From Desulforhabdus amnigena (GTDB lineage Bacteria; Desulfobacterota; Syntrophobacteria; Syntrophobacterales; Syntrophobacteraceae): a DNA stretch of 64,000 nucleotides. Location of the stretch: positions 3,189,001-3,253,000 of the forward strand of contig NZ_BSDR01000001.1 of NCBI RefSeq assembly GCF_027925305.1, given 5' to 3'. The notes beneath the pieces were generated by a model. The model was not told the DNA's origin and ran no database searches. It worked only from the letters and a program-made list of their open reading frames with translations. Positions 1 to 64,000 of this stretch are shown here, in pieces; positions within the stretch are counted from its first letter, which is position 1, and every line of letters begins with the position of its first letter. The translations under genes were made by a program, and so were the position numbers.

Positions 1-708
1 GGGGATGAGCAGCACCTCGTCGATGGCCTGCGCTGCGGTCAGCAGTATGCCGCCGGTCCCATAGTTCTTGATGACGCCCTTGGCCCGCAGTTCTGCTTTG
101 GTTTCCGGGTCGAGGTTCCAGCCCCGCAGGTCATTGAAACGCCGGCCCCTCATGACGATGTACTTCACCGTCAACTCGAGGTCCTCGATGATGGAGATCG
201 CCTCGTTGAGCGCCTCCTCGGTGAGGGTCGCGCCGGTCACCTCCACGGTGTTGGCCGCGGGCACAGCCGCCGAAAGCACCGTAATGGTCCGCTTGTCGAT
301 CTCCTTGCGGATTTCGTCCGCAGCCGCGGTCTGGATGTCCATCAGGGTGCCGATGTTGCCGTTCTTGAGCACCGAAACGTCGACCATGGGAGCGGAGTGG
401 ATGCGGTTTGTCGGGAACTCCACTTCGTCCTTGCCGACTTCCTGCTCCTGAGCCTCGCCTTCGGTGGAAATCCAGTAGGCCTTCACTTTGGGCTTCTTCT
501 GGTAAAGAGGACGCTCTCCCTTGGGCAGAGTGTGCTTCGTGAGCAGGAGCGAAGAGATCTCCTTGCGCTTGATTTCCTGTTCGATGGGCTCGGCGATGGC
601 TGCGGCCAGCGCGCGCATCCCTTCCGGGGACTCCAGCGCCTCGGACATCAGGCGCGCCATCGTCTCCATGTACTCCTGGCTGTGCACGTTCATGCGGATC
701 GTCTCCAT
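1..708 (-). CDS. Phage major capsid protein, N-terminal 236 residues (runs off the left edge)
   Basis: An open frame begins at an ATG (706-708) with a GGAGGA ribosome-binding site just upstream and stays open to the window edge, so the 3' end is missing. The translation starts METIRMNVHSQEYMETMARL. A charged helical N-terminal arm (about residues 1-60) is followed by beta-rich sequence resembling the N-terminal half of HK97-type or related major capsid proteins. It follows a protease-scaffold gene and a decoration-type gene in the usual head order, which is the main reason for the call. It would form the icosahedral shell. An encapsulin-like shell protein is a less likely alternative. Confidence 0.7.
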   Translation of the reverse strand, partial: METIRMNVHSQEYMETMARLMSEALESPEGMRALAAAIAEPIEQEIKRKEISSLLLTKHTLPKGERPLYQKKPKVKAYWISTEGEAQEQEVGKDEVEFPTNRIHSAPMVDVSVLKNGNIGTLMDIQTAAADEIRKEIDKRTITVLSAAVPAANTVEVTGATLTEEALNEAISIIEDLELTVKYIVMRGRRFNDLRGWNLDPETKAELRAKGVIKNYGTGGILLTAAQAIDEVLLIP

Positions 709-726
709 ATCGTTTTCCTCCTGTAA

Positions 727-1089
727 TCAGATGAGCAGCCGGAACTTGATCGTTCCGCCGGAGACGGAGACGGCCCGGGCGATGACTTCCTCGCCCGCCT
801 GCACGCCCGCGGTGAGTTTCCCGTTGGCCGAAACCTTCAGGTCGTCGCCGGGATTCACGGTCCCCTCGAAGACGTCGGTCTCGTAGACGCCGCCCATGCA
901 GTAGATGCCGGGCATCTCTCCGTTCTTGTAATCCTTGATCAGAATGCCGAACGACTTGGCCGTCGGCGTGGTGTTCACGGCGAAGAGGTCGTTGCCGACG
1001 ATCCTCACCACCTGGCCGAGTTGGCCGTCGCCCTGCAGGTAGCCGTCGCCGTATGCGAGGCCCCGATGATTGGGATTGATGAAAGCCAT
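727..1089 (-). CDS. Phage head decoration / capsid-stabilising protein
   Basis: A 120-residue protein, rich in Gly and beta-branched residues, starting MAFINPNHRGLAYGDGYLQG. It sits between the protease-scaffold gene and the capsid gene, the usual place for a gpD-like or DUF2190-like head decoration protein. Two ATGs lie two codons apart (1095 and 1089). I chose 1089 because GGAGG is about 6 nt from it, whereas the first ATG would almost touch the ribosome-binding site. No catalytic motif is visible. The role is inferred from size, composition and position. Confidence 0.6.
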   Translation of the reverse strand: MAFINPNHRGLAYGDGYLQGDGQLGQVVRIVGNDLFAVNTTPTAKSFGILIKDYKNGEMPGIYCMGGVYETDVFEGTVNPGDDLKVSANGKLTAGVQAGEEVIARAVSVSGGTIKFRLLI

Positions 1090-1105
1090 GGTCATTCCTC
1101 CTTTG

Positions 1106-1693
1106 TCAGTTGGTCGAAACCGGTTCTCCGGTCGCCGTCGCCACTCGCTGCCGGTAGGCGGCCATGAAGCCGCTCTTCAGCCGGTCCTCGAGGCTCGTCT
1201 TTTTGTCTTCCACGTCCTTCGGACGGACGCCCGCGTCGCTGCGAAGAGGCGGATCGTCGCCGCCGGATGAAGCCTTCGCGGTTTCCGCTCCGGCTCCTCG
1301 GTCCTTGGCGTCCTTGTCGTCGGCGTGAGCGCGGGGCCCGGCCTTCATCATCCGCTCGAAAGCGGCTTCGCTGGCGGCGAAGGCGTCGTCGGAAAGACCG
1401 GCCAGACGGATCAGCTCCTGTTCGCGATCCTCGTCGCTCTCGAATGCCAGCCCGCTCTTTTCGATCTTGCGCAGAAGCTTCTGGGCTCGGCTCCTGTTCG
1501 CGGCGGCCTTTTTCTCCGCCTCCAGTTCCTCGAGTTGCTTCTGCAGGCCGAGAACCTGCTGTTTGAGTTCCTTGTTCTCCCGCTCCAGTTCCTTGAGCCG
1601 GGTCTTGTCATCGGGCGCGGTCCCGCCGCCGTCGTCCTTCTTCTTGGCGGCTTCCGCCGCCCTGTCCTCGGTTTCCTTGTGTTTCTCGTCCAT
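1106..1693 (-). CDS. Nested in-frame scaffold protein from an internal start
   Basis: Met1092 of the polyprotein begins MDEKHKETEDRAAEAAKKKD and is preceded by AAGGAGG with a 7-nt gap, a textbook ribosome-binding site inside the larger gene. Translation from here gives a 195-residue, highly charged coiled-coil protein without the protease. This matches phage lambda, where scaffold Nu3 is made from an in-frame start within protease gene C. Separate scaffold synthesis is an inference, but it would supply the excess scaffold needed for head assembly. Confidence 0.6.
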   Translation of the reverse strand: MDEKHKETEDRAAEAAKKKDDGGGTAPDDKTRLKELERENKELKQQVLGLQKQLEELEAEKKAAANRSRAQKLLRKIEKSGLAFESDEDREQELIRLAGLSDDAFAASEAAFERMMKAGPRAHADDKDAKDRGAGAETAKASSGGDDPPLRSDAGVRPKDVEDKKTSLEDRLKSGFMAAYRQRVATATGEPVSTN

Positions 1694-4600
1694 TGTCGGA
1701 CCTCCTTCAGAGTGGGTTGTCGAACCATCGTTTTCCGCCGCGGCGACCTTCAGGATGCGGGCGTTTTCATCCGCGCCTTTGCGGTCGAGGAGTCCGAGCC
1801 CGGTGAAAGTGACGCCGTGGAGGATTTCGTAGACGGGTTGCCCCTGGAGCTCGCCGCCTTTGTTCTTGCGCAGGTGGACGCAGTAATCGCTCTTCGAAAC
1901 GACGCGTTTGCCGCAGATCGAGCACTCGCCTTCCTCGTAGTCGCATTCCATGGAGACCTGGGAGATGATCCCTTTGCGGATGAGCTTGTAGGCCAACTGC
2001 GCGTGCGGGCTGTCGGAGACATAGAGTTCGCCCGCGCACTCGATCCGGCCGCCGCTTTCGTCCTCCACGTAATCCGCCCCCACAATGCCGCCGACGATGT
2101 CGGTGAAATCCTGGGAATGCTTCAGGTCGATCTTCTTGTTGATCGCAGTCATGTAGCGGGCGGCCAGTTCGTCTGGGGTGAAGTGGTCGCCGTTCTTGTT
2201 CGTGCCGGCCCGGCAGAGGATGAAGGTGAACTGCGGATCGCCCGCGGCCTGGTCCAATGCCGCCGCTTCGGTCTGGAGCCCAGCGAACGTATCGAACGAC
2301 AGCTCCACGGGGAACGAGGTGTGACATGCCGCCGGTGCCCGCGTATCCGCTTTAGAGCGCGCCGCACCGCGTGATTTGGAAGCGACGAAGAGCAGTTCCT
2401 GGGCGTGTTTACCTTCCCGGCCGATGTCCTTGGCGATGTTGTAGTCCACCTCCATGCCGCGGACACGGACGAGACCGTAGTGCTCGGCGAATATCTCCTT
2501 GATTTCCTCTTCCCGCGGGAAAGCCCGGTCGCGGTATGACATGAGCACCGTACCGTACTTGCCCCGGGCGTCGGCTGCCATCGTCTCCATCAGGGAACGG
2601 ATCGATTCCTTGGTGTAACGCGTCCGGGACGGATAGTTGCGGCGGGGATTGTCCTGGAGTTCCTTGTCCGCCCAGCGGGTCATGAGACCCTCGATGAAAT
2701 GCAGGGAGTCCTCGTAATCGTTGCTGCCGAACTCGGTGACGTAGGGCGGGTCCAGATACAGAACGTCCGCGCCGAACCGCCGGACCGCTTCGGCCGCATC
2801 CAGGTTGAACGCCTTGCACTCTTTGCCGTTGTCGAAGACCAGCCGGTTGAGCTGGCCCACCGAGCGCCGGAACGACTCGATGAACTTGGACAGCGGCGGA
2901 TTGGAGAGCTGGGATTGCTCCAGGCTGGCATCCGTGTCGAGATCGGCCCGGCGGTGCATCTTGGACCGCGAGAACTGACCGAAGGCGCTCTTCGCCTTGA
3001 CGGTGGTGCCGAGCGCGGCCAGCGCCAGATCTTTCTTGTAGCCGTGAAGCTTCTGGATGTTCGCCCAGACCTGGTCGAGCCACCGGAGCACCGGCTTGGT
3101 GTAGTAGTAGCCGTAGAAGTGATCGACGATAAACGTACCCGCGTCCGCATTGGGTGCGAGGATTCGGTCCACGTCCTCGTCGCTCAGCGTCTCGCTGGAG
3201 TTCTCCACCACGGCCCGCGCCAGATGGTGGGGATATCGCAGGAGATCGTTGGCGATGACTTTCAGCCCTTTGCGTTTGAAGTGATAGGCGACGTTGGCCC
3301 CACCCGAAAAAGCATCGAGGATGCTCTCCGCTTCCTTGGGGACATGGCTTTCGATCCAGCCGAGCATCAGGTATTTGCTGCCCATGAAACCGGTGACGCG
3401 GACCGATTCCGCTTTCCCGGCCTGGCAGCTCAGGAGGTCCAGCGATTCGCCCAGCGGCGCGTCCGCCAGGGCGATCAGGTTCTCCTCCACGCGCAGGGCG
3501 GCATCGACGGCCCGTGCGGCTTCGTGCTTGTCGATCCACTCCTTGGCTTTTTCCATGGTCCAGCCGTCCGGGTTCTTCTCCGTCTTGCGGACGAACCGGT
3601 AGGCCTGCAGCACCATGGAGCGCGGATTGCCGCCCTCGGGCACGAACTTTTTCTTCAATCGCCCGATGATGATCGCAACGCCGTCGACGCCATCCAGGGG
3701 CTTGCGGCGGAAGCTGTCGGGTTCGAACTCGTCCGGGTTCCGGACGCGGAAACGTACCTCGTTCTCGGTTTCCTCCCAGACGGCTTCTGCCCGCAGGCTG
3801 TCCTCTGCGGACGCCTTGGCGGACCGCTCCGCGCCCTCGGCCTTGCGGCAGATGAACAGACGCTCCTTGGCGTGGGACGCCTCACCGTGCCGGGATGTGA
3901 TGGCGTAATGGTGATCGTGGGAGCGCATCGACGAATCCCGTCCCAGGGAGGCGATGATCCGCCGCATCTCCGATTCGTTCGGATAGGCATGGTCCCGGTA
4001 GGAAATGAGCCAGTGCGGGATATGCTTGGCGTTGCCGAGGAAGGACTCGAAGAACTCCGCGGCGTTGGCGCGGGTCACGGTCTTGTGGTCGGTCTCGTAG
4101 TGCTTGGTCTTGGAGTCCTCGACAAGGGTCAGCCCCTCCCAATAGGTCATCAGCCCTTCCACGAAGTGGTAGGATTTCTCGTAGTTGGTGGTCGAAAACT
4201 CCGTGGCGTAGGGCGGATCGAAATAGGCCAGATCGGCCTTGGCCTCCGGCAGGAAGTCGTTGATGTCCTTGCGGGATGCCTTGCACTCCTTGCCGTTGTC
4301 GAAAACGAGGGCGTTGATGCGGGCCACGTTCTTGCGCAGCCGCTCCTTGAATTCCTCCGGGGTGTCCTCGCGCTTGCCGTAGCGGGTCGACGACGAGAAA
4401 TGCCCGAAGCCGCCCTTGCCGGACATGCAGGTCTTGCCCAGGGCGAAGAGAGCGATGTCTTTCTTGAAACCCGAGAGTTTGTCGATGTTCGACCGTATCG
4501 TGTCGATCAGGCCGTGGACGCCCTTGGCGAAGAAGATGCCCTTGAAGTTCTCCCGGACGAAGGTTCCGGCCTTCGGGTTGTCCGCGAGCAGCGCCTCCAG

Positions 4601-4966
4601 GTCCTCATCGGAGAGATGCACCTTGTCGTTCTCGATGATCGCCCGGGCCGCGTGGTGGCAGTAGCGCAGCCGGTCGTTGGCCAGGACCCGCAGGCCCTTG
4701 GTCTTGTACATGTAGGCCACGACCGCCGAACCGGAAAACGCGTCGACGACGGATTCCACGCCGTCCGGGGTGTGCTTCCAAATCCAGTCGACCAGCTTCT
4801 GCTTCGAGCCGATGTAGTTGGTGATGTATTTAGGCCGCTCTTCCGGCGACGGCTCCTCGGCAGCCGCCTCGGCCTGGGCCTCGAGCGCCTCGAAGTCCAG
4901 GTCCAAGGCGGCGTCCGTTTCGAGGAGGAACGCCAGCCGTTCACGGTCGGTTGCGAAAAGCTCCAT
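1106..4966 (-). CDS. Giant head polyprotein: two D12-class DNA adenine methyltransferases fused to prohead protease and scaffold
   Basis: A single uninterrupted 1286-residue frame. Residues 46-380 are a D12-class N6-adenine methyltransferase (SAM loop DAFSGSAVVAY at 75-85, catalytic DPPY 250-253). Residues 400-480 are a linker containing RRKPLDGVDGVAIIIGRLKK. Residues 523-865 are a second, homologous methyltransferase (DAFSGGANVAY 551-561, DPPY 739-742). Residues 910-1075 look like a herpes/HK97-fold prohead protease, with likely catalytic His950 and Ser1005 and an inserted zinc knuckle (Cys1015, Cys1018, Cys1029, His1031). Residues 1090-1286 are a charged coiled-coil scaffold. Protease-scaffold fusions are known; two methyltransferases in the same chain are unusual. 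The protease would be expected to process the chain during prohead maturation. The gene has a copy of the phage promoter-like element about 105 bp upstream. Confidence 0.85.
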   Translation of the reverse strand: MELFATDRERLAFLLETDAALDLDFEALEAQAEAAAEEPSPEERPKYITNYIGSKQKLVDWIWKHTPDGVESVVDAFSGSAVVAYMYKTKGLRVLANDRLRYCHHAARAIIENDKVHLSDEDLEALLADNPKAGTFVRENFKGIFFAKGVHGLIDTIRSNIDKLSGFKKDIALFALGKTCMSGKGGFGHFSSSTRYGKREDTPEEFKERLRKNVARINALVFDNGKECKASRKDINDFLPEAKADLAYFDPPYATEFSTTNYEKSYHFVEGLMTYWEGLTLVEDSKTKHYETDHKTVTRANAAEFFESFLGNAKHIPHWLISYRDHAYPNESEMRRIIASLGRDSSMRSHDHHYAITSRHGEASHAKERLFICRKAEGAERSAKASAEDSLRAEAVWEETENEVRFRVRNPDEFEPDSFRRKPLDGVDGVAIIIGRLKKKFVPEGGNPRSMVLQAYRFVRKTEKNPDGWTMEKAKEWIDKHEAARAVDAALRVEENLIALADAPLGESLDLLSCQAGKAESVRVTGFMGSKYLMLGWIESHVPKEAESILDAFSGGANVAYHFKRKGLKVIANDLLRYPHHLARAVVENSSETLSDEDVDRILAPNADAGTFIVDHFYGYYYTKPVLRWLDQVWANIQKLHGYKKDLALAALGTTVKAKSAFGQFSRSKMHRRADLDTDASLEQSQLSNPPLSKFIESFRRSVGQLNRLVFDNGKECKAFNLDAAEAVRRFGADVLYLDPPYVTEFGSNDYEDSLHFIEGLMTRWADKELQDNPRRNYPSRTRYTKESIRSLMETMAADARGKYGTVLMSYRDRAFPREEEIKEIFAEHYGLVRVRGMEVDYNIAKDIGREGKHAQELLFVASKSRGAARSKADTRAPAACHTSFPVELSFDTFAGLQTEAAALDQAAGDPQFTFILCRAGTNKNGDHFTPDELAARYMTAINKKIDLKHSQDFTDIVGGIVGADYVEDESGGRIECAGELYVSDSPHAQLAYKLIRKGIISQVSMECDYEEGECSICGKRVVSKSDYCVHLRKNKGGELQGQPVYEILHGVTFTGLGLLDRKGADENARILKVAAAENDGSTTHSEGGPTMDEKHKETEDRAAEAAKKKDDGGGTAPDDKTRLKELERENKELKQQVLGLQKQLEELEAEKKAAANRSRAQKLLRKIEKSGLAFESDEDREQELIRLAGLSDDAFAASEAAFERMMKAGPRAHADDKDAKDRGAGAETAKASSGGDDPPLRSDAGVRPKDVEDKKTSLEDRLKSGFMAAYRQRVATATGEPVSTN

Positions 4967-5070
4967 TCGGTTCTCCGGTCATGTCGCGACAAATCCGGTT
5001 GATGCCGGTGAGCGGTCGGCCCGTGCCCGGGGTGAACCCCGATATCAGGCCGAGAGCCCTGTCGCTTGGA

Positions 5071-5100
5071 TACCTACCGGAGACCGTCGGAAAGTGTCGG
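5071..5100 (-). promoter_or_regulatory. Phage promoter-like element, copy 1
   Basis: TACCTACCGGAG, 13 bp, then GTCGG on the plus strand; read on the minus strand it is CCGAC-N13-CTCCGGTAGGTA. It lies about 105 bp upstream of the polyprotein gene. One of six copies with identical internal spacing. Confidence 0.65.
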
Positions 5101-5135
5101 AGGGGGAATCAGGAGATGCGGCCCGACTTTTTGAT

Positions 5136-5164
5136 TTGACACGAAATGTGCCGGGTGTTATCAT
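5136..5164 (+). promoter_or_regulatory. Sigma-70 promoter of the restriction-modification cassette
   Basis: TTGACA at 5136-5141, a 17-bp spacer and TATCAT at 5159-5164, about 50 bp before the first cassette gene and facing it. A near-consensus housekeeping promoter, unlike the phage elements, so the cassette can be expressed in the lysogen. Confidence 0.7.
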
Positions 5165-5211
5165 TCATTGTCGTTTCGTGGCGAGGACGCGAGCATGTGC
5201 AGAGGATTCCG

Positions 5212-5421
5212 ATGGACCGAACAAAGTGGTTGACCATAGAGGAACTGGCCGAATACCTGAAGATGGGCCGGACCAAGCTTTACCGCATGGCGCAGGAGGG
5301 GGAAATCCCGGCATCCAAGGTCGGCAACCAATGGCGCTTCGACCGGGAGGAAATCGATCAGTGGATGAAAAACCAACGACCTGTCAGCGCCGGTCAGAGG
5401 CAGGAAGGTGTTGCCAGATGA
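5212..5421 (+). CDS. Excisionase-family helix-turn-helix DNA-binding protein
   Basis: A 69-residue protein that is essentially one winged HTH of the excisionase/MerR-like type: WLTIEELAEYLKMGRTKLYR (residues 5-24), then GEIPASKVGNQWRF and a recognition-type DREEIDQWM. I chose the ATG at 5212 because the domain starts there; the frame extends upstream without useful sequence. Its stop overlaps the methyltransferase ATG (ATGA, 5418-5421), implying translational coupling. Inferred role: transcriptional control of the restriction-modification genes, like a C protein but of a different family, or target recognition. Confidence 0.75.
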   Translation: MDRTKWLTIEELAEYLKMGRTKLYRMAQEGEIPASKVGNQWRFDREEIDQWMKNQRPVSAGQRQEGVAR

Positions 5422-7628
5422 TCGAGAGAAATTTCGACATTCCGTTCATTGCCGACCTTGCCCTTCGAGAAAAACAGATTCAACAGAACTACCGGCCTAT
5501 AATCGCGGTGCATAAATGGTTCGCTCGCAGACCGGGAACGTTATTTCGGGGTCTCTTGCTGGCCGAGTTTTCAGAACGACCTATGCGCGAGGCCTTTTAC
5601 GATGCCAATGAGTTTGCGGGGCGCAGAATCGCCGACCCGTTCATGGGTGGAGGCACGCCTCTATTGGAAGCGAACCGTCTTGGTTGCGATGTGGTGGGTT
5701 TCGATATCAACCCGATGTCCTACTGGATCGTGAAGCAGGGAATCGAGCACCTCAGTCTTGCAGCCTATGACGAGGCTGCGGATTCACTGCGTGCCGAGCT
5801 TGAAAAAGAGATCGGCCACCTTTACCGAACAAAATGCTGTTTGTGTGGCAGCGAAGACGCCCACATAAAGTACTTCTTGTGGGTGAAAAAGATCGTCTGT
5901 CAGGGTTGCCGAAAGACTGTAGACCTTTTCCCGGGCTATCTTCTCTCTTCGGATGCAAGGCATCCGAAAAACGTCTTCGTATGCCCCTCATGCGGGCAAT
6001 TGTCGGAAACCGCCGATCGAAAGAATCCCGGTCGATGTGGTTACTGCGGAGATTCGCTTGTAGTGGACGGACCGGCGGCTCGTAACCGTTGCCGGTGCCC
6101 CCACTGTGGAGCAGAAAATAGATTCCCGAACCCATCTCTTGGACCTCCAACGCATCGTCTTTTCGCCATCGAGTATCATTGCCCGACCTGTAAGAGCAGA
6201 CATGATGGACGTTTTTTCAAGGCGCCTGACGATCAAGACATCGCCCGTGTGACGGAATCCGAGAAACGATGGTCGACAACACGACCTCGTTTTGTTCCCG
6301 ACGATGAGATTCCTTCTGGCGACGAGACAAATCGTCTCCATCGTTGGGGATATAGGCGGTATCGGGAAATGTTCAACGCTCGCCAACTCCTGGGCCTAGA
6401 ACTTTCCGCACGGATCATTTCTAAGATCACAGATGAACGTGTCAGAAACGCGTTAGCAACCAATTTCTCCGATCTCCTGCGCTACCAGAATATGCTGTGC
6501 CGTTACGACACAATGGCGCTGAAGTCCCTGGATATATTTTCTGTACATGGGTTCCCGGTTGGGCTCATCCAATGCGAATCCAATTTTCTCGGGATCGTGG
6601 AAAAAGGGAAAAATATATGCGTTGGTAGCGGGGGATGGAAAAACATCACAGAAAAATATCGTAAAGCAAAAGCTTACTGTGATGACCCATTCGAAGTACG
6701 CCACAAAGGGCGAAACAAAGAAATAATTCCGATCAGGGGCGAATGGATCGGCGACCGTCTTAACGGTGGACAAGTCGGGCGACACAGGATTGTGGAAATT
6801 CACTGCGAAAATTCGGCATCCGTGGATTTGCCTGAATCCTCGCTCGATGCGGTTCTTACCGATCCTCCTTACTTTGGAAATGTCCAATATGCGGAATTGA
6901 TGGACTTCTGTTACGTATGGTTGCGAAAGTTGATCGGCGAGAAGGAGAAACCGTTTCAGCACCCATCGACGCGGAGCCAGCATGAATTAACCGGCAATGT
7001 AGACATGGGAAGAGATCTGGAATATTTTACGGAGGGCATCTCTTCCGTATTCCAGCGAATGGCAAAAGCCCTGAAGCCAAAGGCCCCGTTAGCCTTCACT
7101 TATCATCACAACACCATCGAAGCCTACTTTCCAATTGCCGTGGCCATCCTTGACGCCGGATTGGTTTGTTCCGCTTCCTTGCCTTGTCCGGCGGAGATGG
7201 GAGCTTCCATCCATATCAACGGCACGGGTTCTTCCATTATCGACACTGTTTTTGTATGTCGAAAGACCGGATTCGTTTCAAAACAAAGTTTGCCTTGTTT
7301 AGCCGCAGGTGTCGCCGGTCTGGTATGCCAAGACTTAGCCGAGCTTCGGAAAGGAAATGTTAAGCCGTCGATTGGGGACACTCGTTGCATTGCTTATGGC
7401 CATCTCATTCGCTTGGCGATATGGAATCTGCGGAGCACTTGGGACAATTCAACCAATACATCAAAGAAACTTTCAGCGGTGGCCGATTGGCTCCGAGCAT
7501 TCGGCGGGTGGCCTAAAGTTGAACGGCACCTCAATGAATTAAATGGAACTTGCTCTCACGAACCGCTGCTCACTGTCCGAGAAAATACCATGGATTACGG
7601 AGTCGAATATGCCCACGTTTCCTTTTGA
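5418..7628 (+). CDS. DNA adenine methyltransferase with inserted zinc-ribbon region (DUF1156-like)
   Basis: A 736-residue enzyme. The N-terminus (YRPIIAVHKWFARRPGTLFR, residues 25-44) is the signature of DUF1156-type methyltransferases. SAM motif I is ADPFMGGGT (72-80) and catalytic DPPY is at 482-485. Between them are several CxxC pairs (about 140-143, 161-164, 189-192, 207-210, 225-230, 255-258), suggesting stacked zinc ribbons for DNA contacts. Expected reaction: SAM-dependent N6-adenine methylation that protects host and prophage DNA from the adjacent nuclease. The start is fixed by the ATGA overlap with the HTH gene. The cassette looks less GC-rich than the flanking phage genes, consistent with separate acquisition. 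Confidence 0.85.
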   Translation: MIERNFDIPFIADLALREKQIQQNYRPIIAVHKWFARRPGTLFRGLLLAEFSERPMREAFYDANEFAGRRIADPFMGGGTPLLEANRLGCDVVGFDINPMSYWIVKQGIEHLSLAAYDEAADSLRAELEKEIGHLYRTKCCLCGSEDAHIKYFLWVKKIVCQGCRKTVDLFPGYLLSSDARHPKNVFVCPSCGQLSETADRKNPGRCGYCGDSLVVDGPAARNRCRCPHCGAENRFPNPSLGPPTHRLFAIEYHCPTCKSRHDGRFFKAPDDQDIARVTESEKRWSTTRPRFVPDDEIPSGDETNRLHRWGYRRYREMFNARQLLGLELSARIISKITDERVRNALATNFSDLLRYQNMLCRYDTMALKSLDIFSVHGFPVGLIQCESNFLGIVEKGKNICVGSGGWKNITEKYRKAKAYCDDPFEVRHKGRNKEIIPIRGEWIGDRLNGGQVGRHRIVEIHCENSASVDLPESSLDAVLTDPPYFGNVQYAELMDFCYVWLRKLIGEKEKPFQHPSTRSQHELTGNVDMGRDLEYFTEGISSVFQRMAKALKPKAPLAFTYHHNTIEAYFPIAVAILDAGLVCSASLPCPAEMGASIHINGTGSSIIDTVFVCRKTGFVSKQSLPCLAAGVAGLVCQDLAELRKGNVKPSIGDTRCIAYGHLIRLAIWNLRSTWDNSTNTSKKLSAVADWLRAFGGWPKVERHLNELNGTCSHEPLLTVRENTMDYGVEYAHVSF

Positions 7629-8640
7629 AGTCAGTTTCGAAGACATTCTCAAAAATCCAGAAGGCTACGTCGATGCCGTATTTTCCTGTCTCGAATCCGA
7701 GTTTCTGGTCATGCCGAAAGGAGCTGGGTTTGTCGAATACCCCGTTTTCGAGCACGGCTATGAAGCGTTGAAATCAGGGACAATGGGGTTTACTAAATTC
7801 GAGCCGACGTCTGTTCTTTCTGTAACCATACAGGAGCCGATTTCCATTGTCGTGCTGCGGACCATGCTTGGCTTCACCCCTCCCGAATGGGGCTATGTGA
7901 CGAGTCAAAGAACCGGTGTTGATGTTTCACAGGGATTTGTGCGTTCTCTTGACCGTAAAATCCGCATGTCTCCTGAAACACCGCTGAACTTCAACGGTGT
8001 CACCAGGGAACGGCTTGAAGCCCTGATCAAAACGGCATGCATGTTGCTCACGGAGGGTGTTCCGGAAGTAGACGTTGATCAGCTTCACCGGCTCGACAAG
8101 GCTGACACGAGACGCGGTATCGAAAGCCTCTCAAATCTCGCTGGCATGGGCGTTCCATACGCCATGTTGCTTTATGAGCGCTTTCTCGGAAGGCCATTCG
8201 CCGGGCATCGTGATTCGGTGAGCGAATTGGTCGGTGATAGTCTTGAATCGGCCATTGAAGAAGTCTTATCCAAGTCCGGAATCAGTTTCCGCAAAACCAA
8301 GCGCGCCGAACGTATCGAGGGGTTCGATCAAACTCCGGATTTCATTATACCGAGCGAATTTAATCCGCAAATTATCATAGAAGCCAAAATCACCGAGGAC
8401 GATGGAACAGCTCGAGATAAAGTGACCCGGATACAACATCTTGGAGAGCTGAGCCTTGCTGGCCGTCCGTCAGACAATCCAAAATACGAAGTCATCGCGT
8501 GTATCGGCGGCCGTGGTTTTGGGGTTCGCCGCGAGGACATGAAGAAAATGATCCTTGCAACGCGTGGAAAGGTCTTCACGATGAAGACCCTTGACCGGCT
8601 TGTTGATAACACGCGGCTAAAAGAATTCCGTACAAAATAG
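7609..8640 (+). CDS. PD-(D/E)xK restriction endonuclease
   Basis: A 343-residue protein starting MPTFPFEVSFEDILKNPEGY. I chose the ATG at 7609 because GGAG lies 6 nt upstream; an earlier ATG at 7543 would overlap the methyltransferase far more. The nuclease core is C-terminal: a helix with Glu213, Pro243-Asp244 (TPDFIIP) and Glu258-Ala-Lys260 (IIIEAKITEDDGTARDK), a standard PD-(D/E)xK metal site. The N-terminal 200 residues match nothing I recognise and may be the specificity domain. It overlaps the methyltransferase by 20 bp, forming a compact restriction-modification operon with the HTH gene. It ends 1 bp from the convergent MuF gene. Confidence 0.8.
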   Translation: MPTFPFEVSFEDILKNPEGYVDAVFSCLESEFLVMPKGAGFVEYPVFEHGYEALKSGTMGFTKFEPTSVLSVTIQEPISIVVLRTMLGFTPPEWGYVTSQRTGVDVSQGFVRSLDRKIRMSPETPLNFNGVTRERLEALIKTACMLLTEGVPEVDVDQLHRLDKADTRRGIESLSNLAGMGVPYAMLLYERFLGRPFAGHRDSVSELVGDSLESAIEEVLSKSGISFRKTKRAERIEGFDQTPDFIIPSEFNPQIIIEAKITEDDGTARDKVTRIQHLGELSLAGRPSDNPKYEVIACIGGRGFGVRREDMKKMILATRGKVFTMKTLDRLVDNTRLKEFRTK

Positions 8641-8641
8641 A

Positions 8642-10207
8642 TTATTCGCGTGTTTTCCGCCATTTTTCCGCCAGTTCCTCACCGACCGCCTTTTCCAGCG
8701 CCTTGACAAGCTGCTGCTTGTTCTTGAGCGGGCCGATGTGGTGCTTCTTCTTGGCGTCGATCAGGGTCGCGCCTTGGAGCGCCTTGTGATCGACGCCGGG
8801 TTCCAACTCGTCGAGCAGGTCGATCACGTCCTGCTTGGTCATGTTGAGGGAGACGCCCTTGGCTTTGGCCATCTCCTGCAGCTCGACCACGGTGAGGTCA
8901 TGCAGCCCGCCGCTCGGCGGAATCTTCTTGAGCTGGTCCGCCAGTTGCTGCGCCTGCTTGAGGGACGCCTGTTTCTGCGCCAGGAGTTGGATCAGGTCGT
9001 CCTTGGTGCGGAGCAGGCCGATCTTGTGTTGTTTGAGCTTGGCGTCGAGGGCGGCTCCGGAGAGGGTGGAGTGGTCCACGCCCGGCTCCGCCGCGTCGAG
9101 CAGATGGATGAAGTCGGCTTTGGTCCGGGCGATGGAGACGCCGTTCTGCTTGGCCAGGGTCTGGAGTTGCTTCACGCTTAGAGTGTTCAGGTCGGCGATC
9201 TGTCCGCCTTCGAAGGCTGCCTTGAGCTTCGCGTCTTCCGCCGCCTTGGCCTTCGCCTGCTCTTCGATGGCCTGGGGCGGGATGATGCACGCGGCGGGTT
9301 CAGCCGCGGCTTTCGCCCCCAGCTCTCCTCCGCAGATCACCAGGGGCCAAGCGACCACGCTTGTGCAGCGGCAGTTGGGATGGGCCGGTTGCTGGGGAAA
9401 GCGGTTCGTGTCGAACACCTTGCCGTCCAGCGGCCCGCAGACGGGGCAAACCCGCTCGTCCTCCATGGTCATCCATTCGAGCTTCCGAACTCCGACCCGG
9501 TCGTGGAACTTGAGTCGCCCCTGGTTATGGGCGCGCAGGACCTCAGTGCGGGCAATCACCTCCATGCGGTACTGGGCCTTGGTGAACACCTTGGAACCGG
9601 CGTAGCGGAAGGACTCCGGGTCTTTCACCACGCGCCCGAGGTCGCGGACGATGTCCTCCACGCCCTTGCCGGTGGCGATGCCGCCCATCACGACCCGCTT
9701 GATGCCGTCGGCCAGCTCGCGGTTGACGTCGCCGGCCAGGACCAGGTTGTAGTTGGTCATGAAATCGAGGGCATCGGTATCCACCAGGGTGAACACTCGG
9801 GTGGCGAGCTTGTCGATGCCCTCCGGGGTCAAGTCGCGGTAAAAGGGAAGCTGGGCCGCGGCGAACTCGTCGATGCCTCGGTAGATGCCCTGGCGGAAGG
9901 ATGTTTTGGCCGTCTTCCGGAAAAGCAGCGTCTGCTCCCGGTGCAGGCGGCTCGTGGTCTCCTGGATGTCGGCTTGGAGTTTCTTGAGACCTTCGAGAGC
10001 GGCCAGCTTGTTGTCGGGGAGGGAGCCGAGACTCTTGTAGCGGAGGATAGCGCGGCGGACCTCCTCCTCGGCCCCGGCAAGCATCGCGGTCAGATCGGCG
10101 ACCGTTTGCTCCGTATAGAGATTGCGAGCGTGGACGCTCTTCTCCGTGGCCAGGCGGATAGCCTCGGCTTGAGAGAGCGGAAGCTTGGCCGCAAGCGCAC
10201 CGATCAT
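8642..10207 (-). CDS. MuF-like minor head protein with C-terminal SAP/HeH-like repeats
   Basis: A 521-residue protein. The MuF domain ends in VCPVCGPLDGKVF and HPNCRCTSVVAWPL, the conserved Cys pairs of Mu gpF minor head proteins. The last ~200 residues hold about four repeated helix-extended-helix units of the type LxxLaKxxGVSxxRTKxDLIxLL, resembling SAP/Rho_N/HeH DNA-binding modules. MuF proteins sit at the portal inside the head; a DNA-binding tail could contact packaged or ejected DNA. I start it at the ATG overlapping the portal stop (ATGA, 10204-10207) rather than the GTG six codons upstream. Confidence 0.85.
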   Translation of the reverse strand: MIGALAAKLPLSQAEAIRLATEKSVHARNLYTEQTVADLTAMLAGAEEEVRRAILRYKSLGSLPDNKLAALEGLKKLQADIQETTSRLHREQTLLFRKTAKTSFRQGIYRGIDEFAAAQLPFYRDLTPEGIDKLATRVFTLVDTDALDFMTNYNLVLAGDVNRELADGIKRVVMGGIATGKGVEDIVRDLGRVVKDPESFRYAGSKVFTKAQYRMEVIARTEVLRAHNQGRLKFHDRVGVRKLEWMTMEDERVCPVCGPLDGKVFDTNRFPQQPAHPNCRCTSVVAWPLVICGGELGAKAAAEPAACIIPPQAIEEQAKAKAAEDAKLKAAFEGGQIADLNTLSVKQLQTLAKQNGVSIARTKADFIHLLDAAEPGVDHSTLSGAALDAKLKQHKIGLLRTKDDLIQLLAQKQASLKQAQQLADQLKKIPPSGGLHDLTVVELQEMAKAKGVSLNMTKQDVIDLLDELEPGVDHKALQGATLIDAKKKHHIGPLKNKQQLVKALEKAVGEELAEKWRKTRE

Positions 10208-11847
10208 CCCCCGCACTCCCGGCACGCTACCTGCCGGGACGTCGGTTCCTTCTCCCGGTCGGAGCCGCGTTCCATCGCGGCGGTCTTCAGGTCGAAGAAG
10301 CGGCAGACCGGGGTGTCGAAGGTGGTTTCGTTTCGTTGGACCCGGCAGTGGTTGAGATCACCGTCGAAATGCACACAGTCATCACAGACGGCGGCGATGC
10401 TTGCGCGGGCGAACGGCCCGGCCCACGATGCCTCGGCGCGACTTCCCGTCGGGTTCTTCGCCGGATCGAGGCCGAGCATCTCCTGGGCCGTCTCGACGCC
10501 CATGATTCCGGCGGTCACCATATCGACGATGGGCTTGATCTGCTTTTCGTCGAGCATGTCCACCGAGCGCTTCTCGGTCTCCCGGTTGGCCGCCTCGATG
10601 TCGGGATCGAGGTCCATCTTCAGTTGCAGGCTCGAACGGCTGATGAGCTTGCGGTCGTAGAGCTCGATGAGCAGGCGCTTGAAATCGACCGCGTCCGAGG
10701 GATCGAGGTCGTTGAACAGGAACTGGAGCGTCTTGTCTTCCCAGCCTTTGAGCTCCAGCCAGTCGTTGAATATCCAGTTCAGGATGCTCCGGGCGGCCTG
10801 CTTGATCTCCCGGATCATCACCAGCATCTTCTGGAGGCTCACCGAGGCCGTGGCGAAGTTCGGGCCGTCCCCGGTCACCAGCGACCGCGAGAGGCCTAGC
10901 GCCACGACGATGTCCTCCTTCACCTCCTTGACCTTGTCCTCGACGTTGAGGACCTGCCCCTCGGTGCCGTGGGTCTCGACCGTGACGTAGAAAGGGACGA
11001 CCAAGCCGCTCTTGAGGTCCATCTTGTTGACCATGTCCCGGACCTGTTCGAGCATCTTCTGGTCGGGCATGACCATCTTCTGGCCGAACGCGCCACCGAC
11101 TTTGAGAAGCCTGAATGGCGTGGCCCAGCGCTTGGCGATGGCCTGTTCGGCCCGGCGGTAGTCGCGGAGGAGTTCGATGGACTGGAACGCGGGAAGGACG
11201 AGCGAGTTGCCCCGTGGCGAGAAGGCCGGCGCGTCCCACTTGAGATGGAGCACCTGCTCCACGGGAAGGTCCAGTCCCTCGTCCGCGGCGGGATTGTCTT
11301 CCGGCGTCTGCCGGGCTTCGACGAGCCGCCCTTGGGCGTACTTGACCCTGACCGACACCGGGTTGACGCAGACCAGTTCCTCCAAGTCCTTGCCGTCCTT
11401 GGTGTAGCGTTTGAATCCGACGGCGTCGCCCTTGACCAGAAGCTGGAGAATCATGTCCTTAACGAACTCGGAGACGCTCAGGCGGTCGGCGACATCCACG
11501 GCCTCCCATTTCACCTTCTCGTCATCGCCCGCGATCTTGATTTCTTCGCCCACGGCGAAGGTGCGCCAGGAGTTGACGCAGTTCTTCACCAGCGGTTCTT
11601 CGAGGTAGTACTCCCAGGCCTTGCGCGCCCGGTCCTCCCAGGAAGCCGGGATCGCTTCGGAGGCGTTGACCTTGCTGAACACGGACGGGTCCAAGGCCGC
11701 GGCGGCTGCCAGAGGAACGAGCACCAGACCGTCCGCTGAAAGCGGCGTCGGCTCAGCGCCCGATCCGGATGCCGGGCTGTCGGGTGTCGAGTTGCTTCGT
11801 GTTTCCACCGGGGTCCTCTCGGTTTCTTGCCCTTGTGGGCGCGACAT
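10204..11847 (-). CDS. Phage portal protein
   Basis: A 547-residue protein with portal-family features: a WEYYLEEPLVKNCVNSWRTF N-terminal helix region, a long alpha/beta core with SPRGNSLVLPAFQSIELLRD, and the helical ATASVSLQKMLVMIREIKQA followed by LQFLFNDLDPSDAVDFKRLL. It lies between the large terminase and MuF, the standard order. The dodecameric portal forms the DNA entry vertex. Oddity: the C-terminus is Cys-rich (CDDCVHFDGDLNHCRVQ, then VCRFFD and CRECGG), suggesting a zinc-binding tail. A promoter-like element lies about 37 bp upstream. Confidence 0.88.
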   Translation of the reverse strand: MSRPQGQETERTPVETRSNSTPDSPASGSGAEPTPLSADGLVLVPLAAAAALDPSVFSKVNASEAIPASWEDRARKAWEYYLEEPLVKNCVNSWRTFAVGEEIKIAGDDEKVKWEAVDVADRLSVSEFVKDMILQLLVKGDAVGFKRYTKDGKDLEELVCVNPVSVRVKYAQGRLVEARQTPEDNPAADEGLDLPVEQVLHLKWDAPAFSPRGNSLVLPAFQSIELLRDYRRAEQAIAKRWATPFRLLKVGGAFGQKMVMPDQKMLEQVRDMVNKMDLKSGLVVPFYVTVETHGTEGQVLNVEDKVKEVKEDIVVALGLSRSLVTGDGPNFATASVSLQKMLVMIREIKQAARSILNWIFNDWLELKGWEDKTLQFLFNDLDPSDAVDFKRLLIELYDRKLISRSSLQLKMDLDPDIEAANRETEKRSVDMLDEKQIKPIVDMVTAGIMGVETAQEMLGLDPAKNPTGSRAEASWAGPFARASIAAVCDDCVHFDGDLNHCRVQRNETTFDTPVCRFFDLKTAAMERGSDREKEPTSRQVACRECGG

Positions 11848-11883
11848 TCGCGCCGTGTGGCGGGGAAAGCCCGCCCCTGGGGT

Positions 11884-11913
11884 TATCTACCGGAGGCGGG
11901 GAAGGAACGTCGG
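11884..11913 (-). promoter_or_regulatory. Phage promoter-like element, copy 2
   Basis: TATCTACCGGAG-N13-GTCGG on the plus strand; one substitution (ACC to ATC) from the consensus. About 37 bp upstream of the portal gene. Confidence 0.65.
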
Positions 11914-11963
11914 TGGGCGGGTTGTTCGGGCTGGGGAGGTCAGACCGTATCCGGAAATATCCC

Positions 11964-11993
11964 TTGACACTTAGAGACAAAACCGGCTATATT
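11964..11993 (+). promoter_or_regulatory. Sigma-70 promoter of the ATPase-phosphoesterase pair
   Basis: TTGACA (11964-11969), an 18-bp spacer and TATATT (11988-11993), facing the ATPase gene. A housekeeping-type promoter, so the pair can be expressed in the lysogen, in contrast to the surrounding minus-strand phage genes. Confidence 0.7.
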
Positions 11994-12044
11994 TATTCCC
12001 GGACAAGGCAGAAACCGGAAAGAACCATGGCCAGGAGTGACCCT

Positions 12045-13358
12045 ATGATAGAGACGATCAAATCCATCATCCTGGATTTCCAGGAAACCCGACTGGAGAC
12101 CGGGGTGCCCCGGCGTTTGCGTATCGAGGCGGTCCACGGCAAGGCCGCCGTCTGCATCGGGGTGCGGCGGAGCGGCAAGTCGACATACATGTTCCAGGTT
12201 ATCCAGCGGCTGTTGGACGGTGGGGTTCCCCGGCAGAACATTCTGTATCTGAACTTTTTCGACGACCGCCTCCACAACCTGCGGCAGGACAATCTCGGCC
12301 TGATCGCCGAGGCCTATTACTCCATCTACCCGGAGAAGAAAAACACCGAGACGATCTACTGCTTTTTCGACGAGATTCAGGCAGCCCCCGGTTGGGAGCC
12401 CTTCGTCGACCGTTTGATGCGCACGGAAAAATGCGAGGTGTATCTGACCGGTTCGTCAGCCAGAATGCTGTCGAAGGAGATCGCCACGCAGATGCGCGGG
12501 CGGGCGCTTTCGTGGGAGATGTTTCCGTTTTCGTTCAGGGAATTCCTGGACTACAAAGGAATCGCGAGCGAGGGCGCGCTGTCGACGAAAAAGCGGCTCC
12601 TCGTTCAAAAGGCCTTCGAGGAATACTGGGAGGCCGGCGGCTTCCCCGAGGTCGCTGGCCTTGGCCGGAACCTGCGGATCAAGACCCACCAGGAATACTT
12701 TCACACCATCCTGTTTCGGGATTTGGTCGAGCGCCACGACGTTTCACACCCGAAGGCGGTGACCGATCTGGCGCACTGGCTGGTGGACAACACCGCTTCG
12801 CTTTACTCGGTCAACAGTCTCACGGGCTATCTCAAGTCGCTGGGCCATAAGGCTCCGAAGTCTGCGGTGTCGGACTACCTGGAATGGTTCGAGGACGCAT
12901 ATTTCCTGTTCACCGTGCGCATATTCGACCCGTCCCTCGCGCGTAGCAACACCAATCCGAAAAAGGTCTACTGCATCGATCACGCACTGGTCATTTCGGT
13001 GTCGTCGGGAATTCTGGTCAACTCCGGCCATCTCCTTGAGAACCTCGTGTTCACCGCGCTCCGGCGTCTTCATCCGGAAATCTACTATTACAAGACCAAG
13101 GCCGGCCGGGAGGTCGATTTCATCGTCCCGATGCGAGGCCGGCCGCGGATGCTGGTCCAGGTGTGCGAGTCTCTGGCGGAGCCGCAAACGCGGAAACGGG
13201 AGACTGCGGCCTTGAGTGAGGCGATGGCAGAACTGGGTCTCTCCACCGGAACCATCGTGACCCGGAACGAGGACGAGCGGATCGAGGCCGGCGGCGGGAC
13301 CATCGAAGTGGTCCCGGCATGGCGGTTCCTCCTCGAACTGCCGGAATCTACGGAATAG
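12045..13358 (+). CDS. AAA-family ATPase with DUF4143 C-terminal domain
   Basis: A 437-residue protein of the AAA_14/DUF4143 type. Walker A is GVRRSGKST (39-47), Walker B IYCFFDEI (104-111), and LTGSSARML (134-142) is the typical sensor segment. The C-terminal DUF4143 region contains REVDFIVPMRG then LVQVCES, the position where relatives have a nuclease-like E-x-K; here it reads Q-V-C, so a nuclease site would be degenerate. I prefer the ATG at 12045 (AGGAG 7 nt upstream) over 12027. It is followed after 4 bp by the phosphoesterase. Function is unknown; a phage-exclusion role is inferred from moron context only. Confidence 0.8.
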   Translation: MIETIKSIILDFQETRLETGVPRRLRIEAVHGKAAVCIGVRRSGKSTYMFQVIQRLLDGGVPRQNILYLNFFDDRLHNLRQDNLGLIAEAYYSIYPEKKNTETIYCFFDEIQAAPGWEPFVDRLMRTEKCEVYLTGSSARMLSKEIATQMRGRALSWEMFPFSFREFLDYKGIASEGALSTKKRLLVQKAFEEYWEAGGFPEVAGLGRNLRIKTHQEYFHTILFRDLVERHDVSHPKAVTDLAHWLVDNTASLYSVNSLTGYLKSLGHKAPKSAVSDYLEWFEDAYFLFTVRIFDPSLARSNTNPKKVYCIDHALVISVSSGILVNSGHLLENLVFTALRRLHPEIYYYKTKAGREVDFIVPMRGRPRMLVQVCESLAEPQTRKRETAALSEAMAELGLSTGTIVTRNEDERIEAGGGTIEVVPAWRFLLELPESTE

Positions 13359-13362
13359 CTGC

Positions 13363-14349
13363 ATGAGATTCTTGCTGATCAGCGACACACACGGAAGGCT
13401 CGGGGTGATCGACGAACTGACCGACCGGGTCCGGGCCGATGCCGTGATCCACGCCGGGGACTTCGGGTTTTTCGACGAAGGGAGTTTCGAGCGCCTCTCG
13501 GACCGGGAGCTTCGTCTTCACGTCGCGCATTCCGATCTGCCGCGAACCGAACGGGACCGAATCCTGGCGCTTTCCCGAAAGGACATGATCAGAACGGCGA
13601 GGGAGCACCGTTTGCTTGGCGCGTTTCAATTTTTCCTCGAAGGGATCGAATCGTTCCATGTTCCCGTTTACGCCGTCTGGGGAAACCACGAGGACAAGGA
13701 GGTCGTCGAGCGGCTCTTCCACGGCGATGTCGCTGTAACAAACCTCCACATCCTGCATCACCGGCGTGGGTACCGGGTCGGACCGGCGTTTATCTCCGGG
13801 CTCGGTGGAAATGTGCTTCCCGGCTCGAAGATGATGCAACGGCCCATCGCAGGCGGCGGAGGGAAGATATGGAGCGCGCTTTCCCAGTTCTCCGATTTGA
13901 TACAAACCGTCGAAAGGGATGCGGCCCCGGCCATGGTGCGCATCTTCGTTTCCCATGTCAGCCCGGGAAAGGAGCCTTTCGTGGAACTTATCGGTGCCAG
14001 GACGAGGGCGGATTTCACCGTCAGTGGACACATGGGAGCGCCCGCCAGCATGGTCTGGAATGCGTTCGCGGTAAGCACCGTCGAGGAAGCGGAAAAACGG
14101 CTTCGGGATGGTTTCGACGCCGTAAGAGAATCGTGTCTGGACACCGCCAAAACGGATGCTTCATGGGTTGCCGAGACACTCGAATTCATCGGCCGGGTTC
14201 CGGAAGATACCATCGACCTTGGAAGGGGCGTCAAAGCGCCCCGCTGGTATCGGCGGATGACGCATATCAACCTGCCAGACGCTCATGTGGGCTACGCCGT
14301 CCTCGATATCGACGAGACCGGCTCGAAGCTCCAGACCTTCCTCAGATAA
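13363..14349 (+). CDS. Calcineurin-like metallophosphoesterase
   Basis: A 328-residue protein with the full dimetal motif set: SDTHG (7-11), GD (32-33), GNHE (107-110), a later VSHVSPG and SGHMGAP. It should hydrolyse a phosphoester (nucleotide, cyclic nucleotide or nucleic acid end); the substrate cannot be read from sequence. It starts 4 bp after the DUF4143 ATPase, so the two are almost certainly co-transcribed and probably act together. The last 8 bp overlap the convergent large terminase gene. Confidence 0.82.
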   Translation: MRFLLISDTHGRLGVIDELTDRVRADAVIHAGDFGFFDEGSFERLSDRELRLHVAHSDLPRTERDRILALSRKDMIRTAREHRLLGAFQFFLEGIESFHVPVYAVWGNHEDKEVVERLFHGDVAVTNLHILHHRRGYRVGPAFISGLGGNVLPGSKMMQRPIAGGGGKIWSALSQFSDLIQTVERDAAPAMVRIFVSHVSPGKEPFVELIGARTRADFTVSGHMGAPASMVWNAFAVSTVEEAEKRLRDGFDAVRESCLDTAKTDASWVAETLEFIGRVPEDTIDLGRGVKAPRWYRRMTHINLPDAHVGYAVLDIDETGSKLQTFLR

Positions 14350-15868
14350 AGACCGGCTCGGTCGTAAGCGGTACCAGAGAGACCGTCTCCTCGCCCACTT
14401 GGTTGAGGGTTGACTGCTCCCGGGCCAGCATGGCGCAGCGCACGGCGTCGATGACGTGGTCGTTGCCCTTTGAGTAGACGATGCGTCCGTCGTGCAGCGT
14501 GTAGGTGTGGGTGATGAACTGGTCCTCGATCTCCAGGTCCTCGATGGGGAACACAAGCTGACGTCGCTGGAGCGCCCCGGCGATAAGACTGGTCATGAAT
14601 TCCTTGGTCCGCTTCCTGACCTCGTGGCCGTCGCGCACGGCCAAGGTGGTCATGCCCCCGAAGTCATAACCGCGCAGCCGCCCCTGAAGAGCCAGGTCTT
14701 TGTACTTGTCCAGGGTAAGCAGTTCCTGCACGACGGCCATCCCGTTGCCACCGTTGTCCACGCCGATGCCTGCGGCGGTGTAGTACCTGTCCAGGAGTGC
14801 GATGGTCTGGGCGATGTGGGGATAAGCCACGTGCTCCATGCGGACCCGCAGGATCAGCTTGACGATCCTCCGCTCGGGCAGTTCGATCTCCTGGAACACG
14901 ACGATCTCCGTCGGGTCGTTGGTGTAGCCCAGGTCTCCGCCGATCCAGAAGACGCCGGTCCGCGGCATGAGATTGAGCAGCATCTCCAGGCGGTCATGGG
15001 ATTCCTCCTCGGTGGCGCAGCCGCGCAGTTCCTCGCCGGTGACGACGACCTTCTGGTACTCGACCACATCCTGTCGGCAGAGATTGAGGTGCTCGATGTT
15101 GAACGCGCCGTAGGAAGGCTTGCCGTGTTCGCCGGCCACCTCGTGCTGCCAGCCCGCGCTGTCCCGCCCGCCGTAGAACTCCAGCAACTCGGCCTCGCGC
15201 TCCTGGGTCCACGCCGGGTTCAGCCAGGAAGGCCAGCGGAACACCCGGAACTGGGTTGAGCCGGTCAAGCGGTAATAGGTCGTGTCACGCAGCCCGTTGG
15301 GCGTCGAATAGATGCGCAGTCTGCCGCCCGACTTCAGGCACTGGCGAAGCGCTTTCCAGGCCCGCTCGGTGAGCCAAGCCCCTTCGTCAACCCAAACCCG
15401 GTCCACATGCAGTGAGCGGAAAGCGTCGCCGTAAGCCCCGGCGGGACGGAAGTAGAGGATCGCGCCGTTGGTGAATTCGAGCCGGAAGTATGGTTTGCGG
15501 TGAATCTTGGGCTTGCCGTATTTGGTGAGAGCCACACTGACCATGAGGTCCGGGTTGGCGTCGAGCTGGAACTCGATCTCCTCGATCAGCGTGTCGAGAT
15601 GCCCTTGGTGGGGCGCGGCGACGAGTCCCTGGCAGCCGCGGTTGGTGAAGGCGAAATGCAGGGCGTCGGTGGTGATGCAGACGCTCTTGCCCACATCGCG
15701 CCCGTCGAGGTGGATGATATTCTTGTCCGGGCAGAGCAGGTCTTCCGCCTGGTGCGGCCAGTAGACCCGTTGTCCCCCGTCGCGGTTGCGCAGGTATCCC
15801 TGTCCCCAGAGGACCGGGTCCGCCAGGGTCTCCGCCAGTTTGCGCTCCTTGGCGGATATCCGGGCCAT
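14342..15868 (-). CDS. terL: Terminase large subunit
   Basis: A 508-residue packaging motor. The ATPase part has Walker A-like GRDVGKS (about 56-62) and Walker B VDRVWVDEGAW; the C-terminal RNase H-like nuclease has GGDLGYTNDPTEIVVF and a later acidic cluster at IDAVRCAML. It binds the portal, cuts concatemers and pumps DNA. Its ATG overlaps the stop of the preceding small gene (about 15866-15870). Its 3' end overlaps the end of the plus-strand phosphoesterase by 8 bp, showing how tightly the foreign pair is fitted here. Confidence 0.93.
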   Translation of the reverse strand: MARISAKERKLAETLADPVLWGQGYLRNRDGGQRVYWPHQAEDLLCPDKNIIHLDGRDVGKSVCITTDALHFAFTNRGCQGLVAAPHQGHLDTLIEEIEFQLDANPDLMVSVALTKYGKPKIHRKPYFRLEFTNGAILYFRPAGAYGDAFRSLHVDRVWVDEGAWLTERAWKALRQCLKSGGRLRIYSTPNGLRDTTYYRLTGSTQFRVFRWPSWLNPAWTQEREAELLEFYGGRDSAGWQHEVAGEHGKPSYGAFNIEHLNLCRQDVVEYQKVVVTGEELRGCATEEESHDRLEMLLNLMPRTGVFWIGGDLGYTNDPTEIVVFQEIELPERRIVKLILRVRMEHVAYPHIAQTIALLDRYYTAAGIGVDNGGNGMAVVQELLTLDKYKDLALQGRLRGYDFGGMTTLAVRDGHEVRKRTKEFMTSLIAGALQRRQLVFPIEDLEIEDQFITHTYTLHDGRIVYSKGNDHVIDAVRCAMLAREQSTLNQVGEETVSLVPLTTEPVFI

Positions 15869-16146
15869 CAGGGCAGCCTCGACCTCAAGACCGACCCGAG
15901 GACCGTGCCGACGATTTCGGCCAGAATGTGCTGGACGGCGAGCATCCCTTCGCGGTCGCGGATCACCCCTTCGATATCAGCCGCGGCTTGATCGAGCTCC
16001 TCCCACTCGGGGTAAGCCTGCCGTGCGGTATCGAGCCGGGCCAGGGCATCGTCGATCTTCCCGGCAGCCAGCTCCGCGCCGATTTCGACCAGTTGCCGTC
16101 CAGCCTCGCGGACGGCCTCGCTGTTCCGTTCTAGGATTTCTTTCAT
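15868..16146 (-). CDS. Small helical phage protein of unknown function
   Basis: A 92-residue protein starting MKEILERNSEAVREAGRQLV, with an amphipathic N-terminus and a hydrophobic C-terminal helix (AVQHILAEIVGTVLGSVL). GGAGG lies 7 nt before the ATG. It is coupled on both sides by ATGA overlaps, to the lipoprotein upstream and the large terminase downstream. No family recognised. Confidence 0.75.
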   Translation of the reverse strand: MKEILERNSEAVREAGRQLVEIGAELAAGKIDDALARLDTARQAYPEWEELDQAAADIEGVIRDREGMLAVQHILAEIVGTVLGSVLRSRLP

Positions 16147-16433
16147 TGCTTGTCCTCCTCCGGTGTTTTTTCCTGCCCCGATGCCCAACGGTCCAGGGCG
16201 TCCAATACCCCGGCCAGGCGGTCACCGATGCCGGCCAGGCGCTCCCGGTCCGGGTGCTCCGCGTCGGCCAGGGCCTTGTTGGCCTCGGCCACGTACTCCG
16301 GCATGTAGCGGTTCGCCGTGTGTATGGCGTCCTGAATCCGCTGAGGCGGCCTGGCAGCGGCGCAACCCAGCAGGGATGCCGCCAGACTCGCCGCCAACAG
16401 CGCCTTCAGGATCATTGCGATCTGTCTTCTCAT
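16143..16433 (-). CDS. Small prophage lipoprotein
   Basis: A 96-residue protein with an N-terminal lipoprotein signal: MRRQIAMILKALLAASLAAS then LLGC, giving a predicted lipidated Cys at residue 24. The mature part is helical and charged. GGAGGGG precedes the ATG at 16433. The frame extends upstream, but the signal peptide fixes the start. In a packaging operon, a secreted lipoprotein could serve lysis (outer spanin-like) or superinfection exclusion; the sequence does not decide. Confidence 0.7.
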   Translation of the reverse strand: MRRQIAMILKALLAASLAASLLGCAAARPPQRIQDAIHTANRYMPEYVAEANKALADAEHPDRERLAGIGDRLAGVLDALDRWASGQEKTPEEDKQ

Positions 16434-16651
16434 GATTCCCCTCCCGGCCCGCCCGGGGCCTGATTGTTTCTCTGGAATGTGCATGGAACGCCTTGACTTC
16501 CGGCGCACGCGAAGCCTGTATGTGAATGTGCGTAGAGCCTTGATTTACAAGGACTTGAGCCGTTTGAGAGGAGGTGCCGAATGCGAGTTTTAGACGTCGG
16601 GACCGTCCGGTCCGGGAAACCTGAACTCAACGAACGAAAGGAGAACGAGTC
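16434..16651. other. Divergent intergenic region before the recombinase pair
   Basis: Separates the minus-strand lipoprotein from the plus-strand recombinases. It contains the short hairpin CCTTG-ATTTA-CAAGG near 16532 and a GGACCGTCCGGTCC palindrome near 16600, followed by AAAGGAG before the first recombinase ATG. No confident promoter. Confidence 0.4.
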
Positions 16652-17053
16652 ATGAACGAGACCCTGCATCAGGCCGCCCAGGCCTATCTGGAACACCTGC
16701 GGACCCAGGGGAAGAAGGAGCGGACGCTCTACACCTACGGCAAGGACTTCGAGCAGATCGAGGCCTTCTTCGGTGCGGAGCGCAAGCTGTCCAGCGTCCT
16801 CATTCCGCACGTGGGAAAATTCTTCAAGTCCGATGCGTTGCTCAAGCTGCCCAACGGGCGGGAGCGCTCCGCGCCCACGGTCGAAAAGACCAAGCGGGTG
16901 CTCCGCATGTTTCTGATCTGGGCCAAGGAGACCGGCCGCATCGACAAGCTGCCCCTGCCCAAGGACACGCCCATGGGCCGCAGCGCCAAGAAAGGAGGAG
17001 AGCGCGATGACAAACACGACGCCATCGAGGCTCCGGCTGCTGAGCAGTCCTGA
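16652..17053 (+). CDS. Tyrosine-recombinase core-binding domain protein lacking the catalytic domain
   Basis: A 133-residue protein starting MNETLHQAAQAYLEHLRTQG. It has only the N-terminal SAM-like core-binding fold of XerC/D-type recombinases (ERTLYTYGKDFEQIEAFFG; VEKTKRVLRMFLIWAKETGR); the RKHRHY catalytic half is absent and the frame ends in charged sequence. GGAGAACGAGTC precedes the ATG. It overlaps the following full-length recombinase by 47 bp. It could be an accessory DNA-binding partner, or a remnant after loss of the C-terminal half. Confidence 0.75.
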   Translation: MNETLHQAAQAYLEHLRTQGKKERTLYTYGKDFEQIEAFFGAERKLSSVLIPHVGKFFKSDALLKLPNGRERSAPTVEKTKRVLRMFLIWAKETGRIDKLPLPKDTPMGRSAKKGGERDDKHDAIEAPAAEQS

Positions 17054-17966
17054 GCCTTCCAGCGCGCGGCCCGGTTTCATTGACGCCTTGGAAGCCTTCG
17101 GCAGAAGGCTCGCGGCTGAAGGGCGCTCGGAGAACACCATCAGCGCGTACCTGCGCGACCTCTCATACTTGTCAGACGCGATCCTCCGGAGGCATCCGGG
17201 GATCGTCCCGGAGGAGGTGACCAGCCCTATGATCGACGAGGCGCTGACCTCACCGGAGGTGACGATCTCGGCCGGAGGCGGCGTCCGCTCGCCGGCGTCC
17301 ATGCACCGGTTAAAGGCGGCCGTCCGGTCGTTCTTCACCTGGGCCGAGCGGAACGGGATCGTCCGGGAGAATCCGGCCGGGTCGTTGACCCTTCGCAGGC
17401 TTCCCCGGACTCCCCCCAAGTTTCTGGCCGAGGCCGAGAAGCGCCGTCTGTTCAAGGAACTTCGCGGCAGGGCATCCTCCCTGGCGATCCGGGACCGCGT
17501 CATCATCGAGGTCTTCCTCGGGACCGGCATCCGGCTGCAGGAACTCGTCGACCTTGACATCGAGGACGTGGACCTCGACGCCAAGCATCTCCGCGTGCTC
17601 GCCAAGGGCTCCGTCCCGCAAGTGAAGTTTCTAAAGTCCACTCTGCGCTCCCTCCTGCGGAGTTACCTGGTCGAGCGCCGACGCCGGGGCGACGGCGAAT
17701 GCCGGGCTCTGTTCCTCTCCAACCGCGGGGAGCGGCTCTGCGAGCGGCAGGTGGCCAGGCGGCTCGAGTATTGGCTCAAGGCCGCGGGCATCGACAAGAA
17801 GCTCGGTCCGCATGCGCTCCGGCACACCTTCGCCACCCACCTCTACAGCCGGACCGGGGACATCCTGGTGGTCCAGCGGGCCCTCGGTCACCGGGACCTG
17901 TCGACCACCCAGGTCTACACCCACCTCGTGGACGGCGCGCTGGAGGACGCCCTCGAGCGCCTCTGA
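17007..17966 (+). CDS. XerC/XerD-like tyrosine recombinase
   Basis: A 319-residue recombinase with a complete active site: Arg176 (GTGIRLQEL), Lys200, His269/Arg272 (HALRHTFATHL), His295 (LGHRDLST) and Tyr304 (QVYTHL). The N-terminal core-binding domain spans about 25-125. It lies within the head gene region but on the opposite strand, far from the serine integrase at the right end, so a second recombination function is likely: dimer resolution, DNA inversion or cassette mobility. The start overlaps the half-recombinase gene and is preceded by GGAGGAG. Confidence 0.9.
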   Translation: MTNTTPSRLRLLSSPEPSSARPGFIDALEAFGRRLAAEGRSENTISAYLRDLSYLSDAILRRHPGIVPEEVTSPMIDEALTSPEVTISAGGGVRSPASMHRLKAAVRSFFTWAERNGIVRENPAGSLTLRRLPRTPPKFLAEAEKRRLFKELRGRASSLAIRDRVIIEVFLGTGIRLQELVDLDIEDVDLDAKHLRVLAKGSVPQVKFLKSTLRSLLRSYLVERRRRGDGECRALFLSNRGERLCERQVARRLEYWLKAAGIDKKLGPHALRHTFATHLYSRTGDILVVQRALGHRDLSTTQVYTHLVDGALEDALERL

Positions 17967-18277
17967 TCCGCCGCCGCCCATGGAAGCCAAGCGGTCCACC
18001 CGGGCCGCTTTCCCGTTCCCGCCTTCGGACAGGCAATGACAGAGGCAAGAGACAGTCAGCCTACAGTCGCGTCCCCGAACACATCCGCAGGCAATGATGC
18101 GGGCAGCATCGGAGCCTTCGGGAGCCGGGCGGAAGCATTGATAGAGAGAACCTTCCGCCGACCGAGGTTCTCGGAAGGTCAGAGAACACGTCTTATCCGA
18201 CATTCCCAGTCCGGGCATGGCCGAAAGTCCGCGTGTTTCGCGGGTCGCTGCATGGCGGGCGGTGGTGTTATCCGACC
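17967..18277. repeat. Intergenic dyads beside the tyrosine recombinase
   Basis: No gene seen. GAGAACCT (18146-18153) pairs with AGGTTCTC (18165-18172), overlapping CCTTCCG/CGGAAGG arms (18151-18157 and 18172-18178). TTATCCGAC occurs twice in direct orientation (18193-18201 and 18268-18276), 75 bp apart. Such dyads plus direct repeats next to a recombinase could be its recombination site, but this is inference. Confidence 0.45.
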
Positions 18278-18808
18278 TCATTTCCGTGTTTTCCCTCTTG
18301 CGGTCGTTTTCCGGGCCGGTTTCTTCTGCGACTCCGCCAGCTTCTCAAGCAGAGCCGTGGCCCACTCAGCCGGCGTCGTCTCCGGTCCCTGGGAGGCCTC
18401 ACCCTCACGGGCGATCTTGGTGGCCTTGAGGTCCTTGAGGTGGCAGCGGATCATCCGGTCCAGCCGCTCGGCTGCGTCCCAGTCGCCGGACTCCTGCGCC
18501 CGGCCAAGCTTGAGGAAGTAGACCGCCACCAGCTCGACCTGCATGAAGTCCGAGCTCTTGTTGAACACGAAGTCCTGGTAGAGCTGGCCGATGATGGCCT
18601 CGAAGAGGGGTCGCTCCTCCGGGGAGAGAAAGCGGTCGGCGTAGATGCCGTGGCGCAGGCTGTTCTGGTTGCCAGGGACTGCGCCGCTGCCGGTCCGCGC
18701 CTTGGCGGTCTTCCGGACTTCCTGCTCGGGCGCGGCGTTCCGGTGCCAGCGTTTGAGCTGACCCGCGTCGTGTTTTCCGATCCTGTCTTGGGCCTTGTCG
18801 TCTGCCAT
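18278..18808 (-). CDS. Probable terminase small subunit
   Basis: A 176-residue protein. The segment AVPGNQNSLRHGIYADRFLS followed by helical QVELVAVYFLKLGRAQESGD and the basic tail KKPARKTTARGKTRK fits phage small terminase/P27-like proteins, which often begin with a GN(Q/K)N(S/A)LxHG(I/L)Y motif. It is the last packaging-module protein before the plus-strand recombinases, with the large terminase beyond. The start is uncertain: ATG at 18808 or an in-frame GTG at 18814, neither with a clear ribosome-binding site. A promoter-like element lies about 85 bp upstream. Confidence 0.6.
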   Translation of the reverse strand: MADDKAQDRIGKHDAGQLKRWHRNAAPEQEVRKTAKARTGSGAVPGNQNSLRHGIYADRFLSPEERPLFEAIIGQLYQDFVFNKSSDFMQVELVAVYFLKLGRAQESGDWDAAERLDRMIRCHLKDLKATKIAREGEASQGPETTPAEWATALLEKLAESQKKPARKTTARGKTRK

Positions 18809-18893
18809 GGTCACCGCGTTTTTCGTTTCGGCATCTCGGGGTTCGGGGCGGAAGGCGGATTTCGCCCTCTTTCTTCAGGGGAAACCCCCTCGA

Positions 18894-18923
18894 TACCTAC
18901 CGGAGCGGATCGCGATGCGTCGG
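18894..18923 (-). promoter_or_regulatory. Phage promoter-like element, copy 3
   Basis: TACCTACCGGAG-N13-GTCGG on the plus strand. It overlaps the last codons of the small DNA-binding gene (the element itself supplies that gene's TAG stop) and faces the small terminase gene. Confidence 0.65.
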
Positions 18924-19190
18924 GATGGATTCCTCGCGGCTCTGAGCCACGATCTGGCGCACCCGGCGCGACGTGACGCCGGACAACCGGGCGATTTCGC
19001 GGGTAGGCACGCCTTGTCCCTTGAGCGCCAGCACGAGCTTGCGGCGTTCCTCGTAAAAGCCCACGTCGCTCGGCACCCAGAGGAGACCGGTGAAATGCCG
19101 CCGGACGGTGTCGAGCACCTCGGACGGCAGAACGTCCCTGGCATTGGCGTAGGGCCGTTTCATGTTTCCGGATTCGTTCTCTTGAGCCAT
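18897..19190 (-). CDS. Small helix-turn-helix phage protein
   Basis: A 97-residue protein starting MAQENESGNMKRPYANARDV. It contains a clear HTH (LKGQGVPTREIARLSGVTSRRVRQIV). This could be a regulator or a terminase-associated DNA-binding protein. The ATG at 19190 lies inside the preceding gene (31-bp overlap). Its stop codon is formed by a promoter-like element, so gene end and promoter are superimposed. Confidence 0.65.
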   Translation of the reverse strand: MAQENESGNMKRPYANARDVLPSEVLDTVRRHFTGLLWVPSDVGFYEERRKLVLALKGQGVPTREIARLSGVTSRRVRQIVAQSREESIPTHRDPLR

Positions 19191-20017
19191 GGTTGATCCA
19201 CGTCGGGGTTGTGAAAACGAAGACGGTTCTCCCGCGGTGGCGGGCCGACGATCTCGATGTACTGCCGGGTCACTTGGCCGATGCGTTCGTTGGCATCGAC
19301 GAAACAGACGAGACCGTAGTCTTCGCCGCAGGGGAAGCGGAACCGTCCCCGGTTCTGATAGAGCCGCGCCTCGGACCAGCCGAGGGAGAGCGCCTGGTCG
19401 CGGATGGCATCGACCTTGTCGATGGCCGATTGCGGGATCTTCTCCGTAAAACGCCACTCCCCGTCCTTGGGGTAAAGGTATTGCTCAATATCCGGCGCAG
19501 GGGGACATGCAACCGGAGAGACGGGTGCGGCACAAGCGGGACGGCTCTGGGCGGCCTGGTCAATCGCCGGCGGAGGATATGCCTTGGGATCGAGACTCCG
19601 AACGGCGGCGAGAAGCTCGTTCTCACCGAAACGTGCGACAGCCCATGCATGGATGTCGTTGAAGCGGGTTCGCAATCCGTCGAAGGCGGCGGAATCGAGT
19701 CGTCCTGCCTCCAGCGCCTTTTTGGCCAGCGCCATCTTGTGCCGGAGCCAGGCGTAGTATTCCGGGTCCAGACGGCGATAGCAGATGCCGTCCATGCCCA
19801 CGTCCCGCGCGAAGTATCGAGGTTTGTCGGTTTCCCAGGAGTCCAGATTCGTGGCCGCATAGAGGGCGGTGCCGTCGGAATCGGCGGTTTCCTGCGGACC
19901 GTTGCGCTCAGCCGGTTCCGATGTCTCCGGCTTGGAGACATCGACCGACGGGTTGCTCGTATCGACCGGGGCCGATCCTCCGGCGGTCTGTTGCATCATG
20001 AGTTCGAGAAGGCTCAC
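19160..20017 (-). CDS. Phage protein of unknown function
   Basis: A 285-residue protein with a GTG start (20015-20017) preceded by GGAGCAGGGAAC. The first ~55 residues are low-complexity (Ser/Pro/Glu/Thr); the rest is globular, with YFARDVGMDGICYRRLDPEY and a conserved-looking KIPQSAIDKVDAIRDQALSL then GEDYGLVCFVDANERIG. The C-terminal half suggests a small winged or beta-rich domain, but I recognise no family. It lies between the iteron array and the packaging genes, under promoter-like copy 4. Confidence 0.7.
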   Translation of the reverse strand: MSLLELMMQQTAGGSAPVDTSNPSVDVSKPETSEPAERNGPQETADSDGTALYAATNLDSWETDKPRYFARDVGMDGICYRRLDPEYYAWLRHKMALAKKALEAGRLDSAAFDGLRTRFNDIHAWAVARFGENELLAAVRSLDPKAYPPPAIDQAAQSRPACAAPVSPVACPPAPDIEQYLYPKDGEWRFTEKIPQSAIDKVDAIRDQALSLGWSEARLYQNRGRFRFPCGEDYGLVCFVDANERIGQVTRQYIEIVGPPPRENRLRFHNPDVDQPWLKRTNPET

Positions 20018-20055
20018 GTTCCCTGCTCCAATCGGGTGGTTTCCGTTTCATGGGA

Positions 20056-20085
20056 TACCTACCGGAGCGGGGTCCCTGCCGTCGG
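20056..20085 (-). promoter_or_regulatory. Phage promoter-like element, copy 4
   Basis: TACCTACCGGAG-N13-GTCGG on the plus strand, 38 bp upstream of the GTG-start gene at 20017. It directly abuts the first iteron of the TGCGAAGG array. Confidence 0.65.
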
Positions 20086-20087
20086 GA

Positions 20088-20410
20088 TGCGAAGGTGCGA
20101 AGGTCGATGAATGCGGTTCGAACCTTCGCAGGAGCCTTCGCGGTGCTGTAGATGATTGATATTGCTGGTAGATATGAATAAAGAATGCGAAGGTGCGAAG
20201 GATGTAGAGGGTGTCACTCCCGCGCGGACCGAAAAAACAACCGGTGGTCCGTCGGGAGACACGGGGTCACGGCACGCGATATTTTTTCCTGAGTAAGGGG
20301 GGTGAACCCCTGAAACCCTTCGCACCTTCGCAGTGTCGCCGCAACAGCTTGATATGACGATGTTTACGGGTGCGAAGGTCCTTCGCGGTTTGCGAAGGGT
20401 ACCCTTCGCA
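20088..20410. repeat. TGCGAAGG iteron array, candidate phage replication origin
   Basis: Ten exact and two 7/8 copies of the octamer TGCGAAGG in 323 bp. Forward copies start at 20088, 20096, 20186, 20194, 20371 and 20391; reverse (CCTTCGCA) at 20123, 20135 (7/8), 20317, 20325, 20380 (7/8) and 20403. Three pairs abut head-to-tail with an exact 8-bp period. An AT-rich stretch (about 20144-20187) lies between clusters. It is noncoding and sits immediately 3' of the primase-helicase gene. Iterons plus an AT-rich segment beside a replication gene are typical of an origin; a regulatory array is the alternative. Confidence 0.65.
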
Positions 20411-20436
20411 CAGGAGAGCATCGTCAGGGGAAAGGA

Positions 20437-23400
20437 TCAGACGAGGTAGGTGATGTCGTAGGTGGCGGTGCGCCGGATGGAATGTTCCGATCGGTTGACG
20501 ACGATCTCGAACCCGGCCTGGCGGATGGTGTCCAGGTCGTTCGAGAACCGCTGGGCGAACTGCTGCACCGAGTTCATGCTGAAGGACAGACCGAAATCCT
20601 TGGACAGCCGTTTGACGGCCACGAACAGATCGCGGGCCAGAGCGCCCTCAACGGTCGTCTCGCTCCGGAAATCGAGCTGGTAGCGTTCGAGGAAGGCCGC
20701 CTTGTTGGTCTTGGCGACGTTCAATGCGGTGCTCTCCCGGTCCGCCTCGAGTGCGTGCCGGTAGGCCTTGAAGAGCGCCGCCAGGCAGGTGGCGATGGGA
20801 TTGGACTCGCGGGCGGTCTCGAGGCTGACGCTGTTGAGCGTGGCGATCCGGCTCACGAACTGCGGATGGAGTTCCTCCAGCGCCCGGTCGATCACTTCCT
20901 GCCGCTCCCCGGCGAGCATCATCAGGTACATGAGACTCAGGTAGTCGTTGCATCGCCGCTTGCTGTGGTTTCCGAGGCTCCGGTGCAGGAGCCGCATCAC
21001 CTTCTCTTGAGCGCCGGCCCGGAGCATGGCCAGCAGGTGGCTCGTGCGTTTCATCAGGGAAGAGACGATCAGATCACGGTGCTCCCGGAGCGCAGCCAGA
21101 ATTTTCGCTTCGAGGAAACAATCGCTCGCCTGCTCGTCCATGTCGAAGCGGATGATGAACGAGCGGGACAGGATTTCCGCGAGTTCCCCTCCCAGGGGTT
21201 CGATGCCGGTCGTGTTGAGCAGACACTTGGTCCGTTCGATGACCGTTTCGGTGTCCGTGCCGCTCTTGCGCTTTTCCTTGGCGATACCGGTTATGCTGGT
21301 CAGGATGAAGGTCGTCAGGTCCTCGGTCATCTGCTTGACCTCGATGTTGTCGAGGACGATGAGCGGGTTCTGCGAGCCGTCGGTGTAGTTGGCCGCGTCG
21401 GTGCTCTTCTTCTGCTGGGGCTCGCCGTAGAGCAGGGCCGAAATCAACTTGCTCGCGGTGGTCTTGCCCGATCCCGCTGGCCCTTCGAACCGGGTCATGG
21501 GCCTCGTGCCTGCGAAATCGATCAGGAGGAAGCAAGAAAGCCACGAGAGGATCAGCACCCGATCCCCCGGCGCGCAGGTGAGATTGTCGAGCAACAGCTC
21601 CACCAGGAGCCGGTCGGCTTCCGCGGGTTCGGCCTCGGGAAGGAACCGGATCGGTGCCATCTTCCGCGAACCGTCCAGGATGACCCCGTCCGCGTTGCCG
21701 CCGTTCTTGAGGATTTCGACTCCCTCCGGAGTGATCTTGGCGATCTCGTGGTCGGTGTTGTTCAGGTTGAAGTAGACCGTTTCCCTGGCCACGTCCGTGT
21801 GAAGCCAGGAAAAATGCTCCCGCACCTGTCCGCGCTCCACCGCCAGGTTTGACAGCACCTCGTAAAACGTGCGGCCGCCGCCGGTGGTCTGCACCATCCC
21901 GGTGTGCTTGTACATGAGCGATGCGTAGAGCCGCTTACGGCCCCGGTCGGGCGTGTCCATCCACAGGATCGTGTCCTCGAAGAACATGAACGGCTCGCCC
22001 TGGGGCGTGCGGAAGAACCGGGCCCCGTGGGCGGCGAACCATTCGTAGGCGGCTTCGGCTGCGAGGGTGAAGTCGGGCGAGCCGCGTTCTTCTTCGGTCG
22101 CAAGCAGGACTTCCTCGATTCGCGCCCGGCACGATCCGGGAGATGCATCCGATGATCGCTTTTCCCGCTTCCGTTCCTGCCTGGCCTTAGACCTCTGCTC
22201 TTTCTGCACCGCCCGCACTTGCTCGCGCAACGTGGCCAGCGAGAGTCCCGTCTTGCCGAACCGCTCCTGAATGAGTTTCAGATGGCGGTTCTGCTCCAGC
22301 GGGGAGAGGTGTGCGGCTTCGCGCAGGATCGGTTCGAGCAGCCGGTTGCGCTCCTCCTCCGAGACGTCGGTCGGCAGATGGGAGATGCCGAACTCCAAGG
22401 GCGTCTCGGCCTTTGCCAGCAACTCTTCGAAGTCTTGGGCGGAGTGACCGGCTACGAAGTAGTCGTTGACATCGATCTTGGCTTCGGAGAGCAGTCGCTC
22501 GGCCTCGCGGATTTCCTCCTTGGACCGGCCGTCGAGGCGCTTGGTCAGTTCGCGGGCTCCCACCGCGGCGTCGAGACCGAACCGCTCCCGCAATTCCCGG
22601 CGGGCGTTCTCGCGTCTTTCGTCCAGGGGGAGAACCGCGAGCCGGGTCTGTATGCGGTGCTCGGAAAGGACCGCTGCCGTCTTGAGCGCGCCGTTCAACC
22701 CGGCCTGGGAGATCTCGTTGTCCTGGCAGACGTAGACCGTCTTCACGTTGCGAAGGCGCGGCAGCAGCCGGTCCCAATCCGCTTCGCGGATACGGACGGT
22801 CACCGGCGACACGGCCGGGAAGCCATGTTCCATGAGCGAGATGCAGTCGGTCACGCCCTCGGTGATGATCAACCGTTCCGGATCGGCGAGCAGGCAGTCC
22901 TCGTTGTAAAGGTGGCTGTTGTCGATGCACGGGGCGATGTGCTTGCGGGTGTTTTCGTCGTGGACCGGGAGCTTCTTGTATTTTCCTTGTTCCCATGGTT
23001 TGTCAGGCGTCCAGGGTGTCTTGCGTCCGATCATGAAAACAACGTGGCCGCGGCTCCAGTAGGGAAACACGACGCGCCGGTCGAAGAACGGATCGAGTCC
23101 GTCTTGGTTGGTGGGACGGAACGCGCCGGATGCCGCCAAATCCCGCGGGGAGAAACCGCGTTCCTTGCAGGTCAACTTTCGGACGATTCCCTCGTCGCCG
23201 TCGTTGTCCGCATAGCCGATGAGGAGCCTGTCGACCGTCTCCATGGACAGGCCGTACTTGGACCGAAGCCATTCGAGCACCTCGGGGTTTTCCTTGAGCC
23301 GCCCGTGGTAGTGTTCCGCCAGGGCTGTCAGCACATCGTGGACCCGCAGTTCGACCAGGCGCTCCGCCTCAGCTTCGGCAAGTTCCTCCGGCGAGAGTCC

Positions 23401-23757
23401 GTGCTTGGCCAAAGACGGCAGGCCCACCTTGGCCGCGAGGAAATCGCGGGCATGCTGATGGCTCTCCGGCATGGGGCCGGACCGGCCCCGCGTCACCCGG
23501 CCCGACTGGATGAACTCCACGAGCTGGAGCACGTCGCCGCCCACGCCGCAGCCGAAACAATACCAACCCTGCTTGTCGAGCATGACATGGAGGGAACGGT
23601 GCGATTGGCTGCTGTGGTTCGGGCAGTCGCATTGGAGCAGGCGGTCGGATTCATGCAGGACGTGAGCGCCGAGCAACTCCCGCGCGACCGCACCGATGTC
23701 GACCTCGGTGATCCGCCGGTAATACTCCCTCACGTTGTCCTGACGTTCGAATGCCAT
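20437..23757 (-). CDS. Phage DNA primase-helicase
   Basis: A 1106-residue replication protein. The CHC2-type zinc finger uses Cys45, His48, Cys67 and Cys70 (YCFGCGVGGDVLQLVEF). A TOPRIM primase core follows, with LIITEGVTDCISLMEHG near 320 and VYVCQDNE. After a charged linker, a C-terminal ATPase has Walker A GPAGSGKTTASKL near 757-765 and IVLDNIEVK as Walker B-like. It should prime and unwind phage DNA. No DNA polymerase is visible nearby, so host polymerase is presumably used. It follows the RecD2-like gene on the same strand and ends 27 bp from the iteron array. Confidence 0.85.
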   Translation of the reverse strand: MAFERQDNVREYYRRITEVDIGAVARELLGAHVLHESDRLLQCDCPNHSSQSHRSLHVMLDKQGWYCFGCGVGGDVLQLVEFIQSGRVTRGRSGPMPESHQHARDFLAAKVGLPSLAKHGLSPEELAEAEAERLVELRVHDVLTALAEHYHGRLKENPEVLEWLRSKYGLSMETVDRLLIGYADNDGDEGIVRKLTCKERGFSPRDLAASGAFRPTNQDGLDPFFDRRVVFPYWSRGHVVFMIGRKTPWTPDKPWEQGKYKKLPVHDENTRKHIAPCIDNSHLYNEDCLLADPERLIITEGVTDCISLMEHGFPAVSPVTVRIREADWDRLLPRLRNVKTVYVCQDNEISQAGLNGALKTAAVLSEHRIQTRLAVLPLDERRENARRELRERFGLDAAVGARELTKRLDGRSKEEIREAERLLSEAKIDVNDYFVAGHSAQDFEELLAKAETPLEFGISHLPTDVSEEERNRLLEPILREAAHLSPLEQNRHLKLIQERFGKTGLSLATLREQVRAVQKEQRSKARQERKREKRSSDASPGSCRARIEEVLLATEEERGSPDFTLAAEAAYEWFAAHGARFFRTPQGEPFMFFEDTILWMDTPDRGRKRLYASLMYKHTGMVQTTGGGRTFYEVLSNLAVERGQVREHFSWLHTDVARETVYFNLNNTDHEIAKITPEGVEILKNGGNADGVILDGSRKMAPIRFLPEAEPAEADRLLVELLLDNLTCAPGDRVLILSWLSCFLLIDFAGTRPMTRFEGPAGSGKTTASKLISALLYGEPQQKKSTDAANYTDGSQNPLIVLDNIEVKQMTEDLTTFILTSITGIAKEKRKSGTDTETVIERTKCLLNTTGIEPLGGELAEILSRSFIIRFDMDEQASDCFLEAKILAALREHRDLIVSSLMKRTSHLLAMLRAGAQEKVMRLLHRSLGNHSKRRCNDYLSLMYLMMLAGERQEVIDRALEELHPQFVSRIATLNSVSLETARESNPIATCLAALFKAYRHALEADRESTALNVAKTNKAAFLERYQLDFRSETTVEGALARDLFVAVKRLSKDFGLSFSMNSVQQFAQRFSNDLDTIRQAGFEIVVNRSEHSIRRTATYDITYLV

Positions 23758-23786
23758 GCGTGCTCCGCTCCAAGAATGTCCATTCG

Positions 23787-26015
23787 CTACTGACCGGTCG
23801 TCGCGGGGACACGGGATTCCTCAAGGCGACCTGCATCCAGCAAGATGGAGAGGAACGTTCGGCGGTCGTCCTGTTTCCTCTTTCTGGCGCAGTTCGAGAT
23901 GCCCCAGCGGTCCCCGACGAGGACCGTCGTCTGTCTGGCCCGCGTGACGCCGGTGTAGAGAAGGTTCCGGTGGTGCATGAAGGAGTGGGCCTTGTGGACC
24001 ACCACCACGGCGCATGGAAACTCGGAGCCCTGGGCCTTGTGGATCGTCAGGGCATAGGCGAGTTGGATGTCCTGCAGGTTGGGCGAACCGGCCTCGATCT
24101 CCACCGGGATGCCGTCGAAGTCCAGGCTCAGAGAGCCGTCGCGGCCGACGTGGAGAACCACGCCCATCGCGCCGTTCATGACGCCGATCTCGTAGTTGTT
24201 CCGGGTCTGGATGACCTTGTCATGCGCGAGAAACTTGGGCCGGCGACTGGGGGGCGTCGGGGGCGCTTCGACATTCCAGAGTCTGCGCTGCACCAGACGC
24301 TGCAGCTCACAGTTGAGTTCGCGTGTGCCCAGCGGGCCCTTGTGGGTCGGGGTCAGAAGCTGGACATCGGTCAACAGGTCGAACCCGAGGCGTTCCACGA
24401 GCACATTTTCGAAGAGGTCCAGTACGAACCGCTGCGCGTCCCATTGATCGGTGAACTGATCCACGACGTACCAGGCGCGGCGGCCGGAGGGTTCGGCGTC
24501 GCTCGTCTTGCGGACCTCGCCGTTCAAGACGGCGATGCTGTTCTCCTTCAGGATACCGGCCTGCCGAACCACCTGGTCGAGGAGCACCGTGGGGACCATC
24601 CGCGACTGGACCAGGTCCCGCAACAGATTGCCCGGTCCGACGGGAGGCAGTTGGTTGTGGTCTCCAACCAGCACCACGGCGGACCGCTCGAGATCGATGC
24701 TCTGAAAGAGGTGCCAAGCCAGGGGCACATCCACCATCGAGACCTCGTCGACGATGATCACATCGGCGTCGATGGGATCGTCCGGTCCCCGGGCATAGTC
24801 TTTGCCGTTGAAACCGAGCAGCCGGTGGATCGTACCCGCCGGATGGCCGACGACCTGTTCGAGACGCTTGGCGGCCTTGCCTGTGGGCGCGGCCAGGACG
24901 ACGCGCAGTCCCTGTTCCTCGTAAACACCGGTGATGGCGGATACGGTGAAGGTCTTGCCGCTGCCCGCTCCGCCGGAGATGAGCGAAATCGAATGACGAA
25001 GTGCTGTGACGGCGGCCTGCCGCTGGCCCGCGTTGAGCTGCGGCGCGGTTTCTGCGACCATGTCGGGCAGGCGGTCTCGGTCGGGGAAGTGCGGGTTGGG
25101 CGCTCCGCCGTTCCGGAAGACCTTTGCCAGGTACTCCTCCATCGCGCGGATTTCGGGCTTGGCGACGAGGAACCTCCCGCCGTGGGAGACGCAGACCAAG
25201 AGATTCTCGTCGATGAGCCGGTCGAGCGCCTGCTCGATGCGGTCCCGGCTGTCGAGAACGTCCATGACCAGCAGTACGTTGGCTTGATCGACCAGCTCCT
25301 CGAACTCGATCCAGCAGTCGCCTTGGTCCAGTGATTCGTTCACGCAGTGGAGGACGCCGGCCCGGATGCGCGCGGGGTCGTCTTTGGCGGTGCCCATCTT
25401 CCGCGCGATCTTGTCCACGCGCTTGAAGCCGAAGCCGCGGACCTCGCGCACGATGATGTACGGATCTGCCTTGAGCAGTCCCAGCACGTCGTTGCCGAAC
25501 TTTTTGACCAGGCTCGTCACCTGGTGATGGGTGAGATCGAAAGCGGCCAGCCAGGTGATCGCCTTGTTGGTCTCCCGCGTCTTGAGCCACTCCGTGCGGA
25601 GCTTCTGTACGGCATCCAGCGGCAGCCTTGCCGCCTCGGCGATTTGTCCGGGTTCGTCGGTGATGATCCGGTCGAAATCGTGACCGAAGCGTTCGGCGAT
25701 CAAGCGGGCCTTGGCCGGGCCGATGCCTTTCATCTCCGGGTGGTTGGCCAGGTAGTTGGCGAGACCGTCGGCGTCCAGATCGAGGTCGTATTCCATGCCC
25801 TCGACCTCGAATTGTCGGCCGTATTTCGGGTGGGTCACCCAGCGGCCGTTCAACACGACCGGTTCGTTCTCACGGGCGAAGAGCCGACCGGCGAACTGAA
25901 CCTCGTCGCCGTCTGCCGTCGTGAGACGGCCTGCGGAGAACCGCGGCCCGGCGTAGAAGACCGTCTCGATGCGGCCGCGGACGGTTACGGATTGGTTGTT
26001 TGATCTTGTTCGCAT
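23787..26015 (-). CDS. RecD2-like DNA helicase
   Basis: A 742-residue SF1 helicase. The N-terminal region has helix-hairpin-helix-like segments (MKGIGPAKARLIAERFG; VREVRGFGFKRVDKIARKMG). The motor has Walker A SGGAGSGKTFTV (about 344-355), Walker B VIIVDEVSMVD, LVGDHNQLPPVGPGNLLRD and the C-terminal AYALTIHKAQGSEFPCAVVV. These match RecD2 enzymes, 5'-3' helicases acting in replication and repair outside RecBCD. The ATG at 26015 is used; upstream frame is read-through inside the ERCC4 gene (31-bp overlap). Confidence 0.9.
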   Translation of the reverse strand: MRTRSNNQSVTVRGRIETVFYAGPRFSAGRLTTADGDEVQFAGRLFARENEPVVLNGRWVTHPKYGRQFEVEGMEYDLDLDADGLANYLANHPEMKGIGPAKARLIAERFGHDFDRIITDEPGQIAEAARLPLDAVQKLRTEWLKTRETNKAITWLAAFDLTHHQVTSLVKKFGNDVLGLLKADPYIIVREVRGFGFKRVDKIARKMGTAKDDPARIRAGVLHCVNESLDQGDCWIEFEELVDQANVLLVMDVLDSRDRIEQALDRLIDENLLVCVSHGGRFLVAKPEIRAMEEYLAKVFRNGGAPNPHFPDRDRLPDMVAETAPQLNAGQRQAAVTALRHSISLISGGAGSGKTFTVSAITGVYEEQGLRVVLAAPTGKAAKRLEQVVGHPAGTIHRLLGFNGKDYARGPDDPIDADVIIVDEVSMVDVPLAWHLFQSIDLERSAVVLVGDHNQLPPVGPGNLLRDLVQSRMVPTVLLDQVVRQAGILKENSIAVLNGEVRKTSDAEPSGRRAWYVVDQFTDQWDAQRFVLDLFENVLVERLGFDLLTDVQLLTPTHKGPLGTRELNCELQRLVQRRLWNVEAPPTPPSRRPKFLAHDKVIQTRNNYEIGVMNGAMGVVLHVGRDGSLSLDFDGIPVEIEAGSPNLQDIQLAYALTIHKAQGSEFPCAVVVVHKAHSFMHHRNLLYTGVTRARQTTVLVGDRWGISNCARKRKQDDRRTFLSILLDAGRLEESRVPATTGQ

Positions 26016-26449
26016 CGTCTCGATACCTTCCGGTGATACCTGTGTAGAAATTCCTCCACGAACCGGCAGGCGGCCTGCCGGTCGGAGCAGAAAAACACCG
26101 GGATGCCGAAGTCGACGACGATGGAAAGCAGAGCTCCCAGGACGGCGTTGGGATGCGCTCCGGAGCGGTAGCGGCCTCCGAGGATGTCCCGGAGATCCGC
26201 TTCCACCACGACGCACGCGGCGTCGTACTCGCAGAGACGGCGCAGCTCCCTGGTGAACCGCTTGCGGGATCGGATGACGGTGGAGACGAAATCCTCGAGA
26301 GTCTTTCGCTCCACCGCCACGGAATCCTCATGCCCTTCGATGGAGTAATCCCCGGCGGGGAGGGCGCGGCGGACGACCTCCGTGCAACCGGATTCGAAGG
26401 TGTAGGGCTCCTGCTCCCGCGTGTCGACGACGACGGTGACCCGGTTCAC
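25985..26449 (-). CDS. ERCC4/XPF-type nuclease domain protein
   Basis: A 154-residue single-domain protein with the ERCC4 signature: VVDTREQEPYTF (Asp9, Arg11, Glu12), AGDYS (Asp34) and VERKTLEDF (Glu47-Arg48-Lys49). Relatives cut branched DNA such as flaps and forks. No HhH2 domain is fused, so a partner may supply DNA binding. It overlaps the RecD2-like gene start by 31 bp and lies 1 bp from the DUF669-like gene, inside a tight recombination operon. Confidence 0.85.
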   Translation of the reverse strand: MNRVTVVVDTREQEPYTFESGCTEVVRRALPAGDYSIEGHEDSVAVERKTLEDFVSTVIRSRKRFTRELRRLCEYDAACVVVEADLRDILGGRYRSGAHPNAVLGALLSIVVDFGIPVFFCSDRQAACRFVEEFLHRYHRKVSRRCEQDQTTNP

Positions 26450-26450
26450 G

Positions 26451-26945
26451 TCAGAACGGGGCCAGGGCGTTGCGAGCCGCCGAGTCGTATTCGTCTCCGC
26501 CGTCTTCGAGCACGATGCGCCGGTTGATGTAGACGTTCTCGTTCTCGCCGCGCGTGCGCTTGGTGATCTCGAGCTTGACGTTGATGAGCTTTTCCAGGTT
26601 GGTCGGAAGCTCGGAGAGCTTGTCCAGGTTCAACCCGCAGGTGTGCAGGTCCGTCTTGAGCCACTTGATGTTCTCGCGGGTGGCCATGACGTTGTTGCGC
26701 CACAGGAGTCTTCCCCGGAACTTCGGGGCGAGGATGCGCAGCGTCCACTTGAGCATGGGGTTTCCCGAGGTCTGGGCCCGGGTCAGCTCCACCCGCTCGA
26801 CGTTCACCTGGTACTTGCCGTCCGGGATGGTCTCGAACTCGCGTTCCTCGACCTCGGCATGTGCGAAATCGTCGTCGAACTGCGCGAGGTCGATGTCCTC
26901 GTGGCCGCGAGGCTCGTCGAAATGTCCGTAGTCTTCGTTCTGCAT
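26451..26945 (-). CDS. DUF669-like phage protein, possible ssDNA-binding protein
   Basis: A 164-residue protein with an acidic N-terminus and a beta-barrel-like core (IPDGKYQVNVERVELTRAQT; NPMLKWTLRILAPKFRGRLL). This fits DUF669 phage proteins, which commonly sit beside Sak4-like ATPases and are thought to bind single-stranded DNA. The start at 26945 has GGAGG 8 nt upstream; a TTG-type extension is unlikely. The C-terminus is acidic with a terminal Phe (ALAPF), as in many SSBs. Confidence 0.75.
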   Translation of the reverse strand: MQNEDYGHFDEPRGHEDIDLAQFDDDFAHAEVEEREFETIPDGKYQVNVERVELTRAQTSGNPMLKWTLRILAPKFRGRLLWRNNVMATRENIKWLKTDLHTCGLNLDKLSELPTNLEKLINVKLEITKRTRGENENVYINRRIVLEDGGDEYDSAARNALAPF

Positions 26946-26969
26946 GGTCTGTTCCTCCATCTATGGGAT

Positions 26970-27749
26970 TTATTTACCGGCGGGTGCGGGCTTCTTGTCC
27001 TGCCCGTCCCCCGGTGCCGGCACCGACCGCGGGGCACTCGCCCTCGGCGCGGCCGCCGGCCTGTTGAACGCTTCAATGAAAGCCTGGAAATTGAGGTCGA
27101 TGGTGTCGGGAAGCCGTCCCGTGCGGTCGCCCGCCTCGTAGTGGGGGCTGGGCTTGGTGCGCATGACGCGGCGGTAGACCGGTTTGCCGCTCTCGTCGCT
27201 CGTCACTTCCAGATCGCAGAAGAGGATCAAATCGACCATGCCCAGCACGATTTTGCGGGCCTTGTCGGGGAGCGTCGGGATGATGCGGATGTACTTGCCG
27301 GTCCGCGTCTCGATTTCCTTTTCCTGGGAATGGGAGACCAGGAAAAGTCCATAGGGCAGGAAGGCCAGCTTGGTCAGAACACGGTGAAACTCGTTGTTGA
27401 TCAGCGCCCAGCCCTTGCCGTAGCCGAGATCGGACTCGTGTTCGATCTTGAATTTCGCGCAGATGTAGTCGCTGCACATCCGGTAGGCGTTGTCGACCGT
27501 GTCGAGAATGACGGTCTTGAACGGATGCTTGCCCTCGGCGATTTCGCCGCAGGCGGCCAGCAACTCTTCCCAGCTCCTGATGGGGACCTGGAAGACATCC
27601 AGCGAATTCAGCCCCGGTTCGGTGGCGAGAAACAGCGCGCCTTCGGACCGGGAACACCAGGTCGATTTGCCGATCTTGCTCGGGCCGTATACCAGCACCG
27701 TGAGATCGGCGTGATCCTGCTTGGGGGGACTTTTCTTCGTAGGCAACAT
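26970..27749 (-). CDS. Sak4-like RecA-family phage ATPase
   Basis: A 259-residue AAA_24-type NTPase. Walker A is VYGPSKIGKSTWC (about 20-32); FKTVILDTVDNAYRM is the Walker B region. The C-terminal 35 residues are a Pro/Ala-rich tail. Sak4-type proteins promote single-strand annealing recombination in phages and are regularly next to DUF669 and Cas4-like nuclease genes, as here. AAAGGAGAACCGAC precedes the ATG. Confidence 0.85.
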   Translation of the reverse strand: MLPTKKSPPKQDHADLTVLVYGPSKIGKSTWCSRSEGALFLATEPGLNSLDVFQVPIRSWEELLAACGEIAEGKHPFKTVILDTVDNAYRMCSDYICAKFKIEHESDLGYGKGWALINNEFHRVLTKLAFLPYGLFLVSHSQEKEIETRTGKYIRIIPTLPDKARKIVLGMVDLILFCDLEVTSDESGKPVYRRVMRTKPSPHYEAGDRTGRLPDTIDLNFQAFIEAFNRPAAAPRASAPRSVPAPGDGQDKKPAPAGK

Positions 27750-27774
27750 GTCGGTTCTCCTTTTCTATGGGGCC

Positions 27775-28791
27775 TCAAAAAGCCGAAGCCTCTTCGAACG
27801 AGGTCTCGTCCCGCAGCTCTTCGTGCGGGGGGACTTTGCGGTAAAAGTTCTCGATGACGTTCGGGCTGCCGTCGGCGCGGCAGAGCGGGAAATAGGCGCA
27901 GGACCGGCGGTAGTGGAAACAGAAGGCGGTGTTCTGGTAGAAGACGCCGCGTCGGCGCGCGTCGAGAAAGGCCTGGGTCAGTTCCCAGAGTTCGGACTGC
28001 AGGTTCTCGAACCGGTCACGGGAGAGATAAAGCATCTCCCGATGGAACATGCCCGGCTCGGTGTACTTGGCGGCCAGCCGTGCCTGGAACTCGTCGTCGC
28101 TCTCCGTCAGTCTGCGTTTGGCGTTGCTCTTGCCGGTCTTGGACTTTGCGATCAGATCGGCCCGCCGCGCCTCGAACTCGGCTTCGGTTTCACCGCGTCC
28201 CTGTTGCAGACGGGCCTTGACCAGGATGTTGTAGAGGACACCTGCGATGCGGATGCCGAGCGTCTGTTCCACGTAGCGGGAGTAAAGGACGATCTGGAAG
28301 TCGGTCCAGAGCCGCTCCAGGTAGTCCGCATCCACCTGCGAGGCGGTCTTGTGCTCGATCAGGAAATGCTCGTCGCCGATCCTGACGACGCCGTCGACCT
28401 TTCCGGCCAGCACGAAGCTTCTGGATGAAGCGCCGGTGGCCGGGTTGACGATGCCCCCCTCGAAGGTCTTTTCGAGGACGACGACATCGAATTCCTCGCT
28501 CGCATAGCAGGCCGCGTAGCCTTTCATCATCGCTGCGGCCAGGTGCCAGTCCCGCTTCTGGTCCTCCTCTTGTGCGCGGTTGGGGTAGGTCCGGTCGATG
28601 AAATCGAGGACGGCCCCCAGGTCCCTGCCGCCGTGCCAGATCTCCAGGCACTTGTGGATCACCGTGCCGAAGGCCAGGTTGTGGTCCCGTTCCAGGGGAA
28701 CCAGTTCCTGGATGTAGCGCCACTCGCATGCCTTGCGGCAATTGCGGAACAGGCTCCACATCGAATAGGTGGTGGTCGTTTTCGATTCCAT
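27775..28791 (-). CDS. Cas4/AddB-like PD-(D/E)xK exonuclease
   Basis: A 338-residue nuclease. His46 (FGTVIHKCLE), Asp133 (GKVDGVV), Glu146-His-Lys148 (IEHKTAS) and QIVLYSRYVEQ form the RecB-type catalytic motifs. Cys18, Cys22, Cys291, Cys298 and Cys304 resemble the split 4Fe-4S ligand set of Cas4/AddB. A long insertion (about 200-250) separates the core from the C-terminal Cys cluster. Expected role: DNA end resection feeding the Sak4-like annealase. Its ATG overlaps the stop of the preceding gene. Confidence 0.85.
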   Translation of the reverse strand: MESKTTTTYSMWSLFRNCRKACEWRYIQELVPLERDHNLAFGTVIHKCLEIWHGGRDLGAVLDFIDRTYPNRAQEEDQKRDWHLAAAMMKGYAACYASEEFDVVVLEKTFEGGIVNPATGASSRSFVLAGKVDGVVRIGDEHFLIEHKTASQVDADYLERLWTDFQIVLYSRYVEQTLGIRIAGVLYNILVKARLQQGRGETEAEFEARRADLIAKSKTGKSNAKRRLTESDDEFQARLAAKYTEPGMFHREMLYLSRDRFENLQSELWELTQAFLDARRRGVFYQNTAFCFHYRRSCAYFPLCRADGSPNVIENFYRKVPPHEELRDETSFEEASAF

Positions 28792-29105
28792 CAGGCGGCC
28801 CCCGTGGCTTTGAGTTCGGGGCCGATCACCGGGCCGTCACCCACGCGTTCGACTTGGAAAGCCTCTTCGCCGAACTCTCGGGTGAGAAAACCGGTGAAGA
28901 TGCGGGCGATGGCGCGGCCGACCTCGGTCGCTGCATCCACGACGCAGGAGCGCTTGTGCGAATCCAGGCAGAAGGACGCGTCCAGCCGAACCAGCGACCG
29001 ACCGTGAAGGCTCTCGGCGGCGAGCACCGCCAGGAGCAGAGACTCCTCGATGTCCCGGATCGGGACCTTGGAGTCGAAGTTGTATCGGTAAAGTTCTCGG
29101 TTCAT
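28791..29105 (-). CDS. Small phage protein at the head of the recombination operon
   Basis: A 104-residue protein starting MNRELYRYNFDSKVPIRDIE. The ATG at 29105 has GGAGG 8 nt upstream. It contains ESLLLAVLAAESLHGRSLVR and CLDSHKRSCVVDAATEVGRA, suggesting a small alpha/beta fold. No family recognised. It is the first gene after promoter-like copy 5 and is coupled by overlap to the Cas4-like nuclease gene. Confidence 0.7.
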   Translation of the reverse strand: MNRELYRYNFDSKVPIRDIEESLLLAVLAAESLHGRSLVRLDASFCLDSHKRSCVVDAATEVGRAIARIFTGFLTREFGEEAFQVERVGDGPVIGPELKATGAA

Positions 29106-29208
29106 GATCTTGCCTCCGTTCCGTTCAGTAAGGTCTGTTGGAGGGCGCGCCCGGGCCGAATGCTTTCGGCGACCTCTCGGACGCCTTCCATGCATCCGAC
29201 CCGGTCAA

Positions 29209-29238
29209 TACCTACCGGAGGCGGACCCGGACCGTCGG
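29209..29238 (-). promoter_or_regulatory. Phage promoter-like element, copy 5
   Basis: TACCTACCGGAG-N13-GTCGG on the plus strand, about 104 bp upstream of the first gene of the recombination/replication operon and immediately 3' of the sigma factor gene. Confidence 0.65.
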
Positions 29239-29242
29239 ACGA

Positions 29243-29830
29243 TCAGAGGTAGTCCCTCAGACCGGCGTCTTCGAAGATCGCGCGCAACTTCTTGATGGAC
29301 TCGTAGATCGTCCCCCGCGGAACCCCGGTGTCGCGGGAGATCTCCGTGACGGTGTCGGTATCGAGACGGCGGCACAGCTCACGCAGCTCGGGCGGAAGTT
29401 TCTCGATTGCCTTGCGAACGTCGAGGGAGAGATCGCGCAACTCGGAGGCAGGGCGTGAAAGTCTGCCGGTGCGGCGCAGGTAATCCTCCTGATCGATGGT
29501 CTCCATGCGCTCGACGGAGCCGCCTTCCTCGTCTTCCAAGCGGTCGTTGAGCGAACAATTGCAGAGCCGGTAATCCCGCAGTCCGGCCTTCCGCGCCTCG
29601 ATGATGGTGGCGATCTTGTGTTCCACCACGCGGGCGATGAAGGTGTTGCGTTGGGCGCGGTCGGGGTTGTACTTGGGCAGGCGTTGGAGCAGGTCCATCA
29701 GCATCTCCTGCTCCAGGTCCTCGCGGTCGGACTCGGTGAAGCCCACCCGTCCGACCAGTTGTCTCGCCTTGTACTTGATGATCTGAACGGCATACTCGTC
29801 GATTCCTTCGTAGCGTTTGTCGAAACCCAT
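29243..29830 (-). CDS. Phage-encoded sigma-70-family RNA polymerase sigma factor
   Basis: A 195-residue protein with ECF-like two-domain layout. The region 2 analogue (SDREDLEQEMLMDLLQRLPK, YNPDRAQRNTFIARVVEHKI) covers about 33-75; a region 4 HTH (TVTEISRDTGVPRGTIYESI) lies at about 160-180, preceded by EKLPPELRELCRRL. The domains fit a sigma factor that could direct host RNA polymerase to phage promoters; a structurally similar non-sigma HTH protein cannot be excluded. The gene lies upstream of promoter-like copy 5 and is preceded by a structured leader. CTCAG rather than a strong ribosome-binding site precedes the ATG, hinting at translational control by that leader. Confidence 0.8.
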   Translation of the reverse strand: MGFDKRYEGIDEYAVQIIKYKARQLVGRVGFTESDREDLEQEMLMDLLQRLPKYNPDRAQRNTFIARVVEHKIATIIEARKAGLRDYRLCNCSLNDRLEDEEGGSVERMETIDQEDYLRRTGRLSRPASELRDLSLDVRKAIEKLPPELRELCRRLDTDTVTEISRDTGVPRGTIYESIKKLRAIFEDAGLRDYL

Positions 29831-29996
29831 CTGAGCCTCCTCGGGGCCGAGGAGGAGCTCGTGTGGGTGTCGACCTATGCCGGGACGACCGCTCTAAACG
29901 AAGCGAGCGGAGGTGTTGCGAGTACGCCGGTATCGGCGACACCCACAACGACCTCCGCTCTGCGGCCAGTCTGTTGTCTGGTGATGGACCGTGCTC
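29831..29996 (-). promoter_or_regulatory. Structured leader A, upstream of the sigma factor gene
   Basis: A 166-bp noncoding stretch. GTGTGGGTGTCG (29861-29872) can pair with CGACACCCACA (29937-29947), enclosing the hairpin CCGCTC/GAGCGG (29889-29910). GGCCGAGGAGGAGC/GAGCCTCCTCGG arms lie next to the start codon and could hide the ribosome-binding site. The minus-strand segment ACCAGACA...CGTTGTGGGTG is also found in leader B (about 36788-36841). Conservation between two non-homologous genes supports an RNA or protein-binding element. Confidence 0.5.
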
Positions 29997-30012
29997 TATG
30001 GCCGGGTCTGAA

Positions 30013-30345
30013 TCAGACCCGGACCGCGTCCGCCACGGTCATGCGGACGGGTAATCCGTTGTCGATCATCAGTTCCTGGATCGAGAGCGAACGCTCCCGG
30101 TCGAAGACCTCGAACAGCTCCGCCACCTTCTTTTTCAGAGCGAAGCCGTCGTTGCCGCGGGATTCGTTCGGTCCGTTGTCCTTGCCGAACAGAAACAGCC
30201 GCAGCACGGTGGGCGGGGGATCGAAGACCGGCTCGCCGTTTTGGACGCGCAGTCCCTCGATCCGCCCGTAGTTGATCTCCTGCATCAGCTCGACCAGGCG
30301 TTTCCTGGCAGGAGTCAGGGCCGCCTTTGTCACGACATCCGTCAT
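30013..30345 (-). CDS. Small phage protein of unknown function
   Basis: A 110-residue protein starting MTDVVTKAALTPARKRLVEL. AAAGGAGGTCCGGT precedes the ATG at 30345. It contains INYGRIEGLRVQNGEPVFDP and VLRLFLFGKDNGPNESRGN, a small mixed fold of the kind seen in phage regulatory proteins. No family recognised. Its stop lies in a perfect 9-bp hairpin (CCGGGTCTG/CAGACCCGG, 30002-30022). Confidence 0.7.
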   Translation of the reverse strand: MTDVVTKAALTPARKRLVELMQEINYGRIEGLRVQNGEPVFDPPPTVLRLFLFGKDNGPNESRGNDGFALKKKVAELFEVFDRERSLSIQELMIDNGLPVRMTVADAVRV

Positions 30346-30385
30346 ACCGGACCTCCTTTCGCGCACTTGGGCGCATCAACGAAAA

Positions 30386-30428
30386 GCCCCCTGGGAGGCG
30401 GGTCCGGCGAATGGACCTCCCAGGGGGC
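30386..30428 (-). terminator. Rho-independent terminator or attenuator
   Basis: A perfect 13-bp inverted repeat (GCCCCCTGGGAGG at 30386-30398, its complement at 30416-30428) with a 17-nt loop. On the minus strand it is followed by CTTTTCGTT. It lies 40 bp before the ribosome-binding site of the gene at 30345, so it may end the upstream operon or attenuate this one. Confidence 0.6.
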
Positions 30429-30652
30429 GTTCACCCGGATCATCCGGGCGTTTCTTCCAGGGTGAGGGTCTCGCCGGACCGTCACCCCTCTTTGGCGAAA
30501 TTTCGATCAGAGGGGCGGAACGGCCCGGCACGTCGATGGCGATGGGCAGGAAAATGCTGATATTTCAGGCGAATACCTGAGCTACAGAGAGGAAACTTTT
30601 TTTGATTTTTTTTCCGGATGCCCAGCGAAATTTCGCTGACTCGGAGAACAGA
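30429..30652. promoter_or_regulatory. Intergenic region with two CGAAATTTCG palindromes
   Basis: No gene seen. One palindrome (CGAAATTTCG, 30496-30505) sits within larger CCCCTCT/AGAGGGG arms. The other is a perfect 16-bp palindrome, CAGCGAAATTTCGCTG (30623-30638). A shared core 132 bp apart suggests a two-site operator for an unidentified repressor. Confidence 0.45.
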
Positions 30653-31714
30653 CTATTCGTCGGGGGAGATGAGGAAGAGTGCCTGCCAGCCCTTTCCGTC
30701 ATCCGTCAGGCGGAAGGGATCGCCTTCGATGCGGAAGAAGTCGCGCAGGTTGGCGGCGAGGAGTTCGCGGCGTTTCTGGTTTTTCCGGTCTGCCTTATTG
30801 CTGGTCCAGTCAAGAACCCCTCGCTCCTCGGCGAAGGTCTTGAGCAGATCCCATTGAACGGTGGGATCGCCGTTCTTCTTGTTGGCCATGCCCATCTGCG
30901 TGTAATTGAACACGCCTCCGGCCGTTTTCGCTTTGACCGAGACGGTATGCCCGTCCTTGAAGCGGATCGATACGTCTCTCCAGGTTGCATCCGGTGGTGT
31001 GGGGAAGAAGACCATGGAGTCTCCTTCCTTCGGCGATGGAAGATTGGAACTGCGGAATTGGGCCAGGACTTCATCGAGTGGACGAAGAAGCCGAAGTTGT
31101 CGCTTGTCACCGATGGCAACGCTTTCCGACAGGGACACGAAGCCAGACCGCTTGTCGGTCAGCCGCTTCTCCGCCTTCGCGGAGCAGAGTTCCCGTGTGG
31201 GAGACAAGAGAATGAACGGCGTGCTATTCCTCCCCAGGAGACCATCCACTGCCTCGCTGAAATCGTCGGGTTCGATCTGGATGGTCAGGTAGACCGGGAA
31301 ACGGTATCCGGCATATGGAGAGTAAACGCCGATGCGCGTCGTTCCGGGAAGATCGGTTCCCGCGTCGGTTTCTGCGATCAGGTCGAAGACCTTGGCGAGC
31401 GCCGTGTCGAGAGTCGGACGATCCAGCTCATAGACCACGATGTCGGATCGCTGCAGGACAAAAGTCTCGCATCCACGTTCGCACCTGCAGACGGCGACAA
31501 TGTCCTCCGGACCGTGCACGACCACTTCGTGCTCACAGCCACAGCCGCGTTGAACCATGCAGGGATGTGAAGACGCCAGTTTGCCGTTCGGACGAAGGAA
31601 GGCCTTCGCCGTCCCATAATCGTTCCCGAACCGGGCTTTCCACTCGGCATCCACCGCGGCCGCGCCGGGAACGGTTTCAAGTGTCTGCCAGAATCCGGTC
31701 GGCCTATTCCTCAT
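30653..31714 (-). CDS. Protein of unknown function with Cys-rich N-terminal segment
   Basis: A 353-residue protein starting MRNRPTGFWQTLETVPGAAA. CMVQRGCGCEHEVVVHG, then VCRCERGCETFV (about 52-85), gives six or more Cys in a likely zinc-binding unit. The remainder is globular, with SVKAKTAGGVFNYTQMGMAN near the C-terminus. The ATG lies 11 bp inside the end of the preceding gene, so the two are co-translated. It resembles no family I can name. Its position after lexA suggests a lysogenic function. Confidence 0.75.
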   Translation of the reverse strand: MRNRPTGFWQTLETVPGAAAVDAEWKARFGNDYGTAKAFLRPNGKLASSHPCMVQRGCGCEHEVVVHGPEDIVAVCRCERGCETFVLQRSDIVVYELDRPTLDTALAKVFDLIAETDAGTDLPGTTRIGVYSPYAGYRFPVYLTIQIEPDDFSEAVDGLLGRNSTPFILLSPTRELCSAKAEKRLTDKRSGFVSLSESVAIGDKRQLRLLRPLDEVLAQFRSSNLPSPKEGDSMVFFPTPPDATWRDVSIRFKDGHTVSVKAKTAGGVFNYTQMGMANKKNGDPTVQWDLLKTFAEERGVLDWTSNKADRKNQKRRELLAANLRDFFRIEGDPFRLTDDGKGWQALFLISPDE

Positions 31715-32870
31715 CGTCTTCCTGCTCGGCAAGGATGAATCCGCGCTTGGTGAGCCAGTCTTCGACCACGGAGGCGTCACTGTCCCTGGTGTACTGGGCG
31801 ATGTTCGATGGGCGGATGGTCACGGTCCGGGCCGTCTTGGAGTCGGTGAATTTCACCTGAAAGCTCGCCCGGATGATCCGTGCCTTCTGGGGCATGGTGC
31901 GGCCGCGCCCGGCGTAGGCGGCGAACACGTCGTTGGCCTTGCGTATCTCGGTCTCCTTCTCCGCGCCGCCCCAGAAAAACTGTATCTCCTTGAGCCGCAC
32001 CCATTCCATGCCGTCCACGTCCGTGCAAATGACGGAGGCATCTCCGTCGGTCCGGAGCGGCTCGAGCGTGTATTTGCCGGTCTCAGGGAAGAAATCCTCC
32101 TTGCTGAACACATGGCGGCCGAACTGCCGGCGGAAGAGGTCCTTTTCCCCTTTTCCACAAGCGTGCATTCGAATCTCGCCGATGGTCGGTTCGTAAACCA
32201 GCACGTCGTATTTCTCTGGACGGTAGAAGACGCTCGAAGCCTGACCGCCGTCGAGGCTGCCCTCACGCCGCAACGGATCACCGTGACGCACCAGAAACCA
32301 CACGGAATCCTTCTTGGGGTAAACGAAGACCTTCGATCCCCTGCCGCGCTTCTTCTTCTCGAACCAATCGTCGAGGTCCTTTTCCAGAGCCACGAGCGCT
32401 TTCGCTGTCGGCGGTTTGAACTTGGGGATCGGATGTGTATCGGTCTGAAAATACTCGAAGGACCGGGGCTTCAAGAGGTACTGCTCGGCGTGCTTGCGCT
32501 CGAGAAGGTCCTTGTTCTGCAGATAGACCTGAACGGCCACGTCGGCCGCGGTGGGGTCCGGGTTCCCGTCGAGAGAGATGCCGTTGTTCTCCGCCTCTTG
32601 GAGGAGGACGTCCATGGCTTCGGGCGTGGCCATCTCATGCACGAAGTAGAGTGCGTCGAGCAGGCCCTTCGGCGTGTCCGTATTCGGGTTCATGAGCACA
32701 TTGACGAGTTGGTCGTAGTCGATGCCGTCGGAGGCGGACGGCGGCGGCAACGTCAATCCTCTGCCGTCGAAGTAGGGCTTGTGAGGGTTCAGCAGAGCCA
32801 ACAGATGCTCACGCGCGATGGCCTTGAGGCCGTCGGCATGGGCAAAACGCCTGAGATTGTACGTCGCCAT
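31704..32870 (-). CDS. Protein of unknown function, partner of the Cys-rich protein
   Basis: A 388-residue protein starting MATYNLRRFAHADGLKAIAR, with AAGGAGGAACGAACG before the ATG. The N-terminal half is helical; the C-terminal half has KVFVYPKKDSVWFLVRHGDP and YDVLVYEPTIGEIRMHACGK, a beta-rich region. It ends in a highly acidic tail (EQEDDEE). It is downstream of the LexA-like repressor gene on the same strand and overlaps the next gene. Function unknown; a two-gene accessory module is inferred. Confidence 0.75.
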   Translation of the reverse strand: MATYNLRRFAHADGLKAIAREHLLALLNPHKPYFDGRGLTLPPPSASDGIDYDQLVNVLMNPNTDTPKGLLDALYFVHEMATPEAMDVLLQEAENNGISLDGNPDPTAADVAVQVYLQNKDLLERKHAEQYLLKPRSFEYFQTDTHPIPKFKPPTAKALVALEKDLDDWFEKKKRGRGSKVFVYPKKDSVWFLVRHGDPLRREGSLDGGQASSVFYRPEKYDVLVYEPTIGEIRMHACGKGEKDLFRRQFGRHVFSKEDFFPETGKYTLEPLRTDGDASVICTDVDGMEWVRLKEIQFFWGGAEKETEIRKANDVFAAYAGRGRTMPQKARIIRASFQVKFTDSKTARTVTIRPSNIAQYTRDSDASVVEDWLTKRGFILAEQEDDEE

Positions 32871-32891
32871 TCGTTCGTTCCTCCTTGTGCT

Positions 32892-33566
32892 TTATAGCCA
32901 GGCCGTTCCCGGCGTTTGCGTTTCCGAGCCGGGCCGCCTGACGGCGACGACCTTGCCGATGATGCGCAGCCCGTCGTCGGGCCCCACGGGGATCGGTCGA
33001 TGCTTCGGGTTTTCCGGTCTCAATTCAATTCTCTCGCCGCGGATATAAAGCCGCTTCACCGTGGCCTCGTCCTCTAACAACGCGACCACGATGTCACCGT
33101 TCTCCGCCACGGGCTGTTGTCGCACCACCACCAGGTCGCGCTCCCGGATTCCGGCGTCCACCATGCTGTCTCCGGTCACTTCCAGGGCGAAGCACCGGCC
33201 TGCCCGGGCGATCCCGCCTTCGACCAGCACCTTTCCGACGATGTTCTCCTCGGCCAAGATGGGCTGGCCGGCCGCCACCCGGCCGACGATGGGGACGGCC
33301 ACAAGATCGGAGATGTCGTCCTCGGGTTCGCGGACAATCGCAATTCCACGAGCCTTCCGGGGTTCGCGCTTCAGATAGCCCTTGCGGACAAGCTGGCTCA
33401 CCTGGCCGTGGGCGCTGGCGTGCGATATGCCGAGGATGTCCGCGAGTTCCTTCATGGTCGGGGGGAACCCCCGCCGGTTCGTGAAGAGGCGGATCTCCTT
33501 CAATGTACGGCGTTGCGGCTCGGTTATTTCCTGAACGGGGCGTCTGCCTCGCGGTCTTTGACTCAT
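32892..33566 (-). CDS. lexA: LexA-like self-cleaving repressor
   Basis: A 224-residue protein with an N-terminal winged helix (RRGFPPTMKELADILGISHA, about 31-50), an Ala99-Gly100 cleavage bond (GRVAAGQPIL), Ser134 (TGDSMVDAG) and Lys171 (EATVKRLY), the complete S24 peptidase dyad. In cells with active RecA it should cleave itself and derepress its targets, coupling prophage genes to DNA damage. The start at 33566 matches the domain start. The gene has its own strong promoter overlapped by a perfect operator dyad, implying autoregulation. It may be the prophage repressor rather than the host SOS regulator. Confidence 0.9.
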   Translation of the reverse strand: MSQRPRGRRPVQEITEPQRRTLKEIRLFTNRRGFPPTMKELADILGISHASAHGQVSQLVRKGYLKREPRKARGIAIVREPEDDISDLVAVPIVGRVAAGQPILAEENIVGKVLVEGGIARAGRCFALEVTGDSMVDAGIRERDLVVVRQQPVAENGDIVVALLEDEATVKRLYIRGERIELRPENPKHRPIPVGPDDGLRIIGKVVAVRRPGSETQTPGTAWL

Positions 33567-33657
33567 GTGTATCCTCAACCATCCAAATGGCTTATTTATG
33601 AACGCCAATGGCCGCAGGGCCCGGTCAGGGCAAACTACGGCCACATTACAGGCTGAT

Positions 33658-33686
33658 ATTATACGACCTGATAGGCATCAGGTCAA
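33658..33686 (-). promoter_or_regulatory. lexA promoter with overlapping operator
   Basis: On the minus strand, TTGACC (33681-33686), 17 bp, TATAAT (33658-33663). The spacer and -35 hold a perfect dyad, GACCTGAT (33665-33672) and ATCAGGTC (33677-33684) with a 4-bp centre, ideally placed for repressor binding. It is about 90 bp upstream of the lexA ATG. I found no second copy of the dyad. Confidence 0.75.
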
Positions 33687-33799
33687 TAGAAAAAATGTAC
33701 ATGAATCAGGAGGTTTGGGGATTGCCGGCGGGGATGAAAAGAGAGATCGGTGATCGGACGGGTGGATAGAGAGGCGTCCGGTTGCCCTGAGAGGGGGCG

Positions 33800-34227
33800 T
33801 CAGCTCATTCGCTCGGCGGTCAGCTTCGCCCACATCTTTCGTTGACGCGACCAGTGGGGAACTGCGGCAATGGGACGGACCTCTTTCTCCCGAAGCCGGT
33901 CACGCCCCTTGACCGTCCGGGGCAGGAAGAGAATCGCCTCTTGGATGTCCGGGGCCAGGTTGAGCAGGTTCATGATCTGGGTGATGCGTGCGCGCGTCAC
34001 ATAGCCGAGCCTGGCCAAATCGGCATAGTCCCGCACTTCGCCGCGCCGGACCAATCCGTCGAAGCGGATCGCCAAAGCCATCAACTTCGAGATGCGGGGC
34101 AGATTCCCCGGCTCGATGGTTCGGTCTACCTCGTGCGGATGGTTGTCGCTTTTCCTGCGGTTCTTTGGTTTGAAACTGAAGGAGATCTCCAGCCGGCTCA
34201 GTCCCGTTCCCTCGGATGCGGTATTTT

Positions 34228-34231
<4 letters not shown>
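33800..34231 (-). CDS. Small HTH protein associated with the serine recombinase
   Basis: A 143-residue protein with a central HTH (YADLARLGYVTRARITQIMN) followed by LLNLAPDIQEAILFLP, a pattern commonly found in small proteins encoded directly after large serine recombinases. Its ATG overlaps the recombinase stop (ATGA, 34228-34231). A role as recombination directionality or accessory factor is plausible but unproven. Confidence 0.75.
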
Positions 34232-35840
<1,609 letters not shown>

Positions 35841-35844
<4 letters not shown>

Positions 35845-36377
35845 TCGTTCCTCCTCTCGGGTTTGCGGCTCCCGCCCTTGGCCGCGGCATCGGCGATACC
35901 GAAGAAGAGGAACCCGTTCCATTTGCTCCCGGTGACCTCCTGGGCGATGGCTGAGAGGGACTTGTACCGTCGGCCGTCGAACTCGAAGCCGTTGTCGAGT
36001 ACCTTGACCACAATGTCGCGGCCTCGGAACTCGCGGGCGAGCAGAGTCCCGGGCAGCGGCAGCCTCGGGTCGTGCGACGGGGATATGCGGCTGGTCGCCG
36101 TTCTCGCCTTGATCTCGGCGGAACCCGAGGCGACCGGATCACGCGGAGACCGCGTTCTCAGGTCGGCGTCATTGGCCAGTTCCTCAGCTCTGCGCCGGGC
36201 CCGCTCCGAAAGGTCACCCTCCGCCAGAGCCTGAATGCGCCAGGCGATTCGCTTGCGAAGAAACTCCTTATGGTAGGAGCGGGTCTCTTCTCCGAAGACC
36301 TCGAGGTACTTGTCCCGGAGTTCTCCGACGGTCATCCGGGAGAGCCCCTGGACCTCTTGATACGTTGTTGCTTCCAT
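35841..36377 (-). CDS. DUF2924-like protein
   Basis: A 178-residue protein. The N-terminal part (LSRMTVGELRDKYLEVFGEE, then FLRKRIAWRIQALAEGDLSE) and the C-terminal RLPLPGTLLAREFRGRDIVV with SLSAIAQEVTGSKWNGFLFF match DUF2924, a family typically encoded just before large serine recombinases in prophages and islands. AAAGGAGGTTTCGG precedes the ATG at 36377; the stop overlaps the recombinase start. A role with the recombinase is inferred. Confidence 0.85.
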
Positions 36378-36444
36378 CCGAAACCTCCTTTGCTTCATGG
36401 GCTTCGCCCTGCGGGCGGCCCGTCCGCACCGCAATCTCAGGGCG

Positions 36445-36666
36445 TTAACTCGTGAATGAATGAAGGCTTCGGTGGCCCGGAATATCAAGGCGAATCGAAG
36501 TAAACGCCTCAGATTCTTCAACTTGCGCTACATGCTCTGCCCCACTGCCGGAATCTGGGGCGATTCGGCGTCCGTTTCGATGGCGCATGTAGCCTCTGGC
36601 CAGGATCGTGGCGATCTCCGATATCACCTCTTCAAGTGAGGTGGGGACGTGTTCGTTGTCCGGCAT
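36445..36666 (-). CDS. Small hypothetical protein at the prophage right end
   Basis: A 73-residue protein starting MPDNEHVPTSLEEVISEIAT, preceded by AAAGGAGGACCGG. The segment ATILARGYMRHRN looks helical; no motif is recognised. It is the first gene transcribed inward from the prophage end, behind structured leader B and promoter-like copy 6. Confidence 0.65.
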   Translation of the reverse strand: MPDNEHVPTSLEEVISEIATILARGYMRHRNGRRIAPDSGSGAEHVAQVEESEAFTSIRLDIPGHRSLHSFTS

Positions 36667-36841
36667 CCGGTCCTCCTTTTGCGGGAGGCCGCGTAAAGGT
36701 GCCGTCGTGGATGCCGCTGGGGCGGGATCGGCCTGACGTCGAGAAGGCCGTTGGAGCCCGTCCGACACCACCCGAAGGCGATGTCGTCGGCACCCACAAC
36801 GGTCTCCGATCTCACGGCTGTTTCCGCTGTCTGGTAATCCG
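36667..36841 (-). promoter_or_regulatory. Structured leader B, related to leader A
   Basis: The first ~55 nt of the expected transcript (36841 down to about 36787) match leader A: ACCAGACA, then CGGAG and CGTTGTGGGTG. GGTGCCGTCG (36698-36707) can pair, with mismatches, with CGTCGGCACC (36785-36794). Promoter-like copy 6 ends about 35 bp upstream of the shared segment. Confidence 0.5.
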
Positions 36842-36876
36842 CTTGCGCCGGACCCACTGGTCCGGCTTTCGGCAGA

Positions 36877-36906
36877 TACCTACCGGAGGGGAGTTCGAAA
36901 TGTCGA
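36877..36906 (-). promoter_or_regulatory. Phage promoter-like element, copy 6
   Basis: TACCTACCGGAG-N13-GTCGA on the plus strand (last base differs). It faces the rightmost prophage genes and lies immediately before leader B. Confidence 0.6.
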
Positions 36907-37105
36907 AACGGGTGTCCGGATGCAGCCGGGCTGTTAAACAAGGCGACTCGAAAAACGGAGAACGGGAGAATTCGGAGAGGACATTTTCGGTGAGCGCGCG
37001 CAAACCCAACGGTTGCACCCGAACCCCGAGCGGTGAGCTTCGAAACGGAGAATCGGGGTTAATGTGCGGGCGGGCGTAAGTCAGCGTGGACACGCCGGAA
37101 ACGAC

Positions 37106-37137
37106 AAGACCCCGAGGGGATCACCCCACGGGGTCTT
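37106..37137 (-). terminator. Terminator of the tRNA-Asn transcript
   Basis: AAGACCCCG (37106-37114) and CGGGGTCTT (37129-37137) form a perfect 9-bp stem; on the minus strand it is followed by GTCGTTT, and on the plus strand by CTCGTT. It lies 41 bp downstream of tRNA-Asn and marks the chromosomal side of the prophage boundary. Confidence 0.65.
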
Positions 37138-37177
37138 CTCGTTAAACAAGAACCGCTGAAATCAGCGGATGGATTTC

Positions 37178-37253
37178 TGGCTCCCCGGGACGGACTCGAA
37201 CCGCCAACCTAGTGGTTAACAGCCACCCGCTCTGCCGATTGAGCTACCGGGGA
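37178..37253 (-). tRNA. tRNA-Asn (anticodon GTT)
   Basis: A 76-nt cloverleaf with encoded CCA: acceptor TCCCCGG/CCGGGGA, D-arm GCTCAATCGGCAGAGC, anticodon stem-loop GGTGGCTGTTAACCACT, T-arm GGCGGTTCGAGTCCGTC. It borders the prophage and may be near the attachment site. Confidence 0.95.
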
Positions 37254-37378
37254 TCGTGTCAAGCGAGGAGCATCAATAGCAAAATGATCCGTGCTTGTCA
37301 ATAAAAAGGTAGAAATTTTTCGCCCGGAAAGCGCTCATTCTTTTTCAAGAGCACCTTCCAGGCTCTTTTACCCTTTTC

Positions 37379-38329
37379 TTACGCTTCCACGCCGCACTTT
37401 TTCAGGAGTTCGGCGTAATCGGCATCGATGCGTTCCTGGATCATCTGAATATCGGTTTCGGTCAGATGGCGGAAACGGCGCTGCATCTTGAGGTAATCCG
37501 CAACCGGCTTGGGTTTGGCCACTTTGCGGGAGAGAACATACTGCCCGTCGATGACTTCGTAGAGGGGGAAGACCTTGGACTGAACAGCCATTCTGGCTAC
37601 AGCCACGCTCTCTTCTCCACCACAGCGCCAACCGGTGGGGCAGGGTGAATAGAAGTGCAGGTAGGCAGGCCCGGGGATCATGGAGGCCTTCTTCACCTTG
37701 TTCATCAGGTCCACGGGAAATGCGGGAGATGCGGTGGCCACGTAAGGAATGTTATGAGCCACTGCGATGCCAGGCATGTCCTTCTTCCAGGTGCTCTGCC
37801 CCTTGCTTTTCTTTCCTACCGGGGAGGTGGTGGTAGCCGCACCCCAGGGAGTGGAAGAAGAGCGCTGAATACCGGTATTCATATAGGCTTCGTTATCGAG
37901 GCAGATATAGATGAAATTGTGACCGCGCTCCATGGCGCCGCTCAAAGCCTGGATACCGATGTCCGCCGTGGAACCGTCACCGCCGTAAGCGAGGAAGGTC
38001 ACATCGGGCTGGTTGATGATACCCTTGCGGTTCATGGCCTTGTAGGCTGCTTCCACGCCGGCGACGACAGCGGAGGTATTTTCGAAAGCCACGTGAATCC
38101 AGGGCACATTCCATGCCGTCTGGGGAAAGGGGGAGGTCACGATTTCCATGCAACCCGTCGAGCTGCATACTATGACGTTGTTTCCAAGAGCCTTCATGGC
38201 CTGACGCAAAGCCAATATTTCCCCACAACCCTGACAGGCGCGATGACCGGGCGAAAGAGGTTCCACCTCCGGCATGTTCTTGAGGTTAAACCCTTTGAAA
38301 TCCTTTATAGCTTCTGCTGCGATTCCCAT
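37379..38329 (-). CDS. porB: Pyruvate:ferredoxin oxidoreductase, beta subunit
   Basis: A 316-residue thiamine-pyrophosphate subunit. CQGCGEILALRQAMKALG and STGCMEI carry two of the Fe-S Cys regions; the TPP motif is GDGSTADIG followed by NEAYMNTG; CPTGWRCGGEES holds a further Cys pair. With alpha, gamma and delta subunits it oxidises pyruvate (or a related 2-oxoacid) with CoA to acetyl-CoA, CO2 and reduced ferredoxin in the cytoplasm. Last gene of a four-gene operon, abutting porA. Confidence 0.92.
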   Translation of the reverse strand: MGIAAEAIKDFKGFNLKNMPEVEPLSPGHRACQGCGEILALRQAMKALGNNVIVCSSTGCMEIVTSPFPQTAWNVPWIHVAFENTSAVVAGVEAAYKAMNRKGIINQPDVTFLAYGGDGSTADIGIQALSGAMERGHNFIYICLDNEAYMNTGIQRSSSTPWGAATTTSPVGKKSKGQSTWKKDMPGIAVAHNIPYVATASPAFPVDLMNKVKKASMIPGPAYLHFYSPCPTGWRCGGEESVAVARMAVQSKVFPLYEVIDGQYVLSRKVAKPKPVADYLKMQRRFRHLTETDIQMIQERIDADYAELLKKCGVEA

Positions 38330-39502
38330 TTATTCCCTCACATTGATGATTTCATAAGGTACAGGTTTACCACCGTTGGTGGAGGCTTTTTCGACCATTT
38401 CCTCGAAGTTCTGCACGGTCACATCCCGACCGCCGAGACCGACGAAGAAGTTCCGGACGTTGGGGTGATGGTTCTGATCGAACAGAATCGATTTAACCTC
38501 GGCCGCAACAATGCCGGAATCTCCGCCGGAGAAGTTCATGGCGCGATCCAGCACAACCAGGTTCTTGGCTCCCTTGACCGCATCGAAAAGTTCCGGACCG
38601 GGGAACGGCCTCCAGAGGCGAATACGAGCGAGACCCACCTTCTTGCCCTGGGACCGCAAATGGTCAACCGCCGTCATGGCCGTTTCTGAAATACTGCCCA
38701 TGCTGATGATGATGGTTTCGGCGTCTTCGGTTTTGTAGGTTTCAACCGGCTTGTAGTAACGGCCGAACTTATCGCCGAATTCCTTCCAGGCTTCAATGAT
38801 GACGGCCTTGGAATTCCTCAGGGCCTGATCCTGGGCCATCTTGGCTTCGGTGTAAATGTCGGGCATGCCCACAGGACCAAAGGTCACGGGCTTGGAGGGA
38901 TCCAACCGCAAGACAGGCTTGTAAGGAGGCAGGTACGCATCCACCTCAGCCTTATCCGGCATATTCATGGGTTCGATCATGTGGCTCAGGGTGAACCCAT
39001 CCAGGTTTACCTGTACGGGAAGCAGAACACGATGGTCTTCAGCTACCTTGAAGGCATGAAAGGTCAGGTCGATCACTTCCTGACCGTTTTCAGCAATGGT
39101 CTGGATCCAGCCGGTGTCGCGGGACATCATCAGGTCGGCATGGTCATTCCAGATGCTGATGGGGGCACTCAGCGCGCGGTTGGCCACCGTCATCACGATG
39201 GGCAGGCGCATGCTGGAAGCGATATAACAAATTTCAGACATCAGGGCATAACCCTGAGAACTCGTAGCCGTAAAGGTACGCGCTCCGGCAGCGGAGGACC
39301 CGATACAGCAGCTCATGGCGCTGTGTTCGGATTCGACGGGGATGAATTCGGCATCCAAGTGTCCGTCGGCAACCAGTTCAGAGAGGTGTTCCACGATGTG
39401 AGTCTGAGGAGTGATAGGATATGCTGCAATCACATCAACATTAGCCAGAGCTACGGCCTCAGCAGCAGCTATTGAGACTTCTACCCCAATCCGCTTGCCC
39501 AT
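38330..39502 (-). CDS. porA: Pyruvate:ferredoxin oxidoreductase, alpha subunit
   Basis: A 390-residue alpha subunit starting MGKRIGVEVSIAAAEAVALA. AAYPITPQTHIVEHLSEL and AGARTFTATSSQGYALMSEI are the signature pyrimidine-binding and active-site segments. AGGAGGG lies 9 nt upstream of the ATG at 39502; a TTG two codons earlier is less likely. Forms the catalytic dimer with the beta subunit. Confidence 0.92.
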   Translation of the reverse strand: MGKRIGVEVSIAAAEAVALANVDVIAAYPITPQTHIVEHLSELVADGHLDAEFIPVESEHSAMSCCIGSSAAGARTFTATSSQGYALMSEICYIASSMRLPIVMTVANRALSAPISIWNDHADLMMSRDTGWIQTIAENGQEVIDLTFHAFKVAEDHRVLLPVQVNLDGFTLSHMIEPMNMPDKAEVDAYLPPYKPVLRLDPSKPVTFGPVGMPDIYTEAKMAQDQALRNSKAVIIEAWKEFGDKFGRYYKPVETYKTEDAETIIISMGSISETAMTAVDHLRSQGKKVGLARIRLWRPFPGPELFDAVKGAKNLVVLDRAMNFSGGDSGIVAAEVKSILFDQNHHPNVRNFFVGLGGRDVTVQNFEEMVEKASTNGGKPVPYEIINVRE

Positions 39503-39504
39503 AA

Positions 39505-39798
39505 TCAATCACCCTCCTGAACCATTGTAATACAACTTACGGGGCACTCTTTGGCGCAGATCCCGCAGCCTTTGCAGTAGAACAGATTCGCTTCGTAGTA
39601 GCCCTCTGCGTTCTTCTTGTAAACCATATCAGGGCAGAAAATGTAGCACTGACCACATTTCGTGCATTTGTCATAATCCGTAACGGGGCGCATGGACCGC
39701 CAGTCACCGGTCCTCAACTCACCGGCGCTACCGGGTTTCGTAACCGCAACACCCAGCTCCAACTCTTTCCAGCTCATGATACCAGTTTCTTTAGCCAC
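39505..39798 (-). CDS. porD: Pyruvate:ferredoxin oxidoreductase, delta (ferredoxin) subunit
   Basis: A 97-residue protein with two 4Fe-4S motifs, CTKCGQCYIFCP and CKGCGICAKECP, which carry electrons from the TPP site to free ferredoxin. The start is a GTG (39796-39798) preceded by GGAGGG; an ATG seven codons in (MSWKEL) is the alternative. Lies between porG and porA. Confidence 0.92.
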   Translation of the reverse strand: MAKETGIMSWKELELGVAVTKPGSAGELRTGDWRSMRPVTDYDKCTKCGQCYIFCPDMVYKKNAEGYYEANLFYCKGCGICAKECPVSCITMVQEGD

Positions 39799-39801
39799 CG
39801 A

Positions 39802-40350
39802 TTATCCCTCCACCACAGTTTCTTCGAAGGCGCGCGTACAGGCCTTGATGTTCTTTTCGGCAATGGGACCAAAGCGATGCTCGATGGGGCCGCGCAGGCC
39901 GTCCATGGAGATCAGGCCCGTAGCTTTCAATAGAGCCCCCAGCATCGTCGTATTCGTGATGGGAACCCGCATGGTCTCTACGGCAATCTTGGAAGCATCC
40001 ACAAGGGCCAGACGAGCCTTGATGCCCGTTTCCTTGCGCACTTCTTCTGCGGTTTTGGTCGTATTGAGGATCACAATACCACCCTCTTTGAGCCCGGCTT
40101 CAACATTTACAATCTTCAGGATGGTAGGATCCAGAACGATTACGATGTTCGGTTCGTACACTTTTTCCCGAGTGCGAATGGGAGTGTCGCTCACACGCAC
40201 AAATGCCATAACCGGGGCGCCACGGCGTTCTGGGCCAAAGCTCGGAAATGCTTGTGCAAACTTCCCCTCTCCAATCGCGGCTAGGGCTGTTAGCTCTGCT
40301 GAAGTAACGGCCCCTTGGCCTCCGCGTCCATGAAATCGAATTTCAACCAT
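39802..40350 (-). CDS. porG: Pyruvate:ferredoxin oxidoreductase, gamma subunit
   Basis: A 182-residue gamma subunit starting MVEIRFHGRGGQGAVTSAEL, the conserved GRGGQG motif. FAQAFPSFGPERRGAPVMAF is also diagnostic. The ATG at 40350 has GGAGAG 8 nt upstream. First gene of the operon, about 125 bp behind a strong promoter. Confidence 0.92.
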   Translation of the reverse strand: MVEIRFHGRGGQGAVTSAELTALAAIGEGKFAQAFPSFGPERRGAPVMAFVRVSDTPIRTREKVYEPNIVIVLDPTILKIVNVEAGLKEGGIVILNTTKTAEEVRKETGIKARLALVDASKIAVETMRVPITNTTMLGALLKATGLISMDGLRGPIEHRFGPIAEKNIKACTRAFEETVVEG

Positions 40351-40476
40351 GATTCGTCTCTCCACACTCAACGTTCCAGGTCAATGCGCTCACCAGTAAG
40401 AAGCCCTTCATCATTTTCAACTCGAGCATACTATCGGCGAACAAAAGTAGGGACTCTATATCTACCAATCGCGGGT

Positions 40477-40506
40477 TTTATAGCAGCACTGTACAAAAAA
40501 GGTCAA
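40477..40506 (-). promoter_or_regulatory. Sigma-70 promoter of the por operon
   Basis: On the minus strand, TTGACC (40501-40506), an 18-bp AT-rich spacer and TATAAA (40477-40482), about 127 bp upstream of porG. Near-consensus, consistent with high expression of a central catabolic enzyme. Confidence 0.7.
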
Positions 40507-40576
40507 GGCGTTTTCCAGTTTTTTTTGACCTAAAGTGCAATTTCTCACAAAAAAAGGATAAACTAGATGCCCATTT

Positions 40577-40690
40577 AGAGCCTATCCGAAAACCTACCTC
40601 GGCAGCGACACCCTCCTTTAATTCCCCCCTCGAGGGGGACCAAGGGGGGGTGTCGCAAAATCCACAGATGGCTTCCGGGTAGGTACTTAG
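40577..40690. repeat. Palindromic intergenic repeat, copy 1
   Basis: About 114 bp beginning AGAGCCTATCCGAAAACC and ending in a related inverted arm. The centre is CCCCCTCGAGGGGG with flanking poly-C/poly-G runs, able to form a long hairpin. Lies between the por and recR operons. The right end (GGGTAGGTACTTAG) is more diverged than in other copies. Confidence 0.8.
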
Positions 40691-40766
40691 CGGAGGGGTT
40701 CCACCCCATGCCGGTGTCCCCCAGAGGTTTTCTGAAAATGCACCTTCGGGATGAAAACCCGGTGCA

Positions 40767-41372
40767 TCAGAATTCCTGCCTCCCTTTCAACGCCCGCTCC
40801 ATGGTGATGCGATCGGTATATTTGAGGTCCCCTCCCATGGGTATTCCGTAGGCGATGCGGGAAATCCTCAAAGGACGGTCTTTCAGGAGCTTTACCAGAT
40901 AGTGCGCCGTCGCTTCCCCTTCGCTGCTGGGATTTGTTGCAATGATGATTTCCTTGATGTTTTCCGTATCCAGCCGTTTCAAAAGCTCCTTGATGCGGAT
41001 GTCGTCCGGACCTATGGCGTCCAGAGGGGCCAGAACCCCCTGCAGAACATGATAACGCCCTTTGAAGGCCCCCGACTGTTCGACGGCAAGGAGGTCCGCG
41101 GTGCTTTCCACCACGCAGATCACTCCCGTATCCCGGGCAGGGTCCCTGCAGATGGAACAGAGCTCTTCATCCGTGAAGTGAAAACACCTGGAGCATGTGT
41201 GCACCTGGCTTCTCATCTGCAGAATCCCTTCGGCAATGGCTTCGGCCTCTTCTTTGGGGCACTGCAGGAGAAACATGGCGATCCGTGTGGCGCTTTTCTC
41301 CCCCAGACCGGGAAGCTTGCTCAGCCTGCGGATGAGTTGGGTCAAAACGGGCGGATAAGCATTGAGACTCAT
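40767..41372 (-). CDS. recR: Recombination protein RecR
   Basis: A 201-residue protein of standard length: an N-terminal helix-hairpin-helix (RRLSKLPGLGEKSATRIAMF), a zinc finger (CSRCFHFTDEELCSIC) and a TOPRIM domain (VICVVESTADLLAVEQSGAF; ATNPSSEGEATAHYL). Works with RecF/RecO to load RecA at gaps. Third gene of the conserved dnaX-ybaB-recR cluster. Confidence 0.97.
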   Translation of the reverse strand: MSLNAYPPVLTQLIRRLSKLPGLGEKSATRIAMFLLQCPKEEAEAIAEGILQMRSQVHTCSRCFHFTDEELCSICRDPARDTGVICVVESTADLLAVEQSGAFKGRYHVLQGVLAPLDAIGPDDIRIKELLKRLDTENIKEIIIATNPSSEGEATAHYLVKLLKDRPLRISRIAYGIPMGGDLKYTDRITMERALKGRQEF

Positions 41373-41472
41373 GTACTTTTGCCTTCACTCTCCCTATGCG
41401 GCGCACTTTCCAGCGGCAGGTCCCATACGGAAGTCCCCCGCAAGCTGCCCGCAATGGCCGGGTCGGACACCG

Positions 41473-41799
41473 TTAAAAGAGTCCAGGGATTTTCAAGCCG
41501 GGAATATTCAGCCCTCCGGCAAGCTTGCCCATCTCACCGGCAGCCATTTCCTGGGATTTCCGCAGACCGTCGTTGACCGCCGCCACCACCAGGTCTTCCA
41601 GCATTTCTACATCCTGGGGGTCCACCACCTGAGGGTCGATTTTCAAACTCACCACTTCCTGACGCCCATTGACAACAACGGTAACCATGCCGCCCCCGGC
41701 CGAAGCTTCAACCGTTTTCGCAGCCAATTCTTCCTGCATTTTGGCCATCTTGTCCTGTAATGCCTTAACCTGTTGCATGGGGTTAAACCCTTTAGCCAT
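41473..41799 (-). CDS. ybaB: YbaB/EbfC nucleoid-associated protein
   Basis: A 108-residue protein starting MAKGFNPMQQVKALQDKMAK. GGMVTVVVNGRQEVVSLKID and LEDLVVAAVNDGLRKSQEMA match the YbaB/EbfC family of small dimeric DNA-binding proteins. GGAGG lies 7 nt before the ATG at 41799. Located between dnaX and recR, its conserved place. Confidence 0.95.
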   Translation of the reverse strand: MAKGFNPMQQVKALQDKMAKMQEELAAKTVEASAGGGMVTVVVNGRQEVVSLKIDPQVVDPQDVEMLEDLVVAAVNDGLRKSQEMAAGEMGKLAGGLNIPGLKIPGLF

Positions 41800-41845
41800 G
41801 ATTTTTCCTCCTTGGAAACAATAAAAAAGACAACCCGGCACGCTT

Positions 41846-41962
41846 TAGAACCTATCCAGAAACCACCTGTGGACTTTGCGACACCCCCCTTAGTCCCCCC
41901 TTGAGGGGGGAATTAAAGGGGGGTGTCGCAAAGTCCACAGGTGGTTTCTGGATAGGCTCTTA
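41846..41962. repeat. Palindromic intergenic repeat, copy 2
   Basis: The most symmetrical copy: AGAACCTATCCAGAAACC on the left and its near-complement GGTTTCTGGATAGGCTCT on the right, both followed inward by CACCTGTGGACTTTGCGACA arms. The centre is CCCCCCTTGAGGGGGG. Lies between dnaX and ybaB within the same transcription unit, so it would be transcribed as a very long hairpin. Confidence 0.85.
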
Positions 41963-42003
41963 AAAGCGGAACATTTCCATGAATCCACAGCACTTGGAAT
42001 GCA

Positions 42004-43767
42004 TCAGTCTTTCGACTCTTCCGGTGACTTTTCCGGCTTTTCCGCCTTCAGACGTCGAATATCCACCAGTTCCCCCCCCAGAATCTCCAGCGCCTGCATG
42101 ACCATGGGATGTTCCATCACTTTCCTTTTGAAATTCGGCCTGGATGACTTCCGGGAAGAGGCCTCACCCGTTTCACCTTCCGGGGATGTCTTCCTGTGTA
42201 TGACCCACTGAAACTCCTGCCCGAAAAAATCGAGCGCCACCCTGGTCAGGCGAGCCCGGGATTTGGGGTCTTTGAACGTATCTTCAAAGATTTCCAAAAC
42301 CTCCAATTCCAACGTCGCGCCGTTTCCCGGCGAAGCATGACTGTCTTTCAATTTGGCGGCAAGAATCGCATCACTTGTCTGAAGCCACTGCAGGAAATCG
42401 AGCCAGCGGCCCGCCGCTTCTTCGGCGGTCACTTCCCTTCCACTTCGAGCCGTCCCGGGAGGGGGCTCGGGAACCATGGGCGGTTCGGGAATATCCCTTG
42501 CAACGGCGGGGAATTCAGGCGGAAAGATCTCTTCCGGTTCGCGGAGCGCAGAAGGCGAAGGAGCGGAGTGCACGCTCACAGAGCCGGGTGTGGACCTCAC
42601 CGTATCCCGCCCCTCTTCACTCAAACGCCCTTCCAGGAGCGTGATTTTTTCCAATACCTTTTCCAGGGATTCGAGGCGCGGCAACTGAGAGAGGCGTAAA
42701 AGGAGCATTTCCAGAGTGATTCGGGGCAGAGTGGATCGCCGAATTTCTTCCTCTCCCTTTAAAAGCATCTGGAAATAGAGATAAAGAGATTCAGGCGTTG
42801 TCTTGGCAACCTCGGCCGCCAAGTATTCCCTTTCTTCTCCGGGCAAATCCAGTTGCGACCGCATCTCCCCTCCTTCCAGTGCCAGAAACAGGAGATTTCT
42901 GAAATGATCGCACAACTGCTGGCAGAAACGCCGGCTGTCGATGCCCCTGCGATGCAGTTCGCCAACCACATCGAGGCAATCCCTCACATTCCCGTCCAAA
43001 ATCGCCTTTCCCACCCGGTGGACACTACGCCGATCCACAACCCCCAGGACGTCCAGAATTTCTTCATCGCTCAACCCGTCACCGCTGAAAGCCAGGAGCT
43101 GCTCTAAAAGGCTCTGCGCATCCCGCATGCTCCCATCGGCTTCACGCGCCACGGCATAAAGCACCCCATCGGAAAGCCGGGCATGTTCCTGCTCGGCTAT
43201 ATCCTTCAGGTGCGAAACGAGAAGCTGCGTAGGAATCCGGCGAAAATCAAACCGCTGACAGCGGCTCAATATGGTGGACGGAATCTTGTGGGGTTCAGTG
43301 GTTGCAAAAATGAACAGCACATGTTCCGGAGGCTCTTCCAATGTCTTGAGCAGCGCATTGAACGCCTCGGAAGTCAGCATATGCACTTCATCGATGATAT
43401 AGATTTTGTAGCGGCTCTTGGCAGGGCGATAGCGCACGGTTTCGCGCAGTTCCCGAATGCTGTCGATGCCCCGGTTGGATGCGCCGTCGATCTCAAGAAC
43501 GTCTACCGCATTCCCCTGGGTGATTTCACGACAATTGGAACATACATTGCAAGGAGCTAAAGCCTTTTCCGCTTCGCAATTGAGCGTCTTGGCCAGAATC
43601 CGCGCCACCGAAGTCTTACCCACTCCCCGGGCACCCGTAAACAAATAGGCATGTGCAATGCGATTGGACCGGACGGCATTTTGGAGGGTTCTTGTGACAT
43701 GAGGCTGCCCGATGACCTCTTCAAAGGTCTGGGGGCGCCACTTTCGCGCGATTACAAGATAAGACAT
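42004..43767 (-). CDS. dnaX: DNA polymerase III subunit gamma/tau
   Basis: A 587-residue clamp-loader ATPase. Walker A is GARGVGKTSVARILAK (about 45-60), the zinc module is CNVCSNCREI after NCEAEKALAP, Walker B IYIIDEVHML, and SRC (ILSRCQRFDFRR) is the sensor. A Pro/Glu-rich linker follows after residue ~380, with a C-terminal tau-like domain. Loads the sliding clamp and, as tau, links polymerase to helicase. I did not identify a slippage site for a short gamma form. Confidence 0.96.
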   Translation of the reverse strand: MSYLVIARKWRPQTFEEVIGQPHVTRTLQNAVRSNRIAHAYLFTGARGVGKTSVARILAKTLNCEAEKALAPCNVCSNCREITQGNAVDVLEIDGASNRGIDSIRELRETVRYRPAKSRYKIYIIDEVHMLTSEAFNALLKTLEEPPEHVLFIFATTEPHKIPSTILSRCQRFDFRRIPTQLLVSHLKDIAEQEHARLSDGVLYAVAREADGSMRDAQSLLEQLLAFSGDGLSDEEILDVLGVVDRRSVHRVGKAILDGNVRDCLDVVGELHRRGIDSRRFCQQLCDHFRNLLFLALEGGEMRSQLDLPGEEREYLAAEVAKTTPESLYLYFQMLLKGEEEIRRSTLPRITLEMLLLRLSQLPRLESLEKVLEKITLLEGRLSEEGRDTVRSTPGSVSVHSAPSPSALREPEEIFPPEFPAVARDIPEPPMVPEPPPGTARSGREVTAEEAAGRWLDFLQWLQTSDAILAAKLKDSHASPGNGATLELEVLEIFEDTFKDPKSRARLTRVALDFFGQEFQWVIHRKTSPEGETGEASSRKSSRPNFKRKVMEHPMVMQALEILGGELVDIRRLKAEKPEKSPEESKD

Positions 43768-43889
43768 GAGCCCATTGATTATATCTTCTGAGGGGAAAAG
43801 ATTTGCAGCGGTGGATCATATGAACCGGGCCTAACCATCGGCGAACCACCCCTTTACAGTGGGAAACAGCACTGAGGAATTTGTTGAAC

Positions 43890-43982
43890 TGGCGGAGAGA
43901 GAGGGATTCGAACCCTCGGTACGCCTTTTGGGCATACACACGATTTCCAGTCGTGCTCCTTCAGCCTCTCGGACATCTCTCC
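43890..43982 (-). tRNA. tRNA-Ser (anticodon GGA)
   Basis: A 93-nt class II tRNA with encoded CCA, acceptor GGAGAGA/TCTCTCC, anticodon loop CTGGAAA, and a long variable arm (TGTATGCCCAAAAGGCGTACC). It decodes UCC/UCU serine codons. Confidence 0.95.
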
Positions 43983-44027
43983 AATAGCGGCATCTGATAC
44001 AACCAGCCAGTACAAAAAATTTTTCTG

Positions 44028-44123
44028 TGGCGGAGAGGGTGGGATTCGAACCCACGTGCCCTGCTCTTCACAGGACAAGTCGATTTCGAGTCGACCCCGT
44101 TACGGCCACTTCGGTACCTCTCC
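44028..44123 (-). tRNA. tRNA-Ser (anticodon CGA)
   Basis: A 96-nt class II tRNA with encoded CCA, acceptor GGAGAGG/CCTCTCC, anticodon loop CTCGAAA, and a long variable arm. It decodes UCG. Its 5' 24 bp overlap the end of the tadA reading frame on the same strand. Confidence 0.95.
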
Positions 44124-44621
44124 CCTGCCTCGATCACATTTGGCTTCCCGACGGCGTTCCCGAAAGAACCTGCGCAGCAATTCAGCACTCTCCTCCGCCC
44201 GAATGCCATGAACGACTTCAATATAATGATTCAAAGAGGGGACCTTTGTCAAGTCTACAACACTTCCAGCAGCACCTGATTTGGGATCGAACGCGCCGAA
44301 GACTACCGCTTGAACACGCGCATGCAACATGGCCCCCAGACACATGGAACAGGGCTCCAGGGTCACATAGAGCAAAGTCCCCGGAAGCCTGTAATTCCCC
44401 AGCACTTTCGATGCCTGCCGCAATGCGAGGATTTCGGCATGAGCCGTGGGGTCATGCAAAGCCACAGGCGCATTGTGCGCACGGCCCAGAACTTCCCCCC
44501 CAGGTCCAACCAGAACCGCTCCCACGGGCACTTCCTCATGCGCATAGGCCTTATGCGCTTCCTCCAGCGCCAATCCCATATAATCATGGTGATTCTTCAG
44601 GGAATTCCACGCCGATGCCAT
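44100..44621 (-). CDS. tadA: tRNA-specific adenosine deaminase
   Basis: A 173-residue deaminase starting MASAWNSLKNHHDYMGLALE. The zinc site is HAE (TAHAEILALRQA) and PCSMC (LEPCSMCLGAML). Converts A34 to inosine in tRNA-Arg(ACG). The ATG at 44621 has GAGGGAGAGA upstream. The frame runs 24 bp into the adjacent tRNA-Ser, whose sequence supplies the last residues and the stop codon. Confidence 0.95.
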   Translation of the reverse strand: MASAWNSLKNHHDYMGLALEEAHKAYAHEEVPVGAVLVGPGGEVLGRAHNAPVALHDPTAHAEILALRQASKVLGNYRLPGTLLYVTLEPCSMCLGAMLHARVQAVVFGAFDPKSGAAGSVVDLTKVPSLNHYIEVVHGIRAEESAELLRRFFRERRREAKCDRGRGEVPKWP

Positions 44622-44770
44622 TCTCTCCCTCACTAGGAGTTCCTGCAGATAGCACAATTCTTTACTTGCGAAAAGACTTTTTATTATGCGGGATCAAAAA
44701 ATTATCCGAATCAGGATTGAATATTAAATTGCTAAGTTGTTTTTTTTAACTTATTTTTTTATACGAAAAA

Positions 44771-44887
44771 GAGAAAATCTCGACCATCGGAGATGTGAGA
44801 GTTTTTCTCATCGAGCGGCAGTGGCGATTTTAAAGCCACCCCTGATCCGGAAAACCGGATGCAACTTTCTCCGGGAGTGAATCTGCC
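44771..44887 (+). ncRNA. Candidate structured 5' leader upstream of the Cys-rich small protein
   Basis: Noncoding, within a 320-bp gap. An AT-rich hairpin (GAGAAAAT 44771-44778 with TTTTTCTC 44802-44809) is followed by a multibranch element: outer GGCAG (44817-44821)/CTGCC (44883-44887) enclosing GTGGC/GCCAC (44821-44839) and ATCCGG-AAAA-CCGGAT (44845-44860). It lies 55 nt before the ATG at 44942. I do not recognise a known riboswitch class. The rest of the gap (44622-44770) is AT-rich without other signal. Confidence 0.45.
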
Positions 44888-44941
44888 AAGGAGATTTCAG
44901 CAGTCCCTTTTCGACGGCATTGGCATTCAGGAGGGCTTCTC

Positions 44942-45250
44942 ATGAGCAATCCAGGAATGGTGAATGAAAGCGGTTTCAGAACCGTTGCAGGAATGAAGCT
45001 GGTGTATGAGCCGGAAAATCAGTGCGGCCAAATAGCGAGAAAGTACCCGTGCAAAGACTGCCACTCCTGCCAGTTTTGCAGCGAAGCTCGCTGTCATGCC
45101 TGCCGCGGCAATGGGAGAAATCACAAAGAGGTTTTATCGCGAAAATTGAGCATATGTGAGCAGATTCAACTTTTTGATGCGATCAATGCTCGGGAGAGAC
45201 GGCAACAGGTAAGCATTTCCAATAAAGAAGCGGATACAGAGGCTCTATGA
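44942..45250 (+). CDS. Small Cys-rich, probably zinc-binding protein
   Basis: A 102-residue protein with a dense Cys cluster, CKDCHSCQFCSEARCHACRG (about 37-56), plus Cys28 and Cys72. AGGAGGG lies 7 nt before the ATG. The TGA overlaps the ATG of the L,D-transpeptidase gene (ATGA at 45247), so the two are translationally coupled. Function unknown; metal or redox sensing is possible. Confidence 0.75.
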   Translation: MSNPGMVNESGFRTVAGMKLVYEPENQCGQIARKYPCKDCHSCQFCSEARCHACRGNGRNHKEVLSRKLSICEQIQLFDAINARERRQQVSISNKEADTEAL

Positions 45251-47049
45251 AACTCAAGAATGGATACTCCACAAACGTTTTCGTACTTTTCTTCACCATC
45301 ATCCTTTGGGGCTGCACCTTTGGCTTTGCAGCCGTGGAAAAGCAACCGGCAAAGGGCAACAGCGCAGAGTCAGCGTCCTTTCTACAACAACCGGATTCGG
45401 GAAAGCCGACTTCCGCTTTCTGGAGATCGAACATCTGGGAGTCCCTTCCCATAGAGTGCCTGCAGAATTCCAGGCAGGGCACAGTTCTGGAAGCCTATCA
45501 GCAAAACGAGTGGAAGCCCTTTTTCATCAATTCCCGTTTTGAACCCACAGAGGACGCAAGACTCCTTATGCAAAGGCTGGGAAGGGTTCAGGAAGACGAT
45601 ATCAATCCGAGACCTTACCAACTGGAGACCATCCAGAATCAACTGCAGCGTCTCGACTCTTTAAGGCTCTCCCTCAAGACCGCCGATCCCAACTACCACG
45701 ATTCCCTTGTAGATTTTTCAGGTTCTCCTTCCCGCACGGAAACACCTTCCTCCCCTTCTCCCCCCTCCAGCCCACGCTACGCCATGAACACGAGTGCAGA
45801 TACCGTTTCAGATTCCACGCCGGGCAGGAACAATGAAGACAAGTACAGGGAGGCTTTCAAGGCGGCCAGTGAACTGGACATCCGCCTGGCGCAGAACCTG
45901 GTGCGGTTTGCACAGGAGATGGACCCCTTTTCCAGGGACGATCAAATCAAAGCGTTGACCGGGGAAATACCCATGGCCACGTTCCTGAAATCCCTTGAAC
46001 CCACTTCTCCCCACTACAAACCCCTTCTGAGCGCTTTGCAGAAATACAGAAAACTGGCCCAAACGCCTCAGGTCTCCACGAGTGCGCCACTCCGTCCAGG
46101 CGATAGCGGGGCGCAGGTCCGTAATCTTCAGAAACGGCTTCAGCAGGAAGACTTCTACAAGGGAAAAATCAGCGGGGTTTTCGACTCGGAAACTCAAGAA
46201 GCGTTGAAGCAGTTCCAGCGTTATCACTCCTTGACGGCCGATGGAACTGTCGGGCAGGGGACAAAAGATTTGCTCAATATTCCCTTTTCCGAAAAGGCCG
46301 AAATGGTCTCCGAGGCAGTAAGGCTGCTACGGCAGAGTCCGGCACGCCGTTACGACCGATACGTGAGGATCAACATCCCCCAATACATTCTAGAGTATTA
46401 CAAGGATGGGAAGGTACGGGAGGTTCACAGGGTTATCGTTGGAAAGTCTTCGGGCAAGAAGGTCAAACTCCAGGGGCGCTGGGTCGGGGAAAACCAGACT
46501 CCCACACTGGCCAGCCAGATCGAACGGGTCATCATCAATCCCCGGTGGTACGTAACCGAGCGCATTCGAAAAGAGCTGGCCGAGTCTATCTCAGACCCCG
46601 GCTACTTTGCGCGGAATGGATACGTGCAGCTGCCCTCAACATACCCATCGGGCCACCCTCGCATCTATCAGCGTCCCGGGCCGAAAAATCCCCTCGGACA
46701 AGTGAAATTTGAATTTCCCAACGCCTATGCGGTCTTTCTGCACGACACTCCAAAAAAACAACTGTTTCAGAACTCCAGGCGCGATTTTTCACACGGCTGT
46801 GTTCGCGTGGAAAAGGCTCAGGAACTGGCCGCGACCTTGCTGGCAGATGACCAAAACCCGGCCGCGGACAGAATAGATTCCTACCTGGCCAGCGATAAAC
46901 CGGCACACATCAAACTCTCCGAATCTGTGCCGATCATCATCGAATATCAACCCGTTTCTACCAATGGAAAGGGACAGCTCATTTTTTACGGAGACCCTTA
47001 TGGGCTCATGAAAGAGAACACCGACATAAAAACGGCTAAAGCATCCTAA
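45247..47049 (+). CDS. L,D-transpeptidase (YcbB-like) with peptidoglycan-binding domain
   Basis: A 600-residue envelope enzyme. A signal peptide or membrane anchor covers residues 1-30 (VFVLFFTIILWGCTFGFAA, with WGC as a possible lipobox). A helical domain follows, then a peptidoglycan-binding repeat (RPGDSGAQVRNLQKRLQQED) and a YkuD catalytic domain with the active Cys in FSHGCVRVEKAQEL. It makes 3-3 crosslinks or attaches proteins to peptidoglycan in the periplasm. The order fits YcbB (LdtD). Confidence 0.9.
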   Translation: MKLKNGYSTNVFVLFFTIILWGCTFGFAAVEKQPAKGNSAESASFLQQPDSGKPTSAFWRSNIWESLPIECLQNSRQGTVLEAYQQNEWKPFFINSRFEPTEDARLLMQRLGRVQEDDINPRPYQLETIQNQLQRLDSLRLSLKTADPNYHDSLVDFSGSPSRTETPSSPSPPSSPRYAMNTSADTVSDSTPGRNNEDKYREAFKAASELDIRLAQNLVRFAQEMDPFSRDDQIKALTGEIPMATFLKSLEPTSPHYKPLLSALQKYRKLAQTPQVSTSAPLRPGDSGAQVRNLQKRLQQEDFYKGKISGVFDSETQEALKQFQRYHSLTADGTVGQGTKDLLNIPFSEKAEMVSEAVRLLRQSPARRYDRYVRINIPQYILEYYKDGKVREVHRVIVGKSSGKKVKLQGRWVGENQTPTLASQIERVIINPRWYVTERIRKELAESISDPGYFARNGYVQLPSTYPSGHPRIYQRPGPKNPLGQVKFEFPNAYAVFLHDTPKKQLFQNSRRDFSHGCVRVEKAQELAATLLADDQNPAADRIDSYLASDKPAHIKLSESVPIIIEYQPVSTNGKGQLIFYGDPYGLMKENTDIKTAKAS

Positions 47050-47278
47050 GGCGGTCGAGCGGCAATCCTTCCCCAATACTCTTCCTGTAACCGGAAAACC
47101 CTCAAGAAAAGCAGGGTATGCCGGTTACGGGGAGCCTTCCTCCGCATGAACATTCCCAAGATATCGAGAGGCTCCCGACGATTGTGTGAATACGACCACA
47201 TATCAAGCGTTGCATAAGAGCCTATCCAAAAACCTACCTCGGCAGCGGACACCCCCCTTTAATTCCCCCCTCAAGGGG

Positions 47279-48699
47279 ATTGGCGTCAGGTTAAGAATGT
47301 TTTCCTTCCATTCTGAAGACTTACATTTAAATGTGTCCATCAGTTAAATGAGGTCTTCAGAAGGAGGAAAAACAAATGAAGGACAGCCAATTGATTCCTG
47401 TTGAAAACATGGACATTAAACTCGATGACGCAACTCTTTTGCTCAAAGCCAAAGAAACTGGCTTCATGAAGCGCATCAGAAAGTTTAATCCATTCGATTT
47501 CATAAAGGCTCTCTGCCTTATGACTCTCTACAGCACAGTCAGTCTTGAAGTATTTGCCACAATTCTGGGGTTTGTTGCAGGCTCTTGCATCTCAAAGCAA
47601 TCCCTCTGGGAGAGGATAACCCCCAAATGTGTTGCTTTTGTGCGCTCAGTGCTCATGTCACTCATGTTTAGAGCATCCAGCCTGGAACCTCTCACAGCCA
47701 AAGGGGCATTCAGTCGTTTCAAGAGGGTTCTCCTCCAGGACAGCACTACCATTAACCTGCCCGAGAGTCTGGTTCGTTTCTTCCCCGGCTCAGGTAATCA
47801 GACGGGAAAGGTGCAAGCAATCATGAAAATTCAAGTCATCCATGATTTGCTCTCGCAGACTTGCCTTCATTTTGGGTTAAGTGGTTTTAGAAGAAACGAT
47901 CAGAAAGCCTCTGCCGATATTCTTAACTTTGCCAGGCCAGGGGATCTTGTCATCCGAGATCTTGGCTATTTCGTTCTCAACATATTTAGATTATTTACCC
48001 GTCAAGGAATCTACTTCCTTACTCCCTATCAGCATAATGTTAATTATTATACAGAAGATGGAGAAAGACTCGATCTCCTTAAACTTCTCAAAAAACATCC
48101 TATTGTGGATACCATGATTGTAGCAGGAGCTACGGAGAGACTGCCGGTTAGACTCGTAGCCTCCCCTGTGCCTGCAAACATTGCCCAGATAAGGCGAAGA
48201 AAGCTCCTCAAGAAGGACAGAAGGTCCAATCCTACGAAAGAGCAACTCGAACTCCTTGGATGGGATATATTCCTCAGCAATGTTGGGGAGGATATCTGGG
48301 ATAGCCTGACTGCATGCAGAATCTATGGCATCCGTTGGAGAATAGAGATTCTCTTTAAAGCATGGAAGAGTCACTTCCACCTCAACTCTTTGCCCCAGAA
48401 GGGGAGCAAGAGCTATATCGAGCTTCTTGTCTACTCAAGGCTTGTCTTCATCACTCTCTTTCAGTCTTTCTTTGCAGAATTCAGCGCATATGCTTATGCC
48501 ACTGAGGGCAAACATCTCAGTCTTTTGAAATTTGCTCAGTTTATCCAAGAACATATCTGGGCTCTTATCCTTTTATTCCACTCATCTCAGATGCCAAATC
48601 TTTTCCTTGAACAGCTACTCAGGCATTGTGCCTATGAATCACGTCATGAAAGGAAAAACTACCATGAAAAACTCTCTAATTTCTTAACCTGACGCCAAT
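47279..48699 (+). mobile_element. IS4-family (IS231-like) insertion sequence, copy 1
   Basis: 1421 bp with perfect terminal inverted repeats ATTGGCGTCAGGTTAAGAA / complement at the right end. 12-bp target duplications CCCCTCAAGGGG lie at 47267-47278 and 48700-48711. It encodes one DDE transposase. The 12-bp duplication and palindromic GC-rich target resemble IS231-type members of the IS4 family. Copy 2 at 58192 is the same length and appears identical. Confidence 0.92.
47376..48692 (+). CDS. IS4-family DDE transposase, copy 1
   Basis: A 438-residue transposase. DDE residues lie in LLQDSTTINLP, VIRDLGYF and the YREK motif YGIRWRIEILFKAWK (Tyr-x2-Arg-x3-Glu-x6-Lys), diagnostic of the IS4 family. 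GGAGGAAAAACAA precedes the ATG. The stop is 7 bp from the right IS end, inside the terminal repeat. The frame is intact, so the element may be active. Confidence 0.95.
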   Translation: MKDSQLIPVENMDIKLDDATLLLKAKETGFMKRIRKFNPFDFIKALCLMTLYSTVSLEVFATILGFVAGSCISKQSLWERITPKCVAFVRSVLMSLMFRASSLEPLTAKGAFSRFKRVLLQDSTTINLPESLVRFFPGSGNQTGKVQAIMKIQVIHDLLSQTCLHFGLSGFRRNDQKASADILNFARPGDLVIRDLGYFVLNIFRLFTRQGIYFLTPYQHNVNYYTEDGERLDLLKLLKKHPIVDTMIVAGATERLPVRLVASPVPANIAQIRRRKLLKKDRRSNPTKEQLELLGWDIFLSNVGEDIWDSLTACRIYGIRWRIEILFKAWKSHFHLNSLPQKGSKSYIELLVYSRLVFITLFQSFFAEFSAYAYATEGKHLSLLKFAQFIQEHIWALILLFHSSQMPNLFLEQLLRHCAYESRHERKNYHEKLSNFLT

Positions 48700-48763
48700 C
48701 CCCTCAAGGGGGGACCAAGGGGGGTGTCGCAAAGTTCACAGGTGGTTTCTGGATAGGTTCTAA

Positions 48764-49180
48764 GTACGACATATGCATATGAACTGAAACACACCGGGGA
48801 AATCGGATTCTTAAAGGTCGCAATTCCGGAGAGGAAAATTTTAATTTTTTTTTAAGACCCGGATAGAGAGAAGAAAGGGGGGGAATCGCTTGCACCCACC
48901 TCTTTGTCGCCCCTTCTTTAATAAAAACATAACATTTGGATATTTTAAATATTATATATCCCAAAAACTTTATTTCAAGACTTCAATCCGCCTCATCGCA
49001 ACCCGTTTTCCTCATGCGCTGTAATAGCGAAAAAACCTCATCTGCCCCAAAATGGCCAGGAAAAACAGTTTGACAGAACAACCTTTTTTAGATAGTGAAA
49101 ATAATCCCGAGAAATCCATCAAACTTTATCGGCCAATAATTGAATACAACGCAATCGCATATAAAATCAGGAGGGGAATT
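48764..49180. other. AT-rich intergenic region
   Basis: No gene or conserved repeat seen. It contains poly-A/poly-T tracts, and an open frame extends upstream from the LysM protein start (from 49052), but that extension has no signal peptide or good ribosome-binding site. Confidence 0.5.
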
Positions 49181-51070
49181 ATGGCGAAGGCGGAATCCTG
49201 CCTAAAGTTAGGACTCACAACGTTTGCACTGGTATTCCTTCCCATTTTACTTTGTTTTTCCAACAAACCTGCCCAAGCGCTCACTGCTTCAGTCGGCCAA
49301 CCCTACCACGGGCGCCTTGTAGAGGGCATCCCGTTCCCCCGCCAGTTTCAGGGTTATCAGTTGCGCAATGAGGACCACACCTACACGACCCCGGAATTGA
49401 TCGGGGCGCTCCTGGACGCCATAGAGGGGGTGCAGGACAAATATCCCAATACCTGCGACCTGTATGTGGGAGATTTCTCCAAGCCGGGAGGAGGATGGAT
49501 GAACGGGCATCGGTCTCACCAGAATGGGCGGGACGTGGACTTGGGAATGTACGTGAAAGGGAACCGCCCTTTGAATACGTTCATTAACATGAACGAGGAA
49601 AATCTCGATGCCCCCAAAACCTGGTGCCTGATCGAAAACCTTCTCCGGTCGCAGCGCGTGCAGTACATCTTTCTCGACAAGAAAGTTCAGAATGTCTTGT
49701 ATGACTATGCTCTCGGCGAAGGTGTGGATCCGGTCTATCTCGAACGCCTTTTCGGAAACGTGAAGGGGGCGATCATCCAGCATGTCCGCAACCATCAGGA
49801 CCACATGCACGTGAGGTTTTATGCCCCCTGGTCGACCATGGCAGCTCATTTGGACGAAGGGGATTCGCAAAAGAGAACAGCCGTGGAGATGGCCCAGCAG
49901 GCCTACCTTCCCAAGAAAGTCAATTACTATGTCAAGGGGACCGAACGCAACCTGGATATGCTTGCTCGAAGCTTCGGCGTGAGTCGAAGAGACCTTTGCC
50001 GCTGGAACCAGATTCACGGCAATGAAATCCTGTCGCCGGGGTCCTGCCTTGTTTTCTATAAACGCGGCTTTGAAATGGAACCCGTAAACCTGGCTCAGTC
50101 GCTCCGCCCCGATTCGGTTCCTGAAACTCAAGTCGTCCGATTCGCATCCCTTCGTCCCACCAGGACTTTATCGGATGCTCCCGTTTCCATCCGCAGTTCC
50201 GTTACCCGGGAAAGAAAATACTCAGAACCGGTGGCCGCTTCATACACGGCTCAAAGGGATGACACCCTGGAAAGAACAGCGAAAAGCAACACTAGGGAAA
50301 GAAAATCTTCGGCACCGGTGACCACTCTATATACGGTGCAAAAGGGGGATACTCTGGAAGGAATAGCGAAAAGCAGCGGCATGGACGTCAAAGCCCTCTT
50401 GGCGCTCAACGGACTGAAAAAAAGGACGGCGCTGAAAAAGGGCGATAAGCTCACGCTGCTCGCCAGCATTGACACTGCTTCCACTTCGGACGCATCCCCA
50501 TCCGCTTCCTCCTCCGGCAATAAGGCTTCAAGCGATTCAGGCAGTTCGGCCTATGTCGCGAAAAAGGGTGAAACACTGGCAAGGATCGCCAAGGCGAATG
50601 GAGTGAGCCTCGATACTTTGTGCAAGATCAATAATATAAAGCAAAACACCTCCTTGAAGCCCGGTCAGAAAATCCTGCTCGCCAAAGTGGACACTTCACC
50701 CAAAACCTCGTTAAGTGATGCAACGGCTGGCATTTCATCATCCCGGTCAAAGGATTCCTCTTCACAAAAATCCCCGACCAAGGCATCTTTATCCTCCAAG
50801 CCATCCAAATCCGCATCGAAGGTGGCAGATCCTCCTGCTACTAAATCCGCAAAAGAATCCAAAGCGCTTAAAGAATCTTCCAAGGCGACGCCCAATGCTT
50901 CTTCGGCATCCAAATCAAAAAAGGATTCTGATTCTTCAGTGCTGAAAACATCTGCAAATAAGCCTGCTGCGGCCAAACCGGCTGTCAGCAAGGGTTCGAG
51001 CGACAAATCAAAACCCACAGAGAAGGTGGCCAAAGGCACCCAGCCATCCTCCAAAAAACGAGTCAACTGA
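49181..51070 (+). CDS. MepA-like murein endopeptidase with LysM domains and Ser/Lys-rich tail
   Basis: A 629-residue secreted protein. A signal peptide (KLGLTTFALVFLPILLCFSN, then PAQA) is followed by a penicillin-insensitive endopeptidase-like (M74) domain with zinc-site motifs HQNGRDVDLG and DHMHVRFYAP. At least three LysM repeats follow (one after YYVKGTERNLDML, one in YTVQKGDTLEGIAKSSGMDV, one in YVAKKGETLARIAKANGVSL). The last ~120 residues are Ser/Lys/Ala-rich low complexity. AGGAGGGG precedes the ATG at 49181. It should cleave peptidoglycan crosslinks. Confidence 0.85.
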   Translation: MAKAESCLKLGLTTFALVFLPILLCFSNKPAQALTASVGQPYHGRLVEGIPFPRQFQGYQLRNEDHTYTTPELIGALLDAIEGVQDKYPNTCDLYVGDFSKPGGGWMNGHRSHQNGRDVDLGMYVKGNRPLNTFINMNEENLDAPKTWCLIENLLRSQRVQYIFLDKKVQNVLYDYALGEGVDPVYLERLFGNVKGAIIQHVRNHQDHMHVRFYAPWSTMAAHLDEGDSQKRTAVEMAQQAYLPKKVNYYVKGTERNLDMLARSFGVSRRDLCRWNQIHGNEILSPGSCLVFYKRGFEMEPVNLAQSLRPDSVPETQVVRFASLRPTRTLSDAPVSIRSSVTRERKYSEPVAASYTAQRDDTLERTAKSNTRERKSSAPVTTLYTVQKGDTLEGIAKSSGMDVKALLALNGLKKRTALKKGDKLTLLASIDTASTSDASPSASSSGNKASSDSGSSAYVAKKGETLARIAKANGVSLDTLCKINNIKQNTSLKPGQKILLAKVDTSPKTSLSDATAGISSSRSKDSSSQKSPTKASLSSKPSKSASKVADPPATKSAKESKALKESSKATPNASSASKSKKDSDSSVLKTSANKPAAAKPAVSKGSSDKSKPTEKVAKGTQPSSKKRVN

Positions 51071-51213
51071 TTTCCCCATGGTTTGAGCAATCCTTCCAAG
51101 GACAGAACAGAGGGGCTGCATTCGACACATTCGTTTTTTTGGATTTTTGATCATTTTTCACCAAATTGTCACTTTTCTTCTCCGATCAATTTTGTTATGA
51201 AACCAAGCTACAG

Positions 51214-51249
51214 ACGGGCACGGTTTTAAGTGCCCGTTTTTCTTTTTTT
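51214..51249 (+). terminator. Rho-independent terminator after the endopeptidase gene
   Basis: ACGGGCAC (51214-51221) and GTGCCCGT (51230-51237) form a perfect 8-bp stem with an 8-nt loop, followed by a long T-rich tract. Confidence 0.85.
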
Positions 51250-51328
51250 CAACTTTTGTTTTTGAATCTTTGAATTGATTTTACTGAATAAAAATTAGAG
51301 TATTGAAAGGAGCATTCAGCGGGTTATT

Positions 51329-53416
51329 ATGTCTACCGACCTCACAAAACTTCGGAATATCGGCATCAGTGCACATATCGATTCTGGGAAGACCACTCTC
51401 ACAGAACGTATCCTGTATTACACCCAGCGTATCCATGCAATCCACGACGTTAAGGGAAAAGACGGCGTGGGAGCGACCATGGACTTCATGGAACTGGAAA
51501 AGGAAAGAGGTATTACAATCCAGTCCGCCGCCACTTACTGTAACTGGAAGGATACGTCGATCAACATCATCGACACGCCGGGGCACGTGGATTTTACCAT
51601 TGAAGTCGAACGGGCTTTACGTGTTCTGGATGGAGCTATCCTGGTGCTTTGCTCCGTAGGTGGCGTCCAGTCCCAGTCTGTAACCGTTGACCGGCAGATG
51701 GTGCGCTATAAGGTCCCCCGACTGGCATTCATCAACAAGTGCGACCGGACAGGTGCAGATCCCTTTCGGGTTGTACGGCAACTCAAAGAAAAACTGAATC
51801 ACAATGCCGTACTTTTGCAGATTCCATTTGGACTGGAATCCGACCACCAGGGCGTCGTGGACCTGATCAAAATGAAAGCTATTGTCTTTGAAGGAGAAAG
51901 CGGGGACGAAGTCATAGAACGTGAGATTCCTGCAGAACTCCTGGATATGGCGAAGGAAAAACGGGAAGAGATGCTGGACTCCATTTCTCTGTTTTCCGAT
52001 GACCTCACCGAAGCCATTCTGGAAGATCAGGTCACGGAAGAACTAATCCATGAGGCCATCCGCACGGGAACGCTCTCTCTCCAATTGACCCCGGTCCTCC
52101 TGGGGTCCGCTTACAAGAACAAGGGGGTTCAGCTCCTTTTGGACGCCGTGGAACGCTACCTTCCGTCTCCGCTCGACATCACCAACGAAGCCCTGGACCT
52201 GGATAAAGACGAGACGCCGGTCACCCTCGGCTATGAAGAAAAACTTCCCCTGGTCATGCTCGCTTTCAAACTGGAAGTCAGCCGCTACGGTCAGCTCACC
52301 TATGTGCGCATCTACCAGGGTTCTCTCCAGAAGGGTGATACCATCACCAACATGCGCACCGGCAAGCGATCAAAAGTGGGCCGCCTGATCCGTATGCACG
52401 CCGACCAGATGGAAGACATCGAAAAAGCGGTATCGGGCGATATCGTGGCGCTTTTCGGCATCGACTGCGCTTCAGGCGACACGTTCACCAACGGCGAAGT
52501 GCGTTATGCCATGACATCCATCCATGTGCCGGCTCCCGTTATATCGCTTGCCGTCAAACCCAAAGACAAAAAAGCCGAGATGAACATGAGCAAGGCTCTG
52601 ACACGGTTCACCAAGGAAGATCCGACGTTCAAAACATATCTCGATGAAGAAACCAACGAAACCATCATCTGCGGGATGGGTGAATTGCATCTCGATGTTT
52701 ATGTAGAACGCATGCGTCGGGAATATGGCGCGGAGGTCGAAACGGGTATGCCCAAGGTGGCCTACCGTGAAACCGTTACGCGCAAGGCGGACTTCAACTA
52801 TACGCACAAAAAGCAGACGGGAGGTTCAGGACAGTTTGGACGCGTGGCCGGTTTCCTGGAACCCTATGCTGATGGCGAATATAATTTTGTGAACCAGATA
52901 TCCGGAGGTGCGATTCCTACCGAATTTATCCCGTCATGCGACAAAGGCTTCCAGGCCTGTTTGAATAAGGGGACCCTGGCAGGCTTTCCCATTGTCGGCG
53001 TCCAGGTGACCATCAATGACGGTGCAGCCCATTCGGTCGATTCTTCGGACATGGCTTTTCAACAGGCAGCCATCGGCGCTTTTCGGGAAGCTTTCCCCAA
53101 AGCCGGCCCCATCATACTGGAACCCGTGATGCGGGTCGTCGTGGAAACTCCTTCGGAATTTCAGGGGACAGTGCTGGGAACATTGAATCAGCGGCGCGGC
53201 ATGATCATCAGCACATCGGAAGATGGAGCTTTTTCAACCATAGAATCTGAAGTGCCCCTGGCCGAAATGTTCGGCTATTCCACAGTACTTCGTTCCTCCA
53301 CACAGGGCAAAGCCGAATTCACCATGGAATTCTCCCGCTACAACCCCGTTCCCAAAAATGTGGCGGAAGAAGTCATCAAGAAGCAAAAAGAAGAGCAGAA
53401 AACGGAGAAGAAATAG
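51329..53416 (+). CDS. fusA: Elongation factor G, mitochondrial/spd-like type
   Basis: A 695-residue translational GTPase. G1 is AHIDSGKTT (16-24), switch [10 protein letters not shown], and NKCD the guanine motif. Domains II-V follow, with [19 protein letters not shown] and the C-terminal [20 protein letters not shown]. Ser in AHIDSGKTT and Cys in NKCD are typical of mitochondrial EF-G1 and its spirochaete/planctomycete/delta relatives (spdEFG), rather than canonical FusA (AHIDAGKTT, NKMD). It stands alone, away from the str operon. GGAG lies unusually far (about 16 nt) before the ATG. Confidence 0.9.
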
Positions 53417-53546
53417 AGAGAAGCGCAAAGAATTTCCTTTGCGTTGTAATGTCTTGGTGTATGATGCGATATAAATAAAATGGGTTGTGAAATAACTCCG
53501 TCACATCGATGAAGAATAATTTAAGCAACCTAAGGAGACTATTTTG

Positions 53547-54251
53547 ATGGATATTCAAAAGCCGACGGGTGCCGGCGGCATGAAAATGATTCAGAAGATA
53601 CTTGGCAAACCGCTTGAGCCCGGGAAACTGGGTGTCCTGATGGCGCGGGCCGGGGTGGGTAAGACTGCCTGCCTGACCCATATTGCCCTGGAATACCTTC
53701 TCGGCGGATCATCGGTGCTTCATGTGTGCATTGACGAAATTCCGGAAAAAATCAAGGTATGGTACAAGGAGCTGTTAAAGAACAGTCTTTCTTCTCAATC
53801 GAGCGAATCTTTTGCAGAAATAGCTCACAGCACGGAGCGCAACCGCTTTATCCTTGCTTATCTTCATCACACTTTCAATCCTGAAAAGCTGGAGCAGAGC
53901 CTGCAGAACCTCAAAGAGCAAGCCGGTTTTCACCCAGACCTGGTGATCCTGGACGGTCTGGATTTCGATAGAGTGCAACGATCCACTCTTGAAATGCTCC
54001 AGAATTTTGCCCAAAAACATAATGTCCCGATCTGGATGTCCGCGCGCACCCATCGCCACATTTCAATGACCAACGATAAGGGGATTCCCTATCCCTGCGA
54101 TAAAAACGATGACCTCTTCGAATCCATCCTGCTGCTGGAGCCCCTGACCGAGACCATTCAAATAAAGGTTCTCAAGCACGGTGCACAATACAGCCCCTCA
54201 TCGCCCGAAGTATTTCTCAACTCTCAGACATACCTGTTGCAGCAAGGCTAG
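53547..54251 (+). CDS. RecA/KaiC-like P-loop ATPase
   Basis: A 234-residue protein starting MDIQKPTGAGGMKMIQKILG. Walker A is ARAGVGKTACLTHIA; Walker B is LVILDGLDF. The pattern (PGKLGVLMARAGVGKT; VLHVCIDEIPEKI) resembles DnaB/RadA/KaiC-type single-domain NTPases. AAGGAG precedes the start. The next gene follows after 40 bp and is probably co-transcribed. Function unknown. Confidence 0.75.
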   Translation: MDIQKPTGAGGMKMIQKILGKPLEPGKLGVLMARAGVGKTACLTHIALEYLLGGSSVLHVCIDEIPEKIKVWYKELLKNSLSSQSSESFAEIAHSTERNRFILAYLHHTFNPEKLEQSLQNLKEQAGFHPDLVILDGLDFDRVQRSTLEMLQNFAQKHNVPIWMSARTHRHISMTNDKGIPYPCDKNDDLFESILLLEPLTETIQIKVLKHGAQYSPSSPEVFLNSQTYLLQQG

Positions 54252-54291
54252 CCATTGAAGCCAATGAGGGATTTTTCAGAGGAAAGTTTGA

Positions 54292-55008
54292 ATGGACAAC
54301 GATTTAATCACCGGGCTCACTCGTCAGGTCAAGGATGAAGTCGTTGAAAATTACCTGACGGAACGTCGCATTGTCGGACTTCAGATAGAGGAGATCGAAC
54401 AGATGGCCGGCGAGATGCGTTTGCGTGCGGAAAGGGCGGGCAGGAGACTGAGCCGGCTCTCTTTCCTGATGGTCCACGGTGAAATGAGGGAAAGACTTTC
54501 GAGAATGCTGCGCATCCAGGAAAATTCCTTCTGGAGCGAATGCATGAAAAGGGAGTTTTCCAAAGGGGTCCGTTTCATTCGCGTCAAGGCGCTGACGGAC
54601 AAGGGAAAATTCAAGAAGCTCGTCCAGGAATCCTATTGCCGTCTTTATAGACGGATGGAAAAATACCGGGCTGCCTACGAGGAGTTGGTAGCCGAATGCG
54701 AGGCGGTAAATATCAATATCAGGGCATTTCAAAAAAACTTCGATGTACTGACGCTCCTGGCATTCTTGAGAAGCCTGGACACACAGGAATTGGAAAGAAA
54801 ACACTTTCTTGGAGAAAACTTCACGCCCGAAGAACTCGGTTCCCTGGACCAGAAGCTCTACATAAAGCCCATCGCATTCGAGAGCCTGGAGGTGCCTCCA
54901 CCCCTGGAACTTTCACCGCCGGAACGCATGGAATTGCCCCTTTCTGAACTCGCTGCGGAAATCTACAGAAAACATGAGCGAAACGTCAAGTATCTCATGA
55001 CCCATTGA
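54292..55008 (+). CDS. Helical protein of unknown function
   Basis: A 238-residue, mostly alpha-helical protein with long charged segments (IEEIEQMAGEMRLRAERAGR; YRRMEKYRAAYEELVAECEA), probably coiled coil. The C-terminal part is Pro-rich (EVPPPLELSPPERMELPLS). GGAAAGTTTGA precedes the ATG. It likely forms a two-gene unit with the P-loop ATPase upstream and is followed by a strong hairpin terminator. Confidence 0.75.
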   Translation: MDNDLITGLTRQVKDEVVENYLTERRIVGLQIEEIEQMAGEMRLRAERAGRRLSRLSFLMVHGEMRERLSRMLRIQENSFWSECMKREFSKGVRFIRVKALTDKGKFKKLVQESYCRLYRRMEKYRAAYEELVAECEAVNINIRAFQKNFDVLTLLAFLRSLDTQELERKHFLGENFTPEELGSLDQKLYIKPIAFESLEVPPPLELSPPERMELPLSELAAEIYRKHERNVKYLMTH

Positions 55009-55034
55009 ATTCCGAAAATCATGGGAGTAACTTC

Positions 55035-55084
55035 ATGCCCATGTCCCGCACCCCAGGCTCACTGGAATTGCGGGACATGGGCAT
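55035..55084 (+). terminator. Long hairpin terminator
   Basis: ATGCCCATGTCCCGCA (55035-55050) and its exact complement (55069-55084), an 18-nt loop, then TTGCTTTTC. Sixteen perfect base pairs is unusually long. It serves the plus-strand gene and possibly the convergent aro gene. Confidence 0.75.
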
Positions 55085-55126
55085 TTGCTTTTCAAAAAAG
55101 AATTGCCGCCCGGCTATTCTCCCCTT

Positions 55127-57028
55127 TCACAACCCCGCGTTGCCGCCCTTTCCATAGCTCCCCAGGAATTTGAGAAACTCGGCCTTTTCTTTTAACTGCT
55201 CCAAAAGCGGCGCATGATCCTCGTGGCTCAAGTCCACTTCCAGGTCAGCATAGAACAGGTATTCCCACGGCTTGCTGTGAATGGGCCTCGATTCCAGTTT
55301 GACCAGGTTGATGTGGTTGTCGGCAAAGATTTTCAGGGTCTCGTACAAAGCGCCCGGAGTGTCGCTCACGGAATAGATCAGGGAAGACTTGTTCCTGGGG
55401 CTTGTGAGCAGTTCATTTTTGGAGATCACAACAAACCGGGTGAAGTTTCTGGGATTGGTCTCTATGCCTTCCTTCAATATCTTCATTTGATAGAGCTCCC
55501 CCGCCTCTTCACTGGCAATGGCCACTTCACGCGGATTGTTGTTTTCCTTCACCCGGCGCACGGCGGTCGCCGTATCCTGGCAGGAAACGAGGTCCCACGA
55601 AGGATGCTGAGCCAGAAATTCCCTGCACTGCTGAAAAACCTGAGGATGGGAATAGACCCTTTCGATCTCTTCCATGGAAGTATTTTCATGACCTATCAAA
55701 TGATGCTTGATTCGAAGAGTCACTTCTCCCACTATTTTCAAGTCGTATTCGAGCAGCAGGTCATAGTTTTCATGAATACTTCCCGTAAGACTATTTTCCA
55801 CGGGGATGATACCCAAAGTGGCATTTCCATTTTCGACCCTCTCGAACACCTCCCTGAAAGAGGAACAGTTCTGGAGCGGCACCTCAGAGCCGAAGAACTG
55901 CAGGCCCGCTTTGTGACTGAAAGAACCGGGAACACCATGGTAGACGACTCTTGCCGGAAGATCCCCTGAATCCTTTACCGGGCGTTTCAAGAGGGCTGCC
56001 TTTTCGAGATACGCATAATCGACCTGTTTTCCCACTACTGGCGCGATGACATAAAGATCCCGCATGAGCTGTTCAAATTGTTCCGGGTAAAGACTCTGCG
56101 GGCCATCCGAAAGGGCTTTTTCCGGTTCGGTATGCACTTCGATGGTCAGTCCGTCAGCGCCAGCGGCAATGGCCGCCCGAGCCATGGGACTCACCATTTC
56201 CCGAATTCCTGTCGCGTGGCTGGGATCGATGATGATGGGAAGATGCGTCAATTTCTTGATAACGGGCACTGCCGTGAGGTCCAGCGTGTTCCGGGTGTAG
56301 CGCTCAAAAGTTCGAATGCCCCGTTCGCAGAGCATTACCTGATCATTTCCCTCGGAAAGAATATACTCGGCCGACATGAGCCACTCTTCGATGGTCGCCG
56401 AGAGGCCTCTCTTGAGAAGAACGGGTTTGCCGAGGCGTCCAACGCACTTGAGAAGTTCAAAATTTTGCATGTTGCGTGCGCCGATCTGCACCACGTCGAC
56501 ATACTTCATCATGAGATCGGCCTGGCTGGGAGAGGTCATTTCCGTAACCACTCCCATGCCGGTCTCATCCCGCACTTCACTCAAAATCTTGAGTCCCTCC
56601 TCCCCCAGCCCCTGGAAGGAATAGGGGGAGGTGCGAGGCTTGAAGGCGCCTCCGCGGAAGAGAACGGCGCCGCATTTGCGCACGGCCCTGGCGATTTCTA
56701 GGGTCCGTTTTCGGTCTTCCACTCCGCACGGCCCTGCAATCACAACCAGACGGTCTCCTCCAACAGCCACATCCCCTACATGAATGATGGAGGGTTTGGG
56801 GTGAAGTTCGCGACTCACCAGCTTGTAGGGCTTTGAAATGGGAATGGCCTTATCCACGCCCGGAAGAGTTTCAAAGTACCTGATATCCCTCTGAATCTTC
56901 CCCACCACTCCGAGAATTGTCTCTTCGACCCCTTCGATTTCCTTGATCAGGTAATCTTCCGAACGCAGCATATCCTTGAGTTGCTCTTTTTCTTCCCTGC
57001 TGATTCCTTTGCTCAGAACCAAAATCAC
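55127..57028 (-). CDS. Bifunctional DAHP synthase / prephenate dehydratase
   Basis: A 633-residue fusion. Residues 1-70 are a ferredoxin-like regulatory domain (VILVLSKGISREEKEQLKDM), and 75-335 a type I-beta DAHP synthase (VIAGPCGVED; QIGARNMQNFELL; LLKRGLSATIEEWL; IIDPSHATG). Residues 360-540 are prephenate dehydratase (VVYHGVPGSFSHKAGLQFFG; NFTRFVVI). The C-terminus is an ACT domain (LIYSVSDTPGALYETLKIF; KLESRPIHSKPWEY) that would sense phenylalanine. It joins the first step of aromatic synthesis to the Phe-specific step; no chorismate mutase domain is present. I chose the GTG at 57028 because AGGAGG lies 6 nt upstream and the FL domain starts there. A transcription attenuator precedes it. 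Confidence 0.9.
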   Translation of the reverse strand: MILVLSKGISREEKEQLKDMLRSEDYLIKEIEGVEETILGVVGKIQRDIRYFETLPGVDKAIPISKPYKLVSRELHPKPSIIHVGDVAVGGDRLVVIAGPCGVEDRKRTLEIARAVRKCGAVLFRGGAFKPRTSPYSFQGLGEEGLKILSEVRDETGMGVVTEMTSPSQADLMMKYVDVVQIGARNMQNFELLKCVGRLGKPVLLKRGLSATIEEWLMSAEYILSEGNDQVMLCERGIRTFERYTRNTLDLTAVPVIKKLTHLPIIIDPSHATGIREMVSPMARAAIAAGADGLTIEVHTEPEKALSDGPQSLYPEQFEQLMRDLYVIAPVVGKQVDYAYLEKAALLKRPVKDSGDLPARVVYHGVPGSFSHKAGLQFFGSEVPLQNCSSFREVFERVENGNATLGIIPVENSLTGSIHENYDLLLEYDLKIVGEVTLRIKHHLIGHENTSMEEIERVYSHPQVFQQCREFLAQHPSWDLVSCQDTATAVRRVKENNNPREVAIASEEAGELYQMKILKEGIETNPRNFTRFVVISKNELLTSPRNKSSLIYSVSDTPGALYETLKIFADNHINLVKLESRPIHSKPWEYLFYADLEVDLSHEDHAPLLEQLKEKAEFLKFLGSYGKGGNAGL

Positions 57029-57063
57029 AGTATGCCTCCTTAATACTTTTTCCGGGTTAAAAT

Positions 57064-57168
57064 AAAAAAAAGCCCCGAGGAGATTCTCCTCGGGGCTTTG
57101 GTAAGGATTCCCACCCCGGGCGTTTTTTTCAACCACCCGGGGGAATATCTGACTCTTTAGCTACCAAA
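57064..57168 (-). promoter_or_regulatory. Transcription attenuator of the DAHP synthase-prephenate dehydratase gene
   Basis: On the minus strand, a perfect 11-bp hairpin GCCCCGAGGAG/CTCCTCGGGGC (57072-57096) is followed by eight U residues (57064-57071), 35 bp before the start codon. Upstream, TTTGGTA (57162-57168) can pair with TACCAAA (57097-57103), whose 3' edge abuts the terminator stem, and CCCGGG pairs with CCCGGG (57136-57141/57115-57120). Mutually competing stems indicate attenuation, but the ligand or leader peptide is not clear. Confidence 0.7.
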
Positions 57169-57724
57169 CCAGGTGGATGGGCCGAAAAAAAAAGAAAAAA
57201 AAGCCAAAAAAATACCCGAAGCCGGCATTCTTTGAGATAAACCCACTGATTCTGGAAGCATAATTTGCGGAAAACAAATGACTGGACATAAATTCCCTTT
57301 TCGTTGTTTAGTTTAAGTCATAAATGGCTTTTCACATAAAGTCAACAAAAATCCCAATTTCAAAAGAGTCCCGGGAATCCCCGAACCAATCTCTTGTTCC
57401 CCGCCTCCCTAAATAAAAGCCTGTCCAAAAATTCGCAGTGCCATCAAAACATCCCCTCAGTTCCCCTGGGCATAGACATCAGAAAATTCCCCTTTCGAGG
57501 AGAGCGAGGGGGTAGGTTTTTCAAAATGATAATTGCTGAACAGGGGGTCCCCCGTCATCGAAGAAAATATTCAAAAAAGCCCTTGAATTTTTTTGAATTT
57601 GATCGGTGAAGGGTTATGATAATATGTGAAAAAATCGTAACAGTGAGTGCAAGAAATGTAACATAGCAAGGCGGGAACGCTGCATTGAAGTTCACGGGAG
57701 AACGATTTTTCAAAGCAAAATATC
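57169..57724. other. Intergenic region without a recognisable gene
   Basis: AT-rich. Around 57413-57520 is a badly degenerated piece resembling the palindromic repeat (AAAGCCTGTCC... GGGGGTAGGTTTT). It probably contains the promoter for the attenuated aro transcript, but none is convincing. Confidence 0.4.
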
Positions 57725-57910
57725 ATGGCATATCTATTGCTCTTTAGGACTGAATACAATACAGAGTTCATTCGGGATGATGTGGGACGTGGATGCAGAG
57801 GATTGCTTACAAATTTCAAACTTTCTGAGGAAGACTTCGATTCCCGAATATATTCGGTCAGGACTTTAGGAAATGCCTCTGTCATAGAGCTCGATAAAGG
57901 AGCAATATGA
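57725..57910 (+). CDS. Small hypothetical protein
   Basis: A 61-residue protein starting MAYLLLFRTEYNTEFIRDDV. The ribosome-binding site is weak (AAAGC). It overlaps the next small gene by ATGA and may be coupled to it. No homology recognised; kept because of that coupling. Confidence 0.5.
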   Translation: MAYLLLFRTEYNTEFIRDDVGRGCRGLLTNFKLSEEDFDSRIYSVRTLGNASVIELDKGAI

Positions 57911-58131
57911 AATTTCAATGTATTCGATGCCAAATCACCTGGGGAGAGGGAAACCCGGAAATCGAAGGGTATTCCCACGGATTATGTAAATACTGTTTGA
58001 AGGAGGCTCTGACTCCTCTTTACCGAAATAGGCAGACAAAGGAGGGCAACTTCGACTGTTTCGGTAAGGCCTGTGGATTTTGCGATCAATACACCTGCAA
58101 GTACCGAGATCTTTGCCTTTCAAACATTTAG
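57907..58131 (+). CDS. Small Cys-rich protein
   Basis: A 74-residue protein starting MKFQCIRCQITWGEGNPEIE with three Cys pairs: CIRC (5-8), CKYC, and CFGKACGFCDQYTCKYRDLC near the C-terminus, probably a zinc or Fe-S protein. AAAGGAGCAAT gives a good ribosome-binding site. Its TAG stop is part of the first bases of the next palindromic repeat. Confidence 0.7.
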   Translation: MKFQCIRCQITWGEGNPEIEGYSHGLCKYCLKEALTPLYRNRQTKEGNFDCFGKACGFCDQYTCKYRDLCLSNI

Positions 58132-58191
58132 AACCTATCCAGAAACCACCTGTGGACTTTGCGACACCCCCCTTGGTCCCCCCTCGAGGGG

Positions 58192-59612
58192 ATTGGCGTC
58201 AGGTTAAGAATGTTTTCCTTCCATTCTGAAGACTTACATTTAAATGTGTCCATCAGTTAAATGAGGTCTTCAGAAGGAGGAAAAACAAATGAAGGACAGC
58301 CAATTGATTCCTGTTGAAAACATGGACATTAAACTCGATGACGCAACTCTTTTGCTCAAAGCCAAAGAAACTGGCTTCATGAAGCGCATCAGAAAGTTTA
58401 ATCCATTCGATTTCATAAAGGCTCTCTGCCTTATGACTCTCTACAGCACAGTCAGTCTTGAAGTATTTGCCACAATTCTGGGGTTTGTTGCAGGCTCTTG
58501 CATCTCAAAGCAATCCCTCTGGGAGAGGATAACCCCCAAATGTGTTGCTTTTGTGCGCTCAGTGCTCATGTCACTCATGTTTAGAGCATCCAGCCTGGAA
58601 CCTCTCACAGCCAAAGGGGCATTCAGTCGTTTCAAGAGGGTTCTCCTCCAGGACAGCACTACCATTAACCTGCCCGAGAGTCTGGTTCGTTTCTTCCCCG
58701 GCTCAGGTAATCAGACGGGAAAGGTGCAAGCAATCATGAAAATTCAAGTCATCCATGATTTGCTCTCGCAGACTTGCCTTCATTTTGGGTTAAGTGGTTT
58801 TAGAAGAAACGATCAGAAAGCCTCTGCCGATATTCTTAACTTTGCCAGGCCAGGGGATCTTGTCATCCGAGATCTTGGCTATTTCGTTCTCAACATATTT
58901 AGATTATTTACCCGTCAAGGAATCTACTTCCTTACTCCCTATCAGCATAATGTTAATTATTATACAGAAGATGGAGAAAGACTCGATCTCCTTAAACTTC
59001 TCAAAAAACATCCTATTGTGGATACCATGATTGTAGCAGGAGCTACGGAGAGACTGCCGGTTAGACTCGTAGCCTCCCCTGTGCCTGCAAACATTGCCCA
59101 GATAAGGCGAAGAAAGCTCCTCAAGAAGGACAGAAGGTCCAATCCTACGAAAGAGCAACTCGAACTCCTTGGATGGGATATATTCCTCAGCAATGTTGGG
59201 GAGGATATCTGGGATAGCCTGACTGCATGCAGAATCTATGGCATCCGTTGGAGAATAGAGATTCTCTTTAAAGCATGGAAGAGTCACTTCCACCTCAACT
59301 CTTTGCCCCAGAAGGGGAGCAAGAGCTATATCGAGCTTCTTGTCTACTCAAGGCTTGTCTTCATCACTCTCTTTCAGTCTTTCTTTGCAGAATTCAGCGC
59401 ATATGCTTATGCCACTGAGGGCAAACATCTCAGTCTTTTGAAATTTGCTCAGTTTATCCAAGAACATATCTGGGCTCTTATCCTTTTATTCCACTCATCT
59501 CAGATGCCAAATCTTTTCCTTGAACAGCTACTCAGGCATTGTGCCTATGAATCACGTCATGAAAGGAAAAACTACCATGAAAAACTCTCTAATTTCTTAA
59601 CCTGACGCCAAT
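58192..59612 (+). mobile_element. IS4-family (IS231-like) insertion sequence, copy 2
   Basis: 1421 bp, same orientation, ends and length as copy 1, apparently identical throughout. 12-bp target duplications CCCCTCGAGGGG lie at 58180-58191 and 59613-59624. Insertion at the same internal point of another copy of the same repeat shows strong target preference. The lack of divergence implies recent transposition. Confidence 0.92.
58289..59605 (+). CDS. IS4-family DDE transposase, copy 2
   Basis: 438 residues with the same sequence as copy 1, including the DST, DLGYF and YREK active-site segments. Intact frame with the same ribosome-binding site. As direct repeats 10.9 kb apart, the two copies could recombine and delete the segment between them. 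Confidence 0.95.
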   Translation: MKDSQLIPVENMDIKLDDATLLLKAKETGFMKRIRKFNPFDFIKALCLMTLYSTVSLEVFATILGFVAGSCISKQSLWERITPKCVAFVRSVLMSLMFRASSLEPLTAKGAFSRFKRVLLQDSTTINLPESLVRFFPGSGNQTGKVQAIMKIQVIHDLLSQTCLHFGLSGFRRNDQKASADILNFARPGDLVIRDLGYFVLNIFRLFTRQGIYFLTPYQHNVNYYTEDGERLDLLKLLKKHPIVDTMIVAGATERLPVRLVASPVPANIAQIRRRKLLKKDRRSNPTKEQLELLGWDIFLSNVGEDIWDSLTACRIYGIRWRIEILFKAWKSHFHLNSLPQKGSKSYIELLVYSRLVFITLFQSFFAEFSAYAYATEGKHLSLLKFAQFIQEHIWALILLFHSSQMPNLFLEQLLRHCAYESRHERKNYHEKLSNFLT

Positions 59613-59892
59613 CCCCTCGAGGGGGGAATTAAAGGGGGGTGTCCGCTGCCGGGGTAGGTTTTCGGATAGGCTCTTAGTACATGCCCACACAAAGGGGTGC
59701 ACAAAATTCCATCCGTCATTCTCCTGAAGGCGGGAATGACGGACTGGAAATTTATCGCTTATTTGCGTGGAGCTGCACTGAGAAAGAATCGTATATCAAT
59801 CTGGATTCGCACAAAAGATTTTAAACCTCCTGTATTTCCACTCGAAGCTCCCCGTTTCTCAAGGGATACAAATAACCGGCTTGCGAAAATCC

Positions 59893-60852
59893 CTACTTTG
59901 CACAGTCAGTTAATAACCGGGATCTTTGGGAAGATGTGGTCTCTTCCAGAATGAAGAGTTCGTTTGTCTTTGCGAACTCCAAAAGGAACTTTCCCAAGAC
60001 GACTTCCTGCGTATGATATTGGAGGATTGCCTCACGTTTAGCCTCTACTTCCCGGGGGAGCAGGGAAAATGAGACCCAATTGGCCTGTTTGTCGGGAAAG
60101 TCTTTGGGCGGGGGAGGAAAAGAGCCGTCGCCCGTTTCCTTGCCCGAAGGCCAAGAACCAAAGTGGATCAAAAAGGCAAGCACCTCGGGCTTAATGGAGG
60201 GGTTTTTCTTTTGCAGTTCTTTCAATGAATCAAAAAAGAAATGGTATGTCGAACAATGATCAGGATGCATGTCCTCTGGTGGAGTCAAAGCCACCAGGGT
60301 AGGCCGAAATTCGATCAGTAAGCGCTTGATCTCTTTCTTTAAGTCTTCTCCATCATAGTCTGTGTGGGGCACGATAATCTCGGATGACGGCGGACGATTT
60401 TCTTTGGTGAAAGGAGACGTGTAGACCGTGGGGTCGGAGCGGAACGCCAGGAGCAGCTGACACAGTCCACCGTCCGGAAAACCGAGGAAAGACAGATCCT
60501 CCTTCTTTACCCCCAAAATGGCGAGGGCCTTCCTGGCCTCCTCCTCCCGTTCTCTGCCATAGCTGCGAAAGTCCTTCGCTGTTGGATGTGTGACGTGATT
60601 CTCACGCTCTACCCCTTCGAGATAGCCGTCCCCGCTTGTCATGAAGACAATTCTGACCTTCCCGCCTGCGCCAAGAACCCGCTGAATCAGCCCCCCTGCT
60701 CCAATGGTTTCATCGTCAGGGTGAGGAGAAAAGACCATAAGCCGCGTCTCATGCGAAATAAATGATTCTACCGTTTTGGTTTCCGCTGCATGAGCATGGG
60801 GAGCAATAAGCATACAAAGAATAACGACTATCGTCCAAAATTCCTGCCGCAC
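59893..60852 (-). CDS. Secreted PIG-L family deacetylase
   Basis: A 319-residue protein. A signal peptide (FWTIVVILCMLIAPHAHAAE) precedes the LmbE/PIG-L zinc-deacetylase domain: SPHPDDETIGAGGLIQRVL (PHPDDE zinc motif) and PEDMHPDHCSTYHF (third ligand His). Family members remove N-acetyl groups from GlcNAc-type sugars. The start is GTG at 60852 with GGGAGG upstream. Export suggests action on envelope or external glycans. Confidence 0.85.
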   Translation of the reverse strand: MRQEFWTIVVILCMLIAPHAHAAETKTVESFISHETRLMVFSPHPDDETIGAGGLIQRVLGAGGKVRIVFMTSGDGYLEGVERENHVTHPTAKDFRSYGREREEEARKALAILGVKKEDLSFLGFPDGGLCQLLLAFRSDPTVYTSPFTKENRPPSSEIIVPHTDYDGEDLKKEIKRLLIEFRPTLVALTPPEDMHPDHCSTYHFFFDSLKELQKKNPSIKPEVLAFLIHFGSWPSGKETGDGSFPPPPKDFPDKQANWVSFSLLPREVEAKREAILQYHTQEVVLGKFLLEFAKTNELFILEETTSSQRSRLLTDCAK

Positions 60853-60870
60853 TGCGTGTGACCTCCCAAC

Positions 60871-60983
60871 TTAAAGCCTATCCGCCCCCCCCTGTAGACT
60901 TTGTGCCCCCCCTTGGTCCCCCCTCGAGAGGGGAATTGAAGGGGGTGTCCGCTGCCGAGGAAGATTTTCGGATAGGCTCTTAG
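60871..60983. repeat. Palindromic intergenic repeat, copy 5 (diverged)
   Basis: Starts TTAAAGCCTATCC and ends TTCGGATAGGCTCTTAG; the left arm is damaged (CCGCCCCCCCCTGTAGAC) and the centre is CCCCTCGAGAGGGG. Confidence 0.75.
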
Positions 60984-60986
60984 GTT

Positions 60987-61114
60987 CTGTTGACATTTGA
61001 TGAAAGTTCCACATTTTCAGATAGATGCTTGATCTGCCTCGAAGCGCTCCTTTCCGGTGCAATGCCTTATGGATTCGGTCTCTACGAGAACGTTCCGATC
61101 TGAAATGTCAACAG
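60987..61114. repeat. Short inverted-repeat element, possible MITE or IS relic
   Basis: 128 bp bounded by perfect 12-bp inverted ends CTGTTGACATTT and AAATGTCAACAG. No ORF inside. Such ends resemble those of degenerated IS elements; no clean target duplication is visible. Confidence 0.5.
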
Positions 61115-61270
61115 CGCCTAGACAATGGGAGAAACCTCATGCCCTTCCGTAAGCCATATCCCTATAAGCTCTGAAACATTGGAACAAAAAATGGTCTGGA
61201 TGCACAACCTTTTTTTGTCGAATCCTTCCGAACGGCCAAGACAAGCATTAGTTTATATTTGTGAACTCAT

Positions 61271-61386
61271 TTAGAGCCTATTCGAAAATCTATCCTCGGC
61301 AAGCGGCCTCCCCTTCCATTTCCCCCCAAGGGGGGAGGACTGAGGGAGTGTTTCAAAGCCCGGAGGAGGCTTCCGGATAGGTCCCT
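61271..61386. repeat. Palindromic intergenic repeat, copy 6 (most diverged)
   Basis: TTAGAGCCTATTCGAAAATC ... CTTCCGGATAGGTCCCTG around a CCCCCCAAGGGGGG centre. Many substitutions, so an old copy. The stretch 61115-61270 before it holds no gene I can support. Confidence 0.7.
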
Positions 61387-61473
61387 GTTTGCAGAAAAGC
61401 AAAACCACTCTTGGCGAGAAAGAATGATTTTTAGCCAAGATTTGATTTTTCGAGATGAATGGAGGAGGTTTCT

Positions 61474-61821
61474 ATGGAATTAGGATCAATTATCCCTATG
61501 GCGTCTGAAAAAGGATGCGATTGTTGCGAGACGGGTGACGCAGAAAGAGATAAAAACGGTGAACCTTTTGGATGCGCCCAGAGGAAAATGATTTTTACCC
61601 GCAGAGAAGAAGAGGTTTTGAGGCGCATTCGTGAAGCCCGCGAGGAAGCCAAAAGCGTGAAGGCAAAAATCGACTATATCGCGGAACACGAATCCTCCAA
61701 TATGGAAGCATGGAAAAAAGCCAACAAAAAACTCGAGGAATTGAGACGCCTGCGGTGGGAACTGGAAAAAGAACGCATCGAGGCCGCCCACGAGCGAATG
61801 GTCCTCCTGGGACATGCCTGA
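61474..61821 (+). CDS. Small coiled-coil protein of unknown function
   Basis: A 115-residue protein starting MELGSIIPMASEKGCDCCET. The N-terminus has a Cys group (GCDCCETG, then GCAQRK); residues 40-105 are a charged coiled coil (REEEVLRRIREAREEAKSVK ... LEELRRLRWELEKERIEAAH). GGAGGAGGTTTCT before 61474 favours this start over one five codons upstream. Confidence 0.75.
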   Translation: MELGSIIPMASEKGCDCCETGDAERDKNGEPFGCAQRKMIFTRREEEVLRRIREAREEAKSVKAKIDYIAEHESSNMEAWKKANKKLEELRRLRWELEKERIEAAHERMVLLGHA

Positions 61822-61873
61822 CCGGATTTCATGCCTCTATTTCTTTCCACTTCTTCTTGATATTGGAATCGTT

Positions 61874-61912
61874 CAAAAGTCCGGAGATATTCTTCTCTCC
61901 TCCGGGCTTTTG
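61874..61912 (+). terminator. Rho-independent terminator
   Basis: CAAAAGTCCGGAG (61874-61886) and CTCCGGGCTTTTG (61900-61912) pair with one G-U; the stem ends in CTTTTG. It follows the coiled-coil gene and would work on either strand. From here to 62269 no gene is seen. Confidence 0.7.
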
Positions 61913-62269
61913 ACAAGAAAAAAGGCTCATGGTTCATAGCTCATGGTTCATGATAACATCGCTTTTCAAAAGCGTTTCCCACTTTCCCTATCGCCTTGCA
62001 CCTCTTTGTTTTTTTCATTTTTCGTTGAGGCCGTTCCGGTCATGGGGGGGTATTTGAAACAGAGCAGCCGGTCGACTCTCTTTAAGTGCTTTGCAGACAT
62101 TGATGTCGGCAGCGAAGATCCCGATGAAATCATCTGAGCATGAGGCAGAGAAAGAAAAAGGACAGCGGCAGGTGCTGAAAACCGCACAAGGTCATTGATT
62201 TTTGACTTGCAGTCGATTAATTTTATAACCTCTTGAACGTTGATTTGCCCAAGTACTGAAAAACAATTC

Positions 62270-62360
62270 GATGGCCGGGGGGGTGCTCTCCCAGAGAGAG
62301 CTGAGATCATACCCTTGGAACCTGATCCAGATCATACTGGCGGAGGAATCGGCAAACGAG
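62270..62360 (+). ncRNA. TPP riboswitch
   Basis: The THI-box core is readable: GGGGTGC (about 62279), GCTGAGATCATACCC (62300-62314), GGAACCTGATCCAGATCA, then GGCGGAGGAA. It binds thiamine pyrophosphate and regulates thiC downstream through the terminator at 62377. Confidence 0.93.
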
Positions 62361-62376
62361 ACAGCAATTCTCGGCA

Positions 62377-62404
62377 GGCCGTTTTTCCGAAACGGCCTTT
62401 TTTT
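62377..62404 (+). terminator. TPP-riboswitch expression platform terminator
   Basis: GGCCGTTT (62377-62384) pairs with AAACGGCC (62390-62397), followed by seven T residues. It lies 17 nt after the aptamer and 76 bp before thiC, so ligand binding should terminate transcription. Confidence 0.85.
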
Positions 62405-62479
62405 ATTTCTGGTTCTAATTCTTATGATGGATCTCAGTCTAAGCTACACCTCACTTCGACAGAACCCAAAGAGGAAATC

Positions 62480-63751
62480 ATGCCTACACAACTGGATTAC
62501 GCAAAAGACGGTGTTGTTACTGAAGAGATGAAGCAGGCAGTCATCGGGGAACCCATTACCGCGGAAGAACTGCGGGAACGGATTGCCCAGGGACATGCGG
62601 TGCTTCCCAAAAATATCAATCACTCCTTCCCGATCTTGCGCGCCATTGGCCGAGGTTTGAAAACCAAGGTGAACGCCAACCTGGGAAGCAGCGGCGAATG
62701 CTATATGATGGACCTGGAAGACGCGAAACTGAAAGCGGCTTTGAAGGCCAAAACCGACTCCATCATGGATCTTTCCACGGGTGGAAATCTTGGAGGATTG
62801 CGGCAATACTTTTTGGAACACTCCACCGTCATGGTCGGGGCGGTCCCCATTTACGCTCTGGCCACGGAAATGGTCTGCAACCATCAGCCTCTTGACAAGA
62901 TGGATGGAGATCAGCTGCTGAAAAGCATCGAAAAACAGTGCAGGGAAGGTCTGGATTACATCACCGTACACTGCGGCGTGACCCTGGCGTCCGTGAAAAA
63001 GCTCGAGAGCTTCGAACGCATCATGCCCTGTGTGAGCCGCGGAGGCTCCATCCACATGCACTGGATGCGTGCCAACCGCAAGGAAAATCCCCTCTACGAA
63101 AACTTTGACGATCTGCTGGAAATCGCTCACAAGTACGATGTGACCCTCAGCCTTGGAGACGGTTTCAGGCCTGGGACCATCATGGATGCCACGGATGGAG
63201 CTCAGCTGGAGGAGCTGATGATCCTCGGCGAACTGGCCAAACGCGCCCGCGCCCGCGGTGTTCAGACCATGATCGAAGGCCCAGGGCATGTACCTTTCCA
63301 CCAGATCCAGGCCAACATGCAGCTGCAGAAAAAGCTCTGTGACGGAGCCCCTTTCTATATTCTCGGCCCCTTGCCCACAGACATCGCCGCGGGCTACGAC
63401 CACATCACCGCAGCCATCGGAGGCGCTTTGGCCGGTTCCGCAGGGGCCGATTTCATCTGTTACGTGACCCCCGCCGAACATTTGGGCCTCCCTAATGCCG
63501 ATGACGTCTATCAAGGGGTAATGGCTTCACGCATAGCCGCTCACGTGGCGGACATCGCAAAAGGGCTGCCGGGTGCCATGGATGCAGACCGGAGAATCTC
63601 AGAAGCACGGCAGAAACTGGATTGGGAAGGAGTGATCCGGGAATCGCTGGATCCCGACCTGGTGAGGGAACGCATCCAGATCACCGAAGACCGGGAAGCT
63701 TGCAGCATGTGTGGAAAGCTCTGTGCGGTCAAAATCAGCCGTCTGATTTAG
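62480..63751 (+). CDS. thiC: Phosphomethylpyrimidine synthase ThiC (short form)
   Basis: A 423-residue radical-SAM enzyme that converts aminoimidazole ribotide to HMP-phosphate in thiamine synthesis. NANLGSSGECYMMDLEDAKL, HCGVTLAS, RGGSIHMHWM, GPGHVPFHQIQANM and AAGYDHITAAIGGALAGSAG are family hallmarks. The C-terminal CSMCGKLC (Cys408, Cys411, Cys415) holds the 4Fe-4S cluster. It lacks the N-terminal extension of aerobe ThiC, the form usual in anaerobes. GAGG lies 5 nt before the ATG at 62480; upstream frame is riboswitch. Confidence 0.96.
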   Translation: MPTQLDYAKDGVVTEEMKQAVIGEPITAEELRERIAQGHAVLPKNINHSFPILRAIGRGLKTKVNANLGSSGECYMMDLEDAKLKAALKAKTDSIMDLSTGGNLGGLRQYFLEHSTVMVGAVPIYALATEMVCNHQPLDKMDGDQLLKSIEKQCREGLDYITVHCGVTLASVKKLESFERIMPCVSRGGSIHMHWMRANRKENPLYENFDDLLEIAHKYDVTLSLGDGFRPGTIMDATDGAQLEELMILGELAKRARARGVQTMIEGPGHVPFHQIQANMQLQKKLCDGAPFYILGPLPTDIAAGYDHITAAIGGALAGSAGADFICYVTPAEHLGLPNADDVYQGVMASRIAAHVADIAKGLPGAMDADRRISEARQKLDWEGVIRESLDPDLVRERIQITEDREACSMCGKLCAVKISRLI

Positions 63752-63864
63752 AACCTATCCAGAAACCACCTGTGGACTTTGCGACACCCCCCGTGGTCCC
63801 CCCTCGAGGGGGGAATTAAAGGGGGGTATCCGCTGCCGAGGTAGGTTTTCGGATAGGCTCTTAG
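63748..63864. repeat. Palindromic intergenic repeat, copy 7
   Basis: TTAGAACCTATCCAGAAACC ... TTTTCGGATAGGCTCTTAG with centre CCCCCCTCGAGGGGGG, uninterrupted. It begins in the thiC stop codon, so it may act as its terminator. The remaining 63865-64000 shows no gene I can support. Confidence 0.85.
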
Positions 63865-64000
63865 TTGTTTCTATGAGAAAACGCGGGGTAGCGGTATCCT
63901 CATCCGCCTGCCCCGGAATTCGCTTTTTGTGAACCCCTCTCCGAAATTTTCCGCCCCCGGAGTGTCGCTGTTGAAATCCCCGTTTACCGCAGAGGCACAC

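Follow-up and report, generated by a model that had tools for sequence, protein, structure and literature searches.

The locus described here raises the question whether three plus-strand genes, set among the minus-strand head genes of a prophage, make up a restriction-modification (RM) unit of their own, and how such a unit came to stand there. The window, i.e., the whole stretch of 64,000 nucleotides from Desulforhabdus amnigena that was analyzed (NZ_BSDR01000001.1, positions 3,189,001 to 3,253,000), carries the minus-strand head genes for MuF, portal, TerL and a polyprotein beside the cassette. We consider it likely that the three genes form a phage-borne, Type II-like RM cassette, and that it occupies one of the places in the head operon where this phage family carries cargo. 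The relevant features are:

1106..4966, minus strand: polyprotein with D12 methyltransferase stretches and a C-terminal part like head proteins; the next conserved gene past the cargo site
5130..8663, plus strand: foreign segment of 3,534 bp, in the place of 3,815 bp in the nearest phage relative, L098 (blastn)
5136..5164, plus strand: promoter TTGACA-N17-TATCAT (-35 at 5136-5141, spacer of 17 nt, -10 at 5159-5164, TG ahead of the -10)
5212..5421, plus strand: HTH_17/excisionase-family, MAD1-like DNA-binding protein, 69 aa (Pfam, NCBIfam and PADLOC matches)
5418..7628, plus strand: DNA methyltransferase, 736 aa, DUF1156/HmaB-related, with motif I, then a zinc-rich insert, then DPPY (alignment A2)
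5628..5717, plus strand: SAM-binding motif I/II region ADPFMGGGT...GFDINPM, residues 71-100
5835..6191, plus strand: zinc-ribbon-rich insert, six CxxC pairs C140...C258 (conservation in A2)
6861..6872, plus strand: catalytic motif IV DPPY, residues 482-485, invariant in A2
7609..8640, plus strand: PD-(D/E)xK nuclease, 343 aa, start common to homologues (alignment A1), fold nearest BstEII/BsoBI/PspGI
8338..8388, plus strand: putative catalytic core D244...E258-A-K260 (A1)
8642..10225, minus strand: truncated MuF head protein, 527 aa, homology to relatives ending at about codon 521
11871..14349, plus strand: second cargo between portal and TerL, an AAA_14/DUF4143 ATPase (PDC-S01-like, 2.5e-108) and a metallophosphoesterase

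The motif coordinates within the methyltransferase were derived from residue numbering. A preliminary description of the locus had proposed an HTH/methyltransferase/PD-(D/E)xK trio joined by start/stop overlaps and driven by TTGACA-N17-TATCAT on the strand opposite to the head genes, and both proposals were confirmed. The HTH and methyltransferase ORFs share an ATGA, and the nuclease ORF (start 7609) overlaps the end of the methyltransferase by 20 nt; the nuclease frame also opens upstream at ATG 7543 (365 aa), but ATG 7609 is favored because the starts of the homologues align there. The promoter has 11 of 12 consensus matches and is the best of three promoter-like matches, a number which is not by itself above chance, since shuffled sequence gave 2.8 +/- 1.6 matches at a threshold of at least 9/12. 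Both L007 and L038 keep the box TTTTTGATTTGA...TGTTATCATT ahead of their HTH and methyltransferase genes (L038 with TTGATG as the -35), and a related promoter precedes an orphan HTH gene in L153; upstream of the HTH-methyltransferase genes of L002 no such box is visible. The four 1-kb bins over the segment have a GC content of 0.50-0.55, against 0.58-0.67 for the remaining bins of positions 1-37000. A promoter of its own and a foreign composition thus set the cassette apart inside a phage operon, as is typical of a moron. The replaced segment holds these three genes and no ATPase or helicase gene.

The methyltransferase matches Pfam N6_N4_Mtase with 27.6 bits (cut-off 26.7). It had previously been called DUF1156-like and zinc-ribbon-rich; it has six CxxC pairs and is DUF1156/HmaB-related, but the DUF1156 match itself (18.0 bits) stays below the cut-off of 24. 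Further matches are weak, i.e., NF042963 with 98.8 bits against a cut-off of 1000 and PADLOC mad2 with 5.8e-8. Alignment A2 comprises 39 relatives with 59-76% identity, in which D73, P74, F75, G77-G79, D96, N98 and P99 are invariant, as are nine of the 12 cysteines of the insert, the other three being conserved at a level of at least 90%. The predicted model (pLDDT 86.4, pTM 0.86) gave no Foldseek match at E < 0.001, its structural matches in VIA were methyltransferases of many kinds, and sequence searches among solved structures gave only methyltransferases of a generic kind and zinc proteins at the level of chance.

For the nuclease, no Pfam family scored above its cut-off and no solved structure matched by sequence. 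Nevertheless, alignment A1 and the predicted fold together reveal in silico a PD-(D/E)xK active site of the kind expected of a Type II RM enzyme: D244, A259 and K260 are invariant and E258 is conserved at a level of at least 90%. The nearest folds in VIA were BstEII (Z 10.2), BsoBI (Z 9.1) and PspGI (Z 8.6), of which the BstEII match is weak in Foldseek (E 7.5e-3) and has an rmsd of 9.5 in VIA; the nuclease model has a pTM of 0.53. The N-terminal half, earlier described as unrecognized and perhaps of new specificity, is indeed unrecognized by sequence, but since the predicted whole fold lies nearest BstEII and BsoBI, the model suggests a Type II enzyme rather than a new architecture. The likeness to PspGI, EcoRII and BstEII was not used for naming a target.

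How far the genes belong together can be judged from their distribution. We examined 87 loci, 80 on genome contigs (the best 80 of 344 methyltransferase relatives, a choice which favors close ones) and seven on viral contigs with at most 64% identity. Among the 79 testable loci of this set a nuclease homologue adjoins the methyltransferase in 77, which is the adjacent pairing expected of a Type II RM system, and the tree set, with genome-contig loci again the best 80 of 344, carries 20 phylum labels. The pair is thus a widespread unit. At some loci, e.g., L013, L036 and L073, the nuclease match is fragmentary or in pieces; the frames in the window are intact, and the objection that the trio might occur only as decayed fragments does not apply. 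Plasmid relatives were found in 126 records, all below 60% identity and at most 31% in the 15 matches listed, and tblastn at E 1e-5 and 1e-2 found the pair in no named phage.

A different reading of the pair is that the nuclease targets modified DNA, or that both genes act in BREX-like exclusion instead of classical cleavage at unmodified sites. HmaB/DUF1156 and PglXI, to which the methyltransferase is related, belong to multi-gene systems (PMC12839542), and relatives of the HTH protein precede BrxF. However, the conserved unit consists of two genes, neither ATPase nor helicase lies within the replaced segment, and the predicted nuclease fold is nearest to Type II enzymes. We regard this reading as improbable.

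The HTH protein is less firmly attached to the pair. Its assignment to the excisionase type and not to the Xre-type C proteins was borne out (Pfam HTH_17, E 1.9e-20; HTH_3 is not among the 10 families listed), and it also resembles MAD1 (NCBIfam 74.1 bits, under the cut-off of 80; PADLOC mad1 1.5e-12). The suggestion that it is the control protein of its own RM system found no such backing, as it precedes the methyltransferase-nuclease pair in only four of 84 loci and is missing in 80 (genome-contig loci being the best 80 of 344). Seventy HTH matches were taken among the matches listed, of which 14 had no next frame of at least 70 aa; in the remaining 56 scanned loci, which include the window's own locus and G028 (identical to L038), the HTH gene stands before BrxF 13 times. 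On these findings a dedicated C protein was rejected. Other relatives precede further methyltransferase genes, and since response regulators and housekeeping genes were also seen by eye among the next genes, the family is not confined to defense.

What the cassette replaced is evident from the comparison with L098, which matches the window up to position 5129 (6170 in L098) and again from position 8664 (2354 in L098) onward. A simple insertion between genes was rejected, as L098 is not empty at this place but carries 3,815 bp of different sequence. Compared with L098, the window lacks codons ~522-1527 of the long MuF gene and two small genes, one of 156 codons entirely and one of 115 codons almost entirely. 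The cassette has replaced them, and the MuF protein that remains is short, keeping the MuF domain without the 3' two thirds of the 1,527-codon gene. The preliminary description of a moron wedged between MuF and the polyprotein is thus right in placing it in the head operon, but the unit was not added without loss of phage genes. Equally rejected was the idea that different cargo fills the whole 4-kb interval in all relatives; the greater part of this interval is the MuF extension, and only the part before the polyprotein varies. In 15 sequences the extension is about as conserved as the rest of the protein (44-86% identity by segment), and its conservation where present suggests that its loss may cost the phage. 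As a polymorphic toxin it is unsupported, being conserved in the 15 sequences and without a recognized toxin domain (HipA_C 12.9 bits, cut-off 30.5).

These losses bear on the possibility that the prophage is defective, i.e., that the RM genes landed in a useless head gene or killed it by landing, and are kept by the host as a chromosomal island, not as a travelling moron. MuF is shortened by two thirds and both neighbors are gone, whereas among 25 relatives 14 of the 15 closed MuF frames are 1509-1528 aa long; the pair comes from 80 genome-contig loci (the best 80 of 344) against seven viral ones; and a related prophage with full-length MuF resides in the same chromosome. Yet the second assembly L001 has junctions identical to the window, with flanks 95% and 99% identical, and the common junctions indicate an origin of the arrangement earlier than this single chromosome. 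Within the segment the two differ by 18 synonymous changes and one nonsynonymous change, and the cassette shows signs of purifying selection, which together with the intact frames supports the earlier proposal that the RM-like unit is self-contained and brings its own promoter. Moreover, the frames for TerL, portal, polyprotein and replication are open, large open frames to the left look tail-like by eye, and relatives without the MuF extension exist: it was not found in L103, L236, L238 and L239, although in L103, one of these short-MuF cases, TerL is broken up, which may reflect decay or poor sequence. All in all, we judge a defective prophage to be possible but rather unlikely. The cassette was seen in the head operon of this phage only in the window and L001, and in L002-L080 and L091-L097 the pair has none of this phage's MuF, portal or TerL genes beside it, within the stretches compared.

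The site itself is used repeatedly. The head operon of the phage family has two cargo sites, one between TerL and portal and one before the polyprotein, which was identified by Pfam MethyltransfD12 (150.7 bits in three stretches) and phrog_27806 (1375.9 bits). With contigs found twice counted once, cargo of more than 500 bp was present in 12 of 27 TerL-portal intervals and in five of 14 between the 115-codon gene and the polyprotein, though these intervals are not all independent, as L118/L119, L232/L233 and L229/L122 are near-copies; four control junctions gave 0/36, 0/19, 0/18 and 0/10. Variable cargo between two conserved genes of related phages, the mark of a hotspot, is thereby found. Matches were obtained to AbiE, PemK, RmrA, ParE, retron III-A, a pVip-like (viperin-like) protein, a C5 methyltransferase and PDC-S01, i.e., mostly defense-like genes by sequence, which appear exchangeable at both sites. 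No cargo family was assigned for five of the 12 occupied TerL-portal intervals (one scanned and matchless, four unscanned) and for 2/8 before the polyprotein; L100, L122, L229, L232 and L239 carry cargo of this sort. The proposed location of the cassette in a phage head operon is hence supported by relatives which use the site for defense-like cargo. No published description of the cassette or of the two cargo sites was found in a search which had REBASE and most subscription journals outside its range.

Sequences, pairing, conservation, replacement and recurrence of the site are direct observations, from which we infer activities, target and regulation as follows. In the lysogen, transcription of the cassette would start at its own promoter and run counter to the head operon; this promoter is probably bound and regulated by the HTH protein. 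The methyltransferase would mark one fixed sequence in the DNA of the host and of the prophage, the modified base probably being N6-methyladenine (m6A), judging from the enzyme family and DPPY; the nuclease would cut incoming DNA without the mark, as pairing and fold suggest, and host and prophage would gain resistance to other phages. Protective methyltransferases are often carried by phages, and one may ask instead whether the cassette serves the phage against the host, the methyltransferase shielding phage DNA from host restriction and the nuclease breaking down DNA of the host or of rivals during the lytic cycle. In the left arm an HTH_17 gene is indeed followed by a C5 methyltransferase gene, and the polyprotein contains D12 domains; but the cassette lies on the opposite strand with its own promoter, outside the late operon, and the pair also occurs on many genome contigs, which makes such a role very improbable. 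A bolder and rather doubtful extension of the Type II-like reading is that the phage swapped a virion-delivered effector (MuF extension and two small genes) for the RM cassette, with the HTH protein as a mobile cross-system regulator; the effector role of the extension is a guess. Were this true, a factor working in the newly infected cell would have given way to one guarding the lysogen, and the HTH protein would control this pair, BREX with BrxF, Type I RM and C5 methyltransferases through a shared promoter-operator type.

Compared with known systems, the cassette is most readily set beside Type II RM: the methyltransferase adjoins a PD-(D/E)xK nuclease in a segment without helicase or ATPase, and the predicted nuclease aligns as a whole to BstEII (9ibq) and BsoBI (1dc1), with the catalytic part nearest PspGI (3bm3). 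Unusual for Type II RM are the 736-aa DUF1156-related methyltransferase with six CxxC pairs, the nuclease without sequence match to solved structures and the HTH_17 leader, the latter also within the set itself (4/84 loci, genome-contig loci being the best 80 of 344). As a widely conserved methyltransferase-nuclease pair it should have a target easily read from the methylome.

With the DUF499-centered BREX-related (Hma) systems the cassette shares a related DUF1156/HmaB methyltransferase. According to PMC12839542, HmaB/DUF1156 methyltransferases have a long insert between core strands, a trait also seen in the window's enzyme. The latter is shorter, however, its DUF1156 score is below cut-off, and its partner is one small nuclease and not a DUF499 ATPase with a helicase, neither of which lies in the replaced segment. 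MADS, known here from NCBIfam/PADLOC model names, likewise has a small HTH gene directly 5' of the methyltransferase gene, but MAD1 remains below its cut-off, the mad2 match is weak and the three-gene segment contains no further mad genes. A small HTH family stands ahead of several different methylation-based defense operons.

The displaced genes may be compared with MuF proteins and MuF polymorphic toxins (PMC5576092): the relatives' long MuF has a C-terminal extension followed by small genes, and the window has a short MuF. Here, the extension is conserved in the 15 sequences compared, has no recognized toxin domain and is lost in the window. The site finally recalls the antiviral hotspots of P2 and P4, described in PMC9122126 as loci of ~1-5 kb with high turnover of defense cargo between two conserved phage genes, in P2 between gpA and gpQ. 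A turnover of defense-like cargo between conserved genes is common to both, but the present phages have two sites within the head-gene block, and in one case the cargo has taken the place of part of a structural gene. This little-studied phage family thus has two defense-cargo sites marked in its head operon, where such cargo can be sought as in P2 and P4.

Homology between the window and its nearest phage relative, the contig L098, ends at window position 5129 and restarts at 8664 in a blastn comparison. Between these junctions the window carries 3,534 bp, as against 3,815 bp of phage sequence in L098 which comprise MuF codons ~522-1527, a 156-codon gene and a 115-codon gene except for its last codons. 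The cassette, described preliminarily as wedged between MuF and the polyprotein, instead replaces the 3' part of MuF and two small genes. Inspection of frames and promoter bore out the three frames, their start/stop overlaps and the promoter of that description:

5130-8663 (+), replacing segment
5136-5164 (+), promoter TTGACA-N17-TATCAT
5212-5421 (+), HTH gene, 69 aa
5418-7628 (+), methyltransferase
7609-8640 (+), PD-(D/E)xK nuclease
8642-10225 (-), truncated MuF
1106-4966 (-), polyprotein

The nuclease most likely starts at the ATG at 7609 and not at 7543, because its homologues begin at 7609. The window represents positions 3189001-3253000 of a single-contig 4.54-Mb chromosome; a tRNA-Asn (37178-37253) lies close to the boundary of the GC-rich prophage and is adjoined by a large serine recombinase (integrase, 34228-35922).

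A closed MuF frame was present in 15 of 25 relatives and measured 1509-1528 aa in 14 of these and 503 aa in L103, a locus that lacks the MuF extension and both small genes with no cargo in their place. As its TerL is in pieces, L103 may be decayed or badly read. The extension was likewise not found in a search of L236, L238 and L239; judging by these four loci it may be dispensable, although the sequences that carry it conserve it well. In L098 (793-6190) the 1,527-aa MuF has a conserved extension of ~1,000 aa, with no family apart from a weak HipA_C trace under the cut-off, and is followed by the two small genes without family match. A second related prophage on the same chromosome (L138, about 157000-170000) encodes a full-length MuF of 1,525 aa and carries no TerL-portal cargo.

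The same junctions were found in L001, a contig of 3,860 bp from a second assembly. It differs from the window at 29 positions: the segment accounts for 19 of these, the left flank (156 bp) for eight and the right flank (170 bp) for two. The genes show 18 synonymous substitutions and one nonsynonymous, whereas single changes placed at random would be nonsynonymous in ~77% of cases. Twelve of the synonymous changes fall within one 67-bp tract, probably a single recombination event, and without this tract six synonymous changes stand against one nonsynonymous. Judged by these substitutions, the cassette is maintained. A comparison of this phage's proteins with loci L001-L080 and L091-L097, many of them short stretches, placed its MuF, portal or TerL beside the pair in L001 alone. 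Among these loci, L001 is the sole one to share with the window a cassette located in this head operon.

For the methyltransferase, the best 80 of 344 relatives from one genome-collection scan and seven viral-contig loci were considered (87 in total). Pairing could be tested where the contig extends at least 600 bp past the methyltransferase (79 loci), and a nuclease homologue lay beside it in 77 of these, the exceptions being L020 and L024; at some loci, e.g., L013, L036 and L073, the nuclease matches are fragmentary or in pieces. Sequence comparison thus presents the methyltransferase-nuclease pair as a real and widespread unit. Aligned relatives share 59-76% identity with the window's enzyme, in which motif I (DPFMGGGT) is followed by an insert with six CxxC pairs and then by DPPY. 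Nine of the 12 insert cysteines are invariant among 40 aligned sequences and the other three are conserved at ≥90%. An 80-sequence tree that carries 20 phylum labels requires 35 label changes (minimum possible 19, mean of shuffled labels 47); the labels therefore appear partly clustered and partly mixed, which is compatible with horizontal transfer without proving it.

Homologue alignment places the putative active-site residues of the nuclease at D244...E258-A-K260. Its predicted fold (pLDDT 86, pTM 0.53) is nearest to the Type II enzyme BstEII (Z 10.2, 244 residues, rmsd 9.5), followed by the Type II enzyme BsoBI (Z 9.1, 245 residues, rmsd 9.0), and the C-terminal part is closest to PspGI (Z 8.6, 129 residues, rmsd 3.2); Foldseek by itself gave a weak match (BstEII, E 7.5e-3). 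Because the rmsd is large and the pTM low, domain placement is uncertain, and the resemblance to these enzymes is a lead that does not prove kinship.

The HTH protein is a member of the HTH_17/excisionase group and resembles MAD1 closely, yet scores under the cut-off of the MAD1 model. Upstream sequence was sufficient at 84 loci, and at four of these (L001, L002, L007, L038) the HTH gene precedes the pair. The promoter box is common to the window, L007 and L038, was not seen upstream of the HTH-methyltransferase pair in L002, and has a related copy ahead of an orphan HTH gene in L153. Among the HTH matches listed, 70 loci were taken, including the window's own and that of L038, of which 56 had a scannable next gene: BrxF in 13, matches to a Type I methyltransferase model in four and to the mad2 model in six (the last two sets may overlap), and non-defence genes in many others. 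Small frames in the place of the HTH gene directly before the methyltransferase are, by eye, winged-HTH-like in L033 and ribbon-helix-helix-like in L091. The left arm of this prophage region holds a second HTH_17 gene, directly before a C5 cytosine methyltransferase (L136:6400-7566; chromosome about 3155400-3156566).

Interval lengths in the head operon come from the window, 32 viral contigs and three whole-genome prophage stretches, at most 36 sequences per interval. Intervals >500 bp recur between TerL and portal (12/27) and at the junction of the 115-codon gene with the polyprotein (5/14), and none occurred at portal-MuF (0/36), MuF-156 (0/19), 156-115 (0/18) or polyprotein-next gene (0/10). 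The site before the polyprotein is also filled in the window, L238 and L239, which have no recognisable 115-codon gene, giving eight occupied intervals at this site.

Cargo at the two sites of the head operon
Before the polyprotein:
Window: methyltransferase-nuclease restriction-modification pair
L107, L110: AbiE
L117: AbiEi, Hsp20 and PAS-SpoIIE protein
L112: PemK and RmrA-like XRE-IrrE
L238: ParE
L232, L239: no match (L232 in Pfam and PADLOC, L239 in PADLOC)
Between TerL and portal:
Window, 11871-14349 (+): defence-like insert, PDC-S01-like AAA_14/DUF4143 ATPase and metallophosphoesterase
L103: AbiEi, with AbiEii-like pieces judged by eye
L237: retron III-A
L235: viperin-like gene
L236: ParE
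L239: ParE, judged by eye
L238: C5 methyltransferase
L100: no match
L122, L229, L232, L233: outside the family scan of this site

Cargo without family name at the two sites (L100:2933-4697, L122:4031-5397, L229:8637-10001, L232:16844-17766, L239:6023-7335; the scan took in L100, L232 and L239, without a match) provides candidates for new systems. The neighbouring polyprotein joins stretches of D12 adenine methyltransferase to a C-terminal part resembling head proteins, with phrog_27806 spanning residues 524-1278, and the prophages of two other genomes (G006, G069) have a frame of ~800 aa at its position.

The sequences themselves show the anatomy, the pairing of the genes, their conservation, the replacement and the recurrence of the site, whereas the mechanism is inferred. 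In the lysogen, the methyltransferase would methylate adenine at N6 within a fixed motif, the nuclease would cleave unmarked DNA and the HTH protein would regulate its own expression, from which the lysogen would benefit. BREX-related DUF1156 enzymes are described in PMC12839542 as N6-methyltransferases with a target-recognition insert after core strand 2, and in our own reading of the strand order in the predicted fold the long insert of the window's enzyme likewise appears to follow the second strand. The P2/P4 hotspots, described in PMC9122126 as sites of ~1-5 kb between conserved genes, have a layout that is matched by the cargo sites of the head operon. The cassette combines known parts in a new way: its restriction-modification pair, Type II-like, is cargo of a P2-like kind of hotspot, but in another phage family, within the head operon and at the cost of a structural gene's end.
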